In this document: positions 1 through 64,000 of the stretch, in pieces
Numbering within the stretch: the stretch's first letter is position 1
Layout: every line of letters starts with the position of its first letter
Assembly (NCBI RefSeq): GCF_007923255.1
Contig: NZ_VOHJ01000004.1
Location: 62,001-126,000, forward strand
DNA from: Vulcaniibacterium thermophilum
GTDB lineage: Bacteria; Pseudomonadota; Gammaproteobacteria; Xanthomonadales; Xanthomonadaceae
DNA length: 64,000 bases
Reading direction: 5' to 3'
The notes under the pieces: model-generated
What the model was told of the DNA's origin: nothing
Database searches by the model: none
Seen by the model: the letters and a program-made list of their open reading frames with translations, nothing else
Program-made: the position numbers and the translations under genes

Positions 1-347
1 TTGCCTTCGTACGGCGCGAACGTCTCGGCCAGGCGTGCCTGGTAGCGCGCCTTCTGCAGGTCGTGCTCCTTCGCCGAGCTCCAGCCGCCGTAGCCGGCGA
101 AGCTGCCGAGGCCGGGATACCAGATCAGATAGCCGATGCTGAAGACGATGGTCAGATAGAACAGGTTGATCCACCAGCGCGGCAGCGGCTTGTTGTACTC
201 GGTGATGTTGCCGTCCCACACGTGGCCGGTGTCTTCGGGCTTGGGGTCGCCCGGACGGCGCCTGGCCGTCCACCACAGCAGCCACACGCAGCCGACGATG
301 TTGATCGCGACCAGCGCGATCACGTACCAGGACCACGAGGCGCTCAT
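1..347 (-). CDS. ccoP: cbb3 cytochrome oxidase subunit III (CcoP), N-terminal part
   Basis: This is the di-heme cytochrome c subunit that passes electrons to the CcoO/CcoN core of the high-affinity cbb3 terminal oxidase in the inner membrane. Only about 115 residues are present; the gene runs off the left edge, so both heme c domains are outside the window. What is visible is the FixP_N region: a first membrane helix (residues 5-25), then [21 protein letters not shown], a near-signature of CcoP, and a second helix followed by a GYGGWSS stretch. The start overlaps the ccoQ stop (ATGA), so it is the last of the four cco genes and is translationally coupled. Expression should follow the FNR box in front of ccoN. 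Confidence 0.95.
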
Positions 348-487
348 CGCTGCGTCTCCCCTTCGTGCTCATCCAGCGGCATGCGCGCCGCTTCCTCGAA
401 CTCCGCGCGCCGGCGCGGGCTCCAGACCCAGATCGTGCCGCCGACGAACAGCGTCAGCAGCGTGGCGGTGACGATTCCCGACAGCAT
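344..487 (-). CDS. ccoQ: cbb3 oxidase small subunit CcoQ (FixQ)
   Basis: A 47-residue single-span membrane protein that stabilises the cbb3 oxidase complex; family members are usually 45-75 residues. It begins [20 protein letters not shown], one hydrophobic helix, then a basic stretch ([15 protein letters not shown]) and an acidic hydrophilic tail, the normal CcoQ plan. It sits between ccoO (3-nt gap) and ccoP (4-nt ATGA overlap), the canonical ccoNOQP order, which is the main support because the protein is too short to judge by motifs alone. Confidence 0.88.
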
Positions 488-490
488 CGG

Positions 491-1105
491 TCAGTTCCCC
501 TTGGGTGCGTGCTTGCCGAGGCCCTGCAGGTAGGCGACCACGGCATCCAGTTCGGTCTTGCCGGCGACGTCGGCGGCGGCTCCGGCGATCTGCTCATCGG
601 TGTACGGATCGCCCAGCGCCTTGAGCGCGCGCATCCGCTCGGCGACCTGCGCGCCGTCGATCTCGCGCTCGGCCAGCCACGGGAACGAGGGCATGTTCGA
701 CTCCGGCACCACGTCGCGCGGGTTGATCAGGTGGACGCGGTGCCAGTCGTCGGAGTAGCGGCCGCCGACGCGCGCGAGGTCCGGCCCGGTGCGCTTGGAG
801 CCCCACTGGAACGGGCGGTCGTAGACCGACTCGCCGGCCAGCGAGTAGTGGCCGTAGCGCTCGGTCTCGAAGCGCAGCGTGCGCACCATCTGCGAATGGC
901 AGTTGTAGCAGCCCTCGCGGACGTAGACGTCGCGCCCGGCCAGCTCCAGCGGCGGATACGGCTTCACGCCCGGCAGCGGCTCGATCGCCTCGGCCTGGTA
1001 CATCAGCGGCACGATCTCGGCCAGGCCGCCGAAGGAGACGACCACCGCGATCAGCACGGCCAGCAGGCCGACGTTCTTCTCGACTTTCTCGTGTGCAAGG
1101 CTCAT
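491..1105 (-). CDS. ccoO: cbb3 cytochrome oxidase subunit II (CcoO), mono-heme cytochrome c
   Basis: A 204-residue membrane-anchored cytochrome c of the cbb3 oxidase. An N-terminal signal-anchor helix (about residues 12-35) is followed by a periplasmic domain with the heme c site [10 protein letters not shown] near residue 67 and the typical run [18 protein letters not shown], then [22 protein letters not shown] Met in the [10 protein letters not shown] segment supplies the likely axial ligand. Length and motifs match CcoO/FixO. It is placed 9 nt after ccoN and 3 nt before ccoQ in one operon. Confidence 0.97.
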
Positions 1106-1114
1106 GTGCGGTCC

Positions 1115-2605
1115 TCAGGCGCGCGCTTCTTCGGGGTGCGGCATCAGCACCGGCTGCTCGGCCGGCTCGCGCGCCATCGCGTAGGTCTTCCAGGTGTTCC
1201 AGGCCATCACGCCCATGCCGCCCAGCACCAGCAGGCCACCGGCCAGACGGCCGAGGTAGTAGGGGTAGGTGGCGTTGAGCGCCTCGACGAAGCTGTAGGT
1301 GAGCGTGCCGTCGGGGTTGGTGGCGCGCCACATCAGGCCCTGCATCACCCCGGCGATCCACATCGAGACGATGTAGAACACCACGCCGACGGTGTGGATC
1401 CAGAAGTGCAGGTCGATCGCCCGGATCGAGTACATCGACTTCAGGCCGAGCATGCGCGGCAGCAGCGCGTACAGCGAGCCGATCGAGATCATCGCCACCC
1501 AGCCGAGCGCGCCGGCGTGCACGTGGCCCACCGTCCAGTCGGTGTAGTGGCTGAGCGAGTTGACCGTCTTGATCGACATCATCGGCCCCTCGAAGGTGGC
1601 GATCATGTAGAACGAGACGGCGACGATCAGGAACTTCAGGATCGGGTCGGTGCGCAGCTTGTACCAGACACCCGACAGGGTCATGATGCCGTTGATCGCG
1701 CCGCCCCAGGACGGGGCCAGCAGGATCAGCGAGAACACCATGCCCAGCGACTGCGCCCAGTCGGGCAGCGCGGTGTACTGCAGGTGGTGCGGGCCGGCCC
1801 ACATGTACACGGCGATCAGCGCCCAGAAGTGCACGATCGACAGGCGGTAGGAGTAGACCGGGCGCTCGACCTGCTTGGGGATGTAGTAGTACATCATCCC
1901 GAGGAAGCCCGCGGTCAGGAAGAAGCCGACCGCGTTGTGACCGTACCACCACTGCACCATCGCATCGACCGCGCCCGAGTACACCGGGTACGACTTCCAG
2001 AGCCCGGCCGGCATGGCGATGTTGTTGACGATGTGCAGCAGCGCCACGGCGATGATGAAGCTGCCGTAGAACCAGTTGGCGACGTAGATGTGCTTCACCC
2101 GGCGCCGGGCGATGGTGCCGAAGAACAGCACCGCGTAGGCCACCCACACCGCCGTGATCAGCAGGTCGATCGGCCACTCCAGCTCGGCGTATTCCTTGCT
2201 CTGGGTGATGCCGAGCGGCAGCGTGATGGCGGCGGCGACGATCACCACCTGCCAGCCCCAGAACACGAACGCGGCCAGCCTGTCGGAGATCAGCCGCACA
2301 TGGCAGGTGCGCTGCACGACGTGCAGCGAGGTCGCGAACAGCGCCGAACCGCCGAAGGCGAAGATCACCGCGTTGGTGTGCAGCGGCCGCAGGCGGCCGT
2401 AGCTGAGCCACGGGATACCTTCGCCGATCTGCGGCCAGTAGAGCTGCGCCGCAATCAGCACGCCGACCGCCATGCCGACGATGCCCCACAGGATGGTGGC
2501 GACCGTGAACTGGCGGACGACCTTGTCGTTGTAGAAGCCCCCGGCGGCGGCCGGCGCGCGCGAGGCGACGGCGCTCCCCGGTTCGGTGGCGTGGTTGGCG
2601 ATCAT
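1115..2605 (-). CDS. ccoN: cbb3 cytochrome oxidase catalytic subunit I (CcoN)
   Basis: The 496-residue heme-copper subunit that reduces O2 to water at very low oxygen tension. It has about 12 hydrophobic segments. Heme and copper ligands can be seen in conserved helices: [14 protein letters not shown] (low-spin heme His), [25 protein letters not shown] (Cu-B His and the cbb3-type Tyr), [14 protein letters not shown], and [12 protein letters not shown]. The ATG start has AGGGGC 9 nt upstream. An FNR box centred 61 nt before the start, with an AACAAT -10 placed 22 nt from it, predicts an mRNA leader of about 20 nt and microaerobic control. First gene of ccoNOQP. Confidence 0.98.
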
Positions 2606-2659
2606 GGATTGCCCCTGTTTCAGGTGCGCGCATTGTTCCCAAGCGCGCCTGCGGGCTTC

Positions 2660-2673
2660 TTGATCCAGATCAA
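2660..2673 (-). promoter_or_regulatory. FNR/ANR box of the ccoNOQP promoter
   Basis: TTGATCCAGATCAA matches the FNR/Anr consensus TTGAT-N4-ATCAA at all ten specified positions. On the minus strand an AACAAT hexamer begins 22 nt after the box, putting the box at about -41.5 (class II activation) and the transcript start about 20 nt before the ccoN ATG. Confidence 0.93.
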
Positions 2674-2812
2674 TTCGACGTGAAGGGCGCCGTGCGCGCG
2701 TGGCCTTGCAGCGTCGCGGCAGCGGGATGCGACGGTGCGTTCCGTGCGCGGCCGGGTCGGAGGCTTGGGGGTTCGGTGTGGCGCGGCTTGGCGTGAAGCT
2801 CGGCGGTAGCGT

Positions 2813-3027
2813 GCGCGCCTGCGGCGCGCCCCCTCACCCCAGCCCTCTCCCCCGCGAGCGGGGGAGAGGGGGATGGGTGCGCGGCTTGGGTGTGAGGCTC
2901 GGCGGTATGGGTGTGCCGCGAGCTTGGGAGTGGCTTCAGCCGGGATCGCGGAACCGGCGCTGCGTTCGCGCGCCTGCGGCGCGCCCCCTCACCCCAGCCC
3001 TCTCCCCCGCGAGCGGGGGAGAGGGGG
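2813..3027. repeat. Two copies of a GC-rich palindromic repeat in the ccoN-ackA gap
   Basis: Two units of about 60 bp (2813-2872 and 2968-3027) begin GCGCGCCTGCGGCGCGCC and end in a 28-bp palindrome (2843-2870 and 2998-3025), 13-bp arms CCCTCTCCCCCGC around GA. The DNA between and before them has degenerate copies of a GCTTGG-GTGA-GCTCGGCGGTA segment. The gap between ccoN and ackA (2606-3080) holds only the FNR box and these repeats. The palindromes may act as bidirectional terminators at the 3' end of the ackA operon. No transposase is present. Confidence 0.8.
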
Positions 3028-3080
3028 AAGGGCGCGCGGTGGCGGTAGGCGCCGCACCTTCGCGTCGGTCCGCGTTCGGG

Positions 3081-4202
3081 TCAGTCGAGGGCGAGGGTGC
3101 CGTCCGCGGCAGCCGCGGCGCATTCGGTCGCCATTTCGGCCTGCTCGTCGACCTCCACCTGCCACACGGCCACGGGCGCGTCGGCGTGGTTCAGGCGGGC
3201 GGCGCCGCCCGCGTTGGCCTGGGCGTCGAGGCCGATGCCGAGCCACGCCAGCCGCGCGGCGATCATCGCGCGCACGGCCGCCGAGCGCGCGCCGATGCCG
3301 CCGCTGAAGACGAGGTGGTCGATGCCGCCGAGGCTGGTGCCCATCGCGGCGATGCCCTGCGCGACGCGGCGCGCGAACACGTCCAGCGCCAGCCGCGCCG
3401 CCGGCTCCGGCGAGCGCAGCAGCTCGCGCACGTCGCCCGACGATCCGGACAGCCCGCGCAGGCCGGAGTCGCGGTAGAGCGCGTGCTCGAGCGCGTCCTC
3501 GCGCATCGCATGCCGGCGCATCAGGAACAGCAGCGCGCCGGGGTCGAGACTGCCGCTGCGGGTGCTCATCGGCAGGCCGTCCAGAGGCGTCATCCCCATC
3601 GTGGTGTCCACACTGCGGCCCGCGGCCACCGCGCACAGGCTGGAGCCGCCGCCCAGATGCGCCAGCACCACGCGCGCCTGCGCCGCATCGGCCGCCAGGG
3701 CGGTCAACGCGCGCATCGCCGCCGCGAACGCGAGGCCGTGGAAGCCGTACCGGCGCACGCCCAGCGCGTGCCAGGCCTCCGGCACCGGCAGCCGTCTCAC
3801 CGCCTCCGGCAGCGTGGCGTGCCAAGCGGTGTCGTAGACGCCGAACTGCCGCGCCGCGGGCCACAGCGCGCACGCGCGGCCGACCAGCGCGAGCGCGCCC
3901 GGCTGGTGGATCGGCGCCAGCGGCGCGAGCGCATGCAGCCGCGCCAGCTCCTCCTCGTCGAGCGGCCTCGGCCGGGTGGCGTCGCCGCCGTGGACGATGC
4001 GGTGCGCGACCCAGGCCGGCGCGCGCGGCAGGCCGAGCGCGGCGGCGGCGCGGGTCAACAGCGCGTCCGGCCCGTCGGCGGCACCGAGGTCGAGTTCGAC
4101 GCGGCCGAGCGGCTGCGCGCGGTGCGCGCGCAGGCCGCCGAAACAGGCCACCTTCAACGTCGAGGAGCCGAGGTTGAGCGTCAGCAGCAGCGCATCGTTC
4201 AT
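3081..4202 (-). CDS. ackA: Acetate kinase
   Basis: A 373-residue acetate kinase that converts acetyl phosphate and ADP to acetate and ATP. It has the N-terminal phosphate-binding stretch TLNLGSSTLKVACF, AHRIVHGG near residue 78, YGFHGLAFA with the catalytic-region His, LAHLGGGSSLCAV, and TTMGMTPLDGLPMSTRSGSLDPG in the middle. The C-terminal third has VFSGGIGARSAAVR. It is slightly shorter than the usual 395-400 residues. The start ATG overlaps the stop of the alcohol dehydrogenase gene. It is the last gene of a five-gene operon led by an FNR box; next to phosphoketolase it would harvest ATP from acetyl phosphate without oxygen. Confidence 0.93.
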   Translation of the reverse strand: MNDALLLTLNLGSSTLKVACFGGLRAHRAQPLGRVELDLGAADGPDALLTRAAAALGLPRAPAWVAHRIVHGGDATRPRPLDEEELARLHALAPLAPIHQPGALALVGRACALWPAARQFGVYDTAWHATLPEAVRRLPVPEAWHALGVRRYGFHGLAFAAAMRALTALAADAAQARVVLAHLGGGSSLCAVAAGRSVDTTMGMTPLDGLPMSTRSGSLDPGALLFLMRRHAMREDALEHALYRDSGLRGLSGSSGDVRELLRSPEPAARLALDVFARRVAQGIAAMGTSLGGIDHLVFSGGIGARSAAVRAMIAARLAWLGIGLDAQANAGGAARLNHADAPVAVWQVEVDEQAEMATECAAAAADGTLALD

Positions 4203-5209
4203 GGCGCCTCGTCGTCCGGAACGAGCACGGCCGCGCCGTCCAGCGCGCCGGCGCGCAGCGCGGCGAGCGCGGCGTCGGCGGCGGTCAGCGGGTAGCGCAC
4301 CACGTGGGTCGTCACGCGCGCCTGCGCGGCGGCGTCGAAGAAGGTCGCCGCGTCCTCGCGGGTGAGGTTGGCCACCGACACCAGTTCGCGCTCCTCCCAC
4401 AGGAGCCGGTACGGGAATGCGGGGATGTCGCTCATGTGGATGCCGGCGCAGACCACGCGGGCGCCCTTGCGCACCTGGCGCAGCGCATGCGGCACCAGCG
4501 CGCCGACCGGCGCGAACAGGATCGCGGCGTCCAGCGGCTCCGGCGCGTCCTGGTCCGAACCGCCCGCCCAGCACGCGCCCAGCGAGCGCGCGAACGCCTG
4601 CGCCCGCGCGTCGCCCGGACGGGTGAACGCGAACACGCGCTGCCCGCGCCAGCGCGCAAGCTGCACGACGATGTGCGCGGCGGCGCCGAAGCCGTACAGG
4701 CCCAGGCGCGGCGCTTCGCCGGCGATGCGCAGCGCGCGCCAGCCGATCAGGCCCGCGCACAGCAACGGCGCGGCCGCCACCGGGTCCGGCCAGCGCGCAT
4801 CGAGCGGCACGCAGAACGCCGCCTCGGCCACGACGTGGGTGGCGTAGCCGCCGTCGCGGGTGCAGCCGGTGAAGGCGGGCGCGTCGCACAGGTTCTCGCG
4901 CCCCATCCGGCAGTAATCGCAGCGCCCGCAGGTGTGGCCGAGCCAGGGCACGCCGACGCGCTGGCCGGGCGTGAGGTTGCGCACGCCCTCGCCGAGCGCT
5001 TCCACGATGCCCACCGCCTCGTGTCCCGGCACGACCGGATAGCGCGCCTGCGGCAGTTCGCCGTCGAGCAGGTGCAGATCGGTGCGGCACACGCCGCAGG
5101 CTTCGACCCGCAGCCGCACCTCGCCCGCACCCGGCGCCGCGGGCGGACGCACGGTGCGCTCCAGCCGCGTGTGCGGCGCGCGCAGCAGCATCGCGTAGCC
5201 CCCGCTCAC
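4199..5209 (-). CDS. Zinc-dependent alcohol dehydrogenase
   Basis: A 336-residue medium-chain, zinc-binding alcohol dehydrogenase. Catalytic zinc region: CGVCRTDLHLLDGELP followed by PVVPGHEAVGIVEALGEGV (GHE). Structural zinc cysteines: CGRCDYCRMGRENLC near residues 95-110. A Rossmann segment LGLYGFGAAAHIVVQLA has GFGAAA in place of the commonest GxGxxG. The likely start is GTG at 5209 with GAGG upstream; an in-frame ATG lies at 5191. It would reoxidise NAD(P)H by reducing an aldehyde (or the reverse). Its place between phosphoketolase and acetate kinase suggests redox balancing of a fermentation; the exact substrate cannot be read. Confidence 0.9.
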   Translation of the reverse strand: MSGGYAMLLRAPHTRLERTVRPPAAPGAGEVRLRVEACGVCRTDLHLLDGELPQARYPVVPGHEAVGIVEALGEGVRNLTPGQRVGVPWLGHTCGRCDYCRMGRENLCDAPAFTGCTRDGGYATHVVAEAAFCVPLDARWPDPVAAAPLLCAGLIGWRALRIAGEAPRLGLYGFGAAAHIVVQLARWRGQRVFAFTRPGDARAQAFARSLGACWAGGSDQDAPEPLDAAILFAPVGALVPHALRQVRKGARVVCAGIHMSDIPAFPYRLLWEERELVSVANLTREDAATFFDAAAQARVTTHVVRYPLTAADAALAALRAGALDGAAVLVPDDEAP

Positions 5210-5218
5210 GCGCGGTCC

Positions 5219-7663
5219 TCAGCCGGGGCCGGCGCGCAGCGCGGCGGGATCGCCGCGGCCTTCGACCGCCGCGCGTTCGTCGGTGTCGAGCAGGGCATCG
5301 ACCGGAAGCATCAGCACCTCCGCCGCCGCGGCCAGCGCGTGCGCCCAGGTGCAGCGGTTGGCGAACAGCAGGCCGTCGACGTCGAGCGTTCCGCCGCGGT
5401 TGATGTAGCCGAGCGCGCGCGTCGTCTGCGGTCCGGTGTCGATCCGGCGCAGCGCGCCGAGCAGTGGCTCGGGCCGGGTGTGGGTGAGGAACACGCGCGG
5501 CAGCCCCGGCGGGAACAGGCGCGCGAGCGCGGCATCGTCGAGCGTCCACGCCGCCTCGTATTCGTCGCGTGGCGTGCGCAGCCGCCCCGGTTCGGCGATG
5601 CACAGCACCGCGGGCGGGTGGCCGCGTTCGCGCAGACGGCGCGCGGCGCGGCGCGCCTCGGCGAGCTGGTAGGCGCCGACCGCGATCAGCAGCAGCTCCG
5701 CGGCGTCCGCCTCGCCCTCGATCGCCGCGACGCCGTCGTCCGCCAGCCGTTCGGCCTGCGCGGGCGTGGTGACGTCGGCCACCTCGCGCTTGGGGATCAC
5801 CATCGCGGCGATGCGGCCGTGGCGCCGGTACGCGCGGTCCAGTGCATGCAGCGCGCTTTGCGCATCGGGCGGGAACAGCACCGAGACGGTGTCGGCCATC
5901 TCGCCGAGCAACGCTTCGGCCAGGGTCGGATCCTGGTGCGAGATCTCGTTCTTGGCGTTCTCCCAGGTGTGCGAGGTGAGCACCACCGGCACCGTCAGCC
6001 AGCGCGCCGGGCGGCCGGCGATCGCCTGCTGGCGGGCGAAGGTGATCTCCTGCCGCAGCGCGCCCAGCATCTTCGGCGCGAACGCCTCGTAGGTGACGAC
6101 GAGGTTCAGCCCGCCCTTGTTGCCGAGCGCGGCGCATACCACCGCTTCCTCGTTGAGCGCGGTGACGACCGCGCCGGTGCGCGATTCGGCGATGCCGGGC
6201 TCGGGATCGGGCACGCGGTGGCGGAGCAGGTCGAGCGTGCGGTCGAGCTTGTTGCTGCGCAGCTCGTCCGGATTGCCGACCCGCACGCGCAGATGCGGAT
6301 TGGCCTGCACGATGGCGCAGAAGTGCGCGTCGAACGCCGCCATCGGCGAGCGCGCGCCGCCGGGCGCGATCGGCTCGACCGGCGGCAGCGCGGGCGTGGC
6401 CACGTCGCGGGTGGCGAGCGCGTGGTCGCGCTCGAGCGGACGTCCCTGCGCGGCGTGGGTGGCGAGCGCGGCCACCGCCTCGCGCAGGGCGTCGGGCGCC
6501 ACGTGCAGGCGCGCGGCGCCCTCGTTGAACAGCGCGCGCGAGGCCGCGTCGCGCGCCGGGTTGCCCGGCAGCGGCAGGTTGTGCGCGCGGTTGCTGCCGG
6601 CGCCCGGAAAGCCGTAGCCCTTGATCGTTTCGGCGATGCCGTAGTGCAGTGGCGCGGCGGCCGCCTCCTGCGCGCCGCGCTCCACGCGCCAGATGCCCCA
6701 GGCGATCGCCGCCGGATCGCGGCCGTCGATGCCGACCGGGCGGAAGCCGTTGAGCTGCAGATGGCGGTGCAGCCAGCGCTCGCCGCCCTGCTGTTCGATC
6801 GTGGTGCGCTGCTCGATGCGCCGGCCGTTGAGGATCATGATCGGCGCCACGAGGCCGCTGTCCTCCGCGCGCCACCAGCGCGGCGCCCAGTCGCTGCCGC
6901 GCTGCTCCTCGAACGCACCGTCGCTGAGGAAGGCCACCAGCCGCTCGCCCGGCAGCGGCGCGTGCACGTAGTGCAGCTCGGCGAAGCCCAGATAGCCGCC
7001 CTCCAGCACGCCGCCGGCGGTGTGCACGTTGACGTGCGAGCCGAGCGGGGCCTCCGGCAGGCCGTCGGCGCGCACGCGATAGCCGTAGAAGTCCTGCGTC
7101 AGCCGGGTGAGGCCGGCATCGCTCAGGCCGTAGCGCGCGGCGTGCGCCGCGGTCATGTTGCCGACGATCGCGTTGACCGCGTCGATCGCCGCCACGCAGT
7201 GGCCCTGGCCCATCAGCCACGCGCGCGTGCGGCCGTCGAGCGCATTGATCGCCAGATAGCCGGCGTACGCCACCGCCATGTTGAGCGAGCCGCCGGTGTG
7301 GCCTTCGGGCGTCGGCTTGAACTGCGCGGCTTGCAGCGGCGCGCCGTCGAGCCGCACCTCGCGCGCGTAGGTCATGTGCACCACCAGCCACATGCCGGCG
7401 CTGGCGATGCGGTCCGCCGCCTGCAGGCGGCGCCAGCCGGTGGCGGCGTCGGGCAGCGCGCCCTCGGCGACCAGCGCCTGCACCATCGCGTGCACGCGCA
7501 GTTGGGTCAGCGGATCGTGCGCGATCACGCCGTAGCCCCGCGCCCACGCCGCGAACGCGGCATCGGCCTCGCGCAGCGCGGCCGCCCGTGCGGCCGCCTC
7601 GTCGCGCGCGACGGGCGGCAGATCCTCGCTGCCGCTGCACGGCAGATGCTCGCCCGCGCTCAT
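5219..7663 (-). CDS. xfp: Phosphoketolase (xylulose-5-phosphate / fructose-6-phosphate)
   Basis: An 814-residue thiamine-diphosphate enzyme that splits xylulose 5-phosphate (some also fructose 6-phosphate) with phosphate into acetyl phosphate and glyceraldehyde 3-phosphate. Family hallmarks: PTPEGHTGGSLNMAVAYAGY near residue 112, GQGH, LEGGYLGFAELHYVH, SDGAFEEQRGSDWAPRWW, MILNGRRIEQRTT, ETIKGYGFPGAGSNRAHNLPL, then SNKLDRTLD, VLTSHTWENAKNEISHQDP and LGYINRGGTLDVDGLLFANR at the C-terminus. Length is normal for the family. The ATG overlaps the stop of the PRPP-synthetase-like gene (ATGA). Acetyl phosphate made here is the substrate of the acetate kinase two genes downstream. Confidence 0.96.
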   Translation of the reverse strand: MSAGEHLPCSGSEDLPPVARDEAAARAAALREADAAFAAWARGYGVIAHDPLTQLRVHAMVQALVAEGALPDAATGWRRLQAADRIASAGMWLVVHMTYAREVRLDGAPLQAAQFKPTPEGHTGGSLNMAVAYAGYLAINALDGRTRAWLMGQGHCVAAIDAVNAIVGNMTAAHAARYGLSDAGLTRLTQDFYGYRVRADGLPEAPLGSHVNVHTAGGVLEGGYLGFAELHYVHAPLPGERLVAFLSDGAFEEQRGSDWAPRWWRAEDSGLVAPIMILNGRRIEQRTTIEQQGGERWLHRHLQLNGFRPVGIDGRDPAAIAWGIWRVERGAQEAAAAPLHYGIAETIKGYGFPGAGSNRAHNLPLPGNPARDAASRALFNEGAARLHVAPDALREAVAALATHAAQGRPLERDHALATRDVATPALPPVEPIAPGGARSPMAAFDAHFCAIVQANPHLRVRVGNPDELRSNKLDRTLDLLRHRVPDPEPGIAESRTGAVVTALNEEAVVCAALGNKGGLNLVVTYEAFAPKMLGALRQEITFARQQAIAGRPARWLTVPVVLTSHTWENAKNEISHQDPTLAEALLGEMADTVSVLFPPDAQSALHALDRAYRRHGRIAAMVIPKREVADVTTPAQAERLADDGVAAIEGEADAAELLLIAVGAYQLAEARRAARRLRERGHPPAVLCIAEPGRLRTPRDEYEAAWTLDDAALARLFPPGLPRVFLTHTRPEPLLGALRRIDTGPQTTRALGYINRGGTLDVDGLLFANRCTWAHALAAAAEVLMLPVDALLDTDERAAVEGRGDPAALRAGPG

Positions 7664-8571
7664 GGCACCGCCTCCACGGCCGCCGGCGCGAACATCGCCG
7701 GCAGCTCGGCGGCGATCAGCGGCGCCAGCGTGATGCCGCTGGTGGCGTGCGGGATGCTGTCGGTGGTGACGATGCGGGTGGCGCCGGCCTCGCGCAGCCG
7801 CACGTCGGCCTGTTCGGCGAACACGCCGTGGATCGCCACGCACACCACCTCGTCGAAGCCGAGCGCGCGCAGCCGGCGCACGGTTTCGATCGCGGTGTGG
7901 CCGGAGGCGACGATGTCGTCCACCACCACCGGCGTGCGGCCGCGCGCGCCCGCCAGATCGGGCAGGGAGATCTCCACCTCGCGGTCGCCGCGGCGGGTCT
8001 TCTGCAGCACCTGCCAGGGCAGGCCGGCGAGCGCGGCGATGCGGCCGACCCACTGCGCGCTTTCCGAATCCGGCCCGACCAGCACCGCGTCCGGCACCTC
8101 GCGCGCGATCCACCCGGCCAGCCGCGGCGCGGCTTCCACGCAGCGGGTCGGGATCGGGTAGATCGCCGACAGCGTGTCGTACCGGTGCAGGTGCGGATCG
8201 ACCGTCAGCAGCCAGTCGAAGCCCTGCGCGAGGAAGCGCGCGAACAGCGGCGCGCTGACCGCTTCGCCGGGGCGGAAACGCGCGTCCTGGCGCATGTAGG
8301 CCAGATACGGCGCGACCAGCCCGACGCGGCGCGCGCCGAACTCGCGCGCGGTGTCGGCGGCGAAGCGCAGCGCCAGCGCCTTGGTGTCCGGATCGTCGAG
8401 GCTGGCGACGATCGCCACCTCGCAGCCGGCAAGCGATTCGTCCAGCGTCACCAGCGATTCGCCGTCGGGGAAGCGGCGCCACTCGAAGCGGCCGACGCGC
8501 GCGCCCACCGACGGCGCGATCGCCTCGGCCAGCGGCCGCTGGGCGGGCAGGGGCAGCAGCACGCGGTTCAT
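7660..8571 (-). CDS. Ribose-phosphate pyrophosphokinase-like protein
   Basis: A 303-residue PRPP synthetase homologue. The flexible-loop region reads YLAYMRQDARFRPGEAVS (catalytic Arg side of the active site), followed by TVDPHLHRYD (the metal-binding DxH.H motif) and the C-terminal PRPP loop VVVDDIVASGHTAIETV. N-terminal WRRFPDGE matches the FPDGE ATP/ribose segment. It is a divergent, stand-alone paralogue rather than the housekeeping prs, judging from its operon: overlapped on both sides by the thymidine/AMP phosphorylase-like gene and phosphoketolase. A role in running PRPP back to ribose 5-phosphate is an inference from context only. Confidence 0.88.
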   Translation of the reverse strand: MNRVLLPLPAQRPLAEAIAPSVGARVGRFEWRRFPDGESLVTLDESLAGCEVAIVASLDDPDTKALALRFAADTAREFGARRVGLVAPYLAYMRQDARFRPGEAVSAPLFARFLAQGFDWLLTVDPHLHRYDTLSAIYPIPTRCVEAAPRLAGWIAREVPDAVLVGPDSESAQWVGRIAALAGLPWQVLQKTRRGDREVEISLPDLAGARGRTPVVVDDIVASGHTAIETVRRLRALGFDEVVCVAIHGVFAEQADVRLREAGATRIVTTDSIPHATSGITLAPLIAAELPAMFAPAAVEAVP

Positions 8572-10085
8572 GCGGTCTCTCCGATCAGCACGATGTCGGC
8601 ATGGGCCTGCGCGTATTCCAGCGCATAGGCCAGTTCACCCGGCGTGTGCGCGTGGACGTGCAGCAGCGGCTGGCCGCGCTCGACCGGATCGCCGACGCGC
8701 AGCCGGAAGTCCACTCCGGCGGTGGCGCTGGCGGGCGCACCGGCCAGCTTGGCGATGCGCGCCAGGCGGCGGTTGTCGACCGCGCGCACCACGCCGTGAT
8801 GCGCGCACGGCAGCGGCGCGACGTGCGGCGCCTGCGCGGGTTCGCGGAAGCCGCCCTGCGCCTCGCAGATGCGCAGGAACTTCCGCAGCGCCGCGCCGCC
8901 GGCGAGCAGCCGCTCGGCCTGCGCGCGGCCCTGGCCGGGCGCGGCGCCGGGCGCGATCTCGAGCAGGGCGCCGGCCAGATGCAGCGCGCGTTCGCGCAGG
9001 TCGGCCGGCGCGCCGGGTTCGTTGCGCAGCACCGCCAGCACGTCGCGCGCCTCCAGCGCCGGGCCGATGCCGTGGCCGACCGGCTGGCGGCCGTCGGTCA
9101 TGCGCACCTCGAGCGCGATGCCGAGCGCGGCGGCGGTGACCGCCAGCCGCGCGCGCAGCGCCTCGGCGGCCTCGGCCGAGCGCACTTTCGCGGTCGGGCC
9201 GACCGGCACGTCCACCAGCACGTGCGTCGCGCCCGCGGCGGCCTTCTTCGACAGCACGCTGGCGACCAGTTGGCCGTCGCTGTCGAAATCGAGCGGGCGT
9301 TCGACGCGGATCAGCACGTCGTCGGCCGGGCTCAGGCGCACGGTGCCGCCCCACACCACGCAGCCGCCCTCGCGTTCGACCACGCGGCGCATGGCGTCCA
9401 GCCCGAGCGCCACCGGCGCCATCACCTCCATCGTGTCGGCGGTGCCGGCGGGCGAGGTGATCGCGCGCGAGGACGTCTTGGGGATGCGGTGGCCGGCGGC
9501 GGCGACGATCGCCACCACGATCGGTGTGGTGCGGTTGCCCGGCAGGCCGCCGACGCAGTGCTTGTCCAGCACCGCGCCGCCGCCCCAGTCGAGCCGCTCG
9601 CCCACCGCCACCATCGCGCGCGTCAGCGCGATCGTCTCGGCGTGGTCGAGCCGCGTGCCGGCGCAGGCGGTGACGAACGCCGCCAGTTCGATGTCCGACA
9701 GCCGGTTGGCGACGGTGTCGCGCATCAGTTGCAGGAAGTCGGCCTCGTCGAGCCGTTGGCCGAACACCTTGGCGCGCAGGGCCGCCGCCGACGGCGGCGG
9801 CTCGGCGTGGGTGATCGTGGCATAGCCGTCGTGTTCGGGCCGCAGCGCGTTCCACGCCGCTTCCGACAGCGCGGCGACGTCGGTCGGCGGCCAGTCGCCG
9901 GTGCCGACGTTCAACGTCGCCACCAGTTCGCCCCCGCCATTGCGGATGCGCACGCGGGTGAGGGCGGTGAAGCCTTCCGAGCGGCAGACCGCGCAATCGC
10001 GATGCATGAACACCACCGGCTGCTGGTAGGTGTCGATCCCGGCACGGACCAGGCGCAGGCGGTTGGGGCGGGACGCATCGGCCAT
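8568..10085 (-). CDS. Thymidine/AMP phosphorylase family protein (long form)
   Basis: A 505-residue nucleoside or nucleotide phosphorylase of the long family that includes archaeal AMP phosphorylase; ordinary DeoA is about 440 residues. The extra N-terminal domain of about 85 residues (LRLVRAGIDTYQQPVVFMHRDC...) is the mark of this family. The catalytic part has DKHCVGGLPGNRTTPIVVAI, SSRAITSPAGTADTMEV (KTSSRAIT phosphate-binding segment), LSPADDVLIRVERPLDFD and LSKKAAAGATHVLVDVPVGPTAKV. Reaction: base release by phosphate, giving (deoxy)ribose 1-phosphate or, from AMP, ribose 1,5-bisphosphate; the sequence does not settle which. It is the first gene of the operon, 54 nt behind an FNR-type box, with GAGAAG before the ATG. 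Confidence 0.88.
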   Translation of the reverse strand: MADASRPNRLRLVRAGIDTYQQPVVFMHRDCAVCRSEGFTALTRVRIRNGGGELVATLNVGTGDWPPTDVAALSEAAWNALRPEHDGYATITHAEPPPSAAALRAKVFGQRLDEADFLQLMRDTVANRLSDIELAAFVTACAGTRLDHAETIALTRAMVAVGERLDWGGGAVLDKHCVGGLPGNRTTPIVVAIVAAAGHRIPKTSSRAITSPAGTADTMEVMAPVALGLDAMRRVVEREGGCVVWGGTVRLSPADDVLIRVERPLDFDSDGQLVASVLSKKAAAGATHVLVDVPVGPTAKVRSAEAAEALRARLAVTAAALGIALEVRMTDGRQPVGHGIGPALEARDVLAVLRNEPGAPADLRERALHLAGALLEIAPGAAPGQGRAQAERLLAGGAALRKFLRICEAQGGFREPAQAPHVAPLPCAHHGVVRAVDNRRLARIAKLAGAPASATAGVDFRLRVGDPVERGQPLLHVHAHTPGELAYALEYAQAHADIVLIGETA

Positions 10086-10138
10086 GGCGCTTCTCGAAGG
10101 ACGGCCGGGCCACCATAGCCCGGCGTGCGTGGAGGGAA

Positions 10139-10152
10139 TTGACGCAGGTCAA
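10139..10152 (-). promoter_or_regulatory. FNR/ANR-type box of the phosphorylase-phosphoketolase-acetate kinase operon
   Basis: TTGACGCAGGTCAA is symmetrical (TTGAC/GTCAA) and matches the relaxed Anr consensus. It overlaps the last codons of the P-type ATPase gene. On the minus strand a TATGGT hexamer follows 21 nt later, giving a predicted start about 19 nt before the first ATG of the operon. Weaker than the TTGAT boxes but with the same geometry. Confidence 0.78.
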
Positions 10153-12653
10153 GCCGCGCCGCGCCGGCGCATGCGCACCGCGTCGGCGATCGCCAGCAGC
10201 GCCCACGGCGCGGCCAGCGCGCCGAGCGCGTAGGCCGGCGGCGGCGGCGCGAAGCCGAACGCGCGCGCCGCCGTGTCCCACGAGGCGAGCGTGGCCAGCA
10301 ACGCCAGCGCGGCCGCCGCGATCGCACGGAACGCCGGGTTGGCGCGCACCACCGCGGCCACGAACGAGTGCGCGTGCTGGCGGTTGAACACGATCAGGCC
10401 GAGGTTGCCGGCCACCAGCGCGATGAACGCCAGCGCGCCGGCCTGCGGCGCGGGCAGCGCGTTCCACAGCGCGGCGCCGTACACGGCCGCCACCGCGAGA
10501 AATACCAGCGCCCCGGCGCCGAGGCCGGAGGCGAGCGTGCGCGCGTCGAGCAGGCGCGCGCCGGGCGGCCGCGGCGGGCGGCGCATCACGTCGGCGGCGG
10601 GCGGCTCGCGCTCGAACACCAGCGTCGAGGCCGGATCGATGATCAGTTCCAGGATCACTACGTGCAGAGGCAGCAGCACCAGCGGCTGGCCGAGCAGCAA
10701 CGGCAGCAGCGCGAGCCCGGTGATCGGCACGTGCACGGCGAGGATGTAGCGCACCGCGCGCACGATGTTGTCGTAGATCGCGCGGCCCTGGCGGATCGCG
10801 TGCACGACGGTGACGAAGTCGTCGTCCAGCAGCACGATCGCCGCCGCCTCGCGCGCGACGTCGGTGCCGCGTCCGCCCATCGCCACGCCGACGTCGGCGG
10901 CGACCAGCGCCGGCGCGTCGTTGACGCCGTCGCCGGTCATCGCCACCACCGCGCCCTGCGCCTTGAGCGCGCGCACCAGACGCAGTTTCTGCTCGGGCTT
11001 CATGCGCGCGAACACGTCGATTCCGGCCGCGCAGCGCGCCAGCGCCGCGTCGTCGAGCCGGGCGACATCGGCGCCGGTGCGCGCCTCCCCGGCCCGCGCC
11101 AGCCCGGCCTGCGCCGCGATCGCGCGCGCGGTCTCCAGGTGATCGCCGGTCATCATCACCACGCGCACGCCCGCCGCCTGCGCCTCGGCCACCGCGGCCG
11201 GGACGCCCTCGCGCAACGGATCGGCGAGTGCGATCAGACCGCGCCATGCGAAGCGGAAGCCGCGCGCGCCGAGCGGCAGCGTGCGCGCATCGTCCACCCA
11301 CTCGGCCGAGCACGCGCCGAGCACGCGCAGGCCGCGTCGCGCCATCGCCTCCGCCTCGCCCGAAAGCCGCGCGCGTTCCTCGTCGGGCAGGCCGCACAGC
11401 TCGGCGACCGCTTCCGGCGCGCCCTTGCACGCCACCTGCAGCCGCGCGGCGCCGGGCGCGCGCCAGACGTGCGCGGTCGCCAGCAGCTCGGGAGAAAGCG
11501 GGTATTCGTGCACGCGCACCCAGTCGGCGCGGTCCGGCACGCCGGCCGCGCGCGCGGCGTCGCGGATGGCGCGCTCCATCGGATCGTGCGGCGCATCCGG
11601 ACAGGCGCGTTCGGCGCATTCGACGAGCGCGCGCAGCGCCGGCGCCAGCCCCTCGCGCGGGGGCGCACGCAGCCCTTCGGCGCACAGCTCGGCGACCCGC
11701 ATGCGGTTCTCGGTGAGCGTGCCGGTCTTGTCGGTGCACAGCACGGTGACGGCGCCGAGCGCCTCGATCGCCGGCGGGCGCCGCACCAGCGCGCGATGGC
11801 GCGCCATCCGCCACGCGCCAAGGGCGAGGAACACCGTCAGCACCACCGGGAACTCCTCCGGAATGTTGGCGATCGCCAGCGTGATGCCCGCCAGCAGGGC
11901 CTGCAGCCAGTCGCGGTAGCGCAGCATCACCAGCGCGACCACCAGCACCGAGACGGCGATGCTCAACGCGGCGAACACGCGGACGACGCGGCGCATCTCG
12001 CGCTGCATCGGGGTCGGCTGCGGGCGCAGCGTGCGCAGCGTGCTGCCGATGCGGCCGACCTCGGTGTCGGCGCCGATGGCGATCACCTCGGCCACGCCGT
12101 GGCCGGCCACCACCAGGGTGGACGCATGCAGCACCGCGTCGCCGCTCGCCGCGCCGGCGGCGACCGTGCGCCGCACCGGCACCGACTCGCCGGTCAGCAG
12201 CGACTCGTCGACCGTCAGCCCGCTCTCCTCCAGCACGCGCGCGTCGGCCGGGACCCGGTCGCCTTCGGACACCAGCATCACGTCGCCCACCACCACCTCG
12301 CGGCCCGGCACCACACGCACTTCGCCGTCGCGCAGCACCCGCGCGCGCGGGCTGCTGAGGTCGCGCAGCGCCTGCAGCGCGCGTTCCGAACGCAGCTCCT
12401 GGTAGGCCGTGATCGCGACCACCAGCACCACCGAGAGCGCCAGCGCGACGGCCTCCTGCGGATCGCCCAGCAGCACGTAGAGCGCCGCCGCGCCGATCAG
12501 CAGCAGGATCATCGGCTCGCGCAGCACCGCGATCACCAGCGCGAACGTGCCGCGCCGGTCCGGTTGCGGCAGCACGTTCGGCCCGTGGCGGGCCAGCCGC
12601 TCGGCCGCCTGCGCCGCGCTCAGGCCCCGCGGCGGTGTCGCCGGTGCCGTCAT
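10149..12653 (-). CDS. Cation-transporting P-type ATPase
   Basis: An 834-residue P-type ATPase with the full set of motifs: actuator TGES in ESLLTGESVPVRR, phosphorylated Asp308 in CTDKTGTLTEN, VACKGAPEAV (KGAP nucleotide site), TGD in MMTGDHLETARAI, and hinge AMTGDGVNDAPAL. The M4 segment is NIPEEFPVVLTVFLALGAW and the M6 segment ELIIDPASTLVFE, so it belongs to the P2-type group (Ca2+, Mn2+ or H+ like), not the heavy-metal CPx group; no N-terminal metal-binding domain is present. The ion is unknown. A P-type ATPase (PA1429) is an Anr-regulated gene in Pseudomonas aeruginosa, which fits its place after an FNR-box-led stress gene. Confidence 0.93.
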   Translation of the reverse strand: MTAPATPPRGLSAAQAAERLARHGPNVLPQPDRRGTFALVIAVLREPMILLLIGAAALYVLLGDPQEAVALALSVVLVVAITAYQELRSERALQALRDLSSPRARVLRDGEVRVVPGREVVVGDVMLVSEGDRVPADARVLEESGLTVDESLLTGESVPVRRTVAAGAASGDAVLHASTLVVAGHGVAEVIAIGADTEVGRIGSTLRTLRPQPTPMQREMRRVVRVFAALSIAVSVLVVALVMLRYRDWLQALLAGITLAIANIPEEFPVVLTVFLALGAWRMARHRALVRRPPAIEALGAVTVLCTDKTGTLTENRMRVAELCAEGLRAPPREGLAPALRALVECAERACPDAPHDPMERAIRDAARAAGVPDRADWVRVHEYPLSPELLATAHVWRAPGAARLQVACKGAPEAVAELCGLPDEERARLSGEAEAMARRGLRVLGACSAEWVDDARTLPLGARGFRFAWRGLIALADPLREGVPAAVAEAQAAGVRVVMMTGDHLETARAIAAQAGLARAGEARTGADVARLDDAALARCAAGIDVFARMKPEQKLRLVRALKAQGAVVAMTGDGVNDAPALVAADVGVAMGGRGTDVAREAAAIVLLDDDFVTVVHAIRQGRAIYDNIVRAVRYILAVHVPITGLALLPLLLGQPLVLLPLHVVILELIIDPASTLVFEREPPAADVMRRPPRPPGARLLDARTLASGLGAGALVFLAVAAVYGAALWNALPAPQAGALAFIALVAGNLGLIVFNRQHAHSFVAAVVRANPAFRAIAAAALALLATLASWDTAARAFGFAPPPPAYALGALAAPWALLAIADAVRMRRRGAA

Positions 12654-12729
12654 CCGGCAGTGCCGCGGCGCGCCGCCGCGCGCCGGATCGCGGGACGCGC
12701 GCGCCGGGGCCGCGTCGGCGAGCGCATGC

Positions 12730-13542
12730 TCAGTGCCTCATGAACAGCGGCACGCGGCTGCGGTGCAGCAGCTCGCGGGTCACGCCGCCGAGCATCCATT
12801 CGGCCAGACGCGTGCGTCCATAAGCGCCCATCACGATCAGATCGGCCTCCGCCGCGAACGCGGTCGAGAGGATGACGTGGGCGGGATCGGCATCGGCCGC
12901 GATCCGGCGGAGCTCGTACTCGAGCTGATGGCGCGCGGCCCAGTCGGCCAGATCGAAGTCCGGCAGCGGGCGGTCGGGCTTGCGTTCTTCCCCGGCGACG
13001 ACGGTGATGCGGCGCGCCCGCTCCAGCAGCGGCAGGGCGTCGTGCAGCGCGCGGATGGCTTCGGCCGAACCGTTCCAGGCGATGACCACCCGCTCGCAGT
13101 TGGGGTCGTCGGCCGTGCAGTCGGCCGGAACGACGATGCAGGGCACTCCGGCGGTCAGCACCAGCTCGGCCAGGCCGCCCGGCGTTCCCCACGGCTCGGC
13201 CGGGTTGGCGCCGAGCACCAGCAGGTCGTGCCAGTGCCCCATGTAGCGCAGCACGTTGGCGGGCAGTCCGCTGGAGACCACCCAGCGCGGATGCGGCACG
13301 CCGAGCGACGACGCCCAGGCGAGGACGTCCGGCCCGGCGGCGCGCGCGCGTTCCAGTTCCTCCTGCACGCTGGCGTATTCGACCAGCGCGAACGCGGCGT
13401 CGTACATCGGCGGCACCGGCAGGCCGGGCGGAACGTTCACCGCGGTCAGCGTGGCGCGCCAGCGCGCCGCGAGCGCGGCGGCGTAGGTCAGCGCCGGCTC
13501 GCGGCGGGTGTGGTCGAGCACATGGACGAGTACGTCGCGCAT
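12730..13542 (-). CDS. Universal stress protein, tandem UspA domains
   Basis: A 270-residue cytoplasmic protein with two UspA domains. Domain 1 (about 1-140) begins MRDVLVHVLDHTRREPALTYAAALAARW; domain 2 (about 150-270) contains ERVVIAWNGSAEAIRALHDALPLL and ends with ADLIVMGAYGRTRLAEWMLGGVTRELL, the GxxGxR nucleotide-binding tail. Tandem Usp proteins are common in anaerobic stress regulons. The ATG is preceded by AGGAG. It has its own FNR box 67-80 nt upstream and is followed after 76 nt by the P-type ATPase, so the two are probably co-transcribed. Confidence 0.9.
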   Translation of the reverse strand: MRDVLVHVLDHTRREPALTYAAALAARWRATLTAVNVPPGLPVPPMYDAAFALVEYASVQEELERARAAGPDVLAWASSLGVPHPRWVVSSGLPANVLRYMGHWHDLLVLGANPAEPWGTPGGLAELVLTAGVPCIVVPADCTADDPNCERVVIAWNGSAEAIRALHDALPLLERARRITVVAGEERKPDRPLPDFDLADWAARHQLEYELRRIAADADPAHVILSTAFAAEADLIVMGAYGRTRLAEWMLGGVTRELLHRSRVPLFMRH

Positions 13543-13608
13543 TTCCCTGCTCCTTCTCGCGCCGGAAGGCCGGCGCCCGGATGGTGATCCCGTGGCGCGC
13601 GGCCGGTA

Positions 13609-13622
13609 TTGATCCGCGTCAA
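13609..13622 (-). promoter_or_regulatory. FNR/ANR-type box of the usp-ATPase unit
   Basis: TTGATCCGCGTCAA (one arm perfect, the other GTCAA). It overlaps the stop codon of the upstream metallo-beta-lactamase gene. A weak -10 candidate CACCAT lies 22 nt downstream on the minus strand, giving a leader of about 32 nt to the usp ATG. Confidence 0.78.
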
Positions 13623-15085
13623 GCCGGCCTCGACCGTGCCGCGGGCGCCGTCCGATGCCGCGCACCCTCGCTCCGCGCGGGTGAAGCGGCGGTCTCGGAC
13701 GCAGCGGGCCGCTGCGCGTCGAGCCGCACCTGTTCCAGGTGCTCGGGCACGCGGCAGGTCCATCCCAGTTCGTTCTGGATGCGGCGGCGCAGGGTGTCGG
13801 ACGCGTTCGGCTCGCCGTGGGTGACGTAGGCGACCGCCGGACGGCTGCCGCCCTCGCGCATCCACGCCAGCAGTTCATCGGCGTCGGCGTGCGCCGAATA
13901 GCCCTGCAACTGCACCACCTCGGCGCGGATCGGGACGTCGCGGCCGAACATGCGCAGCGTCTTCGCGCCCGCCGCCAGCGAAGCGCCGCGGGTGCCGCCG
14001 GCCTGGTAGCCGCTGAGCAGGATGGCGTTGCGCGGATCCGGGCCGAACGCGGCGATGTGGTGCAGCACGCGCCCGCCGGTGGCCATGCCGCTGGCGGAGA
14101 TGATGATCATCGGCCCGGAGCGGCGGTTCAGCGCCTTGGACTCCTCGACCGAGTGCACGAAGTGCGCGGTCTCGTACATGCGCCGGCACTCCTCCTCGCC
14201 GAGCCGGTGCTCGCCGCCGTGGCGGTGATAGAGCGCGGTCGCGTCCACCGCCATCGGGCTGTTGAGGAAGATCGGCACCGCCGGCAGCTCGCCGCGCTGG
14301 CGCAGCCGGGCCAGATGCAGCAGCAGCGACTGCGCGCGGCCGACCGCGAACGCCGGCACCACCACCACGCCGCCGCGCGCGATCACCCGCCGCACCGCGA
14401 CCGACAGCTCGCGGTCGGGATCGACCGCCGCATGCGCGCGGTCGCCGTAGGTCGATTCGCACACCAGCACGTCGCAATCGGGACGGGGCGCCGGCGGGCG
14501 CATCAGCGCATCGTCGGGGCGGCCGAGATCGCCGCTGAAGTGCACGCGGACGCCGTCGATCTCCAGCGTGATCTGCGCCGCGCCGAGAATGTGCCCGGCC
14601 GGCCGGAAGCTCGCGCGGATGCCCGGCGCCAGCTCGCGCGTGCGGTCGAAGTCGCAGTCGCGCAGCAGTCCGAGGGCGTCGCGCGCATCGCGTTCGGTGT
14701 ACAGCGGACGCGGCTGCGCATGGCGGGAATAGCCGTGACGCCGTGCGAACTCGGCTTCCTCCTCGAGCAGCCGGCCCGAGTCGGGCAGCAGCAGGCCGCA
14801 CAGCTCGCGCGTGCCCGACGTGCACCACACCGGCCCGCGGAAACCGTCGCGCGCCAGCGCGGGCAGGTAGCCGGAATGGTCCAGGTGCGCATGCGTGAGC
14901 AGCACCGCGTCGATCGTCGCCGGATCGACCGGGAACGGCTGCCGGTTGCGTTCGCGCAACTGCTTGTAGCCCTGGAACAGGCCGCAATCGACCAGCACGC
15001 GCAGGCGTCCGGTATCGATCAGATAGCGCGAGCCGGTGACGGTGCCTGCGGCACCGAGGAACCGCAGCGTCGGGGTGTCGGTCAT
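13619..15085 (-). CDS. Metallo-beta-lactamase / beta-CASP RNA-processing family protein
   Basis: A 488-residue hydrolase of the beta-CASP metallo-beta-lactamase group (CPSF/Ysh1-like exo- or endoribonucleases). The metal-binding motif is LLTHAHLDHSGYLP near residue 55; further ligands appear in RPAGHILGAAQ, VHFSGDLGRPDD and ESTYGDRAH. The beta-CASP insert carries VVVPAFAVGRAQSLLLHLARL and IIISASGMATGGRVLHH; the C-terminal RMMBL part has QLQGYSAHADADELLAW. The last 40 residues are low-complexity and unlike the family. It starts 14 nt after the SDR gene, with which it shares an FNR-box promoter. RNA as the substrate follows from the family, not from this sequence. Confidence 0.93.
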   Translation of the reverse strand: MTDTPTLRFLGAAGTVTGSRYLIDTGRLRVLVDCGLFQGYKQLRERNRQPFPVDPATIDAVLLTHAHLDHSGYLPALARDGFRGPVWCTSGTRELCGLLLPDSGRLLEEEAEFARRHGYSRHAQPRPLYTERDARDALGLLRDCDFDRTRELAPGIRASFRPAGHILGAAQITLEIDGVRVHFSGDLGRPDDALMRPPAPRPDCDVLVCESTYGDRAHAAVDPDRELSVAVRRVIARGGVVVVPAFAVGRAQSLLLHLARLRQRGELPAVPIFLNSPMAVDATALYHRHGGEHRLGEEECRRMYETAHFVHSVEESKALNRRSGPMIIISASGMATGGRVLHHIAAFGPDPRNAILLSGYQAGGTRGASLAAGAKTLRMFGRDVPIRAEVVQLQGYSAHADADELLAWMREGGSRPAVAYVTHGEPNASDTLRRRIQNELGWTCRVPEHLEQVRLDAQRPAASETAASPARSEGARHRTAPAARSRPA

Positions 15086-15099
15086 GGGCGCTCTCCGGC

Positions 15100-15873
15100 T
15101 CAGCGTGCGGTGTAGCCGCCGTCGATCACCAGCTCGGCGCCGGTGACGAACTTCGACTCGTCCGAGGCCAGGTACACCACGCCCCAGGCGATGTCGTCCG
15201 GCTCGCCGATGTGGCCGAGCGGATGCAGGTTGCCCAGGTCCTTCAGCGCCTGCTCGAGATCGGTGGCGCCGCTGGACTGCAGATGGTGCTCGACCATCGG
15301 CGTGCGGATGTAGCCGGGATGGATCGAGTTCACCCGGATACGGTCGGGCGCGTAGATCAGCGCGTCGGTCTTGGTCATCAGCCGCACCGCGCCCTTGGAG
15401 GCGTGATACGGCGGCACGTCGGGCGCGCCGACCAGACCGTAGATCGACGACAGATTGACGATGCTGCCGCCGCCCGCGCGCTTCAGGTGCGGGATCGCGT
15501 GCTTGGTGCAGAGGAACACGCCCTTGACGTTGACCGCCTGCACGCGGTCCCACTCCTCCACGGTCACTTCGTGGGTGGGTTTGTTGATGCCGGCGATGCC
15601 GGCGTTGTTGACCAGCACGTCGAGGCCGCCGAACCAGGCGGCGGCCTCGTCGATCGCACGCTGCACCTCGCTTTCGGAGGCGACGTCGACGTGCCAGTAG
15701 CGCGACTCGTGGCCCTGCACCTGCAACTGGCGCAGCAGCGCCTGGCCCTCGCTGTCGAGCACATCGAACAGCGCGACCCGCGCGCCTTCCTCCGCCATCC
15801 GCAGCGCGCAGGCGCGGCCGATGCCGACGGCTGCGCCGGTGACGATGCAGACCTTGTCCTTGAGGCGGTTCAT
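15100..15873 (-). CDS. Short-chain dehydrogenase/reductase
   Basis: A 257-residue classical SDR oxidoreductase. NAD(P) site VTGAAVGIGRACALRMAEEG (TGxxxGIG) near residue 12, acidic residue in LFDVLDSEG pointing to NAD preference, NNAG in VLVNNAGIAGIN, and the catalytic Ser-Tyr-Lys in LSSIYGLVGAPDVPPYHASKG. The C-terminus FVTGAELVIDGGYTAR is typical. The substrate is unknown. GGGAG precedes the ATG. It is the promoter-proximal gene of an FNR-box-led pair with the metallo-beta-lactamase. Confidence 0.94.
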   Translation of the reverse strand: MNRLKDKVCIVTGAAVGIGRACALRMAEEGARVALFDVLDSEGQALLRQLQVQGHESRYWHVDVASESEVQRAIDEAAAWFGGLDVLVNNAGIAGINKPTHEVTVEEWDRVQAVNVKGVFLCTKHAIPHLKRAGGGSIVNLSSIYGLVGAPDVPPYHASKGAVRLMTKTDALIYAPDRIRVNSIHPGYIRTPMVEHHLQSSGATDLEQALKDLGNLHPLGHIGEPDDIAWGVVYLASDESKFVTGAELVIDGGYTAR

Positions 15874-15927
15874 CGCTTCGCTCCCGATCCGGAGGCCCCA
15901 CCTTGCGCCGCACCGGGGCAGGGTGCC

Positions 15928-15941
15928 TTGACCCGGATCAA
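15928..15941. promoter_or_regulatory. FNR/ANR box between the SDR and MgtC/DUF4010 genes
   Basis: TTGACCCGGATCAA (one arm TTGAC, the other perfect ATCAA). Toward the minus strand CAAGGT begins 22 nt from the box, giving a 20-nt leader for the SDR gene. Toward the plus strand no convincing -10 stands at that spacing, so control of the MgtC-like gene is doubtful. Confidence 0.85.
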
Positions 15942-16058
15942 ACCGCGGTGGACGGGCTGCCGGGGTTTGCGACCGCCCGCACGTCGCGCCCGCCGCCGCG
16001 GTGCCGGCGCCGTCGCACGCCTATTTACTGGCGTGCGGGGCTGCTCCAAGCTCGCGCC

Positions 16059-17300
16059 ATGCCGCTCTTCGACACCGTGCAGGGGTTCCTGGTCGCGCTG
16101 GGCATCGGCCTGCTGGTCGGTGTCGACCGCGAGCGTCGCAAGGGCCGCGAGCGCGCGCACGGCGTGGCCGGGCTGCGCACGTTCGCGCTGGCCGCGTTGC
16201 TGGGGGCGGTCGCGCACGAGCTGGGGCCGGTCGCGATGGCCGTCGCCGGCGCGTTCGTCACCGCCGCGTCGCTCGCGAGCTGGTTCTGGACCCGCGCCCG
16301 CGACCCCGGCCTGACCACCGAGACCGCGCTGCTGGTGGTGTTCCTGCTGGGCATGGTGGCGATGCGCGAGCCGGTGCTGGCGGGCGGGCTGGGCGTGGCG
16401 GTGGCGGTGCTGCTGGCCGCGAAGTCGCAACTGCACCGCTTCGCGCGCAGCGTGCTGAGCGAACAGGAGCTGCACGACGCGTTGATGCTGGCGGCCGGCG
16501 CGCTGATCGTCCTGCCGCTGTTGCCCGACGACGCGATCGATCCCTGGGGCGTGCTCAATCCGCGCGCCCTGTGGCTGCTGGTGCTGCTGGTGATCGCCAT
16601 CAACGCCGGCGGCCACGTCGCGCTGCGGCTGTTCGGCGCGCGCGGGGGGCTGCTGTTCGCCGGATTCGCCGGCGGGTTCGTTTCCAGCACGGCCACCATC
16701 GCCGCGCTCGGGGTGCGTGCGAAGGCGACGCCGGCGGTCATGCCGGCGTGCGTCAGCGCGGCTGTTGTGTCCAACCTGAGCACGGTGATCCAGCTCGCGC
16801 TGATCACCGGCGCGCTCTCGCCGCGGCTCACCGTGTCGATGGCCGGACCGCTGCTCGCCGCCGCGCTGGCGGTGCTGGCGTTCGCCGCGATCGCGGGCTG
16901 GCGCGGCCGCGATCGGCCGCCGCCGGAGGGCGGCGTGCTCGCCGATCATGCGTTCAAGCTGCGCTACGTGCTGATGTTCGTCGCGGTGCTGAGCGCGGTG
17001 ATGCTGGCATCCGCCGCCGCGCTCGCGTACTGGGGCCATGCCGCGCTCGGCTGGACGCTGGCGCTGTCCGGCTTCGCCGACGTGCACGCCGCCGCCGCCA
17101 CCGCGGCGCAACTGGTGGCGGTCGGGCACGTACCGGTGAGCGATGCGGGCACCGGCGTGCTCGCCGCGCTGGCGACCAATTCGCTGATGAAGCTGTTGAT
17201 GGCGCTGGCCAGCGGCGGGCGCGGCTATGCGCTGCGCGTGCTGCCCGGCGTGGCGGCGATGGTGGCCGCGTTCGCGGCCGCGCTGTGGCTGGGCGCCTGA
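16059..17300 (+). CDS. MgtC/SapB-DUF4010 integral membrane protein
   Basis: A 413-residue inner-membrane protein with about 12 hydrophobic helices. The N-terminal third is an MgtC/SapB domain: QGFLVALGIGLLVGVDRERR, then GVAGLRTFALAALLG and TETALLVVFLLG. The C-terminal part is DUF4010-like, with FAGGFVSSTATIAALG, LSGFADVHAAAATAAQL and LATNSLMKLLMALASGG. Members are sometimes linked to Mg2+ or acid stress, but no biochemical role is established for this long form. The ATG at 16059 is chosen because it opens the conserved helix; upstream in-frame codons are not family-like. Followed by a REP-like hairpin and the convergent azurin gene. Confidence 0.88.
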   Translation: MPLFDTVQGFLVALGIGLLVGVDRERRKGRERAHGVAGLRTFALAALLGAVAHELGPVAMAVAGAFVTAASLASWFWTRARDPGLTTETALLVVFLLGMVAMREPVLAGGLGVAVAVLLAAKSQLHRFARSVLSEQELHDALMLAAGALIVLPLLPDDAIDPWGVLNPRALWLLVLLVIAINAGGHVALRLFGARGGLLFAGFAGGFVSSTATIAALGVRAKATPAVMPACVSAAVVSNLSTVIQLALITGALSPRLTVSMAGPLLAAALAVLAFAAIAGWRGRDRPPPEGGVLADHAFKLRYVLMFVAVLSAVMLASAAALAYWGHAALGWTLALSGFADVHAAAATAAQLVAVGHVPVSDAGTGVLAALATNSLMKLLMALASGGRGYALRVLPGVAAMVAAFAAALWLGA

Positions 17301-17320
17301 AACCCCGACGCGCCCGACAT

Positions 17321-17348
17321 TGCAGGAGCGGCTTCAGCCGCTCCTGCA
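17321..17348. repeat. REP-like hairpin between convergent genes
   Basis: A perfect 12-bp inverted repeat TGCAGGAGCGGC around the loop TTCA. GGAGCGGCTTCAGCCGCTCC is the core of REP sequences common in Xanthomonadales and Pseudomonas genomes. It lies 20 nt after the MgtC-like stop and 15 nt after the azurin stop, where it may terminate both transcripts; no T-run follows. Confidence 0.85.
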
Positions 17349-17363
17349 GCGCGCGGGCGGCGC

Positions 17364-17819
17364 TTACTTGGTGACGACCAGCTTGCCCTTCATGATCCCC
17401 GAGTGGCCGGGGAAGGAGCAGAAGAACGTGTAGTCGCCGCCGGCCTGCAGCTTGGCGCCGGGCATCGTCGCGCGGGTGGTTGCGCCGCCGCCGATGACCG
17501 AGGTGAAGCCGAGCACGCGGGCGTCGCCCTTCGGCACGTACTGGTTCGGCAGTCCGGCCTTCATGCCGGCCGCGGCCACCGCGGAGACGTCCGCGGTCCG
17601 CGTGACTACGACGTTGTGGCCCATCGCCTGCGCCGGCAGCTTGCCGACGTGCGCGAGCTCGAGCGTGATGGTCTTGCACGAAGCCGACACGGTGACGGTC
17701 TTCTGGTCGAACTGCATGCGATCGTCGCCCTTGAGCTTGACGGTGCAGTTCGGCGCGGCCTGCGCCTGGGCGGCGGCGAACAGCAGCCCGAGGGCGAGGA
17801 GGGAGAGCGGGAGTTTCAT
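17364..17819 (-). CDS. azu: Azurin
   Basis: A 151-residue periplasmic type-1 blue copper protein that shuttles single electrons. A signal peptide (MKLPLSLLALGLLFAAAQAQA) is followed by the mature form from about residue 22. Copper ligands: His in AQAMGHNVVV, and Cys, His, Met in FCSFPGHSGIMKGKL. The disulfide pair is also visible (NCTVKLKGDD and SASCKTITLE). It ends the nirK-nirV-sco-azurin cluster, 33 nt after sco, so it is the likely electron donor to the copper nitrite reductase encoded at the head of the same operon. Confidence 0.95.
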   Translation of the reverse strand: MKLPLSLLALGLLFAAAQAQAAPNCTVKLKGDDRMQFDQKTVTVSASCKTITLELAHVGKLPAQAMGHNVVVTRTADVSAVAAAGMKAGLPNQYVPKGDARVLGFTSVIGGGATTRATMPGAKLQAGGDYTFFCSFPGHSGIMKGKLVVTK

Positions 17820-17852
17820 GAACAACCTCGTGGAAACGTGGGAGGAGGGGAA

Positions 17853-18443
17853 TCAGGGCGTCGTCGCGCGGCGCACCGCGGCGATGAAGTCCGGATCGGG
17901 ACGCGCGCCCATCCGCTCGGTGCGCGCCAGCACGCGGCCGTCGGCATCGAGCAGCACCAGCGCGCTGGTGTGGTTGAACTCGCCGTCGGCGAGCGGGCGG
18001 TAGCGGATGCCGAGCACGCCGGCCACCGCGCGCACCTCGGTCGGAGGCGGGCTGGCCAGCGTCCAGCGCGCGGTGTCGAGCCTGCGCCTTGCAGCCACCG
18101 CCTTCAGCGCGGCCGGCGTGTCGCGCCCCGGGTCCATGCTGATCAGCAGCACGCCCAGGCGCTGCTTCTGCGCCGGCGTGAGGTTGCGGTCGATCGCCTG
18201 CGCCGAGTCGACGATCAGCGGGCAGATGTACTGGCAGGAGGTGTAGAACATCGACACCAGTTGCGGCTTGCCGCGACGCGTGCGCCAGTCGGCGCGGCGG
18301 CCGTCCTGGTCGGTGAGCGGAAGCGTGAGCTGGTAGACCGAATCGGACGGCAGCGGCGCGGCCGCCTTCCTCGGCGGTGCCGCGACCGCGACGGACGCGA
18401 ACGCGGCCAGCAGCAGCGGAAGCGGGCGGAGGAGCGTCTTCAT
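17853..18443 (-). CDS. SCO1/SenC family copper-delivery protein
   Basis: A 196-residue periplasmic thioredoxin-fold copper chaperone. A signal peptide (MKTLLRPLPLLLAAFASVAVA) is followed by the copper-binding pair in FYTSCQYICPLIVDS (CxxxC) near residue 70 and the distal His in DGEFNHTSALVLLDADG. SCO proteins deliver Cu or reduce Cu-site cysteines in cytochrome oxidase. Here, translationally coupled to nirV (ATGA overlap) and followed by azurin, it more likely serves NirK or azurin metallation; that is inference from context. Confidence 0.9.
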   Translation of the reverse strand: MKTLLRPLPLLLAAFASVAVAAPPRKAAAPLPSDSVYQLTLPLTDQDGRRADWRTRRGKPQLVSMFYTSCQYICPLIVDSAQAIDRNLTPAQKQRLGVLLISMDPGRDTPAALKAVAARRRLDTARWTLASPPPTEVRAVAGVLGIRYRPLADGEFNHTSALVLLDADGRVLARTERMGARPDPDFIAAVRRATTP

Positions 18444-19306
18444 TCGCGTGCACCCCGTGCGCAGCGGAAGCCGAGGTTGGCGGTGGTGTCGGCGCCGTCG
18501 AGTGCGGACAGCATCGCGACCCGCATCAGCACCGCGTAGTTCTCGCGGTCGTCCATCGAGATCGCGCCGGCGCCGCAGAAGCGCAGCTTGTCGGCGTCGC
18601 CCTGTTCGCGGTTGTCGGAGGACACCAGCAGGGCGGAGTAGTCGTCGGTCCATTCCCACACCAGGCCGTGCAGGTCCTGCACGCCCCAGGCGTTGGGCGG
18701 TTGCAGCCCGGCGCGCGGCAGCACTTCGTTCGAAGGCCGCGCGTACCAGGCGAGGATGCGCCTGCGCCAGGCCGGATCGCGCCGCGCGTCGGTGCGGCGC
18801 TCGTCGGCGGCGGCGGCGAATTCCCATTCGTTCCAGGTCGGCAGGCGCGCGCCCTGGTCCTCGCAGTAGGCGTTGGCGGCGAACCAGCTCACCCAGGTCA
18901 CCGGCTGGTCCGGCAGCGCACGCGGGCCGAGCGTGGTGGGTCCGGCCCAGTGCGAGAGGTAGCGCTGCTCGGCGAACACCTTGGCGATCCGGCCGCGCTG
19001 CCACTCGGGGCGACGCCTGACGAAGGCGAGGAATTCGGCGTTCGTCACCGGCCGCTGCATCAGCTCGAACGGCGCGATGCGCACCGGCGCGCCCTTGACG
19101 TCCTCGTACTGCAGCGCCGAGCGGAACGTGCCGCCGGGCAGCCGCACGTAGCGCGCGCCGCTGTCGCCGGCCAGTCCCGCCGCCGGCAGCGCCAGCGCGA
19201 GCAGCGCCGCCAGCGCTTTCCGCGCCGTGGCAGCGGCTCGCGCGACGGCCGGGCGCGCGTCGCGCACCCGGCCCGCGTTGCGGCGAAGGGCGGTCGCCCG
19301 GGGCAT
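18440..19306 (-). CDS. nirV: NirV-like formylglycine-generating-enzyme family protein
   Basis: A 288-residue protein of the SUMF1/FGE-sulfatase family, the group called NirV when next to nirK. A basic N-terminus and a hydrophobic signal segment (about 30-46) suggest export. The FGE fold shows in RYVRLPGGTFRSAL, RPVTNAEFLAFVRR, QPVTWVSWFAANAYCEDQGARLPTWNEWEFAA, DLHGLVWEWTDDY and the C-terminal NLGFRCARG. The cysteine pair used by true FGE for catalysis is not clearly present, so a maturation or structural role for NirK is more likely than formylglycine formation. It lies 3 nt after nirK. Confidence 0.88.
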   Translation of the reverse strand: MPRATALRRNAGRVRDARPAVARAAATARKALAALLALALPAAGLAGDSGARYVRLPGGTFRSALQYEDVKGAPVRIAPFELMQRPVTNAEFLAFVRRRPEWQRGRIAKVFAEQRYLSHWAGPTTLGPRALPDQPVTWVSWFAANAYCEDQGARLPTWNEWEFAAAADERRTDARRDPAWRRRILAWYARPSNEVLPRAGLQPPNAWGVQDLHGLVWEWTDDYSALLVSSDNREQGDADKLRFCGAGAISMDDRENYAVLMRVAMLSALDGADTTANLGFRCARGARE

Positions 19307-19309
19307 CGC

Positions 19310-20839
19310 TCAGTGGCCCTCGGAGGCGTTGGCCGGCTTGCTGGCGCGGATCTGCGCGACTTCCTCCTTGGTCACGCGGCCGCCCGGATTGCCCCAGTTG
19401 TTGAGCACGAAGGTGGAGATGTTCGCCACTTCGTCGTCGGTGAGCTGGTTCATCGGCGGCATCACCGAGTTGTACTCCTTGCCGTTGACCACGACCTTGC
19501 CCTGCAGGCCGTGCAGGATCGCGGTCGGCACGCCCTTCGGGTTCTTCGCGATCCAGTCGGACTTGGCCAGCGGCGGGAACACGCCCTCGAGGCCCTCGCC
19601 GTTGGCCTGGTGGCAGGTGGAGCAGGTGCCGGCGAACAGCGCCTTGCCGGCGGCGATCTGGTCCTGCACGGTCAGCGCGCCGGTCTTGGCCGCGGCGGCC
19701 GCCGTCGCCACCGCCTGCAGGTTGGCCTGCGCGCGGTCGCCCAGATACACCTCGTCGACTTCCTTGCCGGAGTAGATGTCCTTCCGCTCGGGGCCGTCCG
19801 CCTTGAGGATCGCCAGCGCGCCCTTGTTGAAGGCGCGGAAGATCGAGTGGTCGACCAGGACGTAGCTGCCCGGTACTTCGAGGTGGAAGTCCATCATCGC
19901 CGCGCCGCCGGCCGGGATCAGCGTGGTCTGCACGTTCTCCTGGTACTTGGTGCCGCCCTCGAACCAGACCTTGTCGAAGATCTCGCCGATCACGTGGAAG
20001 CTCGACACCAGGTTGGGGCCGCCGTTGCCGACGTACAGGCGCACCGTCTCGCCGGTCTTGGCGGTGAGCGCCTTGTCGCCGGTCAGCGCGCCTTCGGCGC
20101 CGTTGAACAGCACGTAGGTCGGGTGCTCGTCGATCGCCTTCTCCATGTCGAAGGGCTGGTGGCCTTTCTCGCGGTACTTGCCCTTGGTGTAGAAGTCGCC
20201 CTGCATCACGTAGTACTCGCGATCGACCTTGGGCATGCCTTCCGGCGGCTCGACCAGGATCAGGCCGTACATGCCGTTGGCCACGTGCATGCCGACCGGC
20301 GCGGTGGCGCAGTGGTAGACGTACAGGCCGGCGTTGAGCGCCTTGAAGGTGAAGCGCGACTTGTGGCCGGGCGCCGTGAAGCTGGAAGCCGCGCCGCCGC
20401 CGGGGCCGGTGACGCCGTGCAGGTCGATGTTGTGCGGCATCTTGCTGTCCGGCGCGTTCTTCAGGTGGAACTCGACGGTGTCGCCCTGGCGCACGCGGAT
20501 GAAGCTGCCCGGCACGGTGCCGCCGAAGGTCCAGAAGGTGTAGGTCACGCCTTCGGAGATCGGCATCTCCTTCTCGACGACTTCCAGCTCGACGATCACC
20601 TTGGCCGGATGGTTGCGGTTGACCGGCGGCGGCACCATCGGCGGCGCGGTCAGCACCGCCTTGATGGGCTCGCCCTGCGGCGGGCCGAAATCGCCCTTCT
20701 TCGAACCGCCGCTGTCGTCCGACTGCGCGGTGCCGGCGGGCTTCGCATCGTCGGCGTCGGCATCGCGGCCGCGATCGCATCCCGCCAGCGCGAGAGCGAC
20801 CGCCACGGCAACGGCAAGAGCACGGGTTGCAGCTTGCAT
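19310..20839 (-). CDS. nirK: Copper nitrite reductase fused to a C-terminal cytochrome c domain
   Basis: A 509-residue periplasmic enzyme reducing nitrite to NO. An N-terminal lipobox LAGC (Cys21) predicts a lipoprotein anchor, and a low-complexity linker follows. Two cupredoxin domains span about 60-350. Type-1 copper ligands are His136, Cys177, His185 and Met190; type-2 ligands are His141, His176 and His331; the catalytic Asp139 and His282 are present. A class I cytochrome c domain (about 390-485) has heme site CSTCH (406-410) and axial Met460 in NSVMPP. Such three-domain NirK forms are known (for example in Ralstonia pickettii). The start at 20839 has GGGGGA upstream and fits the lipoprotein signal. 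First gene of nirK-nirV-sco-azu. Confidence 0.97.
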
Positions 20840-20912
20840 GGGAATCCCCCTGTTGGGTTGGTGTCTTGTTCTTCGACGGGAGCCAGCATGCGCTTCGGCG
20901 ACATCCGCCACC

Positions 20913-20926
20913 TTGATCTGGATCAA
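20913..20926 (-). promoter_or_regulatory. FNR/ANR box of the nirK operon
   Basis: TTGATCTGGATCAA, a perfect FNR/Anr site. On the minus strand the hexamer CATGCT begins 22 nt downstream, predicting a 39-nt leader to nirK. It is one of two boxes 28 bp apart in the divergent nirK / outer-membrane gene region. Confidence 0.93.
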
Positions 20927-20954
20927 CCCCGACCGTGGCGATGGAAGCGGACGT

Positions 20955-20968
20955 TTGATCTGGATCAT
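20955..20968 (+). promoter_or_regulatory. FNR/ANR box of the divergent outer-membrane barrel gene
   Basis: TTGATCTGGATCAT, one mismatch from consensus in the last base. On the plus strand GAGAGT begins 22 nt after the box, predicting a leader of about 21 nt before the ATG at 21024. Confidence 0.85.
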
Positions 20969-21023
20969 GGCGGCGCGTCCCTGCACGGCCGAGAGTGCGA
21001 CGCATCCATTCGGAGACGCCGTG

Positions 21024-22205
21024 ATGACTTCGCAGAGGTCGTGTGCAATCGCCATCGCCTGTGCCGCGTTCGTGACCTCCGTCGCGCACGCCGCGCCCCC
21101 CGAACTGCGCTGGGACTGGAACCTGCGCGCACGCCACGAACAGGTCGACGACGAGGCCTTCGCGCGCGAGGGCGCGCTCACCACGCTGCGCCTGCGCGCC
21201 GGGTTCGACGCGCGCCTGCCGCGCGGCTTCGGCGTGCGCCTCGAAGGCGAGGGCGTGCTCGCCGACGACGACCGCGCCAACACCACCGCCAACGGCCGCG
21301 CCGAGTACCCCGCGATCGCCGATCCCGAAGGCGCCGAGATCAACCAGGCCTTCCTGCGCTGGGAGGGGACGCGGATGGCGGCGACGCTCGGACGCCAGCG
21401 CATCAACCTCGACAACCAGCGCTGGATCGGCGCGGTCGGCTGGCGCCAGAACGAGCAGACCTTCGATGCCGCGCAGATCGAACTGAAGCCGGCGAAGGAC
21501 TGGCAGGTGCGCTACGCCTGGCTCGATCGCGCGCATCGCGTCAACGGCGATCGCGCGCGCGATCCGCTGCTGCGCGAGCGCGCGCTCGATACGCATCTGC
21601 TCAACGTGGCGCACACACGCGGCATCCAGCGCTGGGTGGGCTATGCCTACCTGCACGAGGACCGCGACGTCGCGCGCGCATCGAGCGCCACCTACGGCGT
21701 GCGCTGGAACGCCGGGCGCGTGACGGAAGGCAGGGGCTGGGGCCTGACCGTGGAAGCGGCGCAACAGCGCGACTACGGCGGCAACCCGGACGACTTCGCG
21801 CACGGCTACTGGCTGGTCGAACCGTCGATCACCCATGCCGGCATCGCCTGGCGCGCGGGCTGGGAGCATCTCGGGGGCAACGGCCGTCACGCGCTGCAGA
21901 CGCCGCTGGCGACGCTGCACGCGTTCAACGGCTGGGCGGACAAGTTCACCACCACGCCGCCGGGGGGGCTGGAGGACGTATACGCCGGCGCCGGCGGCAA
22001 GCTGCCGCGCGGCCTGGAATGGGCGGTGACGTGGCACCACTACCGCGCCGACGCCGGCGGCCGTTACGGACGCGAGTGGGACGCCTCGCTGGCGTTCCCG
22101 GTCGGCAGACAGGTCAAGGGTCTGGCGAAAATCGCCGACTACCGCAGCGACGGTTTCGCGCGCGACACGCGCAAGCTCTGGCTGCAACTGGAGTGGAGCC
22201 GGTAG
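21024..22205 (+). CDS. Outer-membrane beta-barrel protein, alginate-export / porin-like
   Basis: A 393-residue protein with a cleavable signal peptide ([23 protein letters not shown]) followed by alternating short amphipathic strands ending in aromatic residues through to the C-terminal KLWLQLEW. Segments such as [20 protein letters not shown] and [20 protein letters not shown] resemble the alginate-export (AlgE-like) family, often annotated near denitrification genes. The substrate is unknown; a nitrite or copper route through the outer membrane would be speculation. GGAG precedes the start. It is divergent from nirK with its own FNR box, so it should be induced with denitrification. Confidence 0.85.
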
Positions 22206-22243
22206 AGCGGATCCGGCATCGGCAGGCGCCCGGGCGCGAGCGT

Positions 22244-23359
22244 TCAGCCCGCCTCGGTGCGGTTGCGTCCGGCGGCCTTGGCGCGGTACAGCGCGGCATC
22301 GGCGCGCGCCAGCAGCGTGGCCTCGTCCTCGTTCGACCGCAGCGTCGCCGCGCCGATGCTCACCGTGATGCCGATCCGGCCGTTGGGCACGTCCACCCGC
22401 GTGCGTTCGATGAGCGCGCGGATGCGTTCGGCGACGTCCAGCGCCTCGCGCGGTCCGCTGTCGGGCAGCACGACCAGGAACTCCTCGCCGCCGAAGCGCG
22501 CGGCGAGGTCGCACTCGCGCACCTCGCGCGCGAGCAGGCGCGCCACCGCCGCCAGCACGCGGTCGCCGTCGGCGTGGCCCCAGCGGTCGTTGACGCGCTT
22601 GAAGTGGTCGATGTCGAGCATCAGCAGCGACAGCGGCGCGCCGCCGCGGTGCGCGCGGGCGCGCTCGACCGCCAGCCGTGCTTCGGCGGCGCGGCGGTTC
22701 GGAAGACCGGTGAGCGCATCGTGCAACGCGTCGCGCCGCGCGCCGAGCAGGTCGACCAGCAACCGCAACTGGGAATGCCCGACCCATGCGGCGATGGCCG
22801 CGATCGTGCCGTACAGCCACACGCCGCGCCAGAACGGCGGGTCCGCCTCCATGTCGGCGGACGCCAGCGGAATCACCAGCAGCCAGGCCGGAATCAGCGC
22901 GGCGCGCAGGCTGCGAATCCACGGCAGCGGCAGCGCGGCCAGTTGCGCGACGACCAGGAACGGCGCGAGCGTGTAGTTGAGATGCATCACCGAGGCGTGC
23001 ATCGACTCCAGCGCGATCGACATCGCACCGAATCCCGCGACTTGCGCCCACAGGACCAGCCGCACCAGATTCACCGGCGACAAGCGGGTGGCGAACCGGG
23101 CGAGCGCCAGCAGCGCCACCGCCAGCAGCAGGCGCAGCGGCAGCACCCGCATCAGTTCTTCCCGTTGCAGCGCGTACAGATCCAGCGGCACCCAGCCCAC
23201 CACCAGCGCCGCCAGCATCCGCGCCAGCGTCGCCACCCGTTCCTGGATCAGCCGGCCCTGCTGTGCGCGGTGGATGCGCGGCACCCACACGCGCCCGGAC
23301 CACCACGCGTCGAAGCGGTGCAGCAGGCGGGGGAGCGGCAGGCGGGTCAGGGCGACCAT
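22244..23359 (-). CDS. Membrane-bound diguanylate cyclase (GGDEF)
   Basis: A 371-residue protein: a cytoplasmic N-terminus, about six hydrophobic helices (roughly 45-195), then a GGDEF domain from about 205. The domain begins ALHDALTGLPNRRAAEARL and carries DIDHFKRVNDRWGHADGD (metal and substrate binding) and the active-site motif GGEEF (290-294). An RECD motif stands five residues before GGEEF, an intact I-site for product inhibition by c-di-GMP. It should therefore be an active cyclase. The sensory input is unknown. It is separate from the rpf genes but makes the second messenger that RpfG degrades. It lies 38 nt from the convergent barrel gene; no FNR box precedes it. Confidence 0.94.
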   Translation of the reverse strand: MVALTRLPLPRLLHRFDAWWSGRVWVPRIHRAQQGRLIQERVATLARMLAALVVGWVPLDLYALQREELMRVLPLRLLLAVALLALARFATRLSPVNLVRLVLWAQVAGFGAMSIALESMHASVMHLNYTLAPFLVVAQLAALPLPWIRSLRAALIPAWLLVIPLASADMEADPPFWRGVWLYGTIAAIAAWVGHSQLRLLVDLLGARRDALHDALTGLPNRRAAEARLAVERARAHRGGAPLSLLMLDIDHFKRVNDRWGHADGDRVLAAVARLLAREVRECDLAARFGGEEFLVVLPDSGPREALDVAERIRALIERTRVDVPNGRIGITVSIGAATLRSNEDEATLLARADAALYRAKAAGRNRTEAG

Positions 23360-23441
23360 GCGATCGGCACGCGGTACGCGAAGGTGAGGGGCGCGCGTCC
23401 CTGCGCCGCGGGCCGTCCGGGGCGTGTGCCGCCGGCCGGTC

Positions 23442-25433
23442 TCACCCGAGCACCTCGCGCACCAACGTGGCCAGATGGTCGAAGTAGAGGTCGATGTAGC
23501 TGATTCCGTTGCCGGTGTCGAGCAGGTAGGGATTCATCAATGTGTGGCGCAGGATCAGCAGACGGTCGGCGCCGTCGCGGTCGCCGAAGGTGGCAGGGTC
23601 CAGTCCGAGCGCGCGCGCGGTCCGCTCCATCTCCGCCGCGCCGATCGCCTCGGGGCGCAACGTGGTGGTGGTGCCGAAGAACTGCCTCGACTGCACCGGC
23701 TGGTCCGGCGCGCAGCGCAGCCGCGCGGCGAGCGCGCGCACGAACGCGTTCGTCTGCGCCACGTCGCGGTTGCCGGCGGGGTTGAGCGCCAGACACACCA
23801 GATTGCTGTCGGGCGGATAGGGCACGCGCGCGTTGACGAGCCCGGCCATGCGCTGCGCGAAGCGCTGGGCGGCCTCGTGGAAGGCCTCCGCGGCGAGCAC
23901 CGTCTGCCGCGGCAGCAGGCCGAAGCCGGTGTGGTCGAGCGGCAGCACGCGATGGGTGACGTACACCGCCGCCGCGCTCGCGCCCGCCTTGGAGCCTTCC
24001 AGCACGTAGCGGCCGAGATGCCGGTAGCGCGCCAGGTAGCCGGCGTCCTCGCCGCCGTCGAACACGTAATCCGCCTCCTCGGTCAGCAGCGCCATCGCGC
24101 GGTGGTCGCGGCAGACGAAGGCGCCGGCGCCGTAGGGCAGGTAGCCGAGCTTGTGCGGATCGACGGTGACCGAATCGGCCCCGCCCAAGGCGGCGAACGC
24201 GGCATGCACGTGCGGCTGCGGGAAACCGCGGTACTCCGCGCGCATCTCCTCGCGCGTGCGCAGGCTGCCGTCGGGATTGCGGAACAGGGTGGCGAGATAG
24301 CCGCCCCAGGCGGCATCCACGTGCACCGAGAAGCCCAGCCCGCGCGCGGCCATCGCCTCGCGCGCCGCCACCGCGCGATCGACCGGGTCGATCGTGCCGT
24401 ACTCGGTGGTGCCGAGCACGGCCACCACGGCCAGCACCGGCTGGCGCTCGCGCGCGCAGCGCTCCAGCGCGGCGTCGAGCGCGTCGGCGTCCAGCCGCAT
24501 GCCGCGTTCGGGCAGCAGATGCAGTTGTTCGCTGCCCAGGCCCAGCAGCTTGATGCCCTTGCTCCAGGAATAGTGCGCGGTGATCGGCGCCAGCACGCGC
24601 GGCACGCGCAGCGCGGGATGGCGCGCGAAGAACGCGGTGAGGCCGAGCGTCTCGATGCGTTGCGCCTGCACCCGCCGCCGCCAGCGGCGGCGCTCGTCGG
24701 CCGGCTGCGCGGCCAGCCAGCGCTGCCAGCGCGTCAGCAGCGCGATGCCTTCCGCCGGCGCGAGGTTGAACGCCCGCACCGCGTCCGCGGGCGCGGCGAT
24801 GTCCGGCGCGCCGGCGGCGTGCAGCGCCACCGGGAAGGCCTTCAGCGCCAGCGCGAGCCGCAGCGCCTGGTAGTTGGCCGCGGTGCCGCCGGAGGCGAGG
24901 TGGCCGAACGCGCAGTCCTCGCGCGCCGGATCGTCGGGGAAGCCGAGCATGCGCGCGAGCTGCAGGCCGACCTGCACCTCCAGATCCACCGTCACCGGCG
25001 CGACGTCCTCGCAGACGTTGTTCGGGTTGTACGGCAGCGTCAGCATCTGCGCGGCCAGCCCCGGCAGCAGCAGATCGGACGCCATGTGGCCGATGTAGCG
25101 CGGGCTGTGGAACGGCACCGAGCGCTTGAGCGCGGCCGACAGGCGGTGCAGTTCGTGACGCATGCGCGCCTCGAAGGTCTGGTAGGCCGGATGCTGCGCG
25201 GCGCGGGTGGGAATCGCCGGCGGGTCGTCCGGATGCACGTTGCGGCGCCAGTAGACGTGGTCGCGCAGGAACTCGACCACCAGCTTCTCCAGCAGGCCGT
25301 CGTTCTCGCCGTACGGACCGAGGAAGCAGGCGTCCAGCGTGCGCCGTTCGGTGTCCGGGTCCGGAAAGGCGGCCGACGGCGGACGCGCCGCGGCCTCGGC
25401 CGCCGGCGGGAGAGGAAGGGGCGAGAGGGCCAT
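23442..25433 (-). CDS. PLP-dependent group II decarboxylase, tyrosine-decarboxylase-like
   Basis: A 663-residue pyridoxal-phosphate decarboxylase. The PLP lysine is Lys428 in TVDPHKLGYLPYGAGAF; the cofactor-stacking region is in SVHVDAAWGGYLATLF. Overall plan and length match the long tyrosine decarboxylases of enterococci rather than GadB: FHSPRYIGHMASDLLLPGL, NPNNVCEDVAPVTVDLE, RYVLEGSKAGASAAAVYVTHRVLPL, and a C-terminal LRHTLMNPYLLD. Amine formation consumes protons. An FNR box precedes it. ATG 25433 has GGAGCGCAC in front; an upstream in-frame ATG at 25469 coincides with the predicted transcription start and adds 12 non-family residues, so a leaderless longer form is possible. Substrate is inferred. 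Confidence 0.88.
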   Translation of the reverse strand: MALSPLPLPPAAEAAARPPSAAFPDPDTERRTLDACFLGPYGENDGLLEKLVVEFLRDHVYWRRNVHPDDPPAIPTRAAQHPAYQTFEARMRHELHRLSAALKRSVPFHSPRYIGHMASDLLLPGLAAQMLTLPYNPNNVCEDVAPVTVDLEVQVGLQLARMLGFPDDPAREDCAFGHLASGGTAANYQALRLALALKAFPVALHAAGAPDIAAPADAVRAFNLAPAEGIALLTRWQRWLAAQPADERRRWRRRVQAQRIETLGLTAFFARHPALRVPRVLAPITAHYSWSKGIKLLGLGSEQLHLLPERGMRLDADALDAALERCARERQPVLAVVAVLGTTEYGTIDPVDRAVAAREAMAARGLGFSVHVDAAWGGYLATLFRNPDGSLRTREEMRAEYRGFPQPHVHAAFAALGGADSVTVDPHKLGYLPYGAGAFVCRDHRAMALLTEEADYVFDGGEDAGYLARYRHLGRYVLEGSKAGASAAAVYVTHRVLPLDHTGFGLLPRQTVLAAEAFHEAAQRFAQRMAGLVNARVPYPPDSNLVCLALNPAGNRDVAQTNAFVRALAARLRCAPDQPVQSRQFFGTTTTLRPEAIGAAEMERTARALGLDPATFGDRDGADRLLILRHTLMNPYLLDTGNGISYIDLYFDHLATLVREVLG

Positions 25434-25503
25434 GTGCGCTCCGGGCCGGAACGTCCGGCCGAGGGTCATGGCCTCAGGCTAGGGCGCGCGAGGCGGGCCG
25501 GCC

Positions 25504-25517
25504 TTGATCCGGATCAA
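25504..25517 (-). promoter_or_regulatory. FNR/ANR box of the decarboxylase gene
   Basis: TTGATCCGGATCAA, a perfect site. On the minus strand TAGCCT (25476-25481 in plus coordinates) begins 22 nt from the box, the best -10 of the set; +1 would fall at 25469, exactly on an in-frame ATG. Confidence 0.93.
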
Positions 25518-25524
25518 CCCGCGC

Positions 25525-25926
25525 TCAGGCCCCGAGCAGCGCGAACACGCCCAGCGGATGGTGCGCGCGCGCCACCCCGATCATGTACGCGTAAGTGACC
25601 AGCGCGGCCACGTAGAACCCGGCGCGCGCGGCGCGCGTGCGGGCGCGGCGCAGCGCCATCGCCCCCAGCACGACGTAAGCCACCAGCAGCGTCAGCTTCA
25701 CCGCCAGCCAGCCGTTGGCGAACATCGCGCCGGGCAGGATGGTCAGCAGCATCAGCGCCGCGGTCAGCAGGGTGGTGTCGATGGTGTAGCTCAGCCAGCG
25801 CACCGGCGCCGCGTTCGGCCAGCGCGCGCCGAGCAGCACGCCCAGCCCGCGCAGCGCGAACAGGCCGCCGCTGAGCAGCACGGTGAGCACGTGGACGTTC
25901 TTGATCTGCGGATAGAACTCGATCAT
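25525..25926 (-). CDS. SirB2-family membrane protein
   Basis: A 133-residue integral membrane protein with four hydrophobic helices, starting MIEFYPQIKNVHVLTVLLSGGLFALRG, the typical opening of the SirB2 family (His in the first helix), with YTIDTTLLTAALMLLTILP and WLAVKLTLLVAYVVLGAMAL. The function of SirB2 proteins is unknown. It begins 4 nt after nnrS, so it belongs to the NO-response unit under the nnrS FNR box. Confidence 0.85.
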   Translation of the reverse strand: MIEFYPQIKNVHVLTVLLSGGLFALRGLGVLLGARWPNAAPVRWLSYTIDTTLLTAALMLLTILPGAMFANGWLAVKLTLLVAYVVLGAMALRRARTRAARAGFYVAALVTYAYMIGVARAHHPLGVFALLGA

Positions 25927-25930
25927 CGCC

Positions 25931-27157
25931 TCATCCCGGTCGTCCGTCGGCGCGCGGCGCCAGATAGATCCGCCCCAGCCGCACGATCCACGGCGCCAGT
26001 GCCACCAGCCAGCCGGCCGCGGACAGCGCTTGCCAGGTCATGCCGTCGTCCGCCAGCTCCGCGCCCAGACGCATCAGCGTCACGCCCTGGATCGCCCAGA
26101 ACGCGTACCACGCCACCTTCGGCATCACCAGCGGCCGGCCGGAGTGGCCCTGGGTGACGCGGGTGACCATCGCGATCAGCACGCTGCCGAAAAAGCCCAC
26201 GAACAGCGCGTGCGCCGGCGCGCGGCCGAGCAGGAACGCGCCGCTGGCGGCGTAGACGAGGCTCTGCCCCGCGTACAGCGCGAACGCCACGGGCAGCCAC
26301 AGCAGGCCGAGGAACAGCACGCGCAGGAGGCCCGGGGCCGCCCCGCGCGGCCACCAGCGCGCCAGCGCCAGCAGCGTCAGCGCGAGCAGGCCCAGATCCG
26401 GCAGCCACAGCCAGGCGTAGCCGTGCACCAGTTCCAGCCCCAGGTGCGCGAGCGCAAGCGCGAGGACCGCGCCCAGCAGCCAGAACGGGCGCCACATCGT
26501 GTAGCCCTGGACCGCGTTGCCGGCGAAGAACGGGAACATGCGGTGGGCGACGGTGAAGTAGATCGGCAGCAGGAAGCCGAAGCTGCCGATCTTGATCGCG
26601 GCGAACGCCCACGACGGCGATGCCCCGAGCAGGAACGCCAGCCACCCGCCCAGCCCGATCAGCCCCAGCCACAACGCCCCGAAGCAGGCGCGCGCGTGCC
26701 AGGTCGCGCCGCGCTCCTGCCACAGCAGCGGAGCCAGCGCCGACAGCGCGGCCAGCCAGCCGGCCAGCGTCATCAGGGTGCCCACCAGCACGCCCGCGTC
26801 CCAGCCCAGCGCGCCCAGCAGCGTGACGATCTGCCCGCCGAACAGGCCGGCGCCGACCGGCACGTAGCGCCAGCGGTCCGGTTCCGGCAGTCCCATCCAG
26901 CGCGGGAACACGGTCAGCAGGAAGCCGAAGATGAAGCTGGCCAGCATCTGGTACTGCATCACGAACGCATGCAGCCAGCCGGCGTAAGGCTCCGGCTGCG
27001 GATAGCCCGCGATCCAGCCGCGCGCGGCGGCCAGCCAGCCGAACCACCACAGCATCGCCAGCAGCACGTTGCTGGCGCCGACGAAGAACATCAGCCGGTG
27101 AGGCGCGGCGGCGAGCAGGCGGGGCGAGAGCGGGCGAGGCGGCGTGGCGGTCTGCAT
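25931..27157 (-). CDS. nnrS: NnrS heme-copper membrane protein (nitrosative stress)
   Basis: A 408-residue polytopic membrane protein with about 12 helices, NnrS family, which relieves nitric-oxide-linked metabolic stress in denitrifiers. Conserved segments: APHRLMFFVGASNVLLAMLWW, WLHAFVMQYQMLASFIFGFLLTVFPRWMG, FTVAHRMFPFFAGNAVQGY, and VTRVTQGHSGRPLVMPKVAW near the end, with histidines that could bind heme or copper. The ATG at 27157 is preferred over one at 27175, because the -10 hexamer GATACT (27165-27170) would start the mRNA at that ATG and no ribosome-binding site is present; the messenger looks leaderless. Followed by sirB2. Confidence 0.93.
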   Translation of the reverse strand: MQTATPPRPLSPRLLAAAPHRLMFFVGASNVLLAMLWWFGWLAAARGWIAGYPQPEPYAGWLHAFVMQYQMLASFIFGFLLTVFPRWMGLPEPDRWRYVPVGAGLFGGQIVTLLGALGWDAGVLVGTLMTLAGWLAALSALAPLLWQERGATWHARACFGALWLGLIGLGGWLAFLLGASPSWAFAAIKIGSFGFLLPIYFTVAHRMFPFFAGNAVQGYTMWRPFWLLGAVLALALAHLGLELVHGYAWLWLPDLGLLALTLLALARWWPRGAAPGLLRVLFLGLLWLPVAFALYAGQSLVYAASGAFLLGRAPAHALFVGFFGSVLIAMVTRVTQGHSGRPLVMPKVAWYAFWAIQGVTLMRLGAELADDGMTWQALSAAGWLVALAPWIVRLGRIYLAPRADGRPG

Positions 27158-27192
27158 GCGCCGCAGTATCCGCATCGCGCGTGCAGGGCACC

Positions 27193-27206
27193 TTGATCTG
27201 GATCAG
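27193..27206 (-). promoter_or_regulatory. FNR/ANR box of nnrS-sirB2
   Basis: TTGATCTGGATCAG (on the minus strand CTGATCCAGATCAA), one mismatch. GATACT begins 22 nt downstream and is followed after 7 nt by the nnrS ATG at 27157, so the transcript should start at or next to the start codon. Confidence 0.9.
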
Positions 27207-27230
27207 CCGCGTCGGACGGCGCGTCTTCGC

Positions 27231-27701
27231 AGGGGGGGCTTTCCTCTCCTCCCCTACGAATGCAGGGGGAGGTCGGGAGGGGGTTGCGCAGAATCCGAGG
27301 CGCGGTGGCCTCGCCGACACCATCCCCACCCAGCCCTCCCCTTGAAGGGGGGTAGGCTCCTCCCCCTGCGAATGCAGGGGGAGGCCGCAAGGCACTCCTC
27401 CCCTTGCTCGCGCAGCGAGCAGGGGGAGGTGGGGAGGGGGTTGCTCGGCAGCCGACGCACTGCGGGTCACCAACGCAACCCCACCCAACCCTCCCCTGTA
27501 AACAGGGGAGGGCTCTCCTCCCCCTGCGAATGCAGGGGGAGGCCGGGAGGGGGTTGCGTGGTCCCTGCCGGATTGCAGCCGCAGCATGCTCCCGGCCCGC
27601 AGCGACCACTCCTCCCCTTGCCCGCGTAGCGAGCAGGGGGAGGTGGGGAGGGGGTGCTCGGCAGCCGACGCACCGCGGGGCGCCGGCGCAACCCTGCCGA
27701 A
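27231..27701. repeat. Mosaic of GC-rich palindromes between nnrS and norB
   Basis: This stretch has no convincing gene. It contains at least three copies of a palindrome with arms CTCCCCCTGC/GCAGGGGGAG around GAAT or a variant (near 27248, 27358, 27515), two with TTGCTCGCGTAGCGAGCAGG-type arms (27404 and 27616, the second imperfect), one with CCCTCCCCTGT/ACAGGGGAGGG (27489-27512) and one CCCTCCCCTTGAAGGGG (27331). Spacers such as GGCAGCCGACGCAC and GTTGCGTGGTCCCTGCCG recur between them. The same elements recur at 30260 and 36876. Confidence 0.85.
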
Positions 27702-27732
27702 CAAAAAAGAGCCCCGGCCAAGGCCGGGGCTC
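27702..27732 (-). terminator. Rho-independent terminator of norB
   Basis: An 11-bp perfect stem GAGCCCCGGCC/GGCCGGGGCTC with an AA/TT loop, followed on the minus strand by six T residues (27703-27708 are A on the plus strand). It begins 16 nt after the norB stop codon. A textbook intrinsic terminator. Confidence 0.92.
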
Positions 27733-27748
27733 GCAGGACGGCACGCGA

Positions 27749-30067
27749 TCAGCGATCGGTTTCGGTCACGCCGCCGCCGACCTCCTCGCGTCGCGGCGCC
27801 ACCCAGAGCCGGAACACGAACCAGGTCAGGGCGAGCGCGCCGATGCTGAACACCGTGTCCCCCGGCACGCGCAGCCACACCAGCATGTCGACGATCGGCT
27901 TCTGCATGAAATCGGCCGAACGCGCATACCAGTAGCCGTGCTCGATCGCCGCCAGCAACTGCAGCGTGCCCAGCGGCAGCAGGGTCAGCAGCGCCATCAG
28001 GCCCAGGCCGATGTTGAACGACCAGAACGAGATCTTCAGCGCCCGCGTATCCCAGCGCATCTGGCCGCGCAGCCCGCGCAGGCTGAACAGCAGCAGGGCG
28101 ATGCCGAGCATGCCGTACACGCCGAACAGCGCGGTGTGGCCGTGCAGCGGCGTCAGATTCAGGCCCTGCATGAAGTACAGCGACAGCGGCGGATTGATGA
28201 GGAAGCCGAACAGGCCGGCGCCCACCAGGTTCCAGAACGACACCGCGATGAAGAACAGGATCGGCCACTTGTAGCGGACCATCCACGGCGTCGCCTTGCC
28301 CAGCTTGTAGGTGTGGTAGGCCTCGAAGCCGATGTAGGCCAGCGGCACCACTTCCAGCGCGCTGAAGCTCGCGCCCAGCGCCACCACCGCGGTCGGCGTG
28401 CCGACGAAGTAGAGGTGGTGCAGCGTGCCCAGCACGCCGCCGGCGAGGAAGATCACCGTGGCGAACAGCACCGCCACCGTCGCCGTGTGCGCGCGGATCA
28501 GGCCGAGCCGGACGAAGATCAGCGACATCACCGCGGCGGCGAACACCTCGAAGAAGCCCTCCACCCACAGGTGCACCAGCCACCAGCGCCAGTACTCCAC
28601 CTCGCTGATGTGCGTGTGCTCGCCCCACATCAGCGCCGAGGCGAAGAACAGACCGATGGCGACGGTGGACAGGAACATCAGCCCGACGATCGACTTGGTG
28701 TCGCTCTTGGGCCCGCGCAGCACCGGCCACAGCGCCCGGCCGACCAGCGTCAGCCACAGGATCAGGCCGATGAACAGGAACCACTGCCAGAAGCGGCCCA
28801 TGTCGGCGTATTCCCAGCCCTGGTGGCCGAACCAGAAGTTGTTCTCCAGCCCCAGCTTCTGCATCACCGCCATCCACTGCCCGGCGAAGGAACCGACGAC
28901 GATGATCAGCAGACACACGAACAGGAAGTTCACCCCGAGACGCTGGAACTTCGGCTCGTGCCCGGAGAGCGCCGGCGCGATGTACAGGCCGGTGCCGAGC
29001 CAGGCCACCGCGATCCACAGCACCGCCAGTTGCGTGTGCCAGGTGCGGGTGATCGAGTAGGGCAGCACTTCCGACAGCGCGAAGCCGTACGCCTCCTGGC
29101 CTTCGACCTGGTAGTGCGCGGTGATCGCGCCCAGCAGGATCTGCACCAGGAACAGCGCCAGCACCACCCAGAAGTACTTGGCGGTGGCGCGCATCGACGG
29201 CGTCACCCGCAGCGTCGCCAGCGGATCGCTGGCCGGGAAGGTGTGGTGCTCCTCCTGGTGCGTGCGCGCGTGGTGCCAGCCGAGCAGGCCGATGCCCGCC
29301 AGCAGGAACAGCACCGAGAACGCCGACCACACCCACAGCGACGGCGGCGGCGTGTTGCCCACCAGCGGCTCGCTCGGCCAGTTGTTGGTGTAGGTGACGC
29401 GCTTGTCCACCACGCCGGGCTGGCTCGGGGCGAGCGTGTCGCCGGCGGCGCCGCCGCGTTCCGTGGTGGCCGCCCACGCCGTCCACCAGAAGAACGCGGT
29501 CAGCGCGCGCCGGTGGTCGGCGGCGGGGACCGTGTCGTTCTTCATCGCGTAGGCCTCGCGCAGCGAGGCGGTGGCCGGGTCGTTGCCGAACAGGCTCTCG
29601 TAGTGCGCGGCGACGTTGGAGATCGCCGCCACCCGGTCTTCGTCCAGGGTGATGGTGCCGGTCGCGGGATCGTAAGTGTTCTTGCGCATCATCGGCTGCA
29701 GGCGCGCCTGCAGCATGCCCTGCTCCTCGGGCGTGAGCGCATGGAAGTTCGCCGCGCCCTCCTGCCGCGCCCAGATGTCGAGCACGCCGAGCGCCTCGCG
29801 GTGCAGCCAGTCGGCGCTCCAGTCCGGCGCGACGTAGCCGCCGTGCCCCCAGATCGAGCCGAGCTGCATGCCGCCGATCGACTGCCACACCTGACGGCCC
29901 TTCTCGATGTCGGCGCGGGTGTAGATCACCTGACCGCTCTCGCTCACCACGCGTTCGGGCACGGGCGGTGCGGCGCGGAAGATCTCTCCTCCGGCCCACA
30001 GCAGCACGCCGAACGAGACGATGAGCAGGGCCGCAAGGCCCAGCCACAACTTTCTCGTATTACCCAT
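27749..30067 (-). CDS. norB: Quinol-dependent nitric oxide reductase (qNorB)
   Basis: A 772-residue inner-membrane enzyme reducing 2 NO to N2O with quinol electrons. The N-terminal extension (about 40-220) resembles a cytochrome c domain without a CxxCH heme site, the mark of the single-subunit quinol form; no norC is adjacent. About 14 helices follow, with metal ligands and catalytic glutamates in WWLVHLWVEGFFEVFAA, LHHLYFVGTPTAVVALG, and TPLHGHTALFGVYGMLG. The start is the ATG at 30067 with GGGAGGAACC in front; longer in-frame ORF upstream is repeat DNA. An FNR box lies 55-68 nt upstream, and a strong terminator follows. It removes the NO made by NirK. Confidence 0.97.
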   Translation of the reverse strand: MGNTRKLWLGLAALLIVSFGVLLWAGGEIFRAAPPVPERVVSESGQVIYTRADIEKGRQVWQSIGGMQLGSIWGHGGYVAPDWSADWLHREALGVLDIWARQEGAANFHALTPEEQGMLQARLQPMMRKNTYDPATGTITLDEDRVAAISNVAAHYESLFGNDPATASLREAYAMKNDTVPAADHRRALTAFFWWTAWAATTERGGAAGDTLAPSQPGVVDKRVTYTNNWPSEPLVGNTPPPSLWVWSAFSVLFLLAGIGLLGWHHARTHQEEHHTFPASDPLATLRVTPSMRATAKYFWVVLALFLVQILLGAITAHYQVEGQEAYGFALSEVLPYSITRTWHTQLAVLWIAVAWLGTGLYIAPALSGHEPKFQRLGVNFLFVCLLIIVVGSFAGQWMAVMQKLGLENNFWFGHQGWEYADMGRFWQWFLFIGLILWLTLVGRALWPVLRGPKSDTKSIVGLMFLSTVAIGLFFASALMWGEHTHISEVEYWRWWLVHLWVEGFFEVFAAAVMSLIFVRLGLIRAHTATVAVLFATVIFLAGGVLGTLHHLYFVGTPTAVVALGASFSALEVVPLAYIGFEAYHTYKLGKATPWMVRYKWPILFFIAVSFWNLVGAGLFGFLINPPLSLYFMQGLNLTPLHGHTALFGVYGMLGIALLLFSLRGLRGQMRWDTRALKISFWSFNIGLGLMALLTLLPLGTLQLLAAIEHGYWYARSADFMQKPIVDMLVWLRVPGDTVFSIGALALTWFVFRLWVAPRREEVGGGVTETDR

Positions 30068-30121
30068 GACGGTTCCTCCCAGGATCGCGGCCAGCATGCG
30101 CGTCCGGCCGGTACGGGCGCA

Positions 30122-30135
30122 TTGACCCAGATCAA
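30122..30135 (-). promoter_or_regulatory. FNR/ANR box of norB
   Basis: TTGACCCAGATCAA (one arm TTGAC). CATGCT, the same hexamer as at nirK, begins 23 nt downstream on the minus strand, giving a leader of about 20 nt to the norB ATG. Confidence 0.88.
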
Positions 30136-30259
30136 CCTGACGCTCGATGCAGGCTGACCGCGGCGTCGTGAAGGAAGCGGCCATGCAGCGTGTCCGTCGC
30201 GTCGCACGCAACGCGGCGCGACGCGGTTTCCTGGCGTGCGCACAAGGCAGGCGCTTTTG

Positions 30260-30908
30260 CTCCTCCCCCTGCGAATGCAGGGGGAGGTGGGGAGGGGGTG
30301 CGCGGCAGCCGACGCACCGCGGGTCACCGACGCAACCCCACCCAACCCTCCCCTGTAAACAGGGGAGGGCTTTACTCCTCCCCCTGCGAATGCAGGGGGA
30401 GGCCGGGAGGGGGTTGCGTGGTCCCTGCCGGATTGCAGCCGCTGCATGCTCCCGGCCCACAGCGACCACTCCCTTTGCTCGCGTAGCGAGCAGGGGGAGG
30501 TGGGGAGGAGGTGCGCGGCAGCCGACGCACCGCGAGTCACCGACGCAACCCCACCCAACCCTCCCCTGTAAACAGGGGAGGGCTTTACTCCTCCCCCTGC
30601 GAATGCAGGGGGAGGCCGGGGGGGGTTGCGTGGTCCCTGCGGCATTGCAGCCGCCGCATGCTCCCGGCCTGCAGCGACCACTCCTCCCCTTGCTCGCGTA
30701 GCGAGCAGGGGGAGGTGGGGAGGGTTTGCGCGGCAGCCGACGCACCGCGGGTCACCGACGCAACCCCACCCAACCCTCCCCTGTAAACAGGGGAGGGCTT
30801 TCTCCTCCCCCTGCGAATGCAGGGGGAGGCCGGGAGGGGGTTGCACGGAATCCGACGCAGCGGCGGCCCTCAACACCATCCCCACCCGACCCTTGGAAGG
30901 GGGGGCTT
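30260..30908. repeat. Tandem palindrome-mosaic repeat, units of about 213 bp, between norB and anr
   Basis: Two full units (30375-30587 and 30588-30801) follow one another, preceded by a shorter unit (30260-30374) that lacks the middle part and followed by a partial one. Each full unit holds three palindromes in fixed order: CTCCCCCTGC-GAAT-GCAGGGGGAG, TTGCTCGC-GTA-GCGAGCA, and CCCTCCCCTGT-AA-ACAGGGGAGGG, joined by conserved spacers. No convincing gene is present in 30136-30929; plus-strand ORFs here are repeat translations. The repeats lie between the norB promoter and the 3' end of anr. Confidence 0.9.
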
Positions 30909-30929
30909 TGGAAGCGAGGGCTCTACGCC

Positions 30930-31682
30930 TCAGCCGCGCAGCACCGGCGCGGCCAGGGCCTCGAGCGCGGCGCGGTCGAGCAGCTCCATCTCGCGACGGT
31001 CCACCCGCAGCAACCCTTCCTGCTGCAGGCGCTTGAGCACACGGCTCACGGTCTCGGGCGCCAGCCGCAGGTAGTTGGCGATGTCGGTGCGCGCCATCGT
31101 GAGCTGGAAGCGGGTGGGCGAGTAGCCGCGCGCGGCCAGCCGGCGCGAGAAGCCGATCAGGAACGCGGCCAGCCGCTGCTCGGCCGACCAGTCGCCCGCC
31201 AGCAGGGCGGCGCGGCCGATGTCGCGGCTGAGCAGGCGGAACAGTTGCTGCTGAAGCCCCGGCACGCGCGCGGCCAGCACCGCGATCTTGGGGAACGAGA
31301 ACCGGCACAGCATCACCGTATCCAGCGCCACCGCATTGCACGGGTACTGCTCGCTGTCGATGGCGCTCAGCCCGATCACCTCGCCCGGCAGGTGGAAGCC
31401 GAGCACGTGCTCGCGCCCCTCGCTGTCGATCACGTAGGTCTTCACCGTGCCGGCGCGCACCGCGGCGATCGCGTCGAACGGATCGCCCTCGCGGAACACG
31501 TGCTCGCCGGCGTGCAGCGGGCCGACGTGTTCGACCAGCACGTGCAGATCGCGCAGCGCCGACTTGTCCATGCCCTGCGACAGGCAGGCCTGCGAGAACG
31601 CGCAGGTCGAGCAGAAATGCAGCGCATCGCCGTCGTCCGGCAGCGTGCGCGCATCGGTACGCGGAAAGGCCGCGGTGTTCAC
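30930..31682 (-). CDS. anr: Fnr/Anr oxygen-sensing transcriptional regulator
   Basis: A 250-residue CRP/FNR-family regulator that loses DNA binding when O2 breaks its [4Fe-4S] cluster. Cluster cysteines: C-x2-C-x5-C in HFCSTCAFSQACLSQG at the N-terminus plus Cys in SEQYPCNAVAL, the FNR/Anr pattern. A cyclic-nucleotide-like beta-roll (about 50-150) is followed by a helix-turn-helix with TRTDIANYLRLAPETVSRVLKRL; E-x2-S-R is the FNR recognition helix that reads TTGAT. GTG 31682 is preferred: GGAGG stands 8 nt before it, whereas an upstream GTG at 31715 has no such site. It lies 22 nt after hemN, so it is probably read from the hemN FNR-box promoter. Confidence 0.95.
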   Translation of the reverse strand: MNTAAFPRTDARTLPDDGDALHFCSTCAFSQACLSQGMDKSALRDLHVLVEHVGPLHAGEHVFREGDPFDAIAAVRAGTVKTYVIDSEGREHVLGFHLPGEVIGLSAIDSEQYPCNAVALDTVMLCRFSFPKIAVLAARVPGLQQQLFRLLSRDIGRAALLAGDWSAEQRLAAFLIGFSRRLAARGYSPTRFQLTMARTDIANYLRLAPETVSRVLKRLQQEGLLRVDRREMELLDRAALEALAAPVLRG

Positions 31683-31704
31683 CGGGAGCGCCTCCGGGGC
31701 CGGA

Positions 31705-33105
31705 TCAGATGGCACGCGAGAACCGGGGCGTGGCGAGTTCCGCGGGCTGCTCGAGGTAGCGGTCGAAGCACATGGCGATGTTACGCAACAGCAGGCGGCC
31801 TGCGGGCGTCACCGCGATCCGTTCCGGCTCCCGGCGCACCAGGCCGTCCTCGGCCAGCGGCGCCAGTTTGTCCAGCGCGCCGGCGAAGTAGCGGTCGAAA
31901 TCGATCGCATAGCGCCGCTCGAGCGCGCGCACCGGGATCTCGCCCTGGCACATCAGGGTCTGGATCAGGTCGGCGCGCAACTGGTCGTCCTCGCTCAGGC
32001 GCAGGCCGCGGAACACCGGCAGGCGGCCTTCGTCGAGCGCGGCCTGCCAGCCCGGCAGATCGCGGTGGTTCTGGCTGAAGCTGTCGCCGATGTGGCTGAT
32101 CGCGCTGACGCCGAAACCGATCAGGTCGCTGTCGGCGTGCGTGGTGTAGCCCATGAAGTTGCGGTGCAGCCCGCCGCGTGCCTGCGCCTGGGCGAGATCG
32201 TCGTCGGGCAGGGCGAAGTGGTCCATGCCGATGTAGACGTAGCCCGCTGCGGTGAGCTTCTCGATCGCCAGCCGCAGCAGCGCCAGCTTGGTCGCCGCGT
32301 CCGGAAGGTCGGCCGCCTCGATCTGCCGCTGCGGGCGGAACAGGTGCGGCATGTGCGCGTAGCTGTAGATCGCCAGCCGGTCGGGGCGGATCGCCACCAC
32401 CTCGTCGAGCGTGCGCCCGAACCCGTCCAGCGTCTGCTTCGGCAGACCGTAGATCAGGTCGATGTTCACCGAGCGGAAGCCGTTGGCGCGGCAGGCGTCC
32501 ACCACCGCGCGGGTCTGCTCGATGCTCTGGATGCGGTTGACCGCCGCCTGCACCGCCGGGTCGAAGTCCTGCACGCCCAGGCTGGCGCGGTTGAAGCCGA
32601 TCGCCGCCAGTTCCGCCACCGCCTCCGGCGTGATGAAGCGCGGGTCCAGCTCGATCGAGATGTCGCGCTCGCGGCTTTCGGCGAAGTGGAAGTGGCTGCG
32701 CAGGGTATCGACCACCTCGCGCAGTTGCGCGGCGGTGAGGAAGTTCGGCGTGCCGCCGCCGAAGTGGAGCTGGATCACCTCGCGGTCGCGGTCGAACAGC
32801 GGCGCCATCAGTGCGATCTCGCGGTACAACCGGGCCAGATACGGCTCCGAGCGCGACTTGTCGCGCGTGATGACGCGGTTGCAGCCGCAGTAGAAGCAGG
32901 GGCTCTCGCAGAACGGCACGTGCACGTACAGCGACAGCCGGCGCGGGATCGGATCGCCGTTGCTGGCGCGCGCGGCTTCCTTGAGCTGCGCCTCGCCGAA
33001 ACCGGCCTGGAACTGCGGCGCGGTCGGGTACGACGTGTAGCGCGGACCGGGGCGGTCGTAACGCGTCAGCAGGGCCGGATCGAGCTGGAGCGATGACGTG
33101 TGCAT
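31705..33105 (-). CDS. hemN: Oxygen-independent coproporphyrinogen III dehydrogenase
   Basis: A 466-residue radical-SAM enzyme for the anaerobic step coproporphyrinogen III to protoporphyrinogen IX in heme synthesis. The [4Fe-4S]-SAM site is VPFCESPCFYCGCNRV (CxxxCxxC) near residue 60; further marks are the N-terminal RYDRPGPRYTSYPTAPQF, LHFGGGTPNFL, SIELDPRF, GVQDFDPAVQAAVNRIQ and IDLIYGLPKQT. Length is that of true HemN rather than shorter HemW. The -10 TACCCT (33113-33118) places the mRNA start at the ATG, with no ribosome-binding site, so the message is probably leaderless. Heme demand for cbb3, NirK cytochrome and NorB explains the grouping. Confidence 0.96.
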   Translation of the reverse strand: MHTSSLQLDPALLTRYDRPGPRYTSYPTAPQFQAGFGEAQLKEAARASNGDPIPRRLSLYVHVPFCESPCFYCGCNRVITRDKSRSEPYLARLYREIALMAPLFDRDREVIQLHFGGGTPNFLTAAQLREVVDTLRSHFHFAESRERDISIELDPRFITPEAVAELAAIGFNRASLGVQDFDPAVQAAVNRIQSIEQTRAVVDACRANGFRSVNIDLIYGLPKQTLDGFGRTLDEVVAIRPDRLAIYSYAHMPHLFRPQRQIEAADLPDAATKLALLRLAIEKLTAAGYVYIGMDHFALPDDDLAQAQARGGLHRNFMGYTTHADSDLIGFGVSAISHIGDSFSQNHRDLPGWQAALDEGRLPVFRGLRLSEDDQLRADLIQTLMCQGEIPVRALERRYAIDFDRYFAGALDKLAPLAEDGLVRREPERIAVTPAGRLLLRNIAMCFDRYLEQPAELATPRFSRAI

Positions 33106-33140
33106 GGCGCGCAGGGTAGGGGCGGGCCCGCGCGCACGTA

Positions 33141-33154
33141 TTGACCTGGATCAA
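33141..33154. promoter_or_regulatory. FNR/ANR box of hemN-anr
   Basis: TTGACCTGGATCAA (one arm TTGAC). Toward hemN, TACCCT begins 22 nt downstream and +1 falls at the hemN ATG. Toward the divergent nitroreductase gene no -10 stands at that distance; that gene has its own TAAGAT hexamer at 33204-33209. Confidence 0.9.
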
Positions 33155-33215
33155 GTGCGTGCCACCGCACCGCGCGCGGGGCGAAACCGCGCACGGCATT
33201 CATTAAGATCGTCGC

Positions 33216-33881
33216 ATGCGTTACCCGGACATGCCGTTACCCGAACTGCCCCCCATGGACGACACCGAGCGCCTGGCGCGCGCGCGTGCCTTCGCCGAGG
33301 AGATGGCGCGCCGCCGCAGCGTGCGCGAGTTCGCGCCGACGCCGGTGCCGCGCGCGGTGATCGAGGAGGCGCTGCGCGCGGCCGCCTCCGCGCCCAGCGG
33401 CGCCAACCAGCAGCCCTGGCGCTTCGTCGCGGTACAGGACCCGGCCGTCAGGCGCGCGCTGCGCGAAGCTTCGGAGGAGGCCGAGCGCGAGTTCTACCAG
33501 CACCGCGCGCCGGAGGAATGGCTGATGGCGCTGGCGCCGTTCGGAACTCACGCGGCCAAGCCGTTCCTGGAGACCGCGCCGTGGGTGATCGCGGTGTTCT
33601 ACGAGCGCTACGGCTTCGACCGCCGGGGCGAGCGCGTGCGCCGCTACTTCCCGCTGGAATCGACCGCGATCGCCACCGGCCTGCTGCTGGCCGCGCTGCA
33701 TCGCGCGGGGCTGGCGACGCTGATGTACGTCCCGGCGTCCACCGAGTTCCTCAACGACCTGCTCGGGCGCTCGCGCAACGAAATGCCGTTCGCGCTGGTG
33801 GTGACGGGGCACCCGGCGCCGCTCTGCCGCGTGCCGTCGCTGCCGCGGCTCGCGTTCGACGAGTACGCGGTGTTCCTCTGA
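33216..33881 (+). CDS. Nitroreductase family flavoprotein
   Basis: A 221-residue FMN-dependent oxidoreductase of the nitroreductase fold. FMN-contacting segments: RRRSVREFAPTPVPRAVIEEAL near residue 32, AASAPSGANQQPWRFV, and SAxx-type helix ATGLLLAALHRAGLATLMY in the C-terminal half. The natural substrate is unknown; it is also similar to the BluB/iodotyrosine deiodinase-like subgroup by its C-terminal layout. A TAAGAT hexamer ends 6 nt before the ATG, so the messenger may start at the start codon. Divergent from hemN across 110 bp. Confidence 0.88.
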   Translation: MRYPDMPLPELPPMDDTERLARARAFAEEMARRRSVREFAPTPVPRAVIEEALRAAASAPSGANQQPWRFVAVQDPAVRRALREASEEAEREFYQHRAPEEWLMALAPFGTHAAKPFLETAPWVIAVFYERYGFDRRGERVRRYFPLESTAIATGLLLAALHRAGLATLMYVPASTEFLNDLLGRSRNEMPFALVVTGHPAPLCRVPSLPRLAFDEYAVFL

Positions 33882-33956
33882 TCGGCCGCCGCGCGCGGCG
33901 GGGCTAAGATGACGCCGCGGGCCGCGGATGGCCCGCGTTCCTTGTCCGGAGAAAGC

Positions 33957-35237
33957 ATGCGCGATCCGTCCACCGCCCGCATCGGAATCGTCGGTCTGGG
34001 GTACGTCGGCCTGCCGCTGGCGATCGAATTCGGCCGGCGCTTTCCGACCGTCGGCTACGACATCGCCCCCGAGCGCGTGCGCGAGCTGCGCGAGGGGCGC
34101 GACCGCAACGGCGAGACCACCGCCGAGGAGATCGCCGCCGCCGCCCAGCTTCGCTTCGCCGAGGCGCTGCAGGACCTGGCCGACTGCAACGTCTACGTGG
34201 TCACCGTGCCGACCCCGGTCGATGCGCACAAGCGGCCGGACTTCTCGCCGCTGATCGCCGCCAGCCGCATGCTCGGCGGGCTGCTGCGCGCGGGCGACGT
34301 GGTGATCTACGAATCGACCGTGTACCCCGGCGCCACCGAGGAGATCTGCGTGCCGGAGCTCGAACGCGCCTCCGGCCTGCTGTTCAACCGCGACTTCTTC
34401 GTCGGCTACAGCCCCGAGCGCATCAACCCGGGCGACCGCCGCCGCCGTCTGCCCGACATCGTCAAGGTGACGTCCGGCTCGACGCCGCAGATCGCCGATT
34501 TCGTCGATGCGCTCTACCGGGCGATCGTGCCCGCCGGTACCCACAAGGTCTCCAGCCTGCGCGTGGCTGAGGCGGCGAAGGTGGTCGAGAACACCCAGCG
34601 CGACGTCAACATCGCGCTGGTCAACGAGTTCGCGCTGATCTTCCAGCGGCTGGGCATCGACACCAGCGAAGTGCTCGACGCCGCCGCCACCAAGTGGAAC
34701 TTCCTGCCGTTCCGGCCGGGCCTGGTGGGCGGCCACTGCATCGGCGTGGACCCGTACTACCTGATCCAGAAGGCGCAGTCGGTCGGCTACTACCCCGACA
34801 TCCTGCTCGCCTGCCGGCGCATCAACGACGCGATGGGCGAGCACGTCGCCGCCGAGGTCATCAAGCTGATGATCCAGCGTGGCATGCAGATCGCCGGCGC
34901 GCGCGTGCTGATCCTCGGCGTGGCGTTCAAGGAGAACTGCGCGGACCTGCGCAATACGCGGGTGATCGAGCTGGCGCGCCGTTTCCGCGAGTACCGCGCC
35001 GACGTCGATCTCTACGATCCGTGGGTGGATGCCGAGCAGGCGCGGCTGGAGTACGGCGAGACGGTGATGACATCGCCGCCGCCGGCCGGGCGCTACGATG
35101 CGGTGGTGCTGGCGGTCGCGCACGACCAGTTCCGCCTGCTGGGCGCCGAGGGCGCGCGCGCGTTCGGGCGGCCGGGCGCGCTGCTGTACGACATCAAGAG
35201 CGTGTTTCCGCGCGAGGCCGTGGACGCGCGCCTCTAG
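33957..35237 (+). CDS. Nucleotide-sugar (UDP-N-acetylhexosamine type) 6-dehydrogenase
   Basis: A 426-residue NAD-dependent enzyme oxidising C6 of a UDP-sugar to a uronic acid. N-terminal NAD fold: GIVGLGYVGLPLAIEFGRR; then VVTVPTPVDAHKRPD, STVYPGATEEICVPELE and SPERINPGD. The catalytic Cys261 lies in GGHCIGVDPYYL. The C-terminal UDP-binding domain begins VLILGVAFKENCADLRNTR. The ATEE, NPGD and GVDPYYL details fit the WbpA/TviB (UDP-GlcNAc) group better than UDP-glucose dehydrogenase. GGAGAAAGC precedes the ATG. No other polysaccharide gene is nearby; it is followed after 11 nt by the glutamate-synthase-like gene. Confidence 0.92.
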   Translation: MRDPSTARIGIVGLGYVGLPLAIEFGRRFPTVGYDIAPERVRELREGRDRNGETTAEEIAAAAQLRFAEALQDLADCNVYVVTVPTPVDAHKRPDFSPLIAASRMLGGLLRAGDVVIYESTVYPGATEEICVPELERASGLLFNRDFFVGYSPERINPGDRRRRLPDIVKVTSGSTPQIADFVDALYRAIVPAGTHKVSSLRVAEAAKVVENTQRDVNIALVNEFALIFQRLGIDTSEVLDAAATKWNFLPFRPGLVGGHCIGVDPYYLIQKAQSVGYYPDILLACRRINDAMGEHVAAEVIKLMIQRGMQIAGARVLILGVAFKENCADLRNTRVIELARRFREYRADVDLYDPWVDAEQARLEYGETVMTSPPPAGRYDAVVLAVAHDQFRLLGAEGARAFGRPGALLYDIKSVFPREAVDARL

Positions 35238-35248
35238 CCGGAGACCGC

Positions 35249-36868
35249 ATGCGCTACGCCGCCTACGTCGTCAGTCTGCTCCTGCTCGCCGCGGCGATCG
35301 CGGCGGCCGCGTGGAATCGCGACCACGCCTGGCTGGCGCTGCTGGCCGCGGTGCCCGCGGCGGTCGGCACCATCGACCTGCTGCAGCGGCGCAGCACCCT
35401 GCGCCGCAACTATCCGCTGCTGGCGCATTTCCGCTACGGGCTGGAGTCGATCGGGCCGGAGATGCGGCAGTACTTCATTGAGTCGGACACCGCCGAGGTG
35501 CCGTTCTCGCGCCAGCAGCGCGCGCTGGTCTACCAGCGCGCCAAGTCGGTCAACGACGTGCGCCCGTTCGGCACCCTGCAGGACGTCTACGGCAGCGACT
35601 ACGAATGGATCAACCACTCGCTCGCGCCGGGCGAGCTGCGTTCGCACGATTTCCGCCTGACGATCGGCGCGGGCTGCGCGCAGCCGTACAGCGCGAGCGT
35701 GTTCAACATCTCGGCGATGAGCTTCGGCTCGCTGTCGCCGAACGCGATCCGTGCGCTCAATGCCGGCGCCAGACGCGGCGGCTTCTACCACGACACCGGC
35801 GAGGGCTCGATCTCGCCGTACCACCGCGAGCACGGCGGCGATCTGGTGTGGGAGATCGGCTCGGGCTACTTCGGCTGCCGCGACGCGCAGGGCCGTTTCG
35901 ACCCCGACCGCTTCGCCGCCGCAGCGCGCGATCCGCAGGTGAAGATGGTCGAGGTGAAGCTGTCGCAGGGCGCCAAGCCCGGCCACGGCGGGGTGCTGCC
36001 GGCGGCGAAGGTGAGCGCGGAGATCGCGGCCACGCGCGGCGTGCCGATGGGCATGGACTGCGTCTCGCCGGCGCGGCATTCGGCGTTCGATTCGCCGCGC
36101 GGCCTGCTCGAGTTCGTCGCCCGCCTGCGCGAGCTGTCGGGCGGCAAGCCGGCCGGGTTCAAGCTGGCGATCGGTCATCCTTGGGAATGGTTCGGCATCG
36201 CCAAGGCGATGCACGAGACCGGCCTGCTGCCGGATTTCATCGTCGTCGACGGCGCGGAAGGCGGCACCGGCGCGGCGCCGGCGGAGTTCATCGACCACGT
36301 CGGCGTGCCTCTGCAGGAGGCGCTGATGCTGGTGCACAACACGCTGGTCGGCCTGGGGCTGCGCGAACGCGTGCGCATCGGCGCCGCGGGCCGCATCGTG
36401 AGCGCGTTCGACATCGCCCGCACGCTGGCGCTCGGCGCCGATTGGTGCAACGCCGCGCGCGGGTTCATGTTCGCGCTCGGTTGCATCCAGGCGCAGAGCT
36501 GCCATACCGACCGCTGCCCCACCGGCGTGGCGACGCAGGACCCGCGCCGCTGGAAGGCGCTCGACGTGCCCGACAAGGCCACGCGCGTGTTCAACTTCCA
36601 CCAGAACACGCTGAAGGCGCTGCGCGACCTGATCTGCGCGGCGGGTCTGGAGCATCCGTGCCAGATCGGTCCGGAGCACATCCTGCGCCGCGTCTCGCCG
36701 ACCGAAGTGCGTTCACTGGGCGCGCTCTACCGCTTCCTCGCGCCGGGCGAGCTGCTGGGGCGCATCCCCGAGCACGCGGTGTTCCAGGCGTACTGGGCCA
36801 GCGCGCGCAGCGACAGCTTCGGGCCGCCCGCGTCGGTCACCGCATTGCGGCGCAGCAAGGCGGTCTGA
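35249..36868 (+). CDS. FMN-binding glutamate synthase-like protein with membrane anchor
   Basis: A 539-residue protein: two hydrophobic N-terminal helices (about 3-45), then a domain like the FMN/3Fe-4S half of glutamate synthase. Marks: FNISAMSFGSLSPNAIRALN, HDTGEGSISPYHREHGGDLVWEIGSGYFG, KLSQGAKPGHGGVLPAAKV, VVDGAEGGTGAAPAEF, and the cluster cysteines in CIQAQSCHTDRCPTGVATQ. There is no glutaminase domain. Proteins of this kind are widely conserved but not biochemically defined; ammonia-dependent glutamate formation or another flavin reaction is possible. GGAG before the ATG and the 11-nt gap place it in an operon with the UDP-sugar dehydrogenase. Confidence 0.9.
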   Translation: MRYAAYVVSLLLLAAAIAAAAWNRDHAWLALLAAVPAAVGTIDLLQRRSTLRRNYPLLAHFRYGLESIGPEMRQYFIESDTAEVPFSRQQRALVYQRAKSVNDVRPFGTLQDVYGSDYEWINHSLAPGELRSHDFRLTIGAGCAQPYSASVFNISAMSFGSLSPNAIRALNAGARRGGFYHDTGEGSISPYHREHGGDLVWEIGSGYFGCRDAQGRFDPDRFAAAARDPQVKMVEVKLSQGAKPGHGGVLPAAKVSAEIAATRGVPMGMDCVSPARHSAFDSPRGLLEFVARLRELSGGKPAGFKLAIGHPWEWFGIAKAMHETGLLPDFIVVDGAEGGTGAAPAEFIDHVGVPLQEALMLVHNTLVGLGLRERVRIGAAGRIVSAFDIARTLALGADWCNAARGFMFALGCIQAQSCHTDRCPTGVATQDPRRWKALDVPDKATRVFNFHQNTLKALRDLICAAGLEHPCQIGPEHILRRVSPTEVRSLGALYRFLAPGELLGRIPEHAVFQAYWASARSDSFGPPASVTALRRSKAV

Positions 36869-36875
36869 GCGGCAT

Positions 36876-37184
36876 TCCGACACCATCCCCACCCAACCCA
36901 CCCTCGAAGGGGAGGGCTCACTCCTCCCCCTGCGACTGCAGGGGGAGGCTGGGAGGGGGTTGCACGGATCCGACGCAACGGCGGCCTCCACCACCATCCC
37001 CACCCAACCCTCCCCTTGAAGGGGAGGGCCAACTCCTCACCCTTGCTCGCTGAGCGAGCAGGGAGGCTTTTCCTCCTCCCCCTGCGAATGCAGGGGGAGG
37101 CTGGGAGGGGGTTGCACGGATCCGACGCAACGGCGGCCTCCACCACCATCCCCACCCAACCCTCCCCTTGAAGGGGAGGGCTTC
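36876..37184. repeat. Third locus of the palindrome mosaic, before tyrosinase 1
   Basis: Three segments each carry CACCATCCCCACCCAACC followed by the short palindrome CCCTCCCCTTGAAGGGGAGGG or a variant (near 36896, 37009, 37160). They alternate with CTCCCCCTGC-GAnT-GCAGGGGGAG palindromes (36922, 37074) and one TTGCTCGC-TGA-GCGAGCA palindrome (37042). No gene is visible in 36869-37220; the hairpins may end both convergent transcripts. Confidence 0.85.
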
Positions 37185-37220
37185 AGACACCCGCGCCACC
37201 GGCCGCAAGCGCCCCGCGCC

Positions 37221-38702
37221 TTACTGCCGGATCAGTTCGATCGTACCGACCATCGGTTCGCCGCCGCTCGGCCGTCCGGCGGGGGCGATGATCACCCGCA
37301 GCGCGTTGGGGGTGGTGATGCGCTGCCGCCTGAAACGCTCCAGGATCGGCGTCACGTCGAAGCTGTAGAAGTTGTCGCCGAGCGCCAGATCGAGCGGCTG
37401 CTGGCCGTGGTCGTGGAACTGCGCATCGAAGAAGTGGATGTTGCCGGCGTAATGCGCCGCGTCCATGCGGGTCGGGCCGTCGGCCGGCGCCACCCAGACG
37501 TGGAACAGCACTTCCGGCTGCGACCAGGTGTGCAGGTTGCGCAGCACCAGGTAGGCCCGCTTGCCCGGATCGCGATCGTCGAGCCCCAGCACCGGCGAAC
37601 GCGGTTCCGGCGTGGAGCGTTCGACCACGACGACCGACACCGCCGCGCCAAGTTCGGCGGCCCTGCGCGCGCGGCCGACCCGTTCCGCGCGCGTGCCGGG
37701 CGAGGCCGGCGCCGCCATCGCCATCGTCGTCGTGGCGGGCCGCGGGATGAAGGTGTCGTAGGTGTAGCCCAGCGACAGCGCGCTCATGAAGCTCTTCAGC
37801 GGGCGGTTCACGCGGCTGCCGTCCGCATCGACCATCGTGAAGCGGTTTTCCAGCCAGGGCGCGCTGGTGGGCGAAGGATTGGGGTTGCCGTTCTTGTTCC
37901 AGCTCGCCCACATGCGGTCGATGTTGGCATGGTGCAGCCAGAACAGCGGATCGTTGGCCGCGTAGGGCACCGCGCCCATGTTCTGGCTGGTGCCGACCAA
38001 CACGTGGATGCGGCCGTGGATGCCGGAATCGATCGCGCGGCAGAAGCCCATCACGCCCTCCACCGTGCTGTAGTGCGTCTTGGCCATCGCCTCGCCGATG
38101 TCCATGACGTCGGTGGGCTGGTTCATGTGGATCGGCTGGCCGCTGTTGGCGAGCGTGGTGCGGTTGGCCCGGTAGAGGCAGTCGAACACCGGGTCGTCGG
38201 GCATGCGGAACTGCGGCGGTACCACGCCGCGCTTGGCCGGGTCGGAGGAGGTGTAGTCCCAGTACGGCAGCGTGAACTCCGGATAGCCGCTCACCTGGCG
38301 CACGATGCGCTCGAAGTAGTAGACGAACATCCGGTGCCAGGGCAGGAAGTGGTTCGAGTTCTGCCCGGCGTGCGACTGGCAGGTGTTCCAGGTTTCCTCG
38401 GCGAGCGAGCGGTACGGCGAATCGGCCGTCGCGAACACGCGGGTGAGCTCGTCGGCCTTGGTGGTCGTGCCGTTGACGAAGTGGGTGTACCACTGCCACA
38501 TCCAGCTCAGCGGATTGTCCGGCCCCATCGCCTCCATGCGGCGCACGGCGATCGCGTAGATCTCCAGCATGCGCTGGCCTTCGGCGCTGGCGCAGTCGTA
38601 GCGCACATGGGTCGTGTTGGCGCCAGCCAGGCGCGGAAGCGCGAACGCGGCGGGGAGCGTGGCCAGCGCCTTCACGAATGCTCGGCGGGAGCATGACGTC
38701 AT
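37221..38702 (-). CDS. Tyrosinase family copper oxidase, copy 1
   Basis: A 493-residue type-3 copper enzyme (phenol hydroxylation / catechol oxidation). A Tat signal SRRAFVKALATLPAAFALP predicts export folded with copper. CuA: histidines in WQWYTHFVNG, NTCQSHAGQ and NHFLPWHRMFVYYFERI. CuB: DSGIHGRIHVLVG (HxxxH) and DPLFWLHHANIDRMWASWN. The C-terminal domain (about 340-493) ends SGGEPMVGTIELIRQ, shared by all three copies. The ATG has AGGAGGAAATC in front. Copy 1 is less like copies 2 and 3 around CuB. Convergent with the glutamate-synthase-like gene across palindromic repeats. Likely role: melanin-like pigment or phenol oxidation in the periplasm (inferred). Confidence 0.93.
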   Translation of the reverse strand: MTSCSRRAFVKALATLPAAFALPRLAGANTTHVRYDCASAEGQRMLEIYAIAVRRMEAMGPDNPLSWMWQWYTHFVNGTTTKADELTRVFATADSPYRSLAEETWNTCQSHAGQNSNHFLPWHRMFVYYFERIVRQVSGYPEFTLPYWDYTSSDPAKRGVVPPQFRMPDDPVFDCLYRANRTTLANSGQPIHMNQPTDVMDIGEAMAKTHYSTVEGVMGFCRAIDSGIHGRIHVLVGTSQNMGAVPYAANDPLFWLHHANIDRMWASWNKNGNPNPSPTSAPWLENRFTMVDADGSRVNRPLKSFMSALSLGYTYDTFIPRPATTTMAMAAPASPGTRAERVGRARRAAELGAAVSVVVVERSTPEPRSPVLGLDDRDPGKRAYLVLRNLHTWSQPEVLFHVWVAPADGPTRMDAAHYAGNIHFFDAQFHDHGQQPLDLALGDNFYSFDVTPILERFRRQRITTPNALRVIIAPAGRPSGGEPMVGTIELIRQ

Positions 38703-38809
38703 GATTTCCTCCTGCGGTACCCGCAGTCGTCGGGGACGGGGGAGTGCCGGAGGTCGCGATGCGGCACGGGGACGACTGCGGGCCGATAGGGGACACCAGG
38801 CGAAGTGAC

Positions 38810-38880
38810 GGAGTGATCAACCCGAGCGTGACCGCATTCGTTTTCGTGACGAAAGCGTGGCGGCTTGGCGCGATCACTCC
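38810..38880. other. Inverted repeat and small palindrome in the tyrosinase 1-2 gap
   Basis: GGAGTGATC (38810-38818) and GATCACTCC (38872-38880) form a 9-bp inverted repeat; TTTCGTGACGAAA (38842-38854) is a perfect small palindrome inside it. The outer repeat ends 8 nt from the tyrosinase 2 stop and could help terminate it; the inner one is a candidate operator for tyrosinase 1. Neither role is shown. Confidence 0.45.
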
Positions 38881-38887
38881 GCAGCGA

Positions 38888-40360
38888 TCACTGGCGTACC
38901 AGCTCGAGCGTGCCCACCATCGGTTCGCCGCCGATCGGGCGCCCGGCGGGCGCGATGGTCACGGTCAGCGCATCGCGCGCCGCGGCCAGGCGTTGCCGGC
39001 GGAAGCGCTGCAGCAGATCGGTGACGTCGAAGCTGTGGAAGTTCTCGCCGAGCGCCATGTCGAGCGCGTGTTCGCCGTGGTCGTGGAACTCCGCGTCGAA
39101 GAAATGGATCGCGCCGACGTGATGCGCGCGATCGAGCGCTCCACCGCGCCGCCCCGGCGAGAGGTAGACGTGGAACAGCACCTCCGGCTGCGCCCAGGTG
39201 TGCAGGTCGCGCAGCACCAGGTAGGCGCGCTTGCCCGGCCGGCCGTCGTCGAGCCCCAGCACGCCCGAGCGCAGCGGCGCGAGCGGTTCGAGCGCGACCT
39301 GCGCCGGACGCGGGCCCAGCCGCGCGGCCTCGCGCGCGCGCGCCACCTTCTCGGCGCGCCCGCCCGCGCCCGCGGCGGCGAGCGCCGTCGTGGCGGCCGG
39401 GGCGTCGATGTAGCTGTCGTAGACGTAGCCCAGGGCCGCGGTGCCGAAGAACTCGCGCAGCCGGCGGCGCACGCGCACGCCATCGACGTCGGCGAAGGTG
39501 AAGTAGGTCCCCGACCACGTCGCGGTGCCGGGGTTGGTGCCGCCGTTGCGGTTCCAGCTCGCCCACATGCGGTCGATGTTGACGTGGTGCAGCCAGAACA
39601 GCGGGTCGTTGGCGGCGTAGGGCACCGCGCCCATGTTCTTGCTGTTGCCCACCAGCACGTGGATGCGGCCGTGGATGCCGGAATCGACCGCGCGGCAGAA
39701 GCCCATCACCGAATCGACCGTGCTGTAGTGCGTCTTGGCCATCGCCTCGCCGATGTCCATGACGTCGGCCGGCTGGTACTTGTGGATCGGCTGGCCGCTG
39801 TTGGCCAGCGAAGTGCGGGCGGAGCGGTAGAGGTTCTTCCACAGCGGATCGGTCGGCTGGCGGAACTCGACCGGCACGATGCCGCGCTTGTCCGGATCGG
39901 AGGAGGTGTAGTCCCAGTAGGGCAGGGTGAAATCCGGGCGCTCGCTGACCGCGCGCACGATCCGCTCGAAGTAGTGGACGAACATCCGGTGCCACGGCAG
40001 GAAGTGGTTGGAGTTCTGCCCGGAATGCGACTGGCAGGTGTTCCAGGTTTCGGTGGCCAGCGACTTCAGGGTGGACGACTCGGCACCGAAGATGCGGGTC
40101 AGCTCGGCGCTCCTGGTGGTCGTGCCGTTGACGAAATGCGTGTACCACTGCCACAGCCAACCCATCGGGTCGGCATCGCCGAGCGCACGCATGCGCTGGA
40201 CGGCATCGGCGTAGATCGCGAGCATTTCGCGCCCCGGGTCGCTCGCGCAGTCGTAGCGGACGAGCGGTTCGGTCTGCGCACGCGCCAGGCGCGGCAGCGC
40301 CATCGTTAACGGCAGCGCGGCCGCGCCCTGGATGAATGCGCGTCGGGATAGGGTGTTCAC
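38888..40360 (-). CDS. Tyrosinase family copper oxidase, copy 2
   Basis: A 490-residue paralogue of copies 1 and 3. The start is GTG at 40360, chosen because AGGAGGATCCGAC stands directly before it and a Tat signal (SRRAFIQGAAALPLTMALP) follows; the longer open frame upstream is not protein-like. CuA histidines in WYTHFVNG, NTCQSHSGQ and FLPWHRMFVHYFERI; CuB in DSGIHGRIHVLVG and DPLFWLHHVNIDRMWASWN. The middle of the gene (39552-39744) is identical in DNA to copy 3. Separate promoter region of about 320 bp upstream. Substrate unknown. Confidence 0.92.
   Translation of the reverse strand: MNTLSRRAFIQGAAALPLTMALPRLARAQTEPLVRYDCASDPGREMLAIYADAVQRMRALGDADPMGWLWQWYTHFVNGTTTRSAELTRIFGAESSTLKSLATETWNTCQSHSGQNSNHFLPWHRMFVHYFERIVRAVSERPDFTLPYWDYTSSDPDKRGIVPVEFRQPTDPLWKNLYRSARTSLANSGQPIHKYQPADVMDIGEAMAKTHYSTVDSVMGFCRAVDSGIHGRIHVLVGNSKNMGAVPYAANDPLFWLHHVNIDRMWASWNRNGGTNPGTATWSGTYFTFADVDGVRVRRRLREFFGTAALGYVYDSYIDAPAATTALAAAGAGGRAEKVARAREAARLGPRPAQVALEPLAPLRSGVLGLDDGRPGKRAYLVLRDLHTWAQPEVLFHVYLSPGRRGGALDRAHHVGAIHFFDAEFHDHGEHALDMALGENFHSFDVTDLLQRFRRQRLAAARDALTVTIAPAGRPIGGEPMVGTLELVRQ
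39552..39744. repeat. 193-bp block identical to 41364-41556 (tyrosinase 2 / 3)
   Basis: From TTCCAGCTCGCCC to CTTGGCCATCG every base is the same in the two genes, including third codon positions, across the CuB site; both flanks diverge immediately. The matching stretch of tyrosinase 1 has many differences. Best read as a recent gene-conversion tract. Confidence 0.9.
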
Positions 40361-40503
40361 GTCGGATCCTCCTGAACTGCGGGAGAGCCGTAGCGGCTGC
40401 CGGCACCCAAACGTGCCGGTCATGGACTGCGTCCTCGACCGCTCACGGGGCGGGGGCTCGCGCCCCGGCCGGCGCCTAGGAGACGGGTTGAAGCGTGATA
40501 AAA

Positions 40504-40518
40504 TCGTCAATTCGACTG
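40504..40518 (-). promoter_or_regulatory. Conserved 15-bp element upstream of tyrosinase 2
   Basis: TCGTCAATTCGACTG; 13 of 15 bases match the element at 42378 in front of tyrosinase 3. It includes TTGAC on the minus strand, so it might be a -35 region as well as, or instead of, an operator. It lies about 145-160 nt before the GTG start. Nothing else clear in the rest of the 40361-40622 gap. Confidence 0.45.
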
Positions 40519-40622
40519 TGACTTGCATCACATAATTCCGCGACCCCGTCTATTCGCGGTCTACGTCGTCCGGCCTCTGCGGCCGGGCCGCACCCGAGGC
40601 CCGGACGTGCGCGGCGCATCCC

Positions 40623-40660
40623 CAAAAGAGAAGCGCCCCCTGCCACGGCAGGGGGCGCTT
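40623..40660 (-). terminator. Rho-independent terminator of tyrosinase 3
   Basis: A perfect 14-bp stem AAGCGCCCCCTGCC/GGCAGGGGGCGCTT with a 2-nt loop, followed on the minus strand by CTCTTTTGGG. It lies 24 nt after the tyrosinase 3 stop. Confidence 0.85.
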
Positions 40661-40684
40661 GGGATCGGCGTGGAACGGGCGACG

Positions 40685-42169
40685 TTACTGGCGCACGAGT
40701 TCGATGGTGCCCACCATCGGCTTGCCGCCCGGCGCCGGCCGCCCGCCGGGGACGAACAGCACCGACAGCGCCTCCTGGCCGAGCCGCGCACGACCGCGGT
40801 CGGAGGCGAACGCGCGCAGGGCGTCGGTGACGTCGAAGCTGTAGAAGTTGTCGCCCAGCGCCATGTCGAGCGCGTGCTCGCCGTGGTCGTGGAACTCCGC
40901 GTCGAAGAAATGGATGGTGCCGACGTGGCGCGCCTGTCCCAGGCCCGCTCCGCGGCCCGGGGCGAGATAGACGTGGTAGAGCACTTCCGGCTGCTTCCAC
41001 GTGTGCAGGTTCTTGAGCACGAGGTAGGCGCGCTTGTCCGGCTGGCGGTCGTCCAGGCCCAGCACGCTGACCGGGCGGATGCCCGCGAGCGGCTCCAGCA
41101 GCGCGCGCACCGGCCGCGCGTCCAGCTCGGCGCCGGCGCGCGACAGCGCGACGCGCTCGGCGCGCAGTCCCGGCCGCGTGGCGAACGCGGCCTTGGCCGC
41201 CATCGTCGTCGCGGTCGGGATGTAGAGGTCGTAGGTATAGCCGAGCGCCACGTCGCTGAAGAAATCCTTCAGCGGCCTGCGCACGCGGGTGCCATCGGCA
41301 TCGACGAAGGTGAACTGGTTGTTGACCCAGGTGGCGGTGGTCGGGTTCGTGTTGCCGGCGAGATTCCAGCTCGCCCACATGCGGTCGATGTTGACGTGGT
41401 GCAGCCAGAACAGCGGGTCGTTGGCGGCGTAGGGCACCGCGCCCATGTTCTTGCTGTTGCCCACCAGCACGTGGATGCGGCCGTGGATGCCGGAATCGAC
41501 CGCGCGGCAGAAGCCCATCACCGAATCGACCGTGCTGTAGTGCGTCTTGGCCATCGTCTCGCTGATGTCCATGACGTCCGTGGTCTGGTTCTTGTGGATG
41601 GGCTGACCGGTGTTGGCCAGCGTGGTGCGGTTGGCGCGGTACAGGCTTCCGAACACCGGATCGTCGGGCATGCGGAACTGCGGCGGCACCACGCCGCGCT
41701 TGGCCGGATCGGAGGACGTGTAGTCCCAGTACGGCAGCGCGAAGTCCGGCACGCCGGTCACCTGTCGCACGATCCGCTCGAAGTAGTACAGGAACGCGCG
41801 GTGCCACGGCAGGAAGTGGTTCGAGTTCTGCCCGGCGTGCGACTGGCAGGTGTTCCAGACCTCGTTGGCCAGCGCCTTCTGCGGCGAATCGGCCTCGCCG
41901 AAGATGCGGGTGAGCTCGGCCGACTTGGTGGTCGCGCCGCTGACGAAGTGCGTGTACCACTGCCACATCCAGCTCAGCGGATTGTCCGGGCCCATGGCTT
42001 CCATCTGGCGGACCGCCTGCGCGTAGATCTCCAGCATCCGCAGTCCTTCCGGACAGGCGCAGTCGTAGCGGATCCACACGGTGTTGGCGTGGGCGATGCG
42101 CGGCAGCGCCGCCGTCAGGGGCAACGCGGCCAGGCCCTTGACGAAGGCGCGACGGGAAAACGAAGTCAC
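40685..42169 (-). CDS. Tyrosinase family copper oxidase, copy 3
   Basis: A 494-residue paralogue. The start is GTG at 42169 with AGGAGGTTTCCC directly before it, followed by a Tat signal SRRAFVKGLAALPLTAALP. CuA: WYTHFVSG, NTCQSHAGQ and FLPWHRAFLYYFERI; CuB: DSGIHGRIHVLVG and DPLFWLHHVNIDRMWASWN. C-terminal domain ends GGKPMVGTIELVRQ. Outside the 193-bp tract shared with copy 2, parts of its 5' half are closer to copy 1 (for example RMPDDPVF and RANRTTLAN). The three genes probably arose by tandem duplication, with later exchange. It ends in its own intrinsic terminator. Confidence 0.92.
   Translation of the reverse strand: MTSFSRRAFVKGLAALPLTAALPRIAHANTVWIRYDCACPEGLRMLEIYAQAVRQMEAMGPDNPLSWMWQWYTHFVSGATTKSAELTRIFGEADSPQKALANEVWNTCQSHAGQNSNHFLPWHRAFLYYFERIVRQVTGVPDFALPYWDYTSSDPAKRGVVPPQFRMPDDPVFGSLYRANRTTLANTGQPIHKNQTTDVMDISETMAKTHYSTVDSVMGFCRAVDSGIHGRIHVLVGNSKNMGAVPYAANDPLFWLHHVNIDRMWASWNLAGNTNPTTATWVNNQFTFVDADGTRVRRPLKDFFSDVALGYTYDLYIPTATTMAAKAAFATRPGLRAERVALSRAGAELDARPVRALLEPLAGIRPVSVLGLDDRQPDKRAYLVLKNLHTWKQPEVLYHVYLAPGRGAGLGQARHVGTIHFFDAEFHDHGEHALDMALGDNFYSFDVTDALRAFASDRGRARLGQEALSVLFVPGGRPAPGGKPMVGTIELVRQ
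41364..41556. repeat. 193-bp block identical to 39552-39744 (tyrosinase 3 / 2)
   Basis: Partner of the block in tyrosinase 2; identity is complete by direct base comparison and stops at both ends within one codon. Direct repeats in the same orientation, about 1.6 kb apart end to start, could also recombine to delete one gene. Confidence 0.9.
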
Positions 42170-42377
42170 GGGAAACCTCCTGTACGGCGTGGGGCGGGCG
42201 CGTCGCGCCCGAGCGTGCGCCCGCGCCGGCCACGCGCAGCGCCCGTGGGCGCGCGGGCACCGCTTGGCAGGCGACGCGCGCGGCGGCGGCAACGGGACAT
42301 GCGGGAGCTCGTGGCGGCGGGCCCGTATACAGGACACCGCGGACAGTGATGGCGCGGTCAAGAAATGTGTGACGAAG

Positions 42378-42392
42378 TCGTCATTTTGACTG
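42378..42392 (-). promoter_or_regulatory. Conserved 15-bp element upstream of tyrosinase 3
   Basis: TCGTCATTTTGACTG, matching 13 of 15 bases of the element in front of tyrosinase 2. Next to it GTGTGACGAAGTCGTCAT is a near-palindrome centred at 42376. The rest of the 339-nt gap to dapB shows only the dapB promoter. Confidence 0.45.
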
Positions 42393-42472
42393 GCTGCTTA
42401 ACAGCCGCACACGGGCCTGTGCGTGCGCCCGGGCGCGTCCGGAGCTCGGACTCCCCGCCGAACCCGTCCCGG

Positions 42473-42502
42473 TTGAGCCTGCGCGCGGCGATTCGCTAGC
42501 CT
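42473..42502 (+). promoter_or_regulatory. dapB promoter (sigma-70 type)
   Basis: TTGAGC (42473-42478), an 18-nt spacer and TAGCCT (42497-42502). The transcript would start at or within a base of the dapB ATG at 42509, and no ribosome-binding site stands before that ATG, so dapB may be leaderless. Confidence 0.6.
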
Positions 42503-42508
42503 GTGCCG

Positions 42509-43222
42509 ATGAACGGACCCACGCGCGTGCTCATCCACGGTGCCAGCGGCCGCATGGGCCAGGCGCTCCTGCGGCTGGCCGCCGAGCGCGGCGATGTCGA
42601 GGTGGTGGCGGCCGTGTCGCGCGGGCAGCCGGCGCAGCGCGTGGTCGAGCGCGTGGCGTACTTCGCCGCCAGCGAGCTGCACGGCGTACCGGCGTTCGAC
42701 GTGGCGATCGACTTCAGCCTTCCCGAAGGCTTCGACGGCATCCTGCGGCTGTGCGAGGAGCGCGCATGCGCCTTCGTGTCCGGCACCACCGGGTTGAGCG
42801 ATGCGCAGCGCGCCGCGCTGGAAGCGGCCGCGCATCGCATCCCGGCGCTGTGGGCGGCCAACTTCAGCCTCGGCGTGGCGGTGCTCGGCGAACTGGTCGA
42901 ACGCGCCGCCGCCGCGCTGCAGGGCTGGGACTGCGACATCGTCGAGGCGCACCACGTGCACAAGAAGGACGCGCCCTCCGGCACCGCGCTCGCGCTCGGC
43001 GCCTGCGCCGGACGCGGCGGCGCGCAACCGCGCTACGCCTCGCTGCGCGCCGGCGACATCGTCGGCGAGCACACCGTGCAGTTCGCCTCGGCCGGCGAGC
43101 GCATCGAACTGGTCCATCGCGCCACCAACCGCGACATCTTCGCCCGCGGCGCGCTGCACGTCGCGCGCCGCCTGGCCGGGCGCGCGCCGGGCCTGTACCG
43201 CGTGCGCGATCTGCTCGACTGA
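42509..43222 (+). CDS. dapB: 4-hydroxy-tetrahydrodipicolinate reductase
   Basis: A 237-residue enzyme of lysine and diaminopimelate synthesis. The N-terminal dinucleotide fold is [30 protein letters not shown] is the conserved substrate-side loop; the catalytic signature [20 protein letters not shown] is intact; and the C-terminus has [17 protein letters not shown]. It is short beside the 270-residue E. coli form. ATG 42509 is favoured by the promoter; a GTG at 42503 is also in frame. Opens the dapB-carA-carB-greA block typical of Xanthomonadales. Confidence 0.95.
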
Positions 43223-43255
43223 AACGGCGCGCTGGCGCCGGCACGCAACGGCCGC

Positions 43256-43261
43256 TACAAT
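43256..43261 (+). promoter_or_regulatory. Putative -10 box for carA
   Basis: TACAAT stands 119 nt before the carA start, leaving a leader of about 110 nt. No good -35 is visible. The leader could hold regulation by pyrimidines or arginine, but I see no recognisable operator. Confidence 0.4.
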
Positions 43262-43379
43262 TGCGGCTCGCCTGTACCTCGCACGCCGGACCGGTTCACG
43301 ACCGCGTCCGCGCTTTCGTGCAAGCGCGTTTTGCCGAAGGCGTGCGGGTCGGCATCCACCGGCAGCCAAGGCGATTCCC

Positions 43380-44504
43380 GTGACCCAACCCGCAATCCTC
43401 GTCCTCGAAGACGGCACCGTGTTCGAGGGCATCTCGGTAGGCGCGCCCGGCCTTTCGGTCGGCGAAGTGGTGTTCAACACTGCGCTCACCGGCTATCAGG
43501 AAATCGTGACCGACGCGTCCTATGCGCGCCAGATCGTCACGCTCACCTATCCGCACATCGGCAACGTCGGCTGCAATGCGTTCGACGACGAGGCGAAACA
43601 GGTCTGGGCCGCCGGCCTGATCGTGCGCGACGTCCCGCGCCGGCCCAGCAACTGGCGCAGTCAGGCGTCGCTGCCGGAGTGGCTCGCGGCGCGCGGCGTG
43701 GTCGCCATCGCCGAGGTCGACACCCGCAAGCTCACCCGCATCCTGCGCGACCGCGGCGCGCAGAACGGCGCGCTGATGGCCGGCGAAATCGACGTCGAGC
43801 GCGCGCTCGAAGCTGCCCGCAAATTCCCCGGCCTGAAGGGCATGGATCTGGCGAAGGAAGTGAGCACGCGCGAGCGCTACGAATGGCGCGACGGGCAGCT
43901 CGATCTCGACCGCAACGCGCCAGTGCGGGTCGATGCGCGCTTCCACGTCGTGGTCTACGACTTCGGTGTGAAGCTCAACATCCTGCGCATGCTGGCCGAG
44001 CGCGGCTGCCGCGTGACCGTGGTGCCGGCGCGGACGCCGGCGTCGGAGGTGTTCGCGCTGGATCCGGACGGCGTGCTGCTGTCCAACGGCCCGGGCGATC
44101 CGGAGCCGTGCACCTACGCGATCGAGGCGACGCGCGAGTTCATCGCGCGCAAGCTGCCGGTGTACGGCATCTGCCTGGGCCACCAGTTGCTGGCGCTCGC
44201 GGCCGGCGCGCGCACGGTGAAGATGAAGTTCGGCCATCACGGCGCCAACCACCCGGTCCAGGATCTGGACACCGGCCGGGTGATGATCACCTCGCAGAAC
44301 CACGGCTTCGCGGTGGACGAATCCAGCCTGCCGGCCAACGTGCGCGTGACCCACCGCTCGCTGTTCGACGGCAGCAACCAGGGCATCGCGCTGACCGATG
44401 CCCCGGCCTTCAGTTTCCAGGGGCATCCCGAGGCCAGCCCCGGGCCACACGACGTCTCCGGCCTGTTCGACCGGTTCGTCGCCAGCATGGAGAAACGCGC
44501 ATGA
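43380..44504 (+). CDS. carA: Carbamoyl phosphate synthase small (glutaminase) subunit
   Basis: A 374-residue subunit that frees ammonia from glutamine for CarB (arginine and pyrimidine pathways). N-terminal domain: [18 protein letters not shown] and [20 protein letters not shown]-terminal class I amidotransferase: [19 protein letters not shown], nucleophile Cys in [14 protein letters not shown], and the His-Glu pair in [13 protein letters not shown]. The start is GTG at 43380, which gives the conserved N-terminus. Two small genes separate it from carB; the first starts inside the carA stop codon. Confidence 0.97.
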
Positions 44505-45085
44505 CCCGATTCCGTTCGCTCGCGGCCGCGGCCGCGCTGTTCGCATGCGCGCTGCCGGCGCTGGCGGCGCCGCCGAGCACCGACCAGGTGCGGCGCATCC
44601 GCCAGGTGCTCGGCTTCGACCTGGCGATGCACGCGATGCTGGACAAGGAGATCGCCAAGGCGGCCGAGCAGCGCAAGTGGGATGCGGGCGGCCGCGCCTG
44701 CGTCCGCGACGAGATCGTGCCGGTGCTGTCCGACGCGCTCGACATAGCGTTCGCGGACCTGTTCGAATCCAGCGAGAACGCGCAGGCGTGGCTCGATTTC
44801 GCCGACAAGCCGGCAGGGCGGACGATGATGGAATACGTGCGCGCCGACGTCGCCGCCTCGGTGCGCGGCGAGGGCGAGAAGCCGGACGCCAGCGCGCTCG
44901 CCTCGCAGATGAGCGAGGAGGACCAGATCGAGATGCTGACCTTCATCCTCTCGCCGGCGGCGCAGGTGCTGCAGAAGCAGTTCCCCGAGCTCGACCTGCC
45001 GGCGGAGCGGCGCGATGCGCTGCAGGCGAAGATCCGCTCGACCTGCGGCGTCGAGTTCGACGTCGCAGGCGCATTCTCCTCCTGA
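44501..45085 (+). CDS. Exported protein of unknown function between carA and carB
   Basis: A 194-residue protein with a clear signal peptide ([22 protein letters not shown], cleavage after ALA-A), so probably periplasmic. The mature part is mostly helical and acidic, with two cysteines (about residues 62 and 182). I do not recognise the family; a distant likeness to DUF2059-type proteins is possible. It overlaps the carA stop by 4 nt, so it is co-translated with carA although unrelated to carbamoyl phosphate synthesis. Confidence 0.75.
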
Positions 45086-45092
45086 GGCGCGG

Positions 45093-45530
45093 ATGCCGGC
45101 GCGCGCGCAACGCCGACGCGGTCGCCTGCGCCGGGCGCTGCTCCTCGCCGCGCTGCTGTCGGCGTATCCCGCGTTCGTGCTCGGCGCCACCTACGCGCAG
45201 TTCTTCCGCGCCGGCCTGCCGGGCGGGCGGCACGGACCGGCGGACGCCTATCGCCACGCGCTGGCCAGCGCGATCGTCGCCTGGACGCTGTCGCCGCGCT
45301 GCGTGGAGTGGGTGACGGCGGTGATGGAACGCGACGGCCGCGGCAACGCGGCGCGTGCGATGGACGCGCACAACAACCGGATCGGCGCGCGCATCGGCGC
45401 GCGCGCCGGAAGTTGGGACGACCTGCAGCGCGCGGTGCGCGAGGCGGTCGACCGGGGCGGCGTGAACGCGCGCTCGCCCGAGCGAATCACCTGGCTCGCG
45501 CCCGACGCGTGGCAGGACCGACTGTACTGA
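45093..45530 (+). CDS. Small membrane-anchored protein with a D-x2-RHA...HNN-x2-G motif
   Basis: A 145-residue protein with one N-terminal hydrophobic segment (about 15-35). Conserved-looking residues are [15 protein letters not shown] and [16 protein letters not shown], resembling a domain of unknown function (DUF6973-like) with DAxRHA and HNxxG motifs; the His, Asp and Asn residues suggest metal binding or a hydrolase, not shown. It sits 7 nt after the preceding gene and 7 nt before carB, inside the car operon. Confidence 0.75.
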
Positions 45531-45537
45531 GGACCCT

Positions 45538-48500
45538 ATGCCCAAGCGCACCGACATCAAGACCATCCTCATCATCGGCGCCGGGCCGATCGTGATCGGA
45601 CAGGCCTGCGAGTTCGACTATTCCGGCGCGCAGGCGTGCAAGGCGCTGCGCGAGGAAGGCTTCCGCGTGGTGCTGGTCAACAGCAATCCGGCGACGATCA
45701 TGACCGATCCGGAGATGGCCGACGCCGTCTACATCGAGCCGATCAACTGGCAGACGGTCGAGAAGATCATCGCCAAGGAGCGCCCGGACGCGCTGCTGCC
45801 GACCATGGGCGGGCAGACCGCCCTCAACTGCGCGCTCGACCTGGCCGACCACGGCGTGCTCGAGAAGTACGGCGTCGAGCTGATCGGCGCCTCGCGCGAG
45901 GCCATCCGCATGGCCGAGGACCGCGAGCTGTTCCGCGTGGCGATGGCCGAGATCGGCCTGGAATGCCCGAAGGCGGCGATCGCGCGCAGCTTCGAGGAGG
46001 CGGTCGAGATCCAGGCGAAGGTGGGCTATCCGACCATCATCCGTCCTTCCTTCACGCTGGGCGGCACCGGCGGCGGCATCGCCTACAACCGCGAGGAGTT
46101 CGAGGAGATCGCCAAGCGCGGGCTGGAACTGTCGCCCGTGCACGAGATCCTGGTCGAGGAGTCGGTGCTGGGCTGGAAGGAGTTCGAGATGGAAGTGGTC
46201 CGCGACAAGGCGGACAACTGCATCATCGTCTGCTCGATCGAGAATTTCGATCCGATGGGCGTGCACACGGGCGACTCGATCACCGTCGCGCCGGCACAGA
46301 CGCTCACCGACAAGGAATACCAGCGCATGCGCGACGCCTCGATCGCCGTGCTGCGCAAGATCGGCGTCGATACCGGCGGCTCCAACGTGCAGTTCGGCAT
46401 CAACGCGTCGAACGGCCGCATGGTGGTGATCGAGATGAACCCGCGGGTGTCGCGCTCCTCGGCGCTGGCGTCCAAGGCGACCGGCTTCCCGATCGCCAAG
46501 GTCGCCGCCAAGCTGGCGGTCGGCTACACGCTGGACGAGCTGAAGAACGAGATCACCGGCGGCATGACCCCGGCCTCGTTCGAACCGAGCATCGACTACG
46601 TCGTCACCAAGATCCCGCGCTTCGCGTTCGAGAAGTTCCCGCAGACCGACGCGCGGCTGACCACCCAGATGAAGTCGGTGGGCGAGGTGATGGCGATGGG
46701 CCGCACGTTCCAGGAGTCGCTGCAGAAGGCGCTGCGGGGTCTCGAGACCGGCAAGGTGGGGCTCGATCCGACCGGCCTGTCGCTCGACGACGCCGAGGAT
46801 CTCGCGCGGCTGCGTCGCGAACTGAAGGAGCCCGGCCCCGACCGCGTGTTCTACATCGCCGACGCCTTCCGCGCCGGCATGACGGTCGATGAGGTGTACG
46901 CGCTGTCCAAGGTGGACTACTGGTTCCTCGACCAGATCGAGGACATCGTGCGCGCCGAGAAGGAGGTCGCCGCCGCCGGTCTTTCCTCGTTCGATGCACG
47001 GCGGATGCGCGCGCTCAAGCGCATGGGCTTCTCCGACGCGCGCCTGGCGCAGCTCACCGGCACCGACGAAGGCGCGGTGCGCGCGCTGCGGCGTGCGTTC
47101 GGCGTGCGCCCGGTGTACAAGCGCGTCGACTCCTGCGCGGCCGAGTTCGCCACCACCACCGCCTACATGTACTCGACCTACGAGGACGAGTGCGAAGCCA
47201 ATCCGTCGAGCCGCGACAAAATCATCGTGCTCGGCGGCGGTCCCAACCGCATCGGCCAAGGTATCGAATTCGACTACTGCTGCGTGCACGCCGCGCTCGC
47301 CCTGCGCGAGGACGGGTTCGAGACCATCATGGTCAACTGCAACCCGGAGACGGTCTCGACCGACTACGACACCTCCGACCGCCTGTACTTCGAGCCGCTG
47401 ACGCTCGAGGACGTGCTGGAGATCGTCGATCTGGAGAAGCCCAGGGGCGTGATCGTGCAGTACGGCGGGCAGACGCCGCTGAAGCTGGCGCAGGCGCTGG
47501 AAGCCAACGGCGTGCCGATCGTCGGCACCAGCCCGGACAGCATCGACCTCGCCGAGGACCGCGAGCGCTTCCAGAAGCTGGTCAACGACCTCGGCCTCAG
47601 GCAGCCGCCGAACCGCACCGCGCGCACGCCCGACGAGGCGCTGACGCTGGCGCGCGAGATCGGCTACCCGCTGGTGGTGCGCCCGAGCTACGTGCTCGGC
47701 GGCCGCGCGATGGAGATCGTCTACTCGGACGCCGACCTGACGCGCTACATCCGCGACGCGGTGAAGGTCTCCAACGAGTCGCCGGTGCTGCTGGACCGCT
47801 TCCTCGACCATGCGGTCGAGGTGGACGTGGACATCATCGCCGACCGCGACGGCAACGTGCTGATCGGCGGGATCATGGAGCACATCGAGGAGGCCGGCGT
47901 GCATTCCGGCGATTCGTCGTGCTCGCTGCCGCCGTACTCGCTGTCGCCGGCCACCCAGGACCGGCTGCGCGAGCAGGTGATCGCGCTGGCGCGCGCGCTC
48001 AAGGTCGTGGGCCTGATGAACACGCAGTTCGCGATCCAGCAGGAGGAGGACGGCCGCGACACCATCTTCCTGCTGGAGGTGAATCCGCGCGCCTCGCGCA
48101 CGGTGCCGTTCGTCTCGAAGGCCACCGGCGTGCCGCTGGCCAAGATCGCCGCGCGCTGCATGGTCGGCCGCACGCTGACCGAGCAGGGCGCGACCCGCGA
48201 GGTGATCCCCGCCTACTACTCGGTGAAGGAGGCGATCTTCCCGTTCGCCAAGTTCCAGGGCGTGGATCCGATCCTCGGTCCGGAGATGCGCTCCACCGGC
48301 GAGGTGATGGGCATCGGCCGCACGTTCGGCGCGGCGTTCGCGCGCGGACACGAGGCCGCCGGCATCAAGGCGCCGGCGCAGGGCAAGGTGTTCATCTCGG
48401 TGCGCGATCCGGACAAGCCGCGCGTGCTGCCGGTGGCGCAGGAGCTGCTGGCGCGCGGCTACACGCTGGTCGCCACGCGCGGCACCGCCTCCTACCTGCA

Positions 48501-48786
48501 GGGCAACGGGGTCGCCTGCGAGGTGGTCAACAAGGTGATGGAGGGCCGCCCGCACATCGTCGATCTGATCAAGAACGGCGAGATCGTCTATATCATCAAC
48601 ACCACCGAAGGGCGGCAGGCGATCGCCGACTCGTTCTCGATCCGCCGCGAGGCGCTGCAGCACCGCGTGACCTACTCGACCACGGTCGCCGGCGCGCGCG
48701 CGCTGGTGCATTCGCTCGACTGGCGCAACGCGGGTCCCGTGCTGTCGCTGCAGGAACTGCACGCGGAACTGGCGGCGAACGCTTGA
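45538..48786 (+). CDS. carB: Carbamoyl phosphate synthase large subunit
   Basis: A 1082-residue synthase with two homologous ATP-grasp halves. First half: [38 protein letters not shown] and [20 protein letters not shown]. Second half (from about 560): [34 protein letters not shown] and [20 protein letters not shown]. The C-terminal MGS-like allosteric domain begins [12 protein letters not shown]. Length is standard. GAGGACCCT precedes the ATG. Followed by an intrinsic terminator-like hairpin before greA. Confidence 0.98.
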
Positions 48787-48828
48787 ACCGCCCTCGGATC
48801 GCGGCACCGCCGCGATCCCGGCACAATC

Positions 48829-48861
48829 CCGGCCAGGTGAACGCCTGGCCGGCGCTTTTTT
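48829..48861 (+). terminator. Terminator-like hairpin between carB and greA
   Basis: A 9-bp stem CCGGCCAGG/CCTGGCCGG with loop TGAACG, then CGC and six T residues (48856-48861). It ends 17 nt before greA, so it can separate the operons or attenuate transcription into greA. Confidence 0.85.
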
Positions 48862-48877
48862 GAAGGGAACGAACGCA

Positions 48878-49354
48878 ATGAGAGCACCGTTGACGGCGAA
48901 GGGCGCGGCGCGCCTGCGCGCCGAACTCGAAGAGCTGAAGTCGGTCAAGCGGCCGGCGATCATCGCCGCCATCGCCGAGGCGCGCGCGCACGGCGATCTG
49001 CGCGAGAACGCCGAGTATCACGCCGCGCGCGAGCAGCAGGGCTTCATCGAAGGCCGCATCAAGCTGCTGGAGGGCGAGCTGTCGCACGCCGAGATCATCG
49101 ACGTGTCGAAGATCAACGCCGGTTCGCGGGTGGTGTTCGGCGCGACCGTGGTGGTCGCCGACGCCGAAAGCGGCGAGGAGACGACGTACCAGATCGTCGG
49201 CGACCTGGAGGCCGACATCAAGCAGGGGCTGATCGCGATCACCTCGCCGCTGGCGCGCGCGCTGATCGGCAAGAACGAAGGCGACACGGTGACGCTGGAA
49301 GCGCCGGGCGGCCGCCGCGAGTTCGAGATCGTCGAAGTCCGCTACGAAGGCTGA
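48878..49354 (+). CDS. greA: Transcription elongation factor GreA
   Basis: A 158-residue factor that stimulates RNA cleavage in backtracked RNA polymerase. The N-terminal coiled coil carries the acidic tip region (about 40-60) with [23 protein letters not shown]; the C-terminal FKBP-like domain has [19 protein letters not shown] and [15 protein letters not shown]-type residues ([17 protein letters not shown]). ATG 48878 is the family start. Its stop overlaps the rpfE-like start (TGATG). Confidence 0.97.
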
Positions 49355-50283
49355 TGCGCGACACGCTGCTGCTGCCGCCGCGCGGGCGCTTCGCCGGAGT
49401 CGCGCTGCCGGCGCCGGTGGCGCGTGCGCTGGGGCGCGCACGGCAGGCGACGCTCGACCCCCCGGGCGCGGAAGCGGCGGCAGGCGTGTTCGAGGTGCTG
49501 CCGCGCGGCTGGCCTGCGGCGGCGGCGACGCGGCAGCGCGACTGCGGCGATGCGGCCGGAAGCCTCTGGCTCCGCGCCGATCCGGCGCACGTGCGGCCCG
49601 ACATCAACGGCGCGCGCCTGCTGGGATACGGGCCCGCGCTCGGACTGACCGCGGAGGACGTCGATGCGCTGCTGCCCGCGCTGCGGCCGCTGTTCGGCGA
49701 TGCGGGTTACGCGCTCGACGCGCCCACGCCGACGCGCTGGTATCTGCGCCTGCCGGCCGGCGCGCGCCTTCCGCGCTTCGTCGCGCCGGAAACGGCGCTC
49801 GGCGAGGACCTGTTCGACCACCTGCCGGGCGCCGACGACACCGGACCCGAGGCGCGCCGCTGGCGCGCGCTGCTGAGCGAGGCGCAGGTGGTGCTGCACA
49901 ACCATCCGCACAACCGGCGCCGGCTCGACAGCGGCCGGGTCGCGGTGAATTCGCTGTGGTTCTGGGGCGGCGGCGCGCTGCCGCAGACGGTGCGCAGCGC
50001 CCATGCCGCGATCCACACCGACGACGAGGTGCTCGACGCGTTCGCGCGGCTCGCGCGCACCCCCGTTTCGCCATTGCCCGAGCGCTGGAGCGCGGGCAGC
50101 GGCGGACGGCTGTTCGACCTGCGCGCGCGGCGCGACGCCGAGGCGCTGCTGCGCGACTGGATCGCCCCGCTGGCGGACTCGCGCATGCCCGCCGAACTGC
50201 GCTTCGCCGACGGCGCCGCGTTCGTGCTCGATCCCGCGCAGCGCTGGCGTTTCTGGCGCGCGCCGTTGTCGATGCTCGCATGA
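49354..50283 (+). CDS. rpfE: RpfE-like protein (phosphoglycerate-mutase-like regulatory family)
   Basis: A 309-residue cytoplasmic protein. It carries the strongly conserved VVLHNHPHNRRR followed by GRVAVNSLWFWGGGALP near residues 185-215, known from the RpfE type of regulatory proteins next to recJ in Xanthomonas and sometimes annotated as phosphoglycerate-mutase-like. The biochemical activity is not established; in Xanthomonas the gene belongs to the rpf locus on position and mild phenotypes. It overlaps greA by 1 nt and recJ by 4 nt (ATGA), so the three are one unit. Confidence 0.82.
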   Translation: MRDTLLLPPRGRFAGVALPAPVARALGRARQATLDPPGAEAAAGVFEVLPRGWPAAAATRQRDCGDAAGSLWLRADPAHVRPDINGARLLGYGPALGLTAEDVDALLPALRPLFGDAGYALDAPTPTRWYLRLPAGARLPRFVAPETALGEDLFDHLPGADDTGPEARRWRALLSEAQVVLHNHPHNRRRLDSGRVAVNSLWFWGGGALPQTVRSAHAAIHTDDEVLDAFARLARTPVSPLPERWSAGSGGRLFDLRARRDAEALLRDWIAPLADSRMPAELRFADGAAFVLDPAQRWRFWRAPLSMLA

Positions 50284-51992
50284 TCCGCACCGTCGCCCTG
50301 CGCCGTCGCGAATGCGGCGAGATCGGCGAGTGGCCGGCGCACGTGCCGCCGCTGCTGCGCCGGATCTACGCCGCGCGCGGCGCGACCCGCATCGAGCTCG
50401 CGCAGCCGCGGCTTGCGCATCTGCTGCCGCCGGACGGGCTGCTCGATCTGGACGCGGCGGTCGCGCTGCTCGGCGATGCGATCGAGCGCGATGCGCATAT
50501 CGTGGTGGTCGGCGATTTCGACTGCGACGGCGCGACGGCCTGCGCGGTCGGCGTGCGCGGGCTGCGCATGCTCGGCGCGCGCCGTGTCTCGCACGCGGTG
50601 CCGAACCGGATGGTGCACGGCTACGGTCTGTCGCCGCCGCTGGTGGACGAGCTGGCCGCGCTCGAACCCGATCTGCTGGTGACCGTCGATCACGGCATCG
50701 CCTGCCACGCCGGCATCGCCGCGGCCAAGGCGCGCGGCTGGCGGGTTCTGGTGACCGATCACCATCTGCCCGGACCGACGCTGCCGCCGGCGGACGCCAT
50801 CGTGAATCCCAACCGTCCCGGCGACGCTTTCCCGAGCAAGGCGATGGCGGGGGTGGGGGTGATGTTCTACGTGCTGCTGGCGCTGCGGCGGCATCTGCGC
50901 GAACGCGGGCGGCTGCCCGAGCCGGCGCCGGATCTGGCCGCGCTGCTCGACCTGGTCGCGGTCGGCACCATCGCCGATCTGGTGCCGCTGGATACCAACA
51001 ACCGCGCGCTGGTGTCGGCCGGGCTGCGCCGCCTGCGCGCGGGGCAGGGGTGCGCGGGGCTGCGCGCATTGATCGAGGTGTCGCGTCGCGACGCCGTGGT
51101 GCTGACCGCCGCCGACATCGGCTATGCGATCGCGCCGCGGCTCAACGCCGCCGGGCGACTCGAGGACATGAGCCTGGGCATCGCCTGTCTGCTCGCCGAG
51201 GACATGGCGCAGGCGCGCGACATCGCGCAGACGCTGGACGAAATCAACGCCGAGCGCCGCGCCGTGCAGCAGCAGATGACCGAGGAGGCGGAAGCCGCGG
51301 TCGCGCGCATCGCGCTGGACGGCACGCTGCCGCCGGTGCTGTGCCTGTACGACCCGGAGTGGCATCCGGGCGTGGTGGGGCTGGTGGCGTCGAAGCTGAA
51401 GGAGCGTCTGCATCGCCCGGTGATCGCGTTCGCCCCGGCCGAGCCCGCGGCGTCCAGCCTGCGCGGCTCGGCGCGCTCGATTCCCGGCTTCCACATCCGC
51501 GACGCGCTGGCGACCGTGGCCGCGGCGCGCGCCGAGCTGCTCGAGCGGTTCGGCGGCCACGCGATGGCGGCCGGCCTGTCGCTGCGCAGCGATGCGCTGG
51601 CGGCGTTCCGCGCCGCGTTCGAGGAATGCGCCGCGCGTCTGCTGACGCCCGAGCTGCTGCAGGCCGAGCTGCACAGCGACGGCGAACTGGCGCTCGACGA
51701 GTTCACCCGCGGCCATGCGGAGTGCCTGCGCGACGGCGGGCCGTGGGGCATGGGCTTCCCCGAACCGCAGTTCGACGGCGTGTTCGAGGTGCTCGGCTGG
51801 CGGGTGGTCGGCGGCCGCCACCTGCGCATGGAGCTGGCCTGCGGCGGCCGCCGGCTCGATGCGATCGAGTTCGGCGGCTGGAGCGGAACGGCGCCGCCGG
51901 CGCGCGTGCGCCTGGTGTTCCGGCTGGAGCCGGACGACTGGCGCGGCGGCGATGCGGTGCAACTGGTCGTCGTCCACCGCGAACCCGCCTGA
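50280..51992 (+). CDS. recJ: Single-stranded-DNA-specific exonuclease RecJ
   Basis: A 570-residue 5'-3' ssDNA exonuclease of recombination and mismatch repair. DHH-family motifs in order: VVVGDFDCDGATACAVG (motif I), TVDHGIACHAG, VTDHHLPGPTLPPADAIVNP (DHH), and later ERFGGHAMAAGLSL (DHHA1, GGH). The OB-fold C-terminal domain is present. The start is the ATG overlapping the rpfE stop; longer open frame upstream is a shadow of rpfE. Confidence 0.97.
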   Translation: MIRTVALRRRECGEIGEWPAHVPPLLRRIYAARGATRIELAQPRLAHLLPPDGLLDLDAAVALLGDAIERDAHIVVVGDFDCDGATACAVGVRGLRMLGARRVSHAVPNRMVHGYGLSPPLVDELAALEPDLLVTVDHGIACHAGIAAAKARGWRVLVTDHHLPGPTLPPADAIVNPNRPGDAFPSKAMAGVGVMFYVLLALRRHLRERGRLPEPAPDLAALLDLVAVGTIADLVPLDTNNRALVSAGLRRLRAGQGCAGLRALIEVSRRDAVVLTAADIGYAIAPRLNAAGRLEDMSLGIACLLAEDMAQARDIAQTLDEINAERRAVQQQMTEEAEAAVARIALDGTLPPVLCLYDPEWHPGVVGLVASKLKERLHRPVIAFAPAEPAASSLRGSARSIPGFHIRDALATVAAARAELLERFGGHAMAAGLSLRSDALAAFRAAFEECAARLLTPELLQAELHSDGELALDEFTRGHAECLRDGGPWGMGFPEPQFDGVFEVLGWRVVGGRHLRMELACGGRRLDAIEFGGWSGTAPPARVRLVFRLEPDDWRGGDAVQLVVVHREPA

Positions 51993-52007
51993 GCCGGCGC
52001 GCGGGAC

Positions 52008-53195
52008 TCAGCCGGTCGATGCCGTGGCCGGCCGCGCTGCCGGCGCCGACCGCGCCTGCGCCGGCAGCCCGAACAGCGGCCGCAGCGGCTTCACGCGCCG
52101 GATCGCCTCGTACGCGGCGAAGCACAGGCCGAACGTGACCACCACCAGCAGCAGCCCCTCGATTCCCGGCGCGAGCGCCAGCGGCTTGAGGTTGTGCGCC
52201 AGCACCACGATCACCGTCTGGTGCAGGATGTAGACGGGATACACCGCCGGGGTCAGGTAGTTCAGCACCCGGCTCGGCCCGCGCACCCATCCGCGCGCGA
52301 AACCGAGCACGGCGACGATCGCGCTCCACTGCATCGCGCCCCACACCAGCCGCATCGCCTGCCGGAGCAGGTCCGTCGGCGGGTTCTGCTCGTCGTGGAG
52401 CCCGTAATAGACCATCAGCCCCGCATACGCGCCGACCGCCAGTCCGAGCGCGGGCCATCGCAGCCGCCGCACATTGTCCCAGACCGCATCCGCGCGCGCG
52501 ATCGCGAAGCCCAGCGCGAAGACGGGCAGGTACTGCACGTGGTTGTAGACGTCGTCGACCAGCGCATGGGTCGACCCGAACCGGTCGAGCAGCAGCACCC
52601 GCGCCAGCCCCAGCCACAGGATCGGCCACAGCAGCAGGCCGATGCCGCCGAACGCGCGGTCGCGCAGGCAGGCGAGGGCGGTCCGCGCCCGCTCCGGCAG
52701 CGCGCGCGCCAGCAGCACCACCGGCAGGGTGTAGACCCACAGATAGGCCAGGAACCACAGATGGTTCCAGGTCGGCAGGGTCAGGCAGTCGCCGTCGCGG
52801 CAGAAGCCGTCGTAGCCCTGCAGATAGAGCCGGTAGAACGCGGGATAGCCGTCGTGGTAGCCGCCCGGCAGCTTCTCCACCACTTCGTAGTACGCCTGCG
52901 GCGGCACCACCACCAGCATGCCGAACGCCAGCGGCAGCAGCAGGCGCCAGGAGCGCGCGCGGAGGAAACCGTCGCGCTTGCGTCCGAACATGAACGCGGT
53001 CGCCGCGCCCGACACCAGGAACAGCAGCGACAGCCGCCAGGGCGCCGTCAGCAGCATCAGCGGTTCGAGCGCCGGCCCCGCCTGCGGACTTTTGACGTGC
53101 CAGTCCCAGCTCACGTAGTACATGCCCACGTGGTAGAGCACCAGCAGGCCGAACGCGGCCACCCGGACCGCATCGAGGTCGTAACGTCGGTCCAT
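52008..53195 (-). CDS. Acyltransferase 3 family membrane protein
   Basis: A 395-residue integral membrane protein with about 10 helices, of the acyltransferase-3 family (O-acetylation of glycans and similar). The opening MDRRYDLDAVRVAAFGLLVLYHVGMYY holds the family's DxxR and the catalytic-type His in helix 1; WNHLWFLAYLWVYTLPVVL and VYPVYILHQTVIVVLAH match later conserved helices. GGGAGG stands before the ATG. Acceptor unknown. It is inserted, opposite in strand, between recJ and the LytTR gene. Confidence 0.88.
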   Translation of the reverse strand: MDRRYDLDAVRVAAFGLLVLYHVGMYYVSWDWHVKSPQAGPALEPLMLLTAPWRLSLLFLVSGAATAFMFGRKRDGFLRARSWRLLLPLAFGMLVVVPPQAYYEVVEKLPGGYHDGYPAFYRLYLQGYDGFCRDGDCLTLPTWNHLWFLAYLWVYTLPVVLLARALPERARTALACLRDRAFGGIGLLLWPILWLGLARVLLLDRFGSTHALVDDVYNHVQYLPVFALGFAIARADAVWDNVRRLRWPALGLAVGAYAGLMVYYGLHDEQNPPTDLLRQAMRLVWGAMQWSAIVAVLGFARGWVRGPSRVLNYLTPAVYPVYILHQTVIVVLAHNLKPLALAPGIEGLLLVVVTFGLCFAAYEAIRRVKPLRPLFGLPAQARSAPAARPATASTG

Positions 53196-53349
53196 GCGGC
53201 ACCTCCCGATCGGAAGGCGCGAGGGTGCGCGCAGCGCCGGCGGGCAGGGGGCGCCAGGTGACGGCGAGCGGCGGCGCGGTGACGAGCCGCGGGCGCGCGG
53301 GGACGAATCGCGGACGGGCCGGCGCCCGCCGGCGCCTAGAATGCGCGCG

Positions 53350-54225
53350 ATGGATGCCCGCACGCCCCCGACCTCCGCGCCGATCTGGCGCAGCCGCACC
53401 CTGCAGATCGGCTTCTGGGTCGGCATGAGCCTGATCCACGCCGTCAGCAACAGCCTGACGGTCAACATGGACATCCGCCGGCTCGGCCTGCCGATCGCCC
53501 CCTGGGAGCCGGTGGTCTGGGAGTTCAGCAGCAACCTGGTGCTGCTGGCGCTGGTGCCGGCGGTGGTCGCCTTCACCCGCCGCTTCCCGCTTCACTGGGA
53601 CACCTGGCGTCGCCAACTGCCCTGGCACCTGGTCGCCAGCGTGGTGTTCTCGGTGACCCACGTGCTGGCCATGGTCGCGCTGCGCAAGCTGGCCTACGCC
53701 ACCCAGGGCGACAGCTACGGCTTCGGCGCCTGGCCGCGCGAGCTGGCCTACGAGTACCTCAAGGACGTGCGCACCTACGCCTCGATGGTGGTCATCGTCG
53801 AGACCTACCGCCTGTTCCTGCGCCGCCTGCAGGGCGAGGCCCGCCTGCTCGACCCGCCCGAGGACGGCGAGCCGGTGGAGCCGGTGGACCGGCCCGAGCG
53901 GTTCCTGGTCCGCAAGCTCGGCCGCGAGTTCCTGATCGCCGCCGCCGACATCGAATGGGTGCAGGCCGCGGGCAACTACGTCAACCTGCGCGTGCGCGGC
54001 CACGACTACCCGCTGCGCAGCACGGTGGCCGGGCTCGAGGCGCGGCTCGACCCGGGCCGGTTCGCCCGCATCCACCGCAGCTACATCGTCAATCTCGACC
54101 TGCTGGCCGCGATCGAGCCGCAGGACACCGGCGATGCCCGGGTGCACCTGAAGGACGGCACCGTGCTGCCGTGCAGCCGCCGCTACCGCGATGCCCTGCG
54201 TTCACGTCTGGCCGCGGCCGCCTGA
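53350..54225 (+). CDS. Membrane-linked LytTR DNA-binding regulator (RpfD-like)
   Basis: A 291-residue protein: four hydrophobic helices (about 15-165), a short linker, and a C-terminal LytTR DNA-binding domain (about 190-290) with FLVRKLGREFLIAAADIEWVQAAGNYVNLRV, RSTVAGLEARLDPGRFARIHRSYIVNL and GTVLPCSRRYRD. There is no receiver domain. In Xanthomonas the LytTR gene rpfD lies in the rpf locus near recJ, rpfE and prfB, so this is its likely equivalent. The -10-like TAGAAT (53337-53342) would start the messenger at the ATG. Target genes unknown. Confidence 0.87.
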   Translation: MDARTPPTSAPIWRSRTLQIGFWVGMSLIHAVSNSLTVNMDIRRLGLPIAPWEPVVWEFSSNLVLLALVPAVVAFTRRFPLHWDTWRRQLPWHLVASVVFSVTHVLAMVALRKLAYATQGDSYGFGAWPRELAYEYLKDVRTYASMVVIVETYRLFLRRLQGEARLLDPPEDGEPVEPVDRPERFLVRKLGREFLIAAADIEWVQAAGNYVNLRVRGHDYPLRSTVAGLEARLDPGRFARIHRSYIVNLDLLAAIEPQDTGDARVHLKDGTVLPCSRRYRDALRSRLAAAA

Positions 54226-54277
54226 GCCGCGCGCCTGCTAGAATTCCGCTCCTTTTGTTTGGTGCCGGACAGGTTCG

Positions 54278-55406
54278 ATGATCGAGCTCAATCCCGTCCG
54301 CCAGCGCATCGCCGATCTGGTCGATCGGCTGGATGCGCTGAGGGGGTATCTTTGACTACGACCGCAAGGTCGAACGTCTGGAAGAAGTCAACCGCGAGCT
54401 GGAAAGCCCCGACGTCTGGAACGACGCCGAGCGGGCGCAGGCGCTCGGCCGCGAGCGCGCCTCGCTGGAAAAGGTCGTCGTCGGCATCCGCACGCTGAAG
54501 GAGGGCCTCGGCTCGGCCGGCGAGCTGCTCGAGCTTGCGGAGATGGAGAACGACGACGCCACCGCGCAGGCGGTGGTGGACGATGTCGAACGTTACGCGC
54601 GCGACGTCGAGAAACTCGAGTTCCAGCGCATGTTCTCCGGCAAGATGGACGGCGCCAACGCGTTCGTCGACATCCAGGCCGGCGCCGGCGGCACCGAGGC
54701 GCAGGACTGGGCCGAGATGCTGCTGCGCATGTACCTGCGCTGGTGCGAGTCGCGCGGCTGGAAGACCGAGCTGCTGGAAGTGAGCGGCGGCGAAGTGGCC
54801 GGCATCAAGTCGGCGACGTTCCGCGTCGAGGGCGACTACGCCTACGGCTGGCTGAAAACCGAAACCGGCGTGCACCGGCTGGTGCGCAAGTCGCCGTTCG
54901 ACTCAGACAACCGCCGGCACACCAGTTTCACCTCGGTGTTCGTTTCGCCCGAAGTCGACGACGACATCGACATCGAGATCAACCCGGCCGACCTCAGGAC
55001 CGACGTCTACCGCTCCTCCGGTGCGGGCGGCCAGCACGTCAACAAGACCGAATCCGCGGTGCGCATCACCCACGTGCCGAGCGGCATCGTGGTGGCCTGC
55101 CAGACCGAGCGCAGCCAGCACGCCAACCGCGACCGCGCGATGAAGATGCTCAAGGCCAAGCTGTACGAGCTGGAGCTGCAGAAGCGCAACGCCGAGAAGG
55201 CCGCGCTGGAAGCGTCCAAGTCGGACATCGGCTGGGGCAGCCAGATCCGCAACTACGTGCTGGACCAGAGCCGCATCAAGGACCTGCGCACCGGCGTCGA
55301 ACGCAGCGACACGCAGAAGGTGCTCGACGGCGACCTCGACGAATTCGTCGAGGCCAGCCTGAAGATGGGCCTGGAGGCCGGCGCCAAACGCAGCGACGCG
55401 GCGTGA
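54278..55406 (+). CDS. prfB: Peptide chain release factor 2 with programmed +1 frameshift
   Basis: Release factor 2, which ends translation at UGA and UAA; the joined product is 375 residues. The first 25 codons (54278-54352) are in one frame and stop at an in-frame TGA; the rest (54354-55406) is in the +1 frame. Domain marks: stop-codon-reading SPF in [13 protein letters not shown] and the catalytic GGQ in [20 protein letters not shown] at 54239-54244 is a possible -10. Neighbours recJ and lysS are as in other Xanthomonadales; prfB-lysS is also a widespread pair. Confidence 0.97.
54341..54356 (+). other. prfB +1 frameshift site
   Basis: AGGGGG acts as an internal ribosome-pausing Shine-Dalgarno sequence, followed by TAT CTT TGA C. 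The ribosome slips from CTT onto TTT at the poor TGA-C stop. All elements of the classical RF2 autoregulation are intact. Confidence 0.96.
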
Positions 55407-55580
55407 GGGGCGGCGGCGATCCAGCCACGGGTTGCGCGGATTCCCGCGGATGAAAAGCGCGGCGACGCGCGTGGCCGCGCCCGGCCGCATCCCGCCTTCG
55501 TTGTCGTCGTAGTCGCAGTCCATCCATGTGATCCGCGCTCATCCGTGAAGATCCGCGGCTGAACCTAACCTACCCATCCC

Positions 55581-57101
<1,521 letters not shown>

Positions 57102-57227
57102 CCCAATATCGGGGACATGCCCGCCATCCCTGCCGCCGCAGCCTTCCGACCCCTTCAGTCCGGCGCCGCGCGGCCGCTATCGGTGGGGCAGGGTGCGCGC
57201 TATGCTGCGTGCGACAGGACCACACGA

Positions 57228-58304
57228 ATGGGACCCGGTAACGACGTGAATGTCGTCATCGTCGACGATCAGAGCTCGGCGCGCACGATGCTGCGCCACA
57301 TCGTGGAGGACATTTCGACCGAGCTGAACGTGCACGATTTCGGCGAGGCCGAGGCCGCCCTGAAATGGTGCGAGCAGGACCAGCCGGACCTGCTGCTGCT
57401 CGACTACCGCATGCCCGGAATGGACGGCCTGGAGTTCGCGCGCCGGTTCCGCCGCATGCCTCTCCACCGGGACATCCCGATCGTCCTCATCACCGTGGTC
57501 GGCGACGAGCCCGTGCGCCAGGCGGCGCTCGAGGCCGGCGTGATCGACTTCCTCGTCAAGCCGGTGCGCCCGCGCGAGCTGCGCGCGCGCTGCCGCAACC
57601 TGCTGGCGCTGCGCCAGCAGGCCGAAAGCGTGAAGCAGCGCGCGCTGTCGCTGGAGCAGCGTCTGCTCGCCAGCATGCACGAGGTCGAGGAGCGCGAGCG
57701 CGAAACCCTGCAGCGGCTCGCGCGCGCGATCGAATACCGCGATCTGGGCACCAGCGCTTTCCTGGAGCGGATGTCGCACATCGCCGGCCTGATCGCGGAA
57801 CACATCGGCCTGCCGGAGGAGACCTGCCGCCTGATCGAGGCGGCCGCGCCGCTGCACGACATCGGCAAGATCGCCATCCCGGATGCGATCCTGCTGAAGA
57901 AGGGGCCGCTCACGCCGGAGGAGACGGAAGTCATGCGCAAGCATCCGCTGATCGGCCACGAGCTGCTCAGCGGCAGCAACAACCGTTTCATCCAGCTCGG
58001 CGCCACCATCGCGCTGCGGCATCACGAGCGCTACGACGGCAGCGGCTATCCGCACGGGCTGAAGGGCGAGGCGATCCCGATCGAGGCCCGGATCGTCGCC
58101 GTGGCCGACGTCGCCGACGCGCTGCTGTCGCCGCGACCGTACAAGCGCGCGTGGACGGTGGAGGAGACCCTGGCCTACCTGTACGCCCAGCGCGGCCGGC
58201 TGTTCGATCCCGAGTGCGTCGACGCCCTGGTGCGCAACCACGGGCGTTTCGCCGAGATCTGCGAGCGCTACTCGATCGCGACCACGTTGCCGGAAGTGCA
58301 CTGA
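57228..58304 (+). CDS. rpfG: RpfG-type response regulator, c-di-GMP phosphodiesterase (HD-GYP)
   Basis: A 358-residue cytoplasmic regulator. The receiver domain has phospho-acceptor Asp59 in [13 protein letters not shown] and the conserved Lys in [11 protein letters not shown]; the HD-GYP domain has HD at 210-211 ([12 protein letters not shown]) and the signature [11 protein letters not shown] (265-275). It breaks c-di-GMP down when phosphorylated by RpfC on sensing DSF. ATG 57228 gives the normal receiver start; TATGCT at 57201-57206 is a possible -10. Its stop overlaps the rpfC start (TGATG). Confidence 0.96.
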
Positions 58305-60493
58305 TGCCCGCCGTGCTGCGCCAGCTCGGAGACCGCCTGCGCCGGCGCCCGGATACGGAGCACGCGCAGAACCTGGTGCGCATCGCGATCACCGCGCTGT
58401 TCTCCGCCTACATGGCGTGGCGCTACTTCAGCAGCGGCGGGCAGACCAGCGTCGCGATCACCTGGACGGCGCTGCTCACCGAACTGCTGATCGCGCTCGG
58501 CCTGTTCGCGGCGATCCTGCGCAATCCGGGCGTCTCGCACCTGCGGCGCGGGATCGGCATGCTCACCGACTACGCCGCCATCGGCATCATCATGTGCGTG
58601 GAGGGGGAAACCGCCGCGCCGCTGTACGGCGTCTACCTGTGGGTGACGATCGGCAACGGCATGCGCTACGGCAACCATTACCTGCGCATCGCCACCACGC
58701 TGGCCTCGCTGTCGTTCCTCAGCGTGATCGTGCTTTCGCCGTACTGGCGCGCCAATCCCTACCTCTCGTGGGGCCTGCTGCTGGGGCTGGCGGCGGTGCC
58801 GCTGTACTTCGACAACCTGCTGCGGCAGTTGACGGACGCGGTCGACGAGGCGCGCCGGGCCAACGAGGCGAAGAGCCGGTTCCTGGCCAACATGAGCCAC
58901 GAGTTCCGCACGCCGCTCAACGGGCTGGCGGGCATGTCCGAGTTGCTGGCGACCACCCGCCTCGACGCCGAGCAGCGCGAGTGCGTCAACACCATCCAGG
59001 CTTCGACCCGCGCGCTGCTGGCGCTGGTCGAGGACGTGCTGGACATCTCGGCGATCGAGGCCGGCAAGCTGAAGCTCGCCCATGGCGATTTCTCCCCGCG
59101 CGACCTGCTCGACTCGATCAACCTGATCCTGATGCCGCAGGCGCGCGCCAAGCAGTTGCGCTACGAGGCGGCGCTCGCGCCCGAGGTGCCCGAGCTGCTG
59201 CGCGGCGACATGGCGCACGTGCGGCAGATCCTGATCAACCTTGCCGGCAACGCGGTCAAGTTCACCGAGACCGGCACCGTGCGGCTCGACGTCGGCGTCG
59301 AGTCCCAGACCGGCGAGCGCGTGCGCCTGCGCTTCACCGTCAGCGATACCGGCATCGGCATCCCGGCCCACGTCCGTGGCCGGCTGTTCGAGGCCTTCGA
59401 GCAGGTCGACACCGGTCTGTCGCGCCGGTTCGGCGGTACCGGGCTCGGGCTCACGATCGCGAAGGGCCTGGCCGAGTCGATGGGCGGCACCATCGGCTTC
59501 GAGAGCACCGAAGGGCAGGGCAGCCGTTTCTGGGTGGTGCTGCCGTTCGAGCGCGTCGAACCGTCGCCCGCGTTGCTGCCGGTGGCCGAGGATGCGCCCG
59601 CGGCCGAGCGGCAGGACGAATCGGCGCCGGCCAACGTCATCGCCTTCACCGATCCGTTCCTGCGCCATCGCGCGCGCGTGCGGAGCCTGTCGATCCTGGT
59701 GGCCGACGACCACGAAGCGAACCGGATGGTGCTGCAGCGGATTCTGCAGAAGGCCGGGCACCGCAGCGTCTGCGTGGACGGCGGCGAGGCGGTGCTGGAT
59801 GCGGTCGCCGACGCCGAGTACGACGCGGTCATCTGCGATCTGCACATGCCCGGCATGAGCGGCCTGGACATGCTCAAACAGTTGCGCGTGATCGAGGCCG
59901 CCCGTGCCCGCCGCACGCCGGTGATCGTCTACAGCGCGGACGTCACTCCGGAAGCCATGCGCGCCTGCGAGCAGGCCGGTGCCTGGGCCTTCCTGCCCAA
60001 GCCGGTGGCGACCCAGCGGCTGCTCGACGCACTGGCCGAGATCGCGGCCAGCGGCAGCGCACGCGCCGCCCAGCCGATGACCACCGCGCCGGCGCGCGCC
60101 GGCGCCCCCGGCGGCGATGCGACGTTCGATCCGACGGTGCTGGAGGAACTCGATAGCCTCGGTTTGGGCGAGGGCTTCCAGCGCGAATTCATCGCCCAGT
60201 GCCTGCGCGATGCCGACCAGTGCATGGCGAACCTGGCCGAAGCCTGCGAGCGCCGCGACTGGGAACAGGCGCGCGAGCAGGCGCATGCGCTGAAGGGCGT
60301 GGCCGGCAGCATCGGCCTGATCAAGCTCGCCGCCCTCGGCGGCGAGATGATGCGCATGCCCGATTGGCAGTTGGGGCGCGACTGGCGCAACCGGCTCGCC
60401 GAACTGCGCGAGCGCCTCGCGCACGGCCGCGAAGCGCTGGCGGCGCGCGAAACGGCGGGCCGCGCCCACGACGAGGGCGAGCGCGGCCCCTGA
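58304..60493 (+). CDS. rpfC: RpfC hybrid sensor kinase for diffusible signal factor
   Basis: A 729-residue inner-membrane hybrid kinase. The N-terminal sensor (about 1-175) has a short periplasmic/N-terminal stretch ending [10 protein letters not shown], nearly as in Xanthomonas RpfC, and five hydrophobic helices. Kinase: His199 in [14 protein letters not shown]-box [12 protein letters not shown] boxes DTGIGIP and [14 protein letters not shown]. Receiver: Asp512 in [10 protein letters not shown]-terminal Hpt: His661 in [12 protein letters not shown]. In Xanthomonas RpfC also binds and restrains RpfF. Translationally coupled to rpfG; tail-to-tail with rpfF 10 bp away. Confidence 0.97.
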
Positions 60494-60503
60494 GGAGCGG
60501 CGC

Positions 60504-61382
60504 TTACGCGGTGACGCCGCGCCGCGACTGCGCCCGCACCAGGCGGTCCATGGTGCGCAGCGACTTCTCGCCGAGCTGCAGCGCGGTATCCACCCAGATC
60601 TCGGTGATGCGCATCAGCTCCTCGAGCGTGATGCCCTGCGCGAGCTGGCGCACCTGGTGCATCGCCGCGCGCGCGTGCGGAATGCGGCGGTTGGCGCGGA
60701 TCACTTCCTCCACCGCCTGCGCGCCTTCGCCCTTCGGCGCGACGATATCCACCAGCCCCATCCGCTGCAGTTCCTGCGCGCTGTAGAGATTGCCTTCCAG
60801 CATGATCTTCTCGGCCAGCGCCGGCGCGATCCGCTTGCACATGAACGAGTACGCGCCCATGCCCGGGAAGAGGTCGAACAGCACCTCCGGCAGGCCCATC
60901 TGCACGTCCTCCTCGGCGACGATCGTGTGGCAGCTCAGCGCCGCCTCGAAGCCGCCGCCCAGCGCGTTGCCCTGCACGAGCGCGATGCTGTGCGCGCCGG
61001 CATCGAGCCCGGCGTAGAAGGCGTACACGCCATACACGCACTGGCGCGCGTAGGCGAGCAGCGCCGCGCGGTCCTGCTGGCGGATCAGGCGGCAGAACAG
61101 GTCCAGATCGCCGCCCAGGTTGAACACGTCCACGTCGGAGGCCAGCACCACGTGCGGCAGCGGCGAGCCCGTCTGCATCGCCTGCTCCCGGCGCAGCCGC
61201 GCGCCCAGATCGCGCTGGTAGGCGATGATCTCGTCCACCAGTCGCCTGGAGAAACACGCGCGACCGGGCGCCTCGACCAGGTCCGCATGCATGTGGATCC
61301 AGTAGACGGAACGCTCGGTTTCCTCGACGACGCGCAGCGTGCGGGGCGAGTCGGGATGCTGGAAGGGGTACACGACAGACAT
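60504..61382 (-). CDS. rpfF: RpfF, DSF synthase (crotonase fold)
   Basis: A 292-residue enoyl-CoA-hydratase-like enzyme that makes cis-2-unsaturated fatty acid signals (DSF family) from acyl-ACP. Both catalytic glutamates are in place: Glu146 in NALGGGFEAALSCH and Glu166 in GLPEVLFDLFPGMGAYSF. Long identical runs with Xanthomonas RpfF can be recognised (VYWIHMHADL, FNLGGDL, TEIWVDTALQLGEKSLRTMD). ATG 61382 gives the family N-terminus. In Xanthomonas rpfB lies upstream in the same operon; here the upstream gene is a TraB-family protein instead. Confidence 0.97.
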   Translation of the reverse strand: MSVVYPFQHPDSPRTLRVVEETERSVYWIHMHADLVEAPGRACFSRRLVDEIIAYQRDLGARLRREQAMQTGSPLPHVVLASDVDVFNLGGDLDLFCRLIRQQDRAALLAYARQCVYGVYAFYAGLDAGAHSIALVQGNALGGGFEAALSCHTIVAEEDVQMGLPEVLFDLFPGMGAYSFMCKRIAPALAEKIMLEGNLYSAQELQRMGLVDIVAPKGEGAQAVEEVIRANRRIPHARAAMHQVRQLAQGITLEELMRITEIWVDTALQLGEKSLRTMDRLVRAQSRRGVTA

Positions 61383-61464
61383 GGCTTGGCTCCGATGGTG
61401 GGTCCGTCCGGCCGGTCGCAGTACAGGACGGGTGTGAGGGTAGGTGTGCGCCCGACGCCTGGAA

Positions 61465-61493
61465 TCTATGCGCCGAAAATCACGCGACTGCAA
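61465..61493 (-). promoter_or_regulatory. Putative rpfF promoter
   Basis: On the minus strand TTGCAG (61488-61493), a 17-nt spacer and CATAGA (61465-61470). The transcript would begin near 61458, a leader of about 75 nt. The rest of the 284-nt gap (61383-61666) has a small hairpin GCGCCTTC/GAAGGCGC near 61634 after the TraB-like gene and a T-rich run at 61516-61524, nothing else clear. Confidence 0.55.
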
Positions 61494-61666
61494 GCGGAGT
61501 TTTAAAGACCTGGTCCGTCAAAAAACCGTCGCGATGCCGGGATCAAAATCCCGCGACCGCGCGCAGCATCGCGCCCCCGATTCTCCGAGGCTGCGACGCC
61601 GCTTTTCGGAAACATAAACGCCGACGGCGCCGGCGCCTTCACGCGAAGGCGCGCCGTGCGATCCGC

Positions 61667-62878
61667 TCAGCCGAACAGGGTGCCGAGCATGCGCGCACCG
61701 CCGATCCAGACGCCGATCGCGGTGCCCATGCTGGTCAGAAAGAAATTCAGCAGCACGCGCGCGACGCGGTTGCGCCACCAGCCGCGCCAGTGCGTGACGT
61801 CGTCGCGCAGGGCGAGGAAATCGGCATGGGTGGGCTTGCGCAGCCAGGCTTCGGTGAGCGCGCTCAGCATCCCCGACGCCAGCGCCGGATGCAGCGGCGT
61901 CACCGGCGATGCCAGCGCCGCGACCAGGATGCTCAGCGGATGCCCGCCGGCGAGCGCGCACCCCAGCGCGCCGAGCGCCATCGTGGTCAGCGTCCATTCC
62001 AGCAGCAGATCGGAGCCGACTTCCAGTCCGCCGCGCCAGAAACCCCACGCGAAACCGCCGAGCACGAACGCCGCCAGCGCCAGGGTGAACCACGGCACCC
62101 GACTCTTCGGCGGAATCGCGTCGAGCGTCTCGCAAATGCGTTCGGGCGCGTCGGCGTCTGCGCGCAAATGGCGCGACAGTCCGGCCAGATGGCCGGCGCC
62201 GACCACCGCCAGTACCTCGCGCGCGTTGCCGGCGCTTTGCCGCAGCCGTGCGGCCATATAGCGATCGCGTTCGGCGATCACCGTTTCGTAGAGCGCGGGG
62301 CTGCCGGTGGCGAACTCGCTGAAAGTCGATTCCAGCAGGTCGCCCTGTTTGAGTTTCTCGATGTCCTCGGCATCGACTTCCTCGCGCGCCAGCAGCGCGC
62401 CCAGCAGGCCGCCGCCGAGCCGTGCGCGCGCCCAGAAACCGAGGCGGCCCCATGCGCGACGGAACGTGCGGCCGACGTCGCGATCGATCAGATGGACGGG
62501 CAGGTCGCGCTGGCGCGCTTCCAGCACCGCGCGCTTCAGTTCGGCGCCGGGCTCGATCGCGAGCTGCTCGGCGAGCCGGCGCTGGTACGCGGCCAATGCC
62601 AGGTTGGCGGCGAACATCGGCGTGCGCCCGGTGCGCAGGACTTCGATCAGATCCATGCGCGCGAGCGCATCCGGATCGGTGAGCGCCACCAGCCGATGCT
62701 CGTCCAGCTCCACCGCCACCGCATCGAAGCGGCCGCTGGCGATCGCGTCGCGCACCGCATCGACGCTGGCCTGCGAGACGTGCGCGGTGCCCAGCAGCGT
62801 GTAGCGGACGCCGTCGCGTTCGACGACCGCATGCGGCTGCGACTGCACGAGGGCGGCGGGATCGGGCGTGGCGCTCAC
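61667..62878 (-). CDS. TraB/PrgY (GumN/TIKI-like) family membrane protein
   Basis: A 403-residue protein. The N-terminal domain (about 1-230) has YTLLGTAHVSQASVDAVRD, VAVELDEHR, and VVGAGHLAGLSRHL, the His and Glu motifs of the TraB/PrgY family, some members of which inhibit or cut peptide pheromones. The C-terminal part (about 245-403) has about four membrane helices with SPVTPLHPALASGMLSAL. The start is GTG at 62878 with AGGAG before it. It stands where rpfB stands in related genomes, upstream of rpfF on the same strand; whether it affects signalling is unknown. Confidence 0.88.
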   Translation of the reverse strand: MSATPDPAALVQSQPHAVVERDGVRYTLLGTAHVSQASVDAVRDAIASGRFDAVAVELDEHRLVALTDPDALARMDLIEVLRTGRTPMFAANLALAAYQRRLAEQLAIEPGAELKRAVLEARQRDLPVHLIDRDVGRTFRRAWGRLGFWARARLGGGLLGALLAREEVDAEDIEKLKQGDLLESTFSEFATGSPALYETVIAERDRYMAARLRQSAGNAREVLAVVGAGHLAGLSRHLRADADAPERICETLDAIPPKSRVPWFTLALAAFVLGGFAWGFWRGGLEVGSDLLLEWTLTTMALGALGCALAGGHPLSILVAALASPVTPLHPALASGMLSALTEAWLRKPTHADFLALRDDVTHWRGWWRNRVARVLLNFFLTSMGTAIGVWIGGARMLGTLFG

Positions 62879-62967
62879 GAAGGACTCCTGCTGGACCTGA
62901 CACGACGACGGCGCCGTGAGGCGCCGTCGCGGCCGCAAGCTTAGCAGGCGCGTCCTGCCGGACGGGC

Positions 62968-63900
62968 TCAAGCCAGACCGTAGGGCAGATTCGGCGTCGA
63001 CACCACGCGCTCGCCCGGACTGCCGCCGCGCAGGAAGCGCAGTGCGGCCTCGATCACGCCGGCGTCGTCGACGATGCGATGGTGTCCGAGCCCCGTCGTG
63101 CTGAGCAGGCGCGCCCCGGGCCAGTGGCGGGCGATGCGCTCGCCTTCCGACCACGGCACCTCGCGGTCGAGCACGTCATGCACGATCAGCGCCGGCCGCC
63201 CGATGCGGCCCGTGTTGCGGTGGACCTGCAGATCCTCGAAGCCGAGCCCCAGCGCGTCGCGGAACAGCGCCGACATCCGCGCGCACAGGTGCTGCGCCAG
63301 GCCGATCATGCGCGCGAAGCGCCGCGCCGCATCCATCGGATCGGCGGCGGGTGCGACCAGCACGACCCGCTGGGCCTGCAGGCCGCGCGCCACCGCGAGC
63401 GCGCTCGCGGTTCCGCCGAGCGAGTGGCCGACGACGCCCGCGGCCGGTCCGAAATGCGCGCCGACCGCCAGCACGGTGTCGACGAACTCCGGCAGCGAGG
63501 CCTGCTGCCCTTCGCTCAGTCCGTGCGCGGGCTGATCGAACGCCACCACCGCGTATCCGGCTTCGCGCAGGGCGCCGATCCACGCGGTGAACCGGCTGCC
63601 GTGACTGGACCAGCCATGCGCGAGCAGCACGTAAGGTTCGCGCCGCGGATCGCCCCAGGCGTAGGTCTGCACCATGCGCCCGTCCGGCAGCGCGAGCCGC
63701 TCCAGACCGGCCCCGACAGGCAGCGCGGCCGATCGCGCGCGCAGCCGCGTGCCCGGGGCAGGGGTGCAGAAGAGCCGCGCGGCGTGACGCGTGGCCGCCT
63801 GCGGGGCGAGATGGCTGGCGAGGGCGAAGCCCGCGCGTGTCATCGTCCACTTCAATGAACGAACGATCGTGCGGAAAATAGCGTGCGACGGAGGGGGCAT
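62968..63900 (-). CDS. Alpha/beta hydrolase
   Basis: A 310-residue serine hydrolase. Oxyanion region LLAHGWSSHGSRF, nucleophile in VVGHSLGGTASAL, acid in LIVHDVLDREVPW, and catalytic His in STTGLGHHRIVDD complete the triad. The N-terminal 45 residues are basic with a hydrophobic stretch and could be a membrane-association segment. The substrate is unknown. It lies 89 nt upstream of the TraB-like gene on the same strand. Confidence 0.88.
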   Translation of the reverse strand: MPPPSHAIFRTIVRSLKWTMTRAGFALASHLAPQAATRHAARLFCTPAPGTRLRARSAALPVGAGLERLALPDGRMVQTYAWGDPRREPYVLLAHGWSSHGSRFTAWIGALREAGYAVVAFDQPAHGLSEGQQASLPEFVDTVLAVGAHFGPAAGVVGHSLGGTASALAVARGLQAQRVVLVAPAADPMDAARRFARMIGLAQHLCARMSALFRDALGLGFEDLQVHRNTGRIGRPALIVHDVLDREVPWSEGERIARHWPGARLLSTTGLGHHRIVDDAGVIEAALRFLRGGSPGERVVSTPNLPYGLA

Positions 63901-63916
63901 GGCGAGGGCCTCGGGC

Positions 63917-64000
63917 TCAGGACGCGGGGGCGTAGGTGCGCAGCAGGCGCTCGAAGCCGCGTTCGCCCCGCGCGTGGGCGGCTTCGAATCCGAACAGCCC
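63917..64000 (-). CDS. C-terminal end of an unidentified gene
   Basis: The last 27 codons of an open frame entering from the right edge, ending FERLLRTYAPAS and a TGA stop, 16 nt upstream of the hydrolase start. Too short to identify; the in-frame stop and the close spacing to a same-strand gene make it likely coding. Confidence 0.5.
   Translation of the reverse strand, partial: GLFGFEAAHARGERGFERLLRTYAPAS

Follow-up and report, generated by a model that had tools for sequence, protein, structure and literature searches.

The hemN gene of Vulcaniibacterium thermophilum is very probably transcribed as a leaderless messenger from a class II FNR promoter, with promoter and ATG conserved as one unit and with a message that probably extends into an fnr-type gene whose product would feed back on it. 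We describe this gene in the window, by which we mean the whole stretch of 64,000 nucleotides that was analysed. Upstream of hemN, the minus strand carries in this order an FNR/Anr-type box, 22 nt, the hexamer TACCCT, 7 nt and the ATG, the A of which lies at position 33105 (Table 1). The box centre is 42.5 nt away from this A, and the centres of the box and of the −10 hexamer are 32 nt apart, a class II spacing that places the predicted transcription start directly at the ATG. Class II FNR/Anr-activated promoters have their box at −41.5, where it overlaps the −35 region. As at ordinary sites of this class, the gap between the box and the −10 hexamer amounts to 21-22 nt; unlike at those sites, it is the start codon that occupies the predicted transcription start of hemN, and operator, promoter and start share one ruler. 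A Shine-Dalgarno (SD) sequence was looked for upstream of position 33105 and none was seen. The original prediction of an FNR box about 42 nt before the hemN ATG, of TACCCT-N7-ATG and of a missing ribosome-binding site was thereby borne out. Furthermore, the start codon is sound, since it is the first in-frame start after the stop in the hemN reading frame, and the only plausible one, and since the N-terminus of the product matches that of E. coli HemN. Indeed, the Radical SAM and HemN_C domains span the full product, and its residues 5-465 align with residues 5-456 of the E. coli protein (1OLT; E 1.3e-135).

Table 1. Positions in the window of the genes, boxes and hexamers discussed in the text
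Feature	Position	Strand	Details
PLP-dependent decarboxylase, upstream start predicted leaderless	23442-25469	−	alternative start 25433
Decarboxylase FNR box	25504-25517		centre 41.5 nt before 25469
Decarboxylase −10 hexamer TAGCCT	25476-25481	−	N6 to ATG
nnrS from second ATG, predicted leaderless	25931-27157	−	judged by layout; 10 of 22 loci with same spacing at relaxed threshold
nnrS FNR-type box CTGATCCAGATCAA	27193-27206		centre 42.5 nt before ATG 27157
nnrS −10 hexamer GATACT	27165-27170	−	GATACT-N7-ATG
norB FNR box	30122-30135		centre 61.5 nt before ATG 30067; GGAGGA before ATG; leadered contrast case
fnr/anr-type (CRP/FNR-family) regulator gene, downstream of hemN	30930-31682	−	GTG start behind GGAGG
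hemN, oxygen-independent coproporphyrinogen III oxidase, 466 aa	31705-33105	−	Pfam Radical_SAM and HemN_C; 1OLT
Predicted hemN transcription start	33105-33106	−	at A of ATG or 1 nt before; from class II FNR/−10 spacing
hemN −10 hexamer TACCCT	33113-33118	−	class II position: 22 nt past box, N7 to ATG
FNR/Anr-type box TTGATCCAGGTCAA of hemN promoter	33141-33154 (centre 33147.5)		sequence as read on minus strand; motif match and clade spacing
Nitroreductase −10 hexamer TAAGAT	33204-33209	+	before ATG 33216
dapB −10 hexamer TAGCCT	42497-42502	+	before ATG 42509; no FNR box
LytTR-gene −10 hexamer TAGAAT	53337-53342	+	before ATG 53350

The layout recurs in relatives. A scan of genome contigs yielded 593 hemN loci, and the best 80 of these together with the window make up the 81 rows to which all hemN counts below refer. 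In a tree, 44 of the 81 rows form one clade with a support of 100/99; the same 44 rows had been grouped by eye from titles and similarity after the spacings were seen, and the tree was built afterwards. Where a family is named, the members of the clade are Lysobacteraceae (Xanthomonadaceae) and Rhodanobacteraceae, and some rows have no stated family. Among the matches listed for the best 80 loci, the closest relatives of the present hemN are Lysobacter species. A box 40.5-43.5 nt before an in-frame ATG was found in 41 of the 44 clade rows versus 2 of the 37 rows outside (Fisher 9e-17, computed over rows that are not independent). All 41 clade rows scored as locked read ATG, and the two outside rows that pass the spacing rule are L048 and L074, the latter with GTG. 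The rule demands 8 of 10 matches in the box and lets every start qualify that is in frame and ahead of the conserved RYTSYP motif; this slightly favours the lock, and the sliding control was equally free: when a 4-nt interval was slid over the region 20-100 nt before the hemN start, every other position gave 0-5 rows. When the 120 nt upstream of hemN were shuffled 300 times, 0.02 rows were locked on average and never more than 1. The hemN spacing is beyond chance, given how sharply the clade differs in it from the rows outside and how nearly locked rows vanish after shuffling. A geometry so locked to the ATG in the clade supports the leaderless hemN message that had been predicted from the window.

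Three clade rows, L026, L031 and L040, lack a box at 8 of 10 matches; a weaker box with the same spacing could be read by eye in L040, and no box is present in L026 and L031. In a MAG titled Lysobacterales (L052), which was placed outside the clade, the hemN box lies at 71.5 nt. Over the 43 locked rows (41 inside and 2 outside the clade), hexamer positions two (A) and six (T) are conserved at 86% each, and the interval between box and ATG is otherwise mostly weakly conserved. SD-like motifs occur in 2 of these 43 rows versus 23 of the 37 non-clade rows, with L048 and L074 counted in both groups. The hemN gene of other Gammaproteobacteria and Betaproteobacteria encodes the same protein and often has a box (an FNR-like box within the searched region of 23 of the 37 outside rows), but there the box is farther from the ATG, mostly at 60-95 nt (18 of 26 box-ATG distances). 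A C at −1, which 93% of the 43 locked rows share, was considered as an initiator signal and rejected, as it also precedes 95 of 175 SD-led and 15 of 25 TA-led starts.

The gene that begins 22 nt past the hemN stop codon encodes a regulator in which the motif C-x2-C-x5-C is accompanied by another cysteine and by ETVSR in the recognition helix. This combination of cysteines and recognition helix we take to be the FNR pattern. In 27 of the 44 loci of the clade, a homologue of this regulator lies next to hemN and points the same way, at a gap of 16-61 nt, and none was found in the retrieved flanking DNA of the remaining 17. Outside the clade, a regulator homologue occurs at 8 of the 37 loci, in 6 of them on the strand of hemN, at distances of 65-939 nt. 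Two further CRP/FNR-family proteins are encoded in the genome, on contig 9 (L218) and on contig 56 (L219). The former combines C-x2-C-x5-C with ETVSR, and the latter lacks one or more of these cysteines. The [4Fe-4S] cysteine pattern expected of an FNR-type regulator is encoded twice in this genome, next to hemN and on contig 9.

We propose that, at low oxygen, an FNR/Anr-type [4Fe-4S] regulator would bind the box and activate RNA polymerase at the class II promoter. With the −10 hexamer positioned 6-7 nt before the ATG, transcription would start at the AUG itself or no more than about 2 nt from it, and the resulting hemN mRNA would be leaderless. In that case, 70S ribosomes should initiate on the 5′ AUG, with no need for SD pairing; such SD-independent translation of hemN would follow from the layout. 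In the Xanthomonadaceae and Rhodanobacteraceae, promoter and start codon form one conserved unit. The hemN message probably runs on into the downstream fnr-type gene, which has its own SD sequence, so that the regulator would act back on its own expression and a single message would start translation in two ways. A bolder extension, which we regard as rather unlikely, is that FNR operator, promoter and hemN start have formed a fixed module of about 50 nt since the ancestor of Xanthomonadaceae and Rhodanobacteraceae; with the enzyme translated leaderless by 70S ribosomes and the regulator SD-led, the ratio of enzyme to regulator would track the ribosome pool when cells are starved for oxygen.

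The same layout had been claimed for nnrS. This holds for the second ATG of this gene, with its box at 42.5 nt and GATACT-N7 before it, and fails for the first ATG (27175), which is located 24.5 nt from the box centre. For comparison, 22 nnrS loci with at least 46% identity were taken from genomes of the order, and 8 distant homologues were left out. At the hemN threshold of 8 of 10 matches, 8 of the 22 loci were locked; the threshold was then lowered to 7 of 10, whereupon 10 of the 22 had a box 41.5-42.5 nt from an ATG (nine loci) or a GTG (one). Nine of the other loci have a box, with a start at 59.5-80.5 nt in 8 of these, and 3 are without a box. At the decarboxylase gene, the expected TAGCCT-N6-ATG was found at the upstream start together with a box centred 41.5 nt before it, and the second start at 25433, which has GGAG before it, is a possible alternative. 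A start at 41.5 nt was seen in only the window gene and L196 among 23 decarboxylase loci, and at most other loci the nearest in-frame starts lie farther in.

For norB, no listed start is found 40-44 nt from the box in any of 24 loci; in 12 of the 24 a box lies no more than 130 nt away, and the probable start is then at 59.5-96.5 nt. The leaders predicted for norB, a COX1-type oxidase, an SDR and others measure at least about 20 nt, and most of them include an SD-like sequence. The boxes that lie 60.5-61.5 nt from the ATG (genes at 2605, 10085, 15873 and 30067) could be thought to represent class I FNR sites with leaderless messages. This reading was rejected: before each gene, a hexamer that could serve as −10 occupies the class II position and is followed by a leader of about 20 nt, mostly with an SD-like sequence, and for this reason we read the four genes as leadered.

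The leaderless signature was also counted irrespective of FNR boxes. The genome measures 3.08 Mb in 80 contigs, and the sample comprised 459 kb (71% G+C), composed of the window and 20 further stretches, in which a simple codon-usage caller recognized 382 genes, 354 of which were used. TANNNT-N6/7-ATG was found at 25 of 685 ATG candidates (20 with N6 and 5 with N7), compared with a mean of 4.4 and a maximum of 13 over 500 shuffles. The fifteen spacings of 8-22 nt before an ATG gave 9 occurrences of TANNNT in total, and spacings of 28, 29 and 32 gave 9, 7 and 9, respectively. Before GTG or TTG, TANNNT-N6/7 was found at 1 of 1139 candidates. The signature is carried by 24 of the 354 sampled genes (7%), in agreement with the suggestion that leaderless messages are common in this organism. 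Hexamers and spacings at the nitroreductase, dapB and LytTR genes likewise proved to be as claimed. The LytTR gene has two ATGs (53194 and 53350), each with a TANNNT at N6 or N7. At dapB, TANNNT stands at N6/7 in 11 of 13 same-family loci, several of which share one genus, and at N9 in one. As dapB keeps it, conservation of the leaderless layout extends beyond the FNR genes. Since, in addition, norB and others with FNR boxes have leaders, leaderless messages, as predicted from layout, are frequent without being specific to anaerobic genes.

The spacing between hexamer and ATG was then counted family-wide in 149 related genomes with a pattern that is independent of gene calls (FNR box, 21-22 nt, NANNNT, then ATG). 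The leaderless spacing, with the ATG after 6-7 nt, gave 186 matches in 113 genomes; a short leader, with the ATG after 13-14 nt, gave 24 matches in 21 genomes; and a leader of about 20 nt, with the ATG after 26-27 nt, gave 159 matches in 88 genomes. The reversed control pattern gave 1 match per search. Judging from the sequence evidence, leaders thus come mainly in two states, either absent or at least about 20 nt long, the long ones usually with an SD-like sequence, and with few in between. When 30 loci with the leaderless spacing were examined, 19 were hemN, 1 was nnrS, 8 were other frames of at least 80 aa and 2 were short. A DUF2946 protein (L110) is among the other frames with an FNR box and the leaderless layout. 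Another of these frames, from one genome, encodes a homologue of HemF, the oxygen-dependent coproporphyrinogen oxidase (L280:595-1503), likewise behind an FNR box with the leaderless layout. Unfiltered ATG distances after FNR boxes show only a modest excess at 40.5-43.5 nt, with 24 of the first 150 rows of a longer list; a larger ATG peak at 33.5 nt, given as 24 of the same 150 rows, was discarded, as we read these ATGs as parts of NATGNT −10 hexamers and not as starts.

Conceivably, the hemN start is misread or transcription comes from a promoter further upstream, in which case hemN would have an ordinary leader and the spacing would just reflect how compact the intergenic region is. The stretch between hemN and the divergent nitroreductase gene indeed measures only 110 nt here, and an additional upstream promoter may give a leadered hemN transcript. 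However, the ATG is the first in-frame candidate and agrees with the N-terminus of E. coli HemN, 41 of the 43 locked rows are without an SD-like motif, and the spacing is kept although no homologue of the nitroreductase (E 1e-15) was found in the retrieved DNA of any of the other 43 clade loci, which also led us to reject the divergent gene as the cause of the compact region. We consider an ordinary hemN leader highly improbable. Another reading concerns the usefulness of the layout and is compatible with a leaderless hemN message from a class II FNR promoter, which remains our best explanation. The layout could be a neutral relic, in which a class II promoter was fused once to a start codon and any later change in spacing would break either activation or initiation. 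This would fit with a layout carried by one clade of the hemN tree and with the rarity of leader spacings from a few to about 15 nt, so that intermediates may be unfit. We give such a relic a little less than an even chance; it and a useful leaderless state fit the data equally well.

A further possibility is that the FNR regulon is selectively leaderless, as a dedicated anaerobic class in which translation is freed from SD pairing when oxygen is limited. Judged by layout, 4 of the 12 FNR-box genes looked at here are leaderless, namely hemN, nnrS, the decarboxylase gene and, on contig 35, the gene for a 137-aa protein that has no match in Pfam; among the genes outside this set whose upstream gap is free, the figure is about 20 of 263 (Fisher p 0.014), and both hemN and nnrS keep the layout across species. 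The 12 genes represent 11 of 13 strict boxes plus nnrS with its weaker box, the other two boxes being read as lying inside coding frames, and the background of 263 is an approximate figure, obtained as 273 minus about 10 FNR-box genes. With only strict boxes and TANNNT, however, the count becomes 3 of 11 and p rises to 0.055. Moreover, none of 24 norB loci has a start 40-44 nt from a box, the family-wide search gave 159 matches with a leadered spacing, and dapB, which is not anaerobic, keeps the leaderless layout as well. A dedicated anaerobic class is in our opinion unlikely. Of the original prediction that anaerobic leaderless messages form a subset, the four leaderless layouts among the FNR-box genes stand, but the enrichment is marginal and norB and others are leadered; a special anaerobic subset, as judged from layouts, is not established.

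Leaderless mRNAs have reportedly been detected in Xanthomonas by dRNA-seq (Schmidtke and colleagues, in 2012). In the sections of Zheng et al. 2011 that bear on this issue (PMC3160421), leaderless (TA-led) genes are predicted from TANNNT signals. According to the same sections, gammaproteobacterial leaderless genes belong mostly to Xanthomonadales and Legionellales, and leaderless genes have a share of 3.0-5.7% in 15 of 239 gammaproteobacterial genomes. Leaderless genes in Xanthomonadales are thus already predicted in that source. The genes described here resemble those TA-led genes in having TANNNT about 12 nt before the start and no SD sequence. Unlike the sections of PMC3160421 referred to, the present analysis treats an FNR promoter, hemN and conservation at a single gene, and its estimate of 24 of 354 genes was obtained by a different, cruder method. 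What is new is the deep conservation of the layout at one regulated gene, together with the hemN-fnr context. No report of a leaderless FNR-controlled hemN was found in the titles and abstract openings covered by our search, outside of which most of the subscription literature lies. Passages of two papers (PMC4929434, PMC5230787) state that translation of leaderless mRNA continues under kasugamycin, and 70S initiation on leaderless mRNA is reviewed in PMC9031893, where the terms FNR and anaerob do not occur in the parts of the text available.

With hemN, a named, regulated and easily assayed candidate leaderless gene is at hand in a gammaproteobacterial group. It comes with built-in controls, namely the leadered hemN outside the clade and the leadered norB under the same kind of box. 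Given this candidate, its natural controls and the two leader states, the reason why a gene stays leaderless becomes directly testable.

Two small proteins, encoded on contig 35 (L125:15917-16330) and at L266:1549-1971, are alike by eye; both have a hydrophobic stretch at the N-terminus and match no Pfam family, and each of their genes has an FNR box and the leaderless layout. Promoter sequences resembling that of L266 recur in several of the family-wide matches with the leaderless spacing. Lastly, the window contains 20 FNR-like boxes with at most 2 mismatches, versus 3.4 expected. Fifteen of the 20 lie before position 33200, some of them upstream of the genes for the COX1-type oxidase, a Usp protein, the SDR, norB, nnrS, the decarboxylase and hemN, and positions 1-33200 of the window are perhaps an anaerobic or denitrification island.
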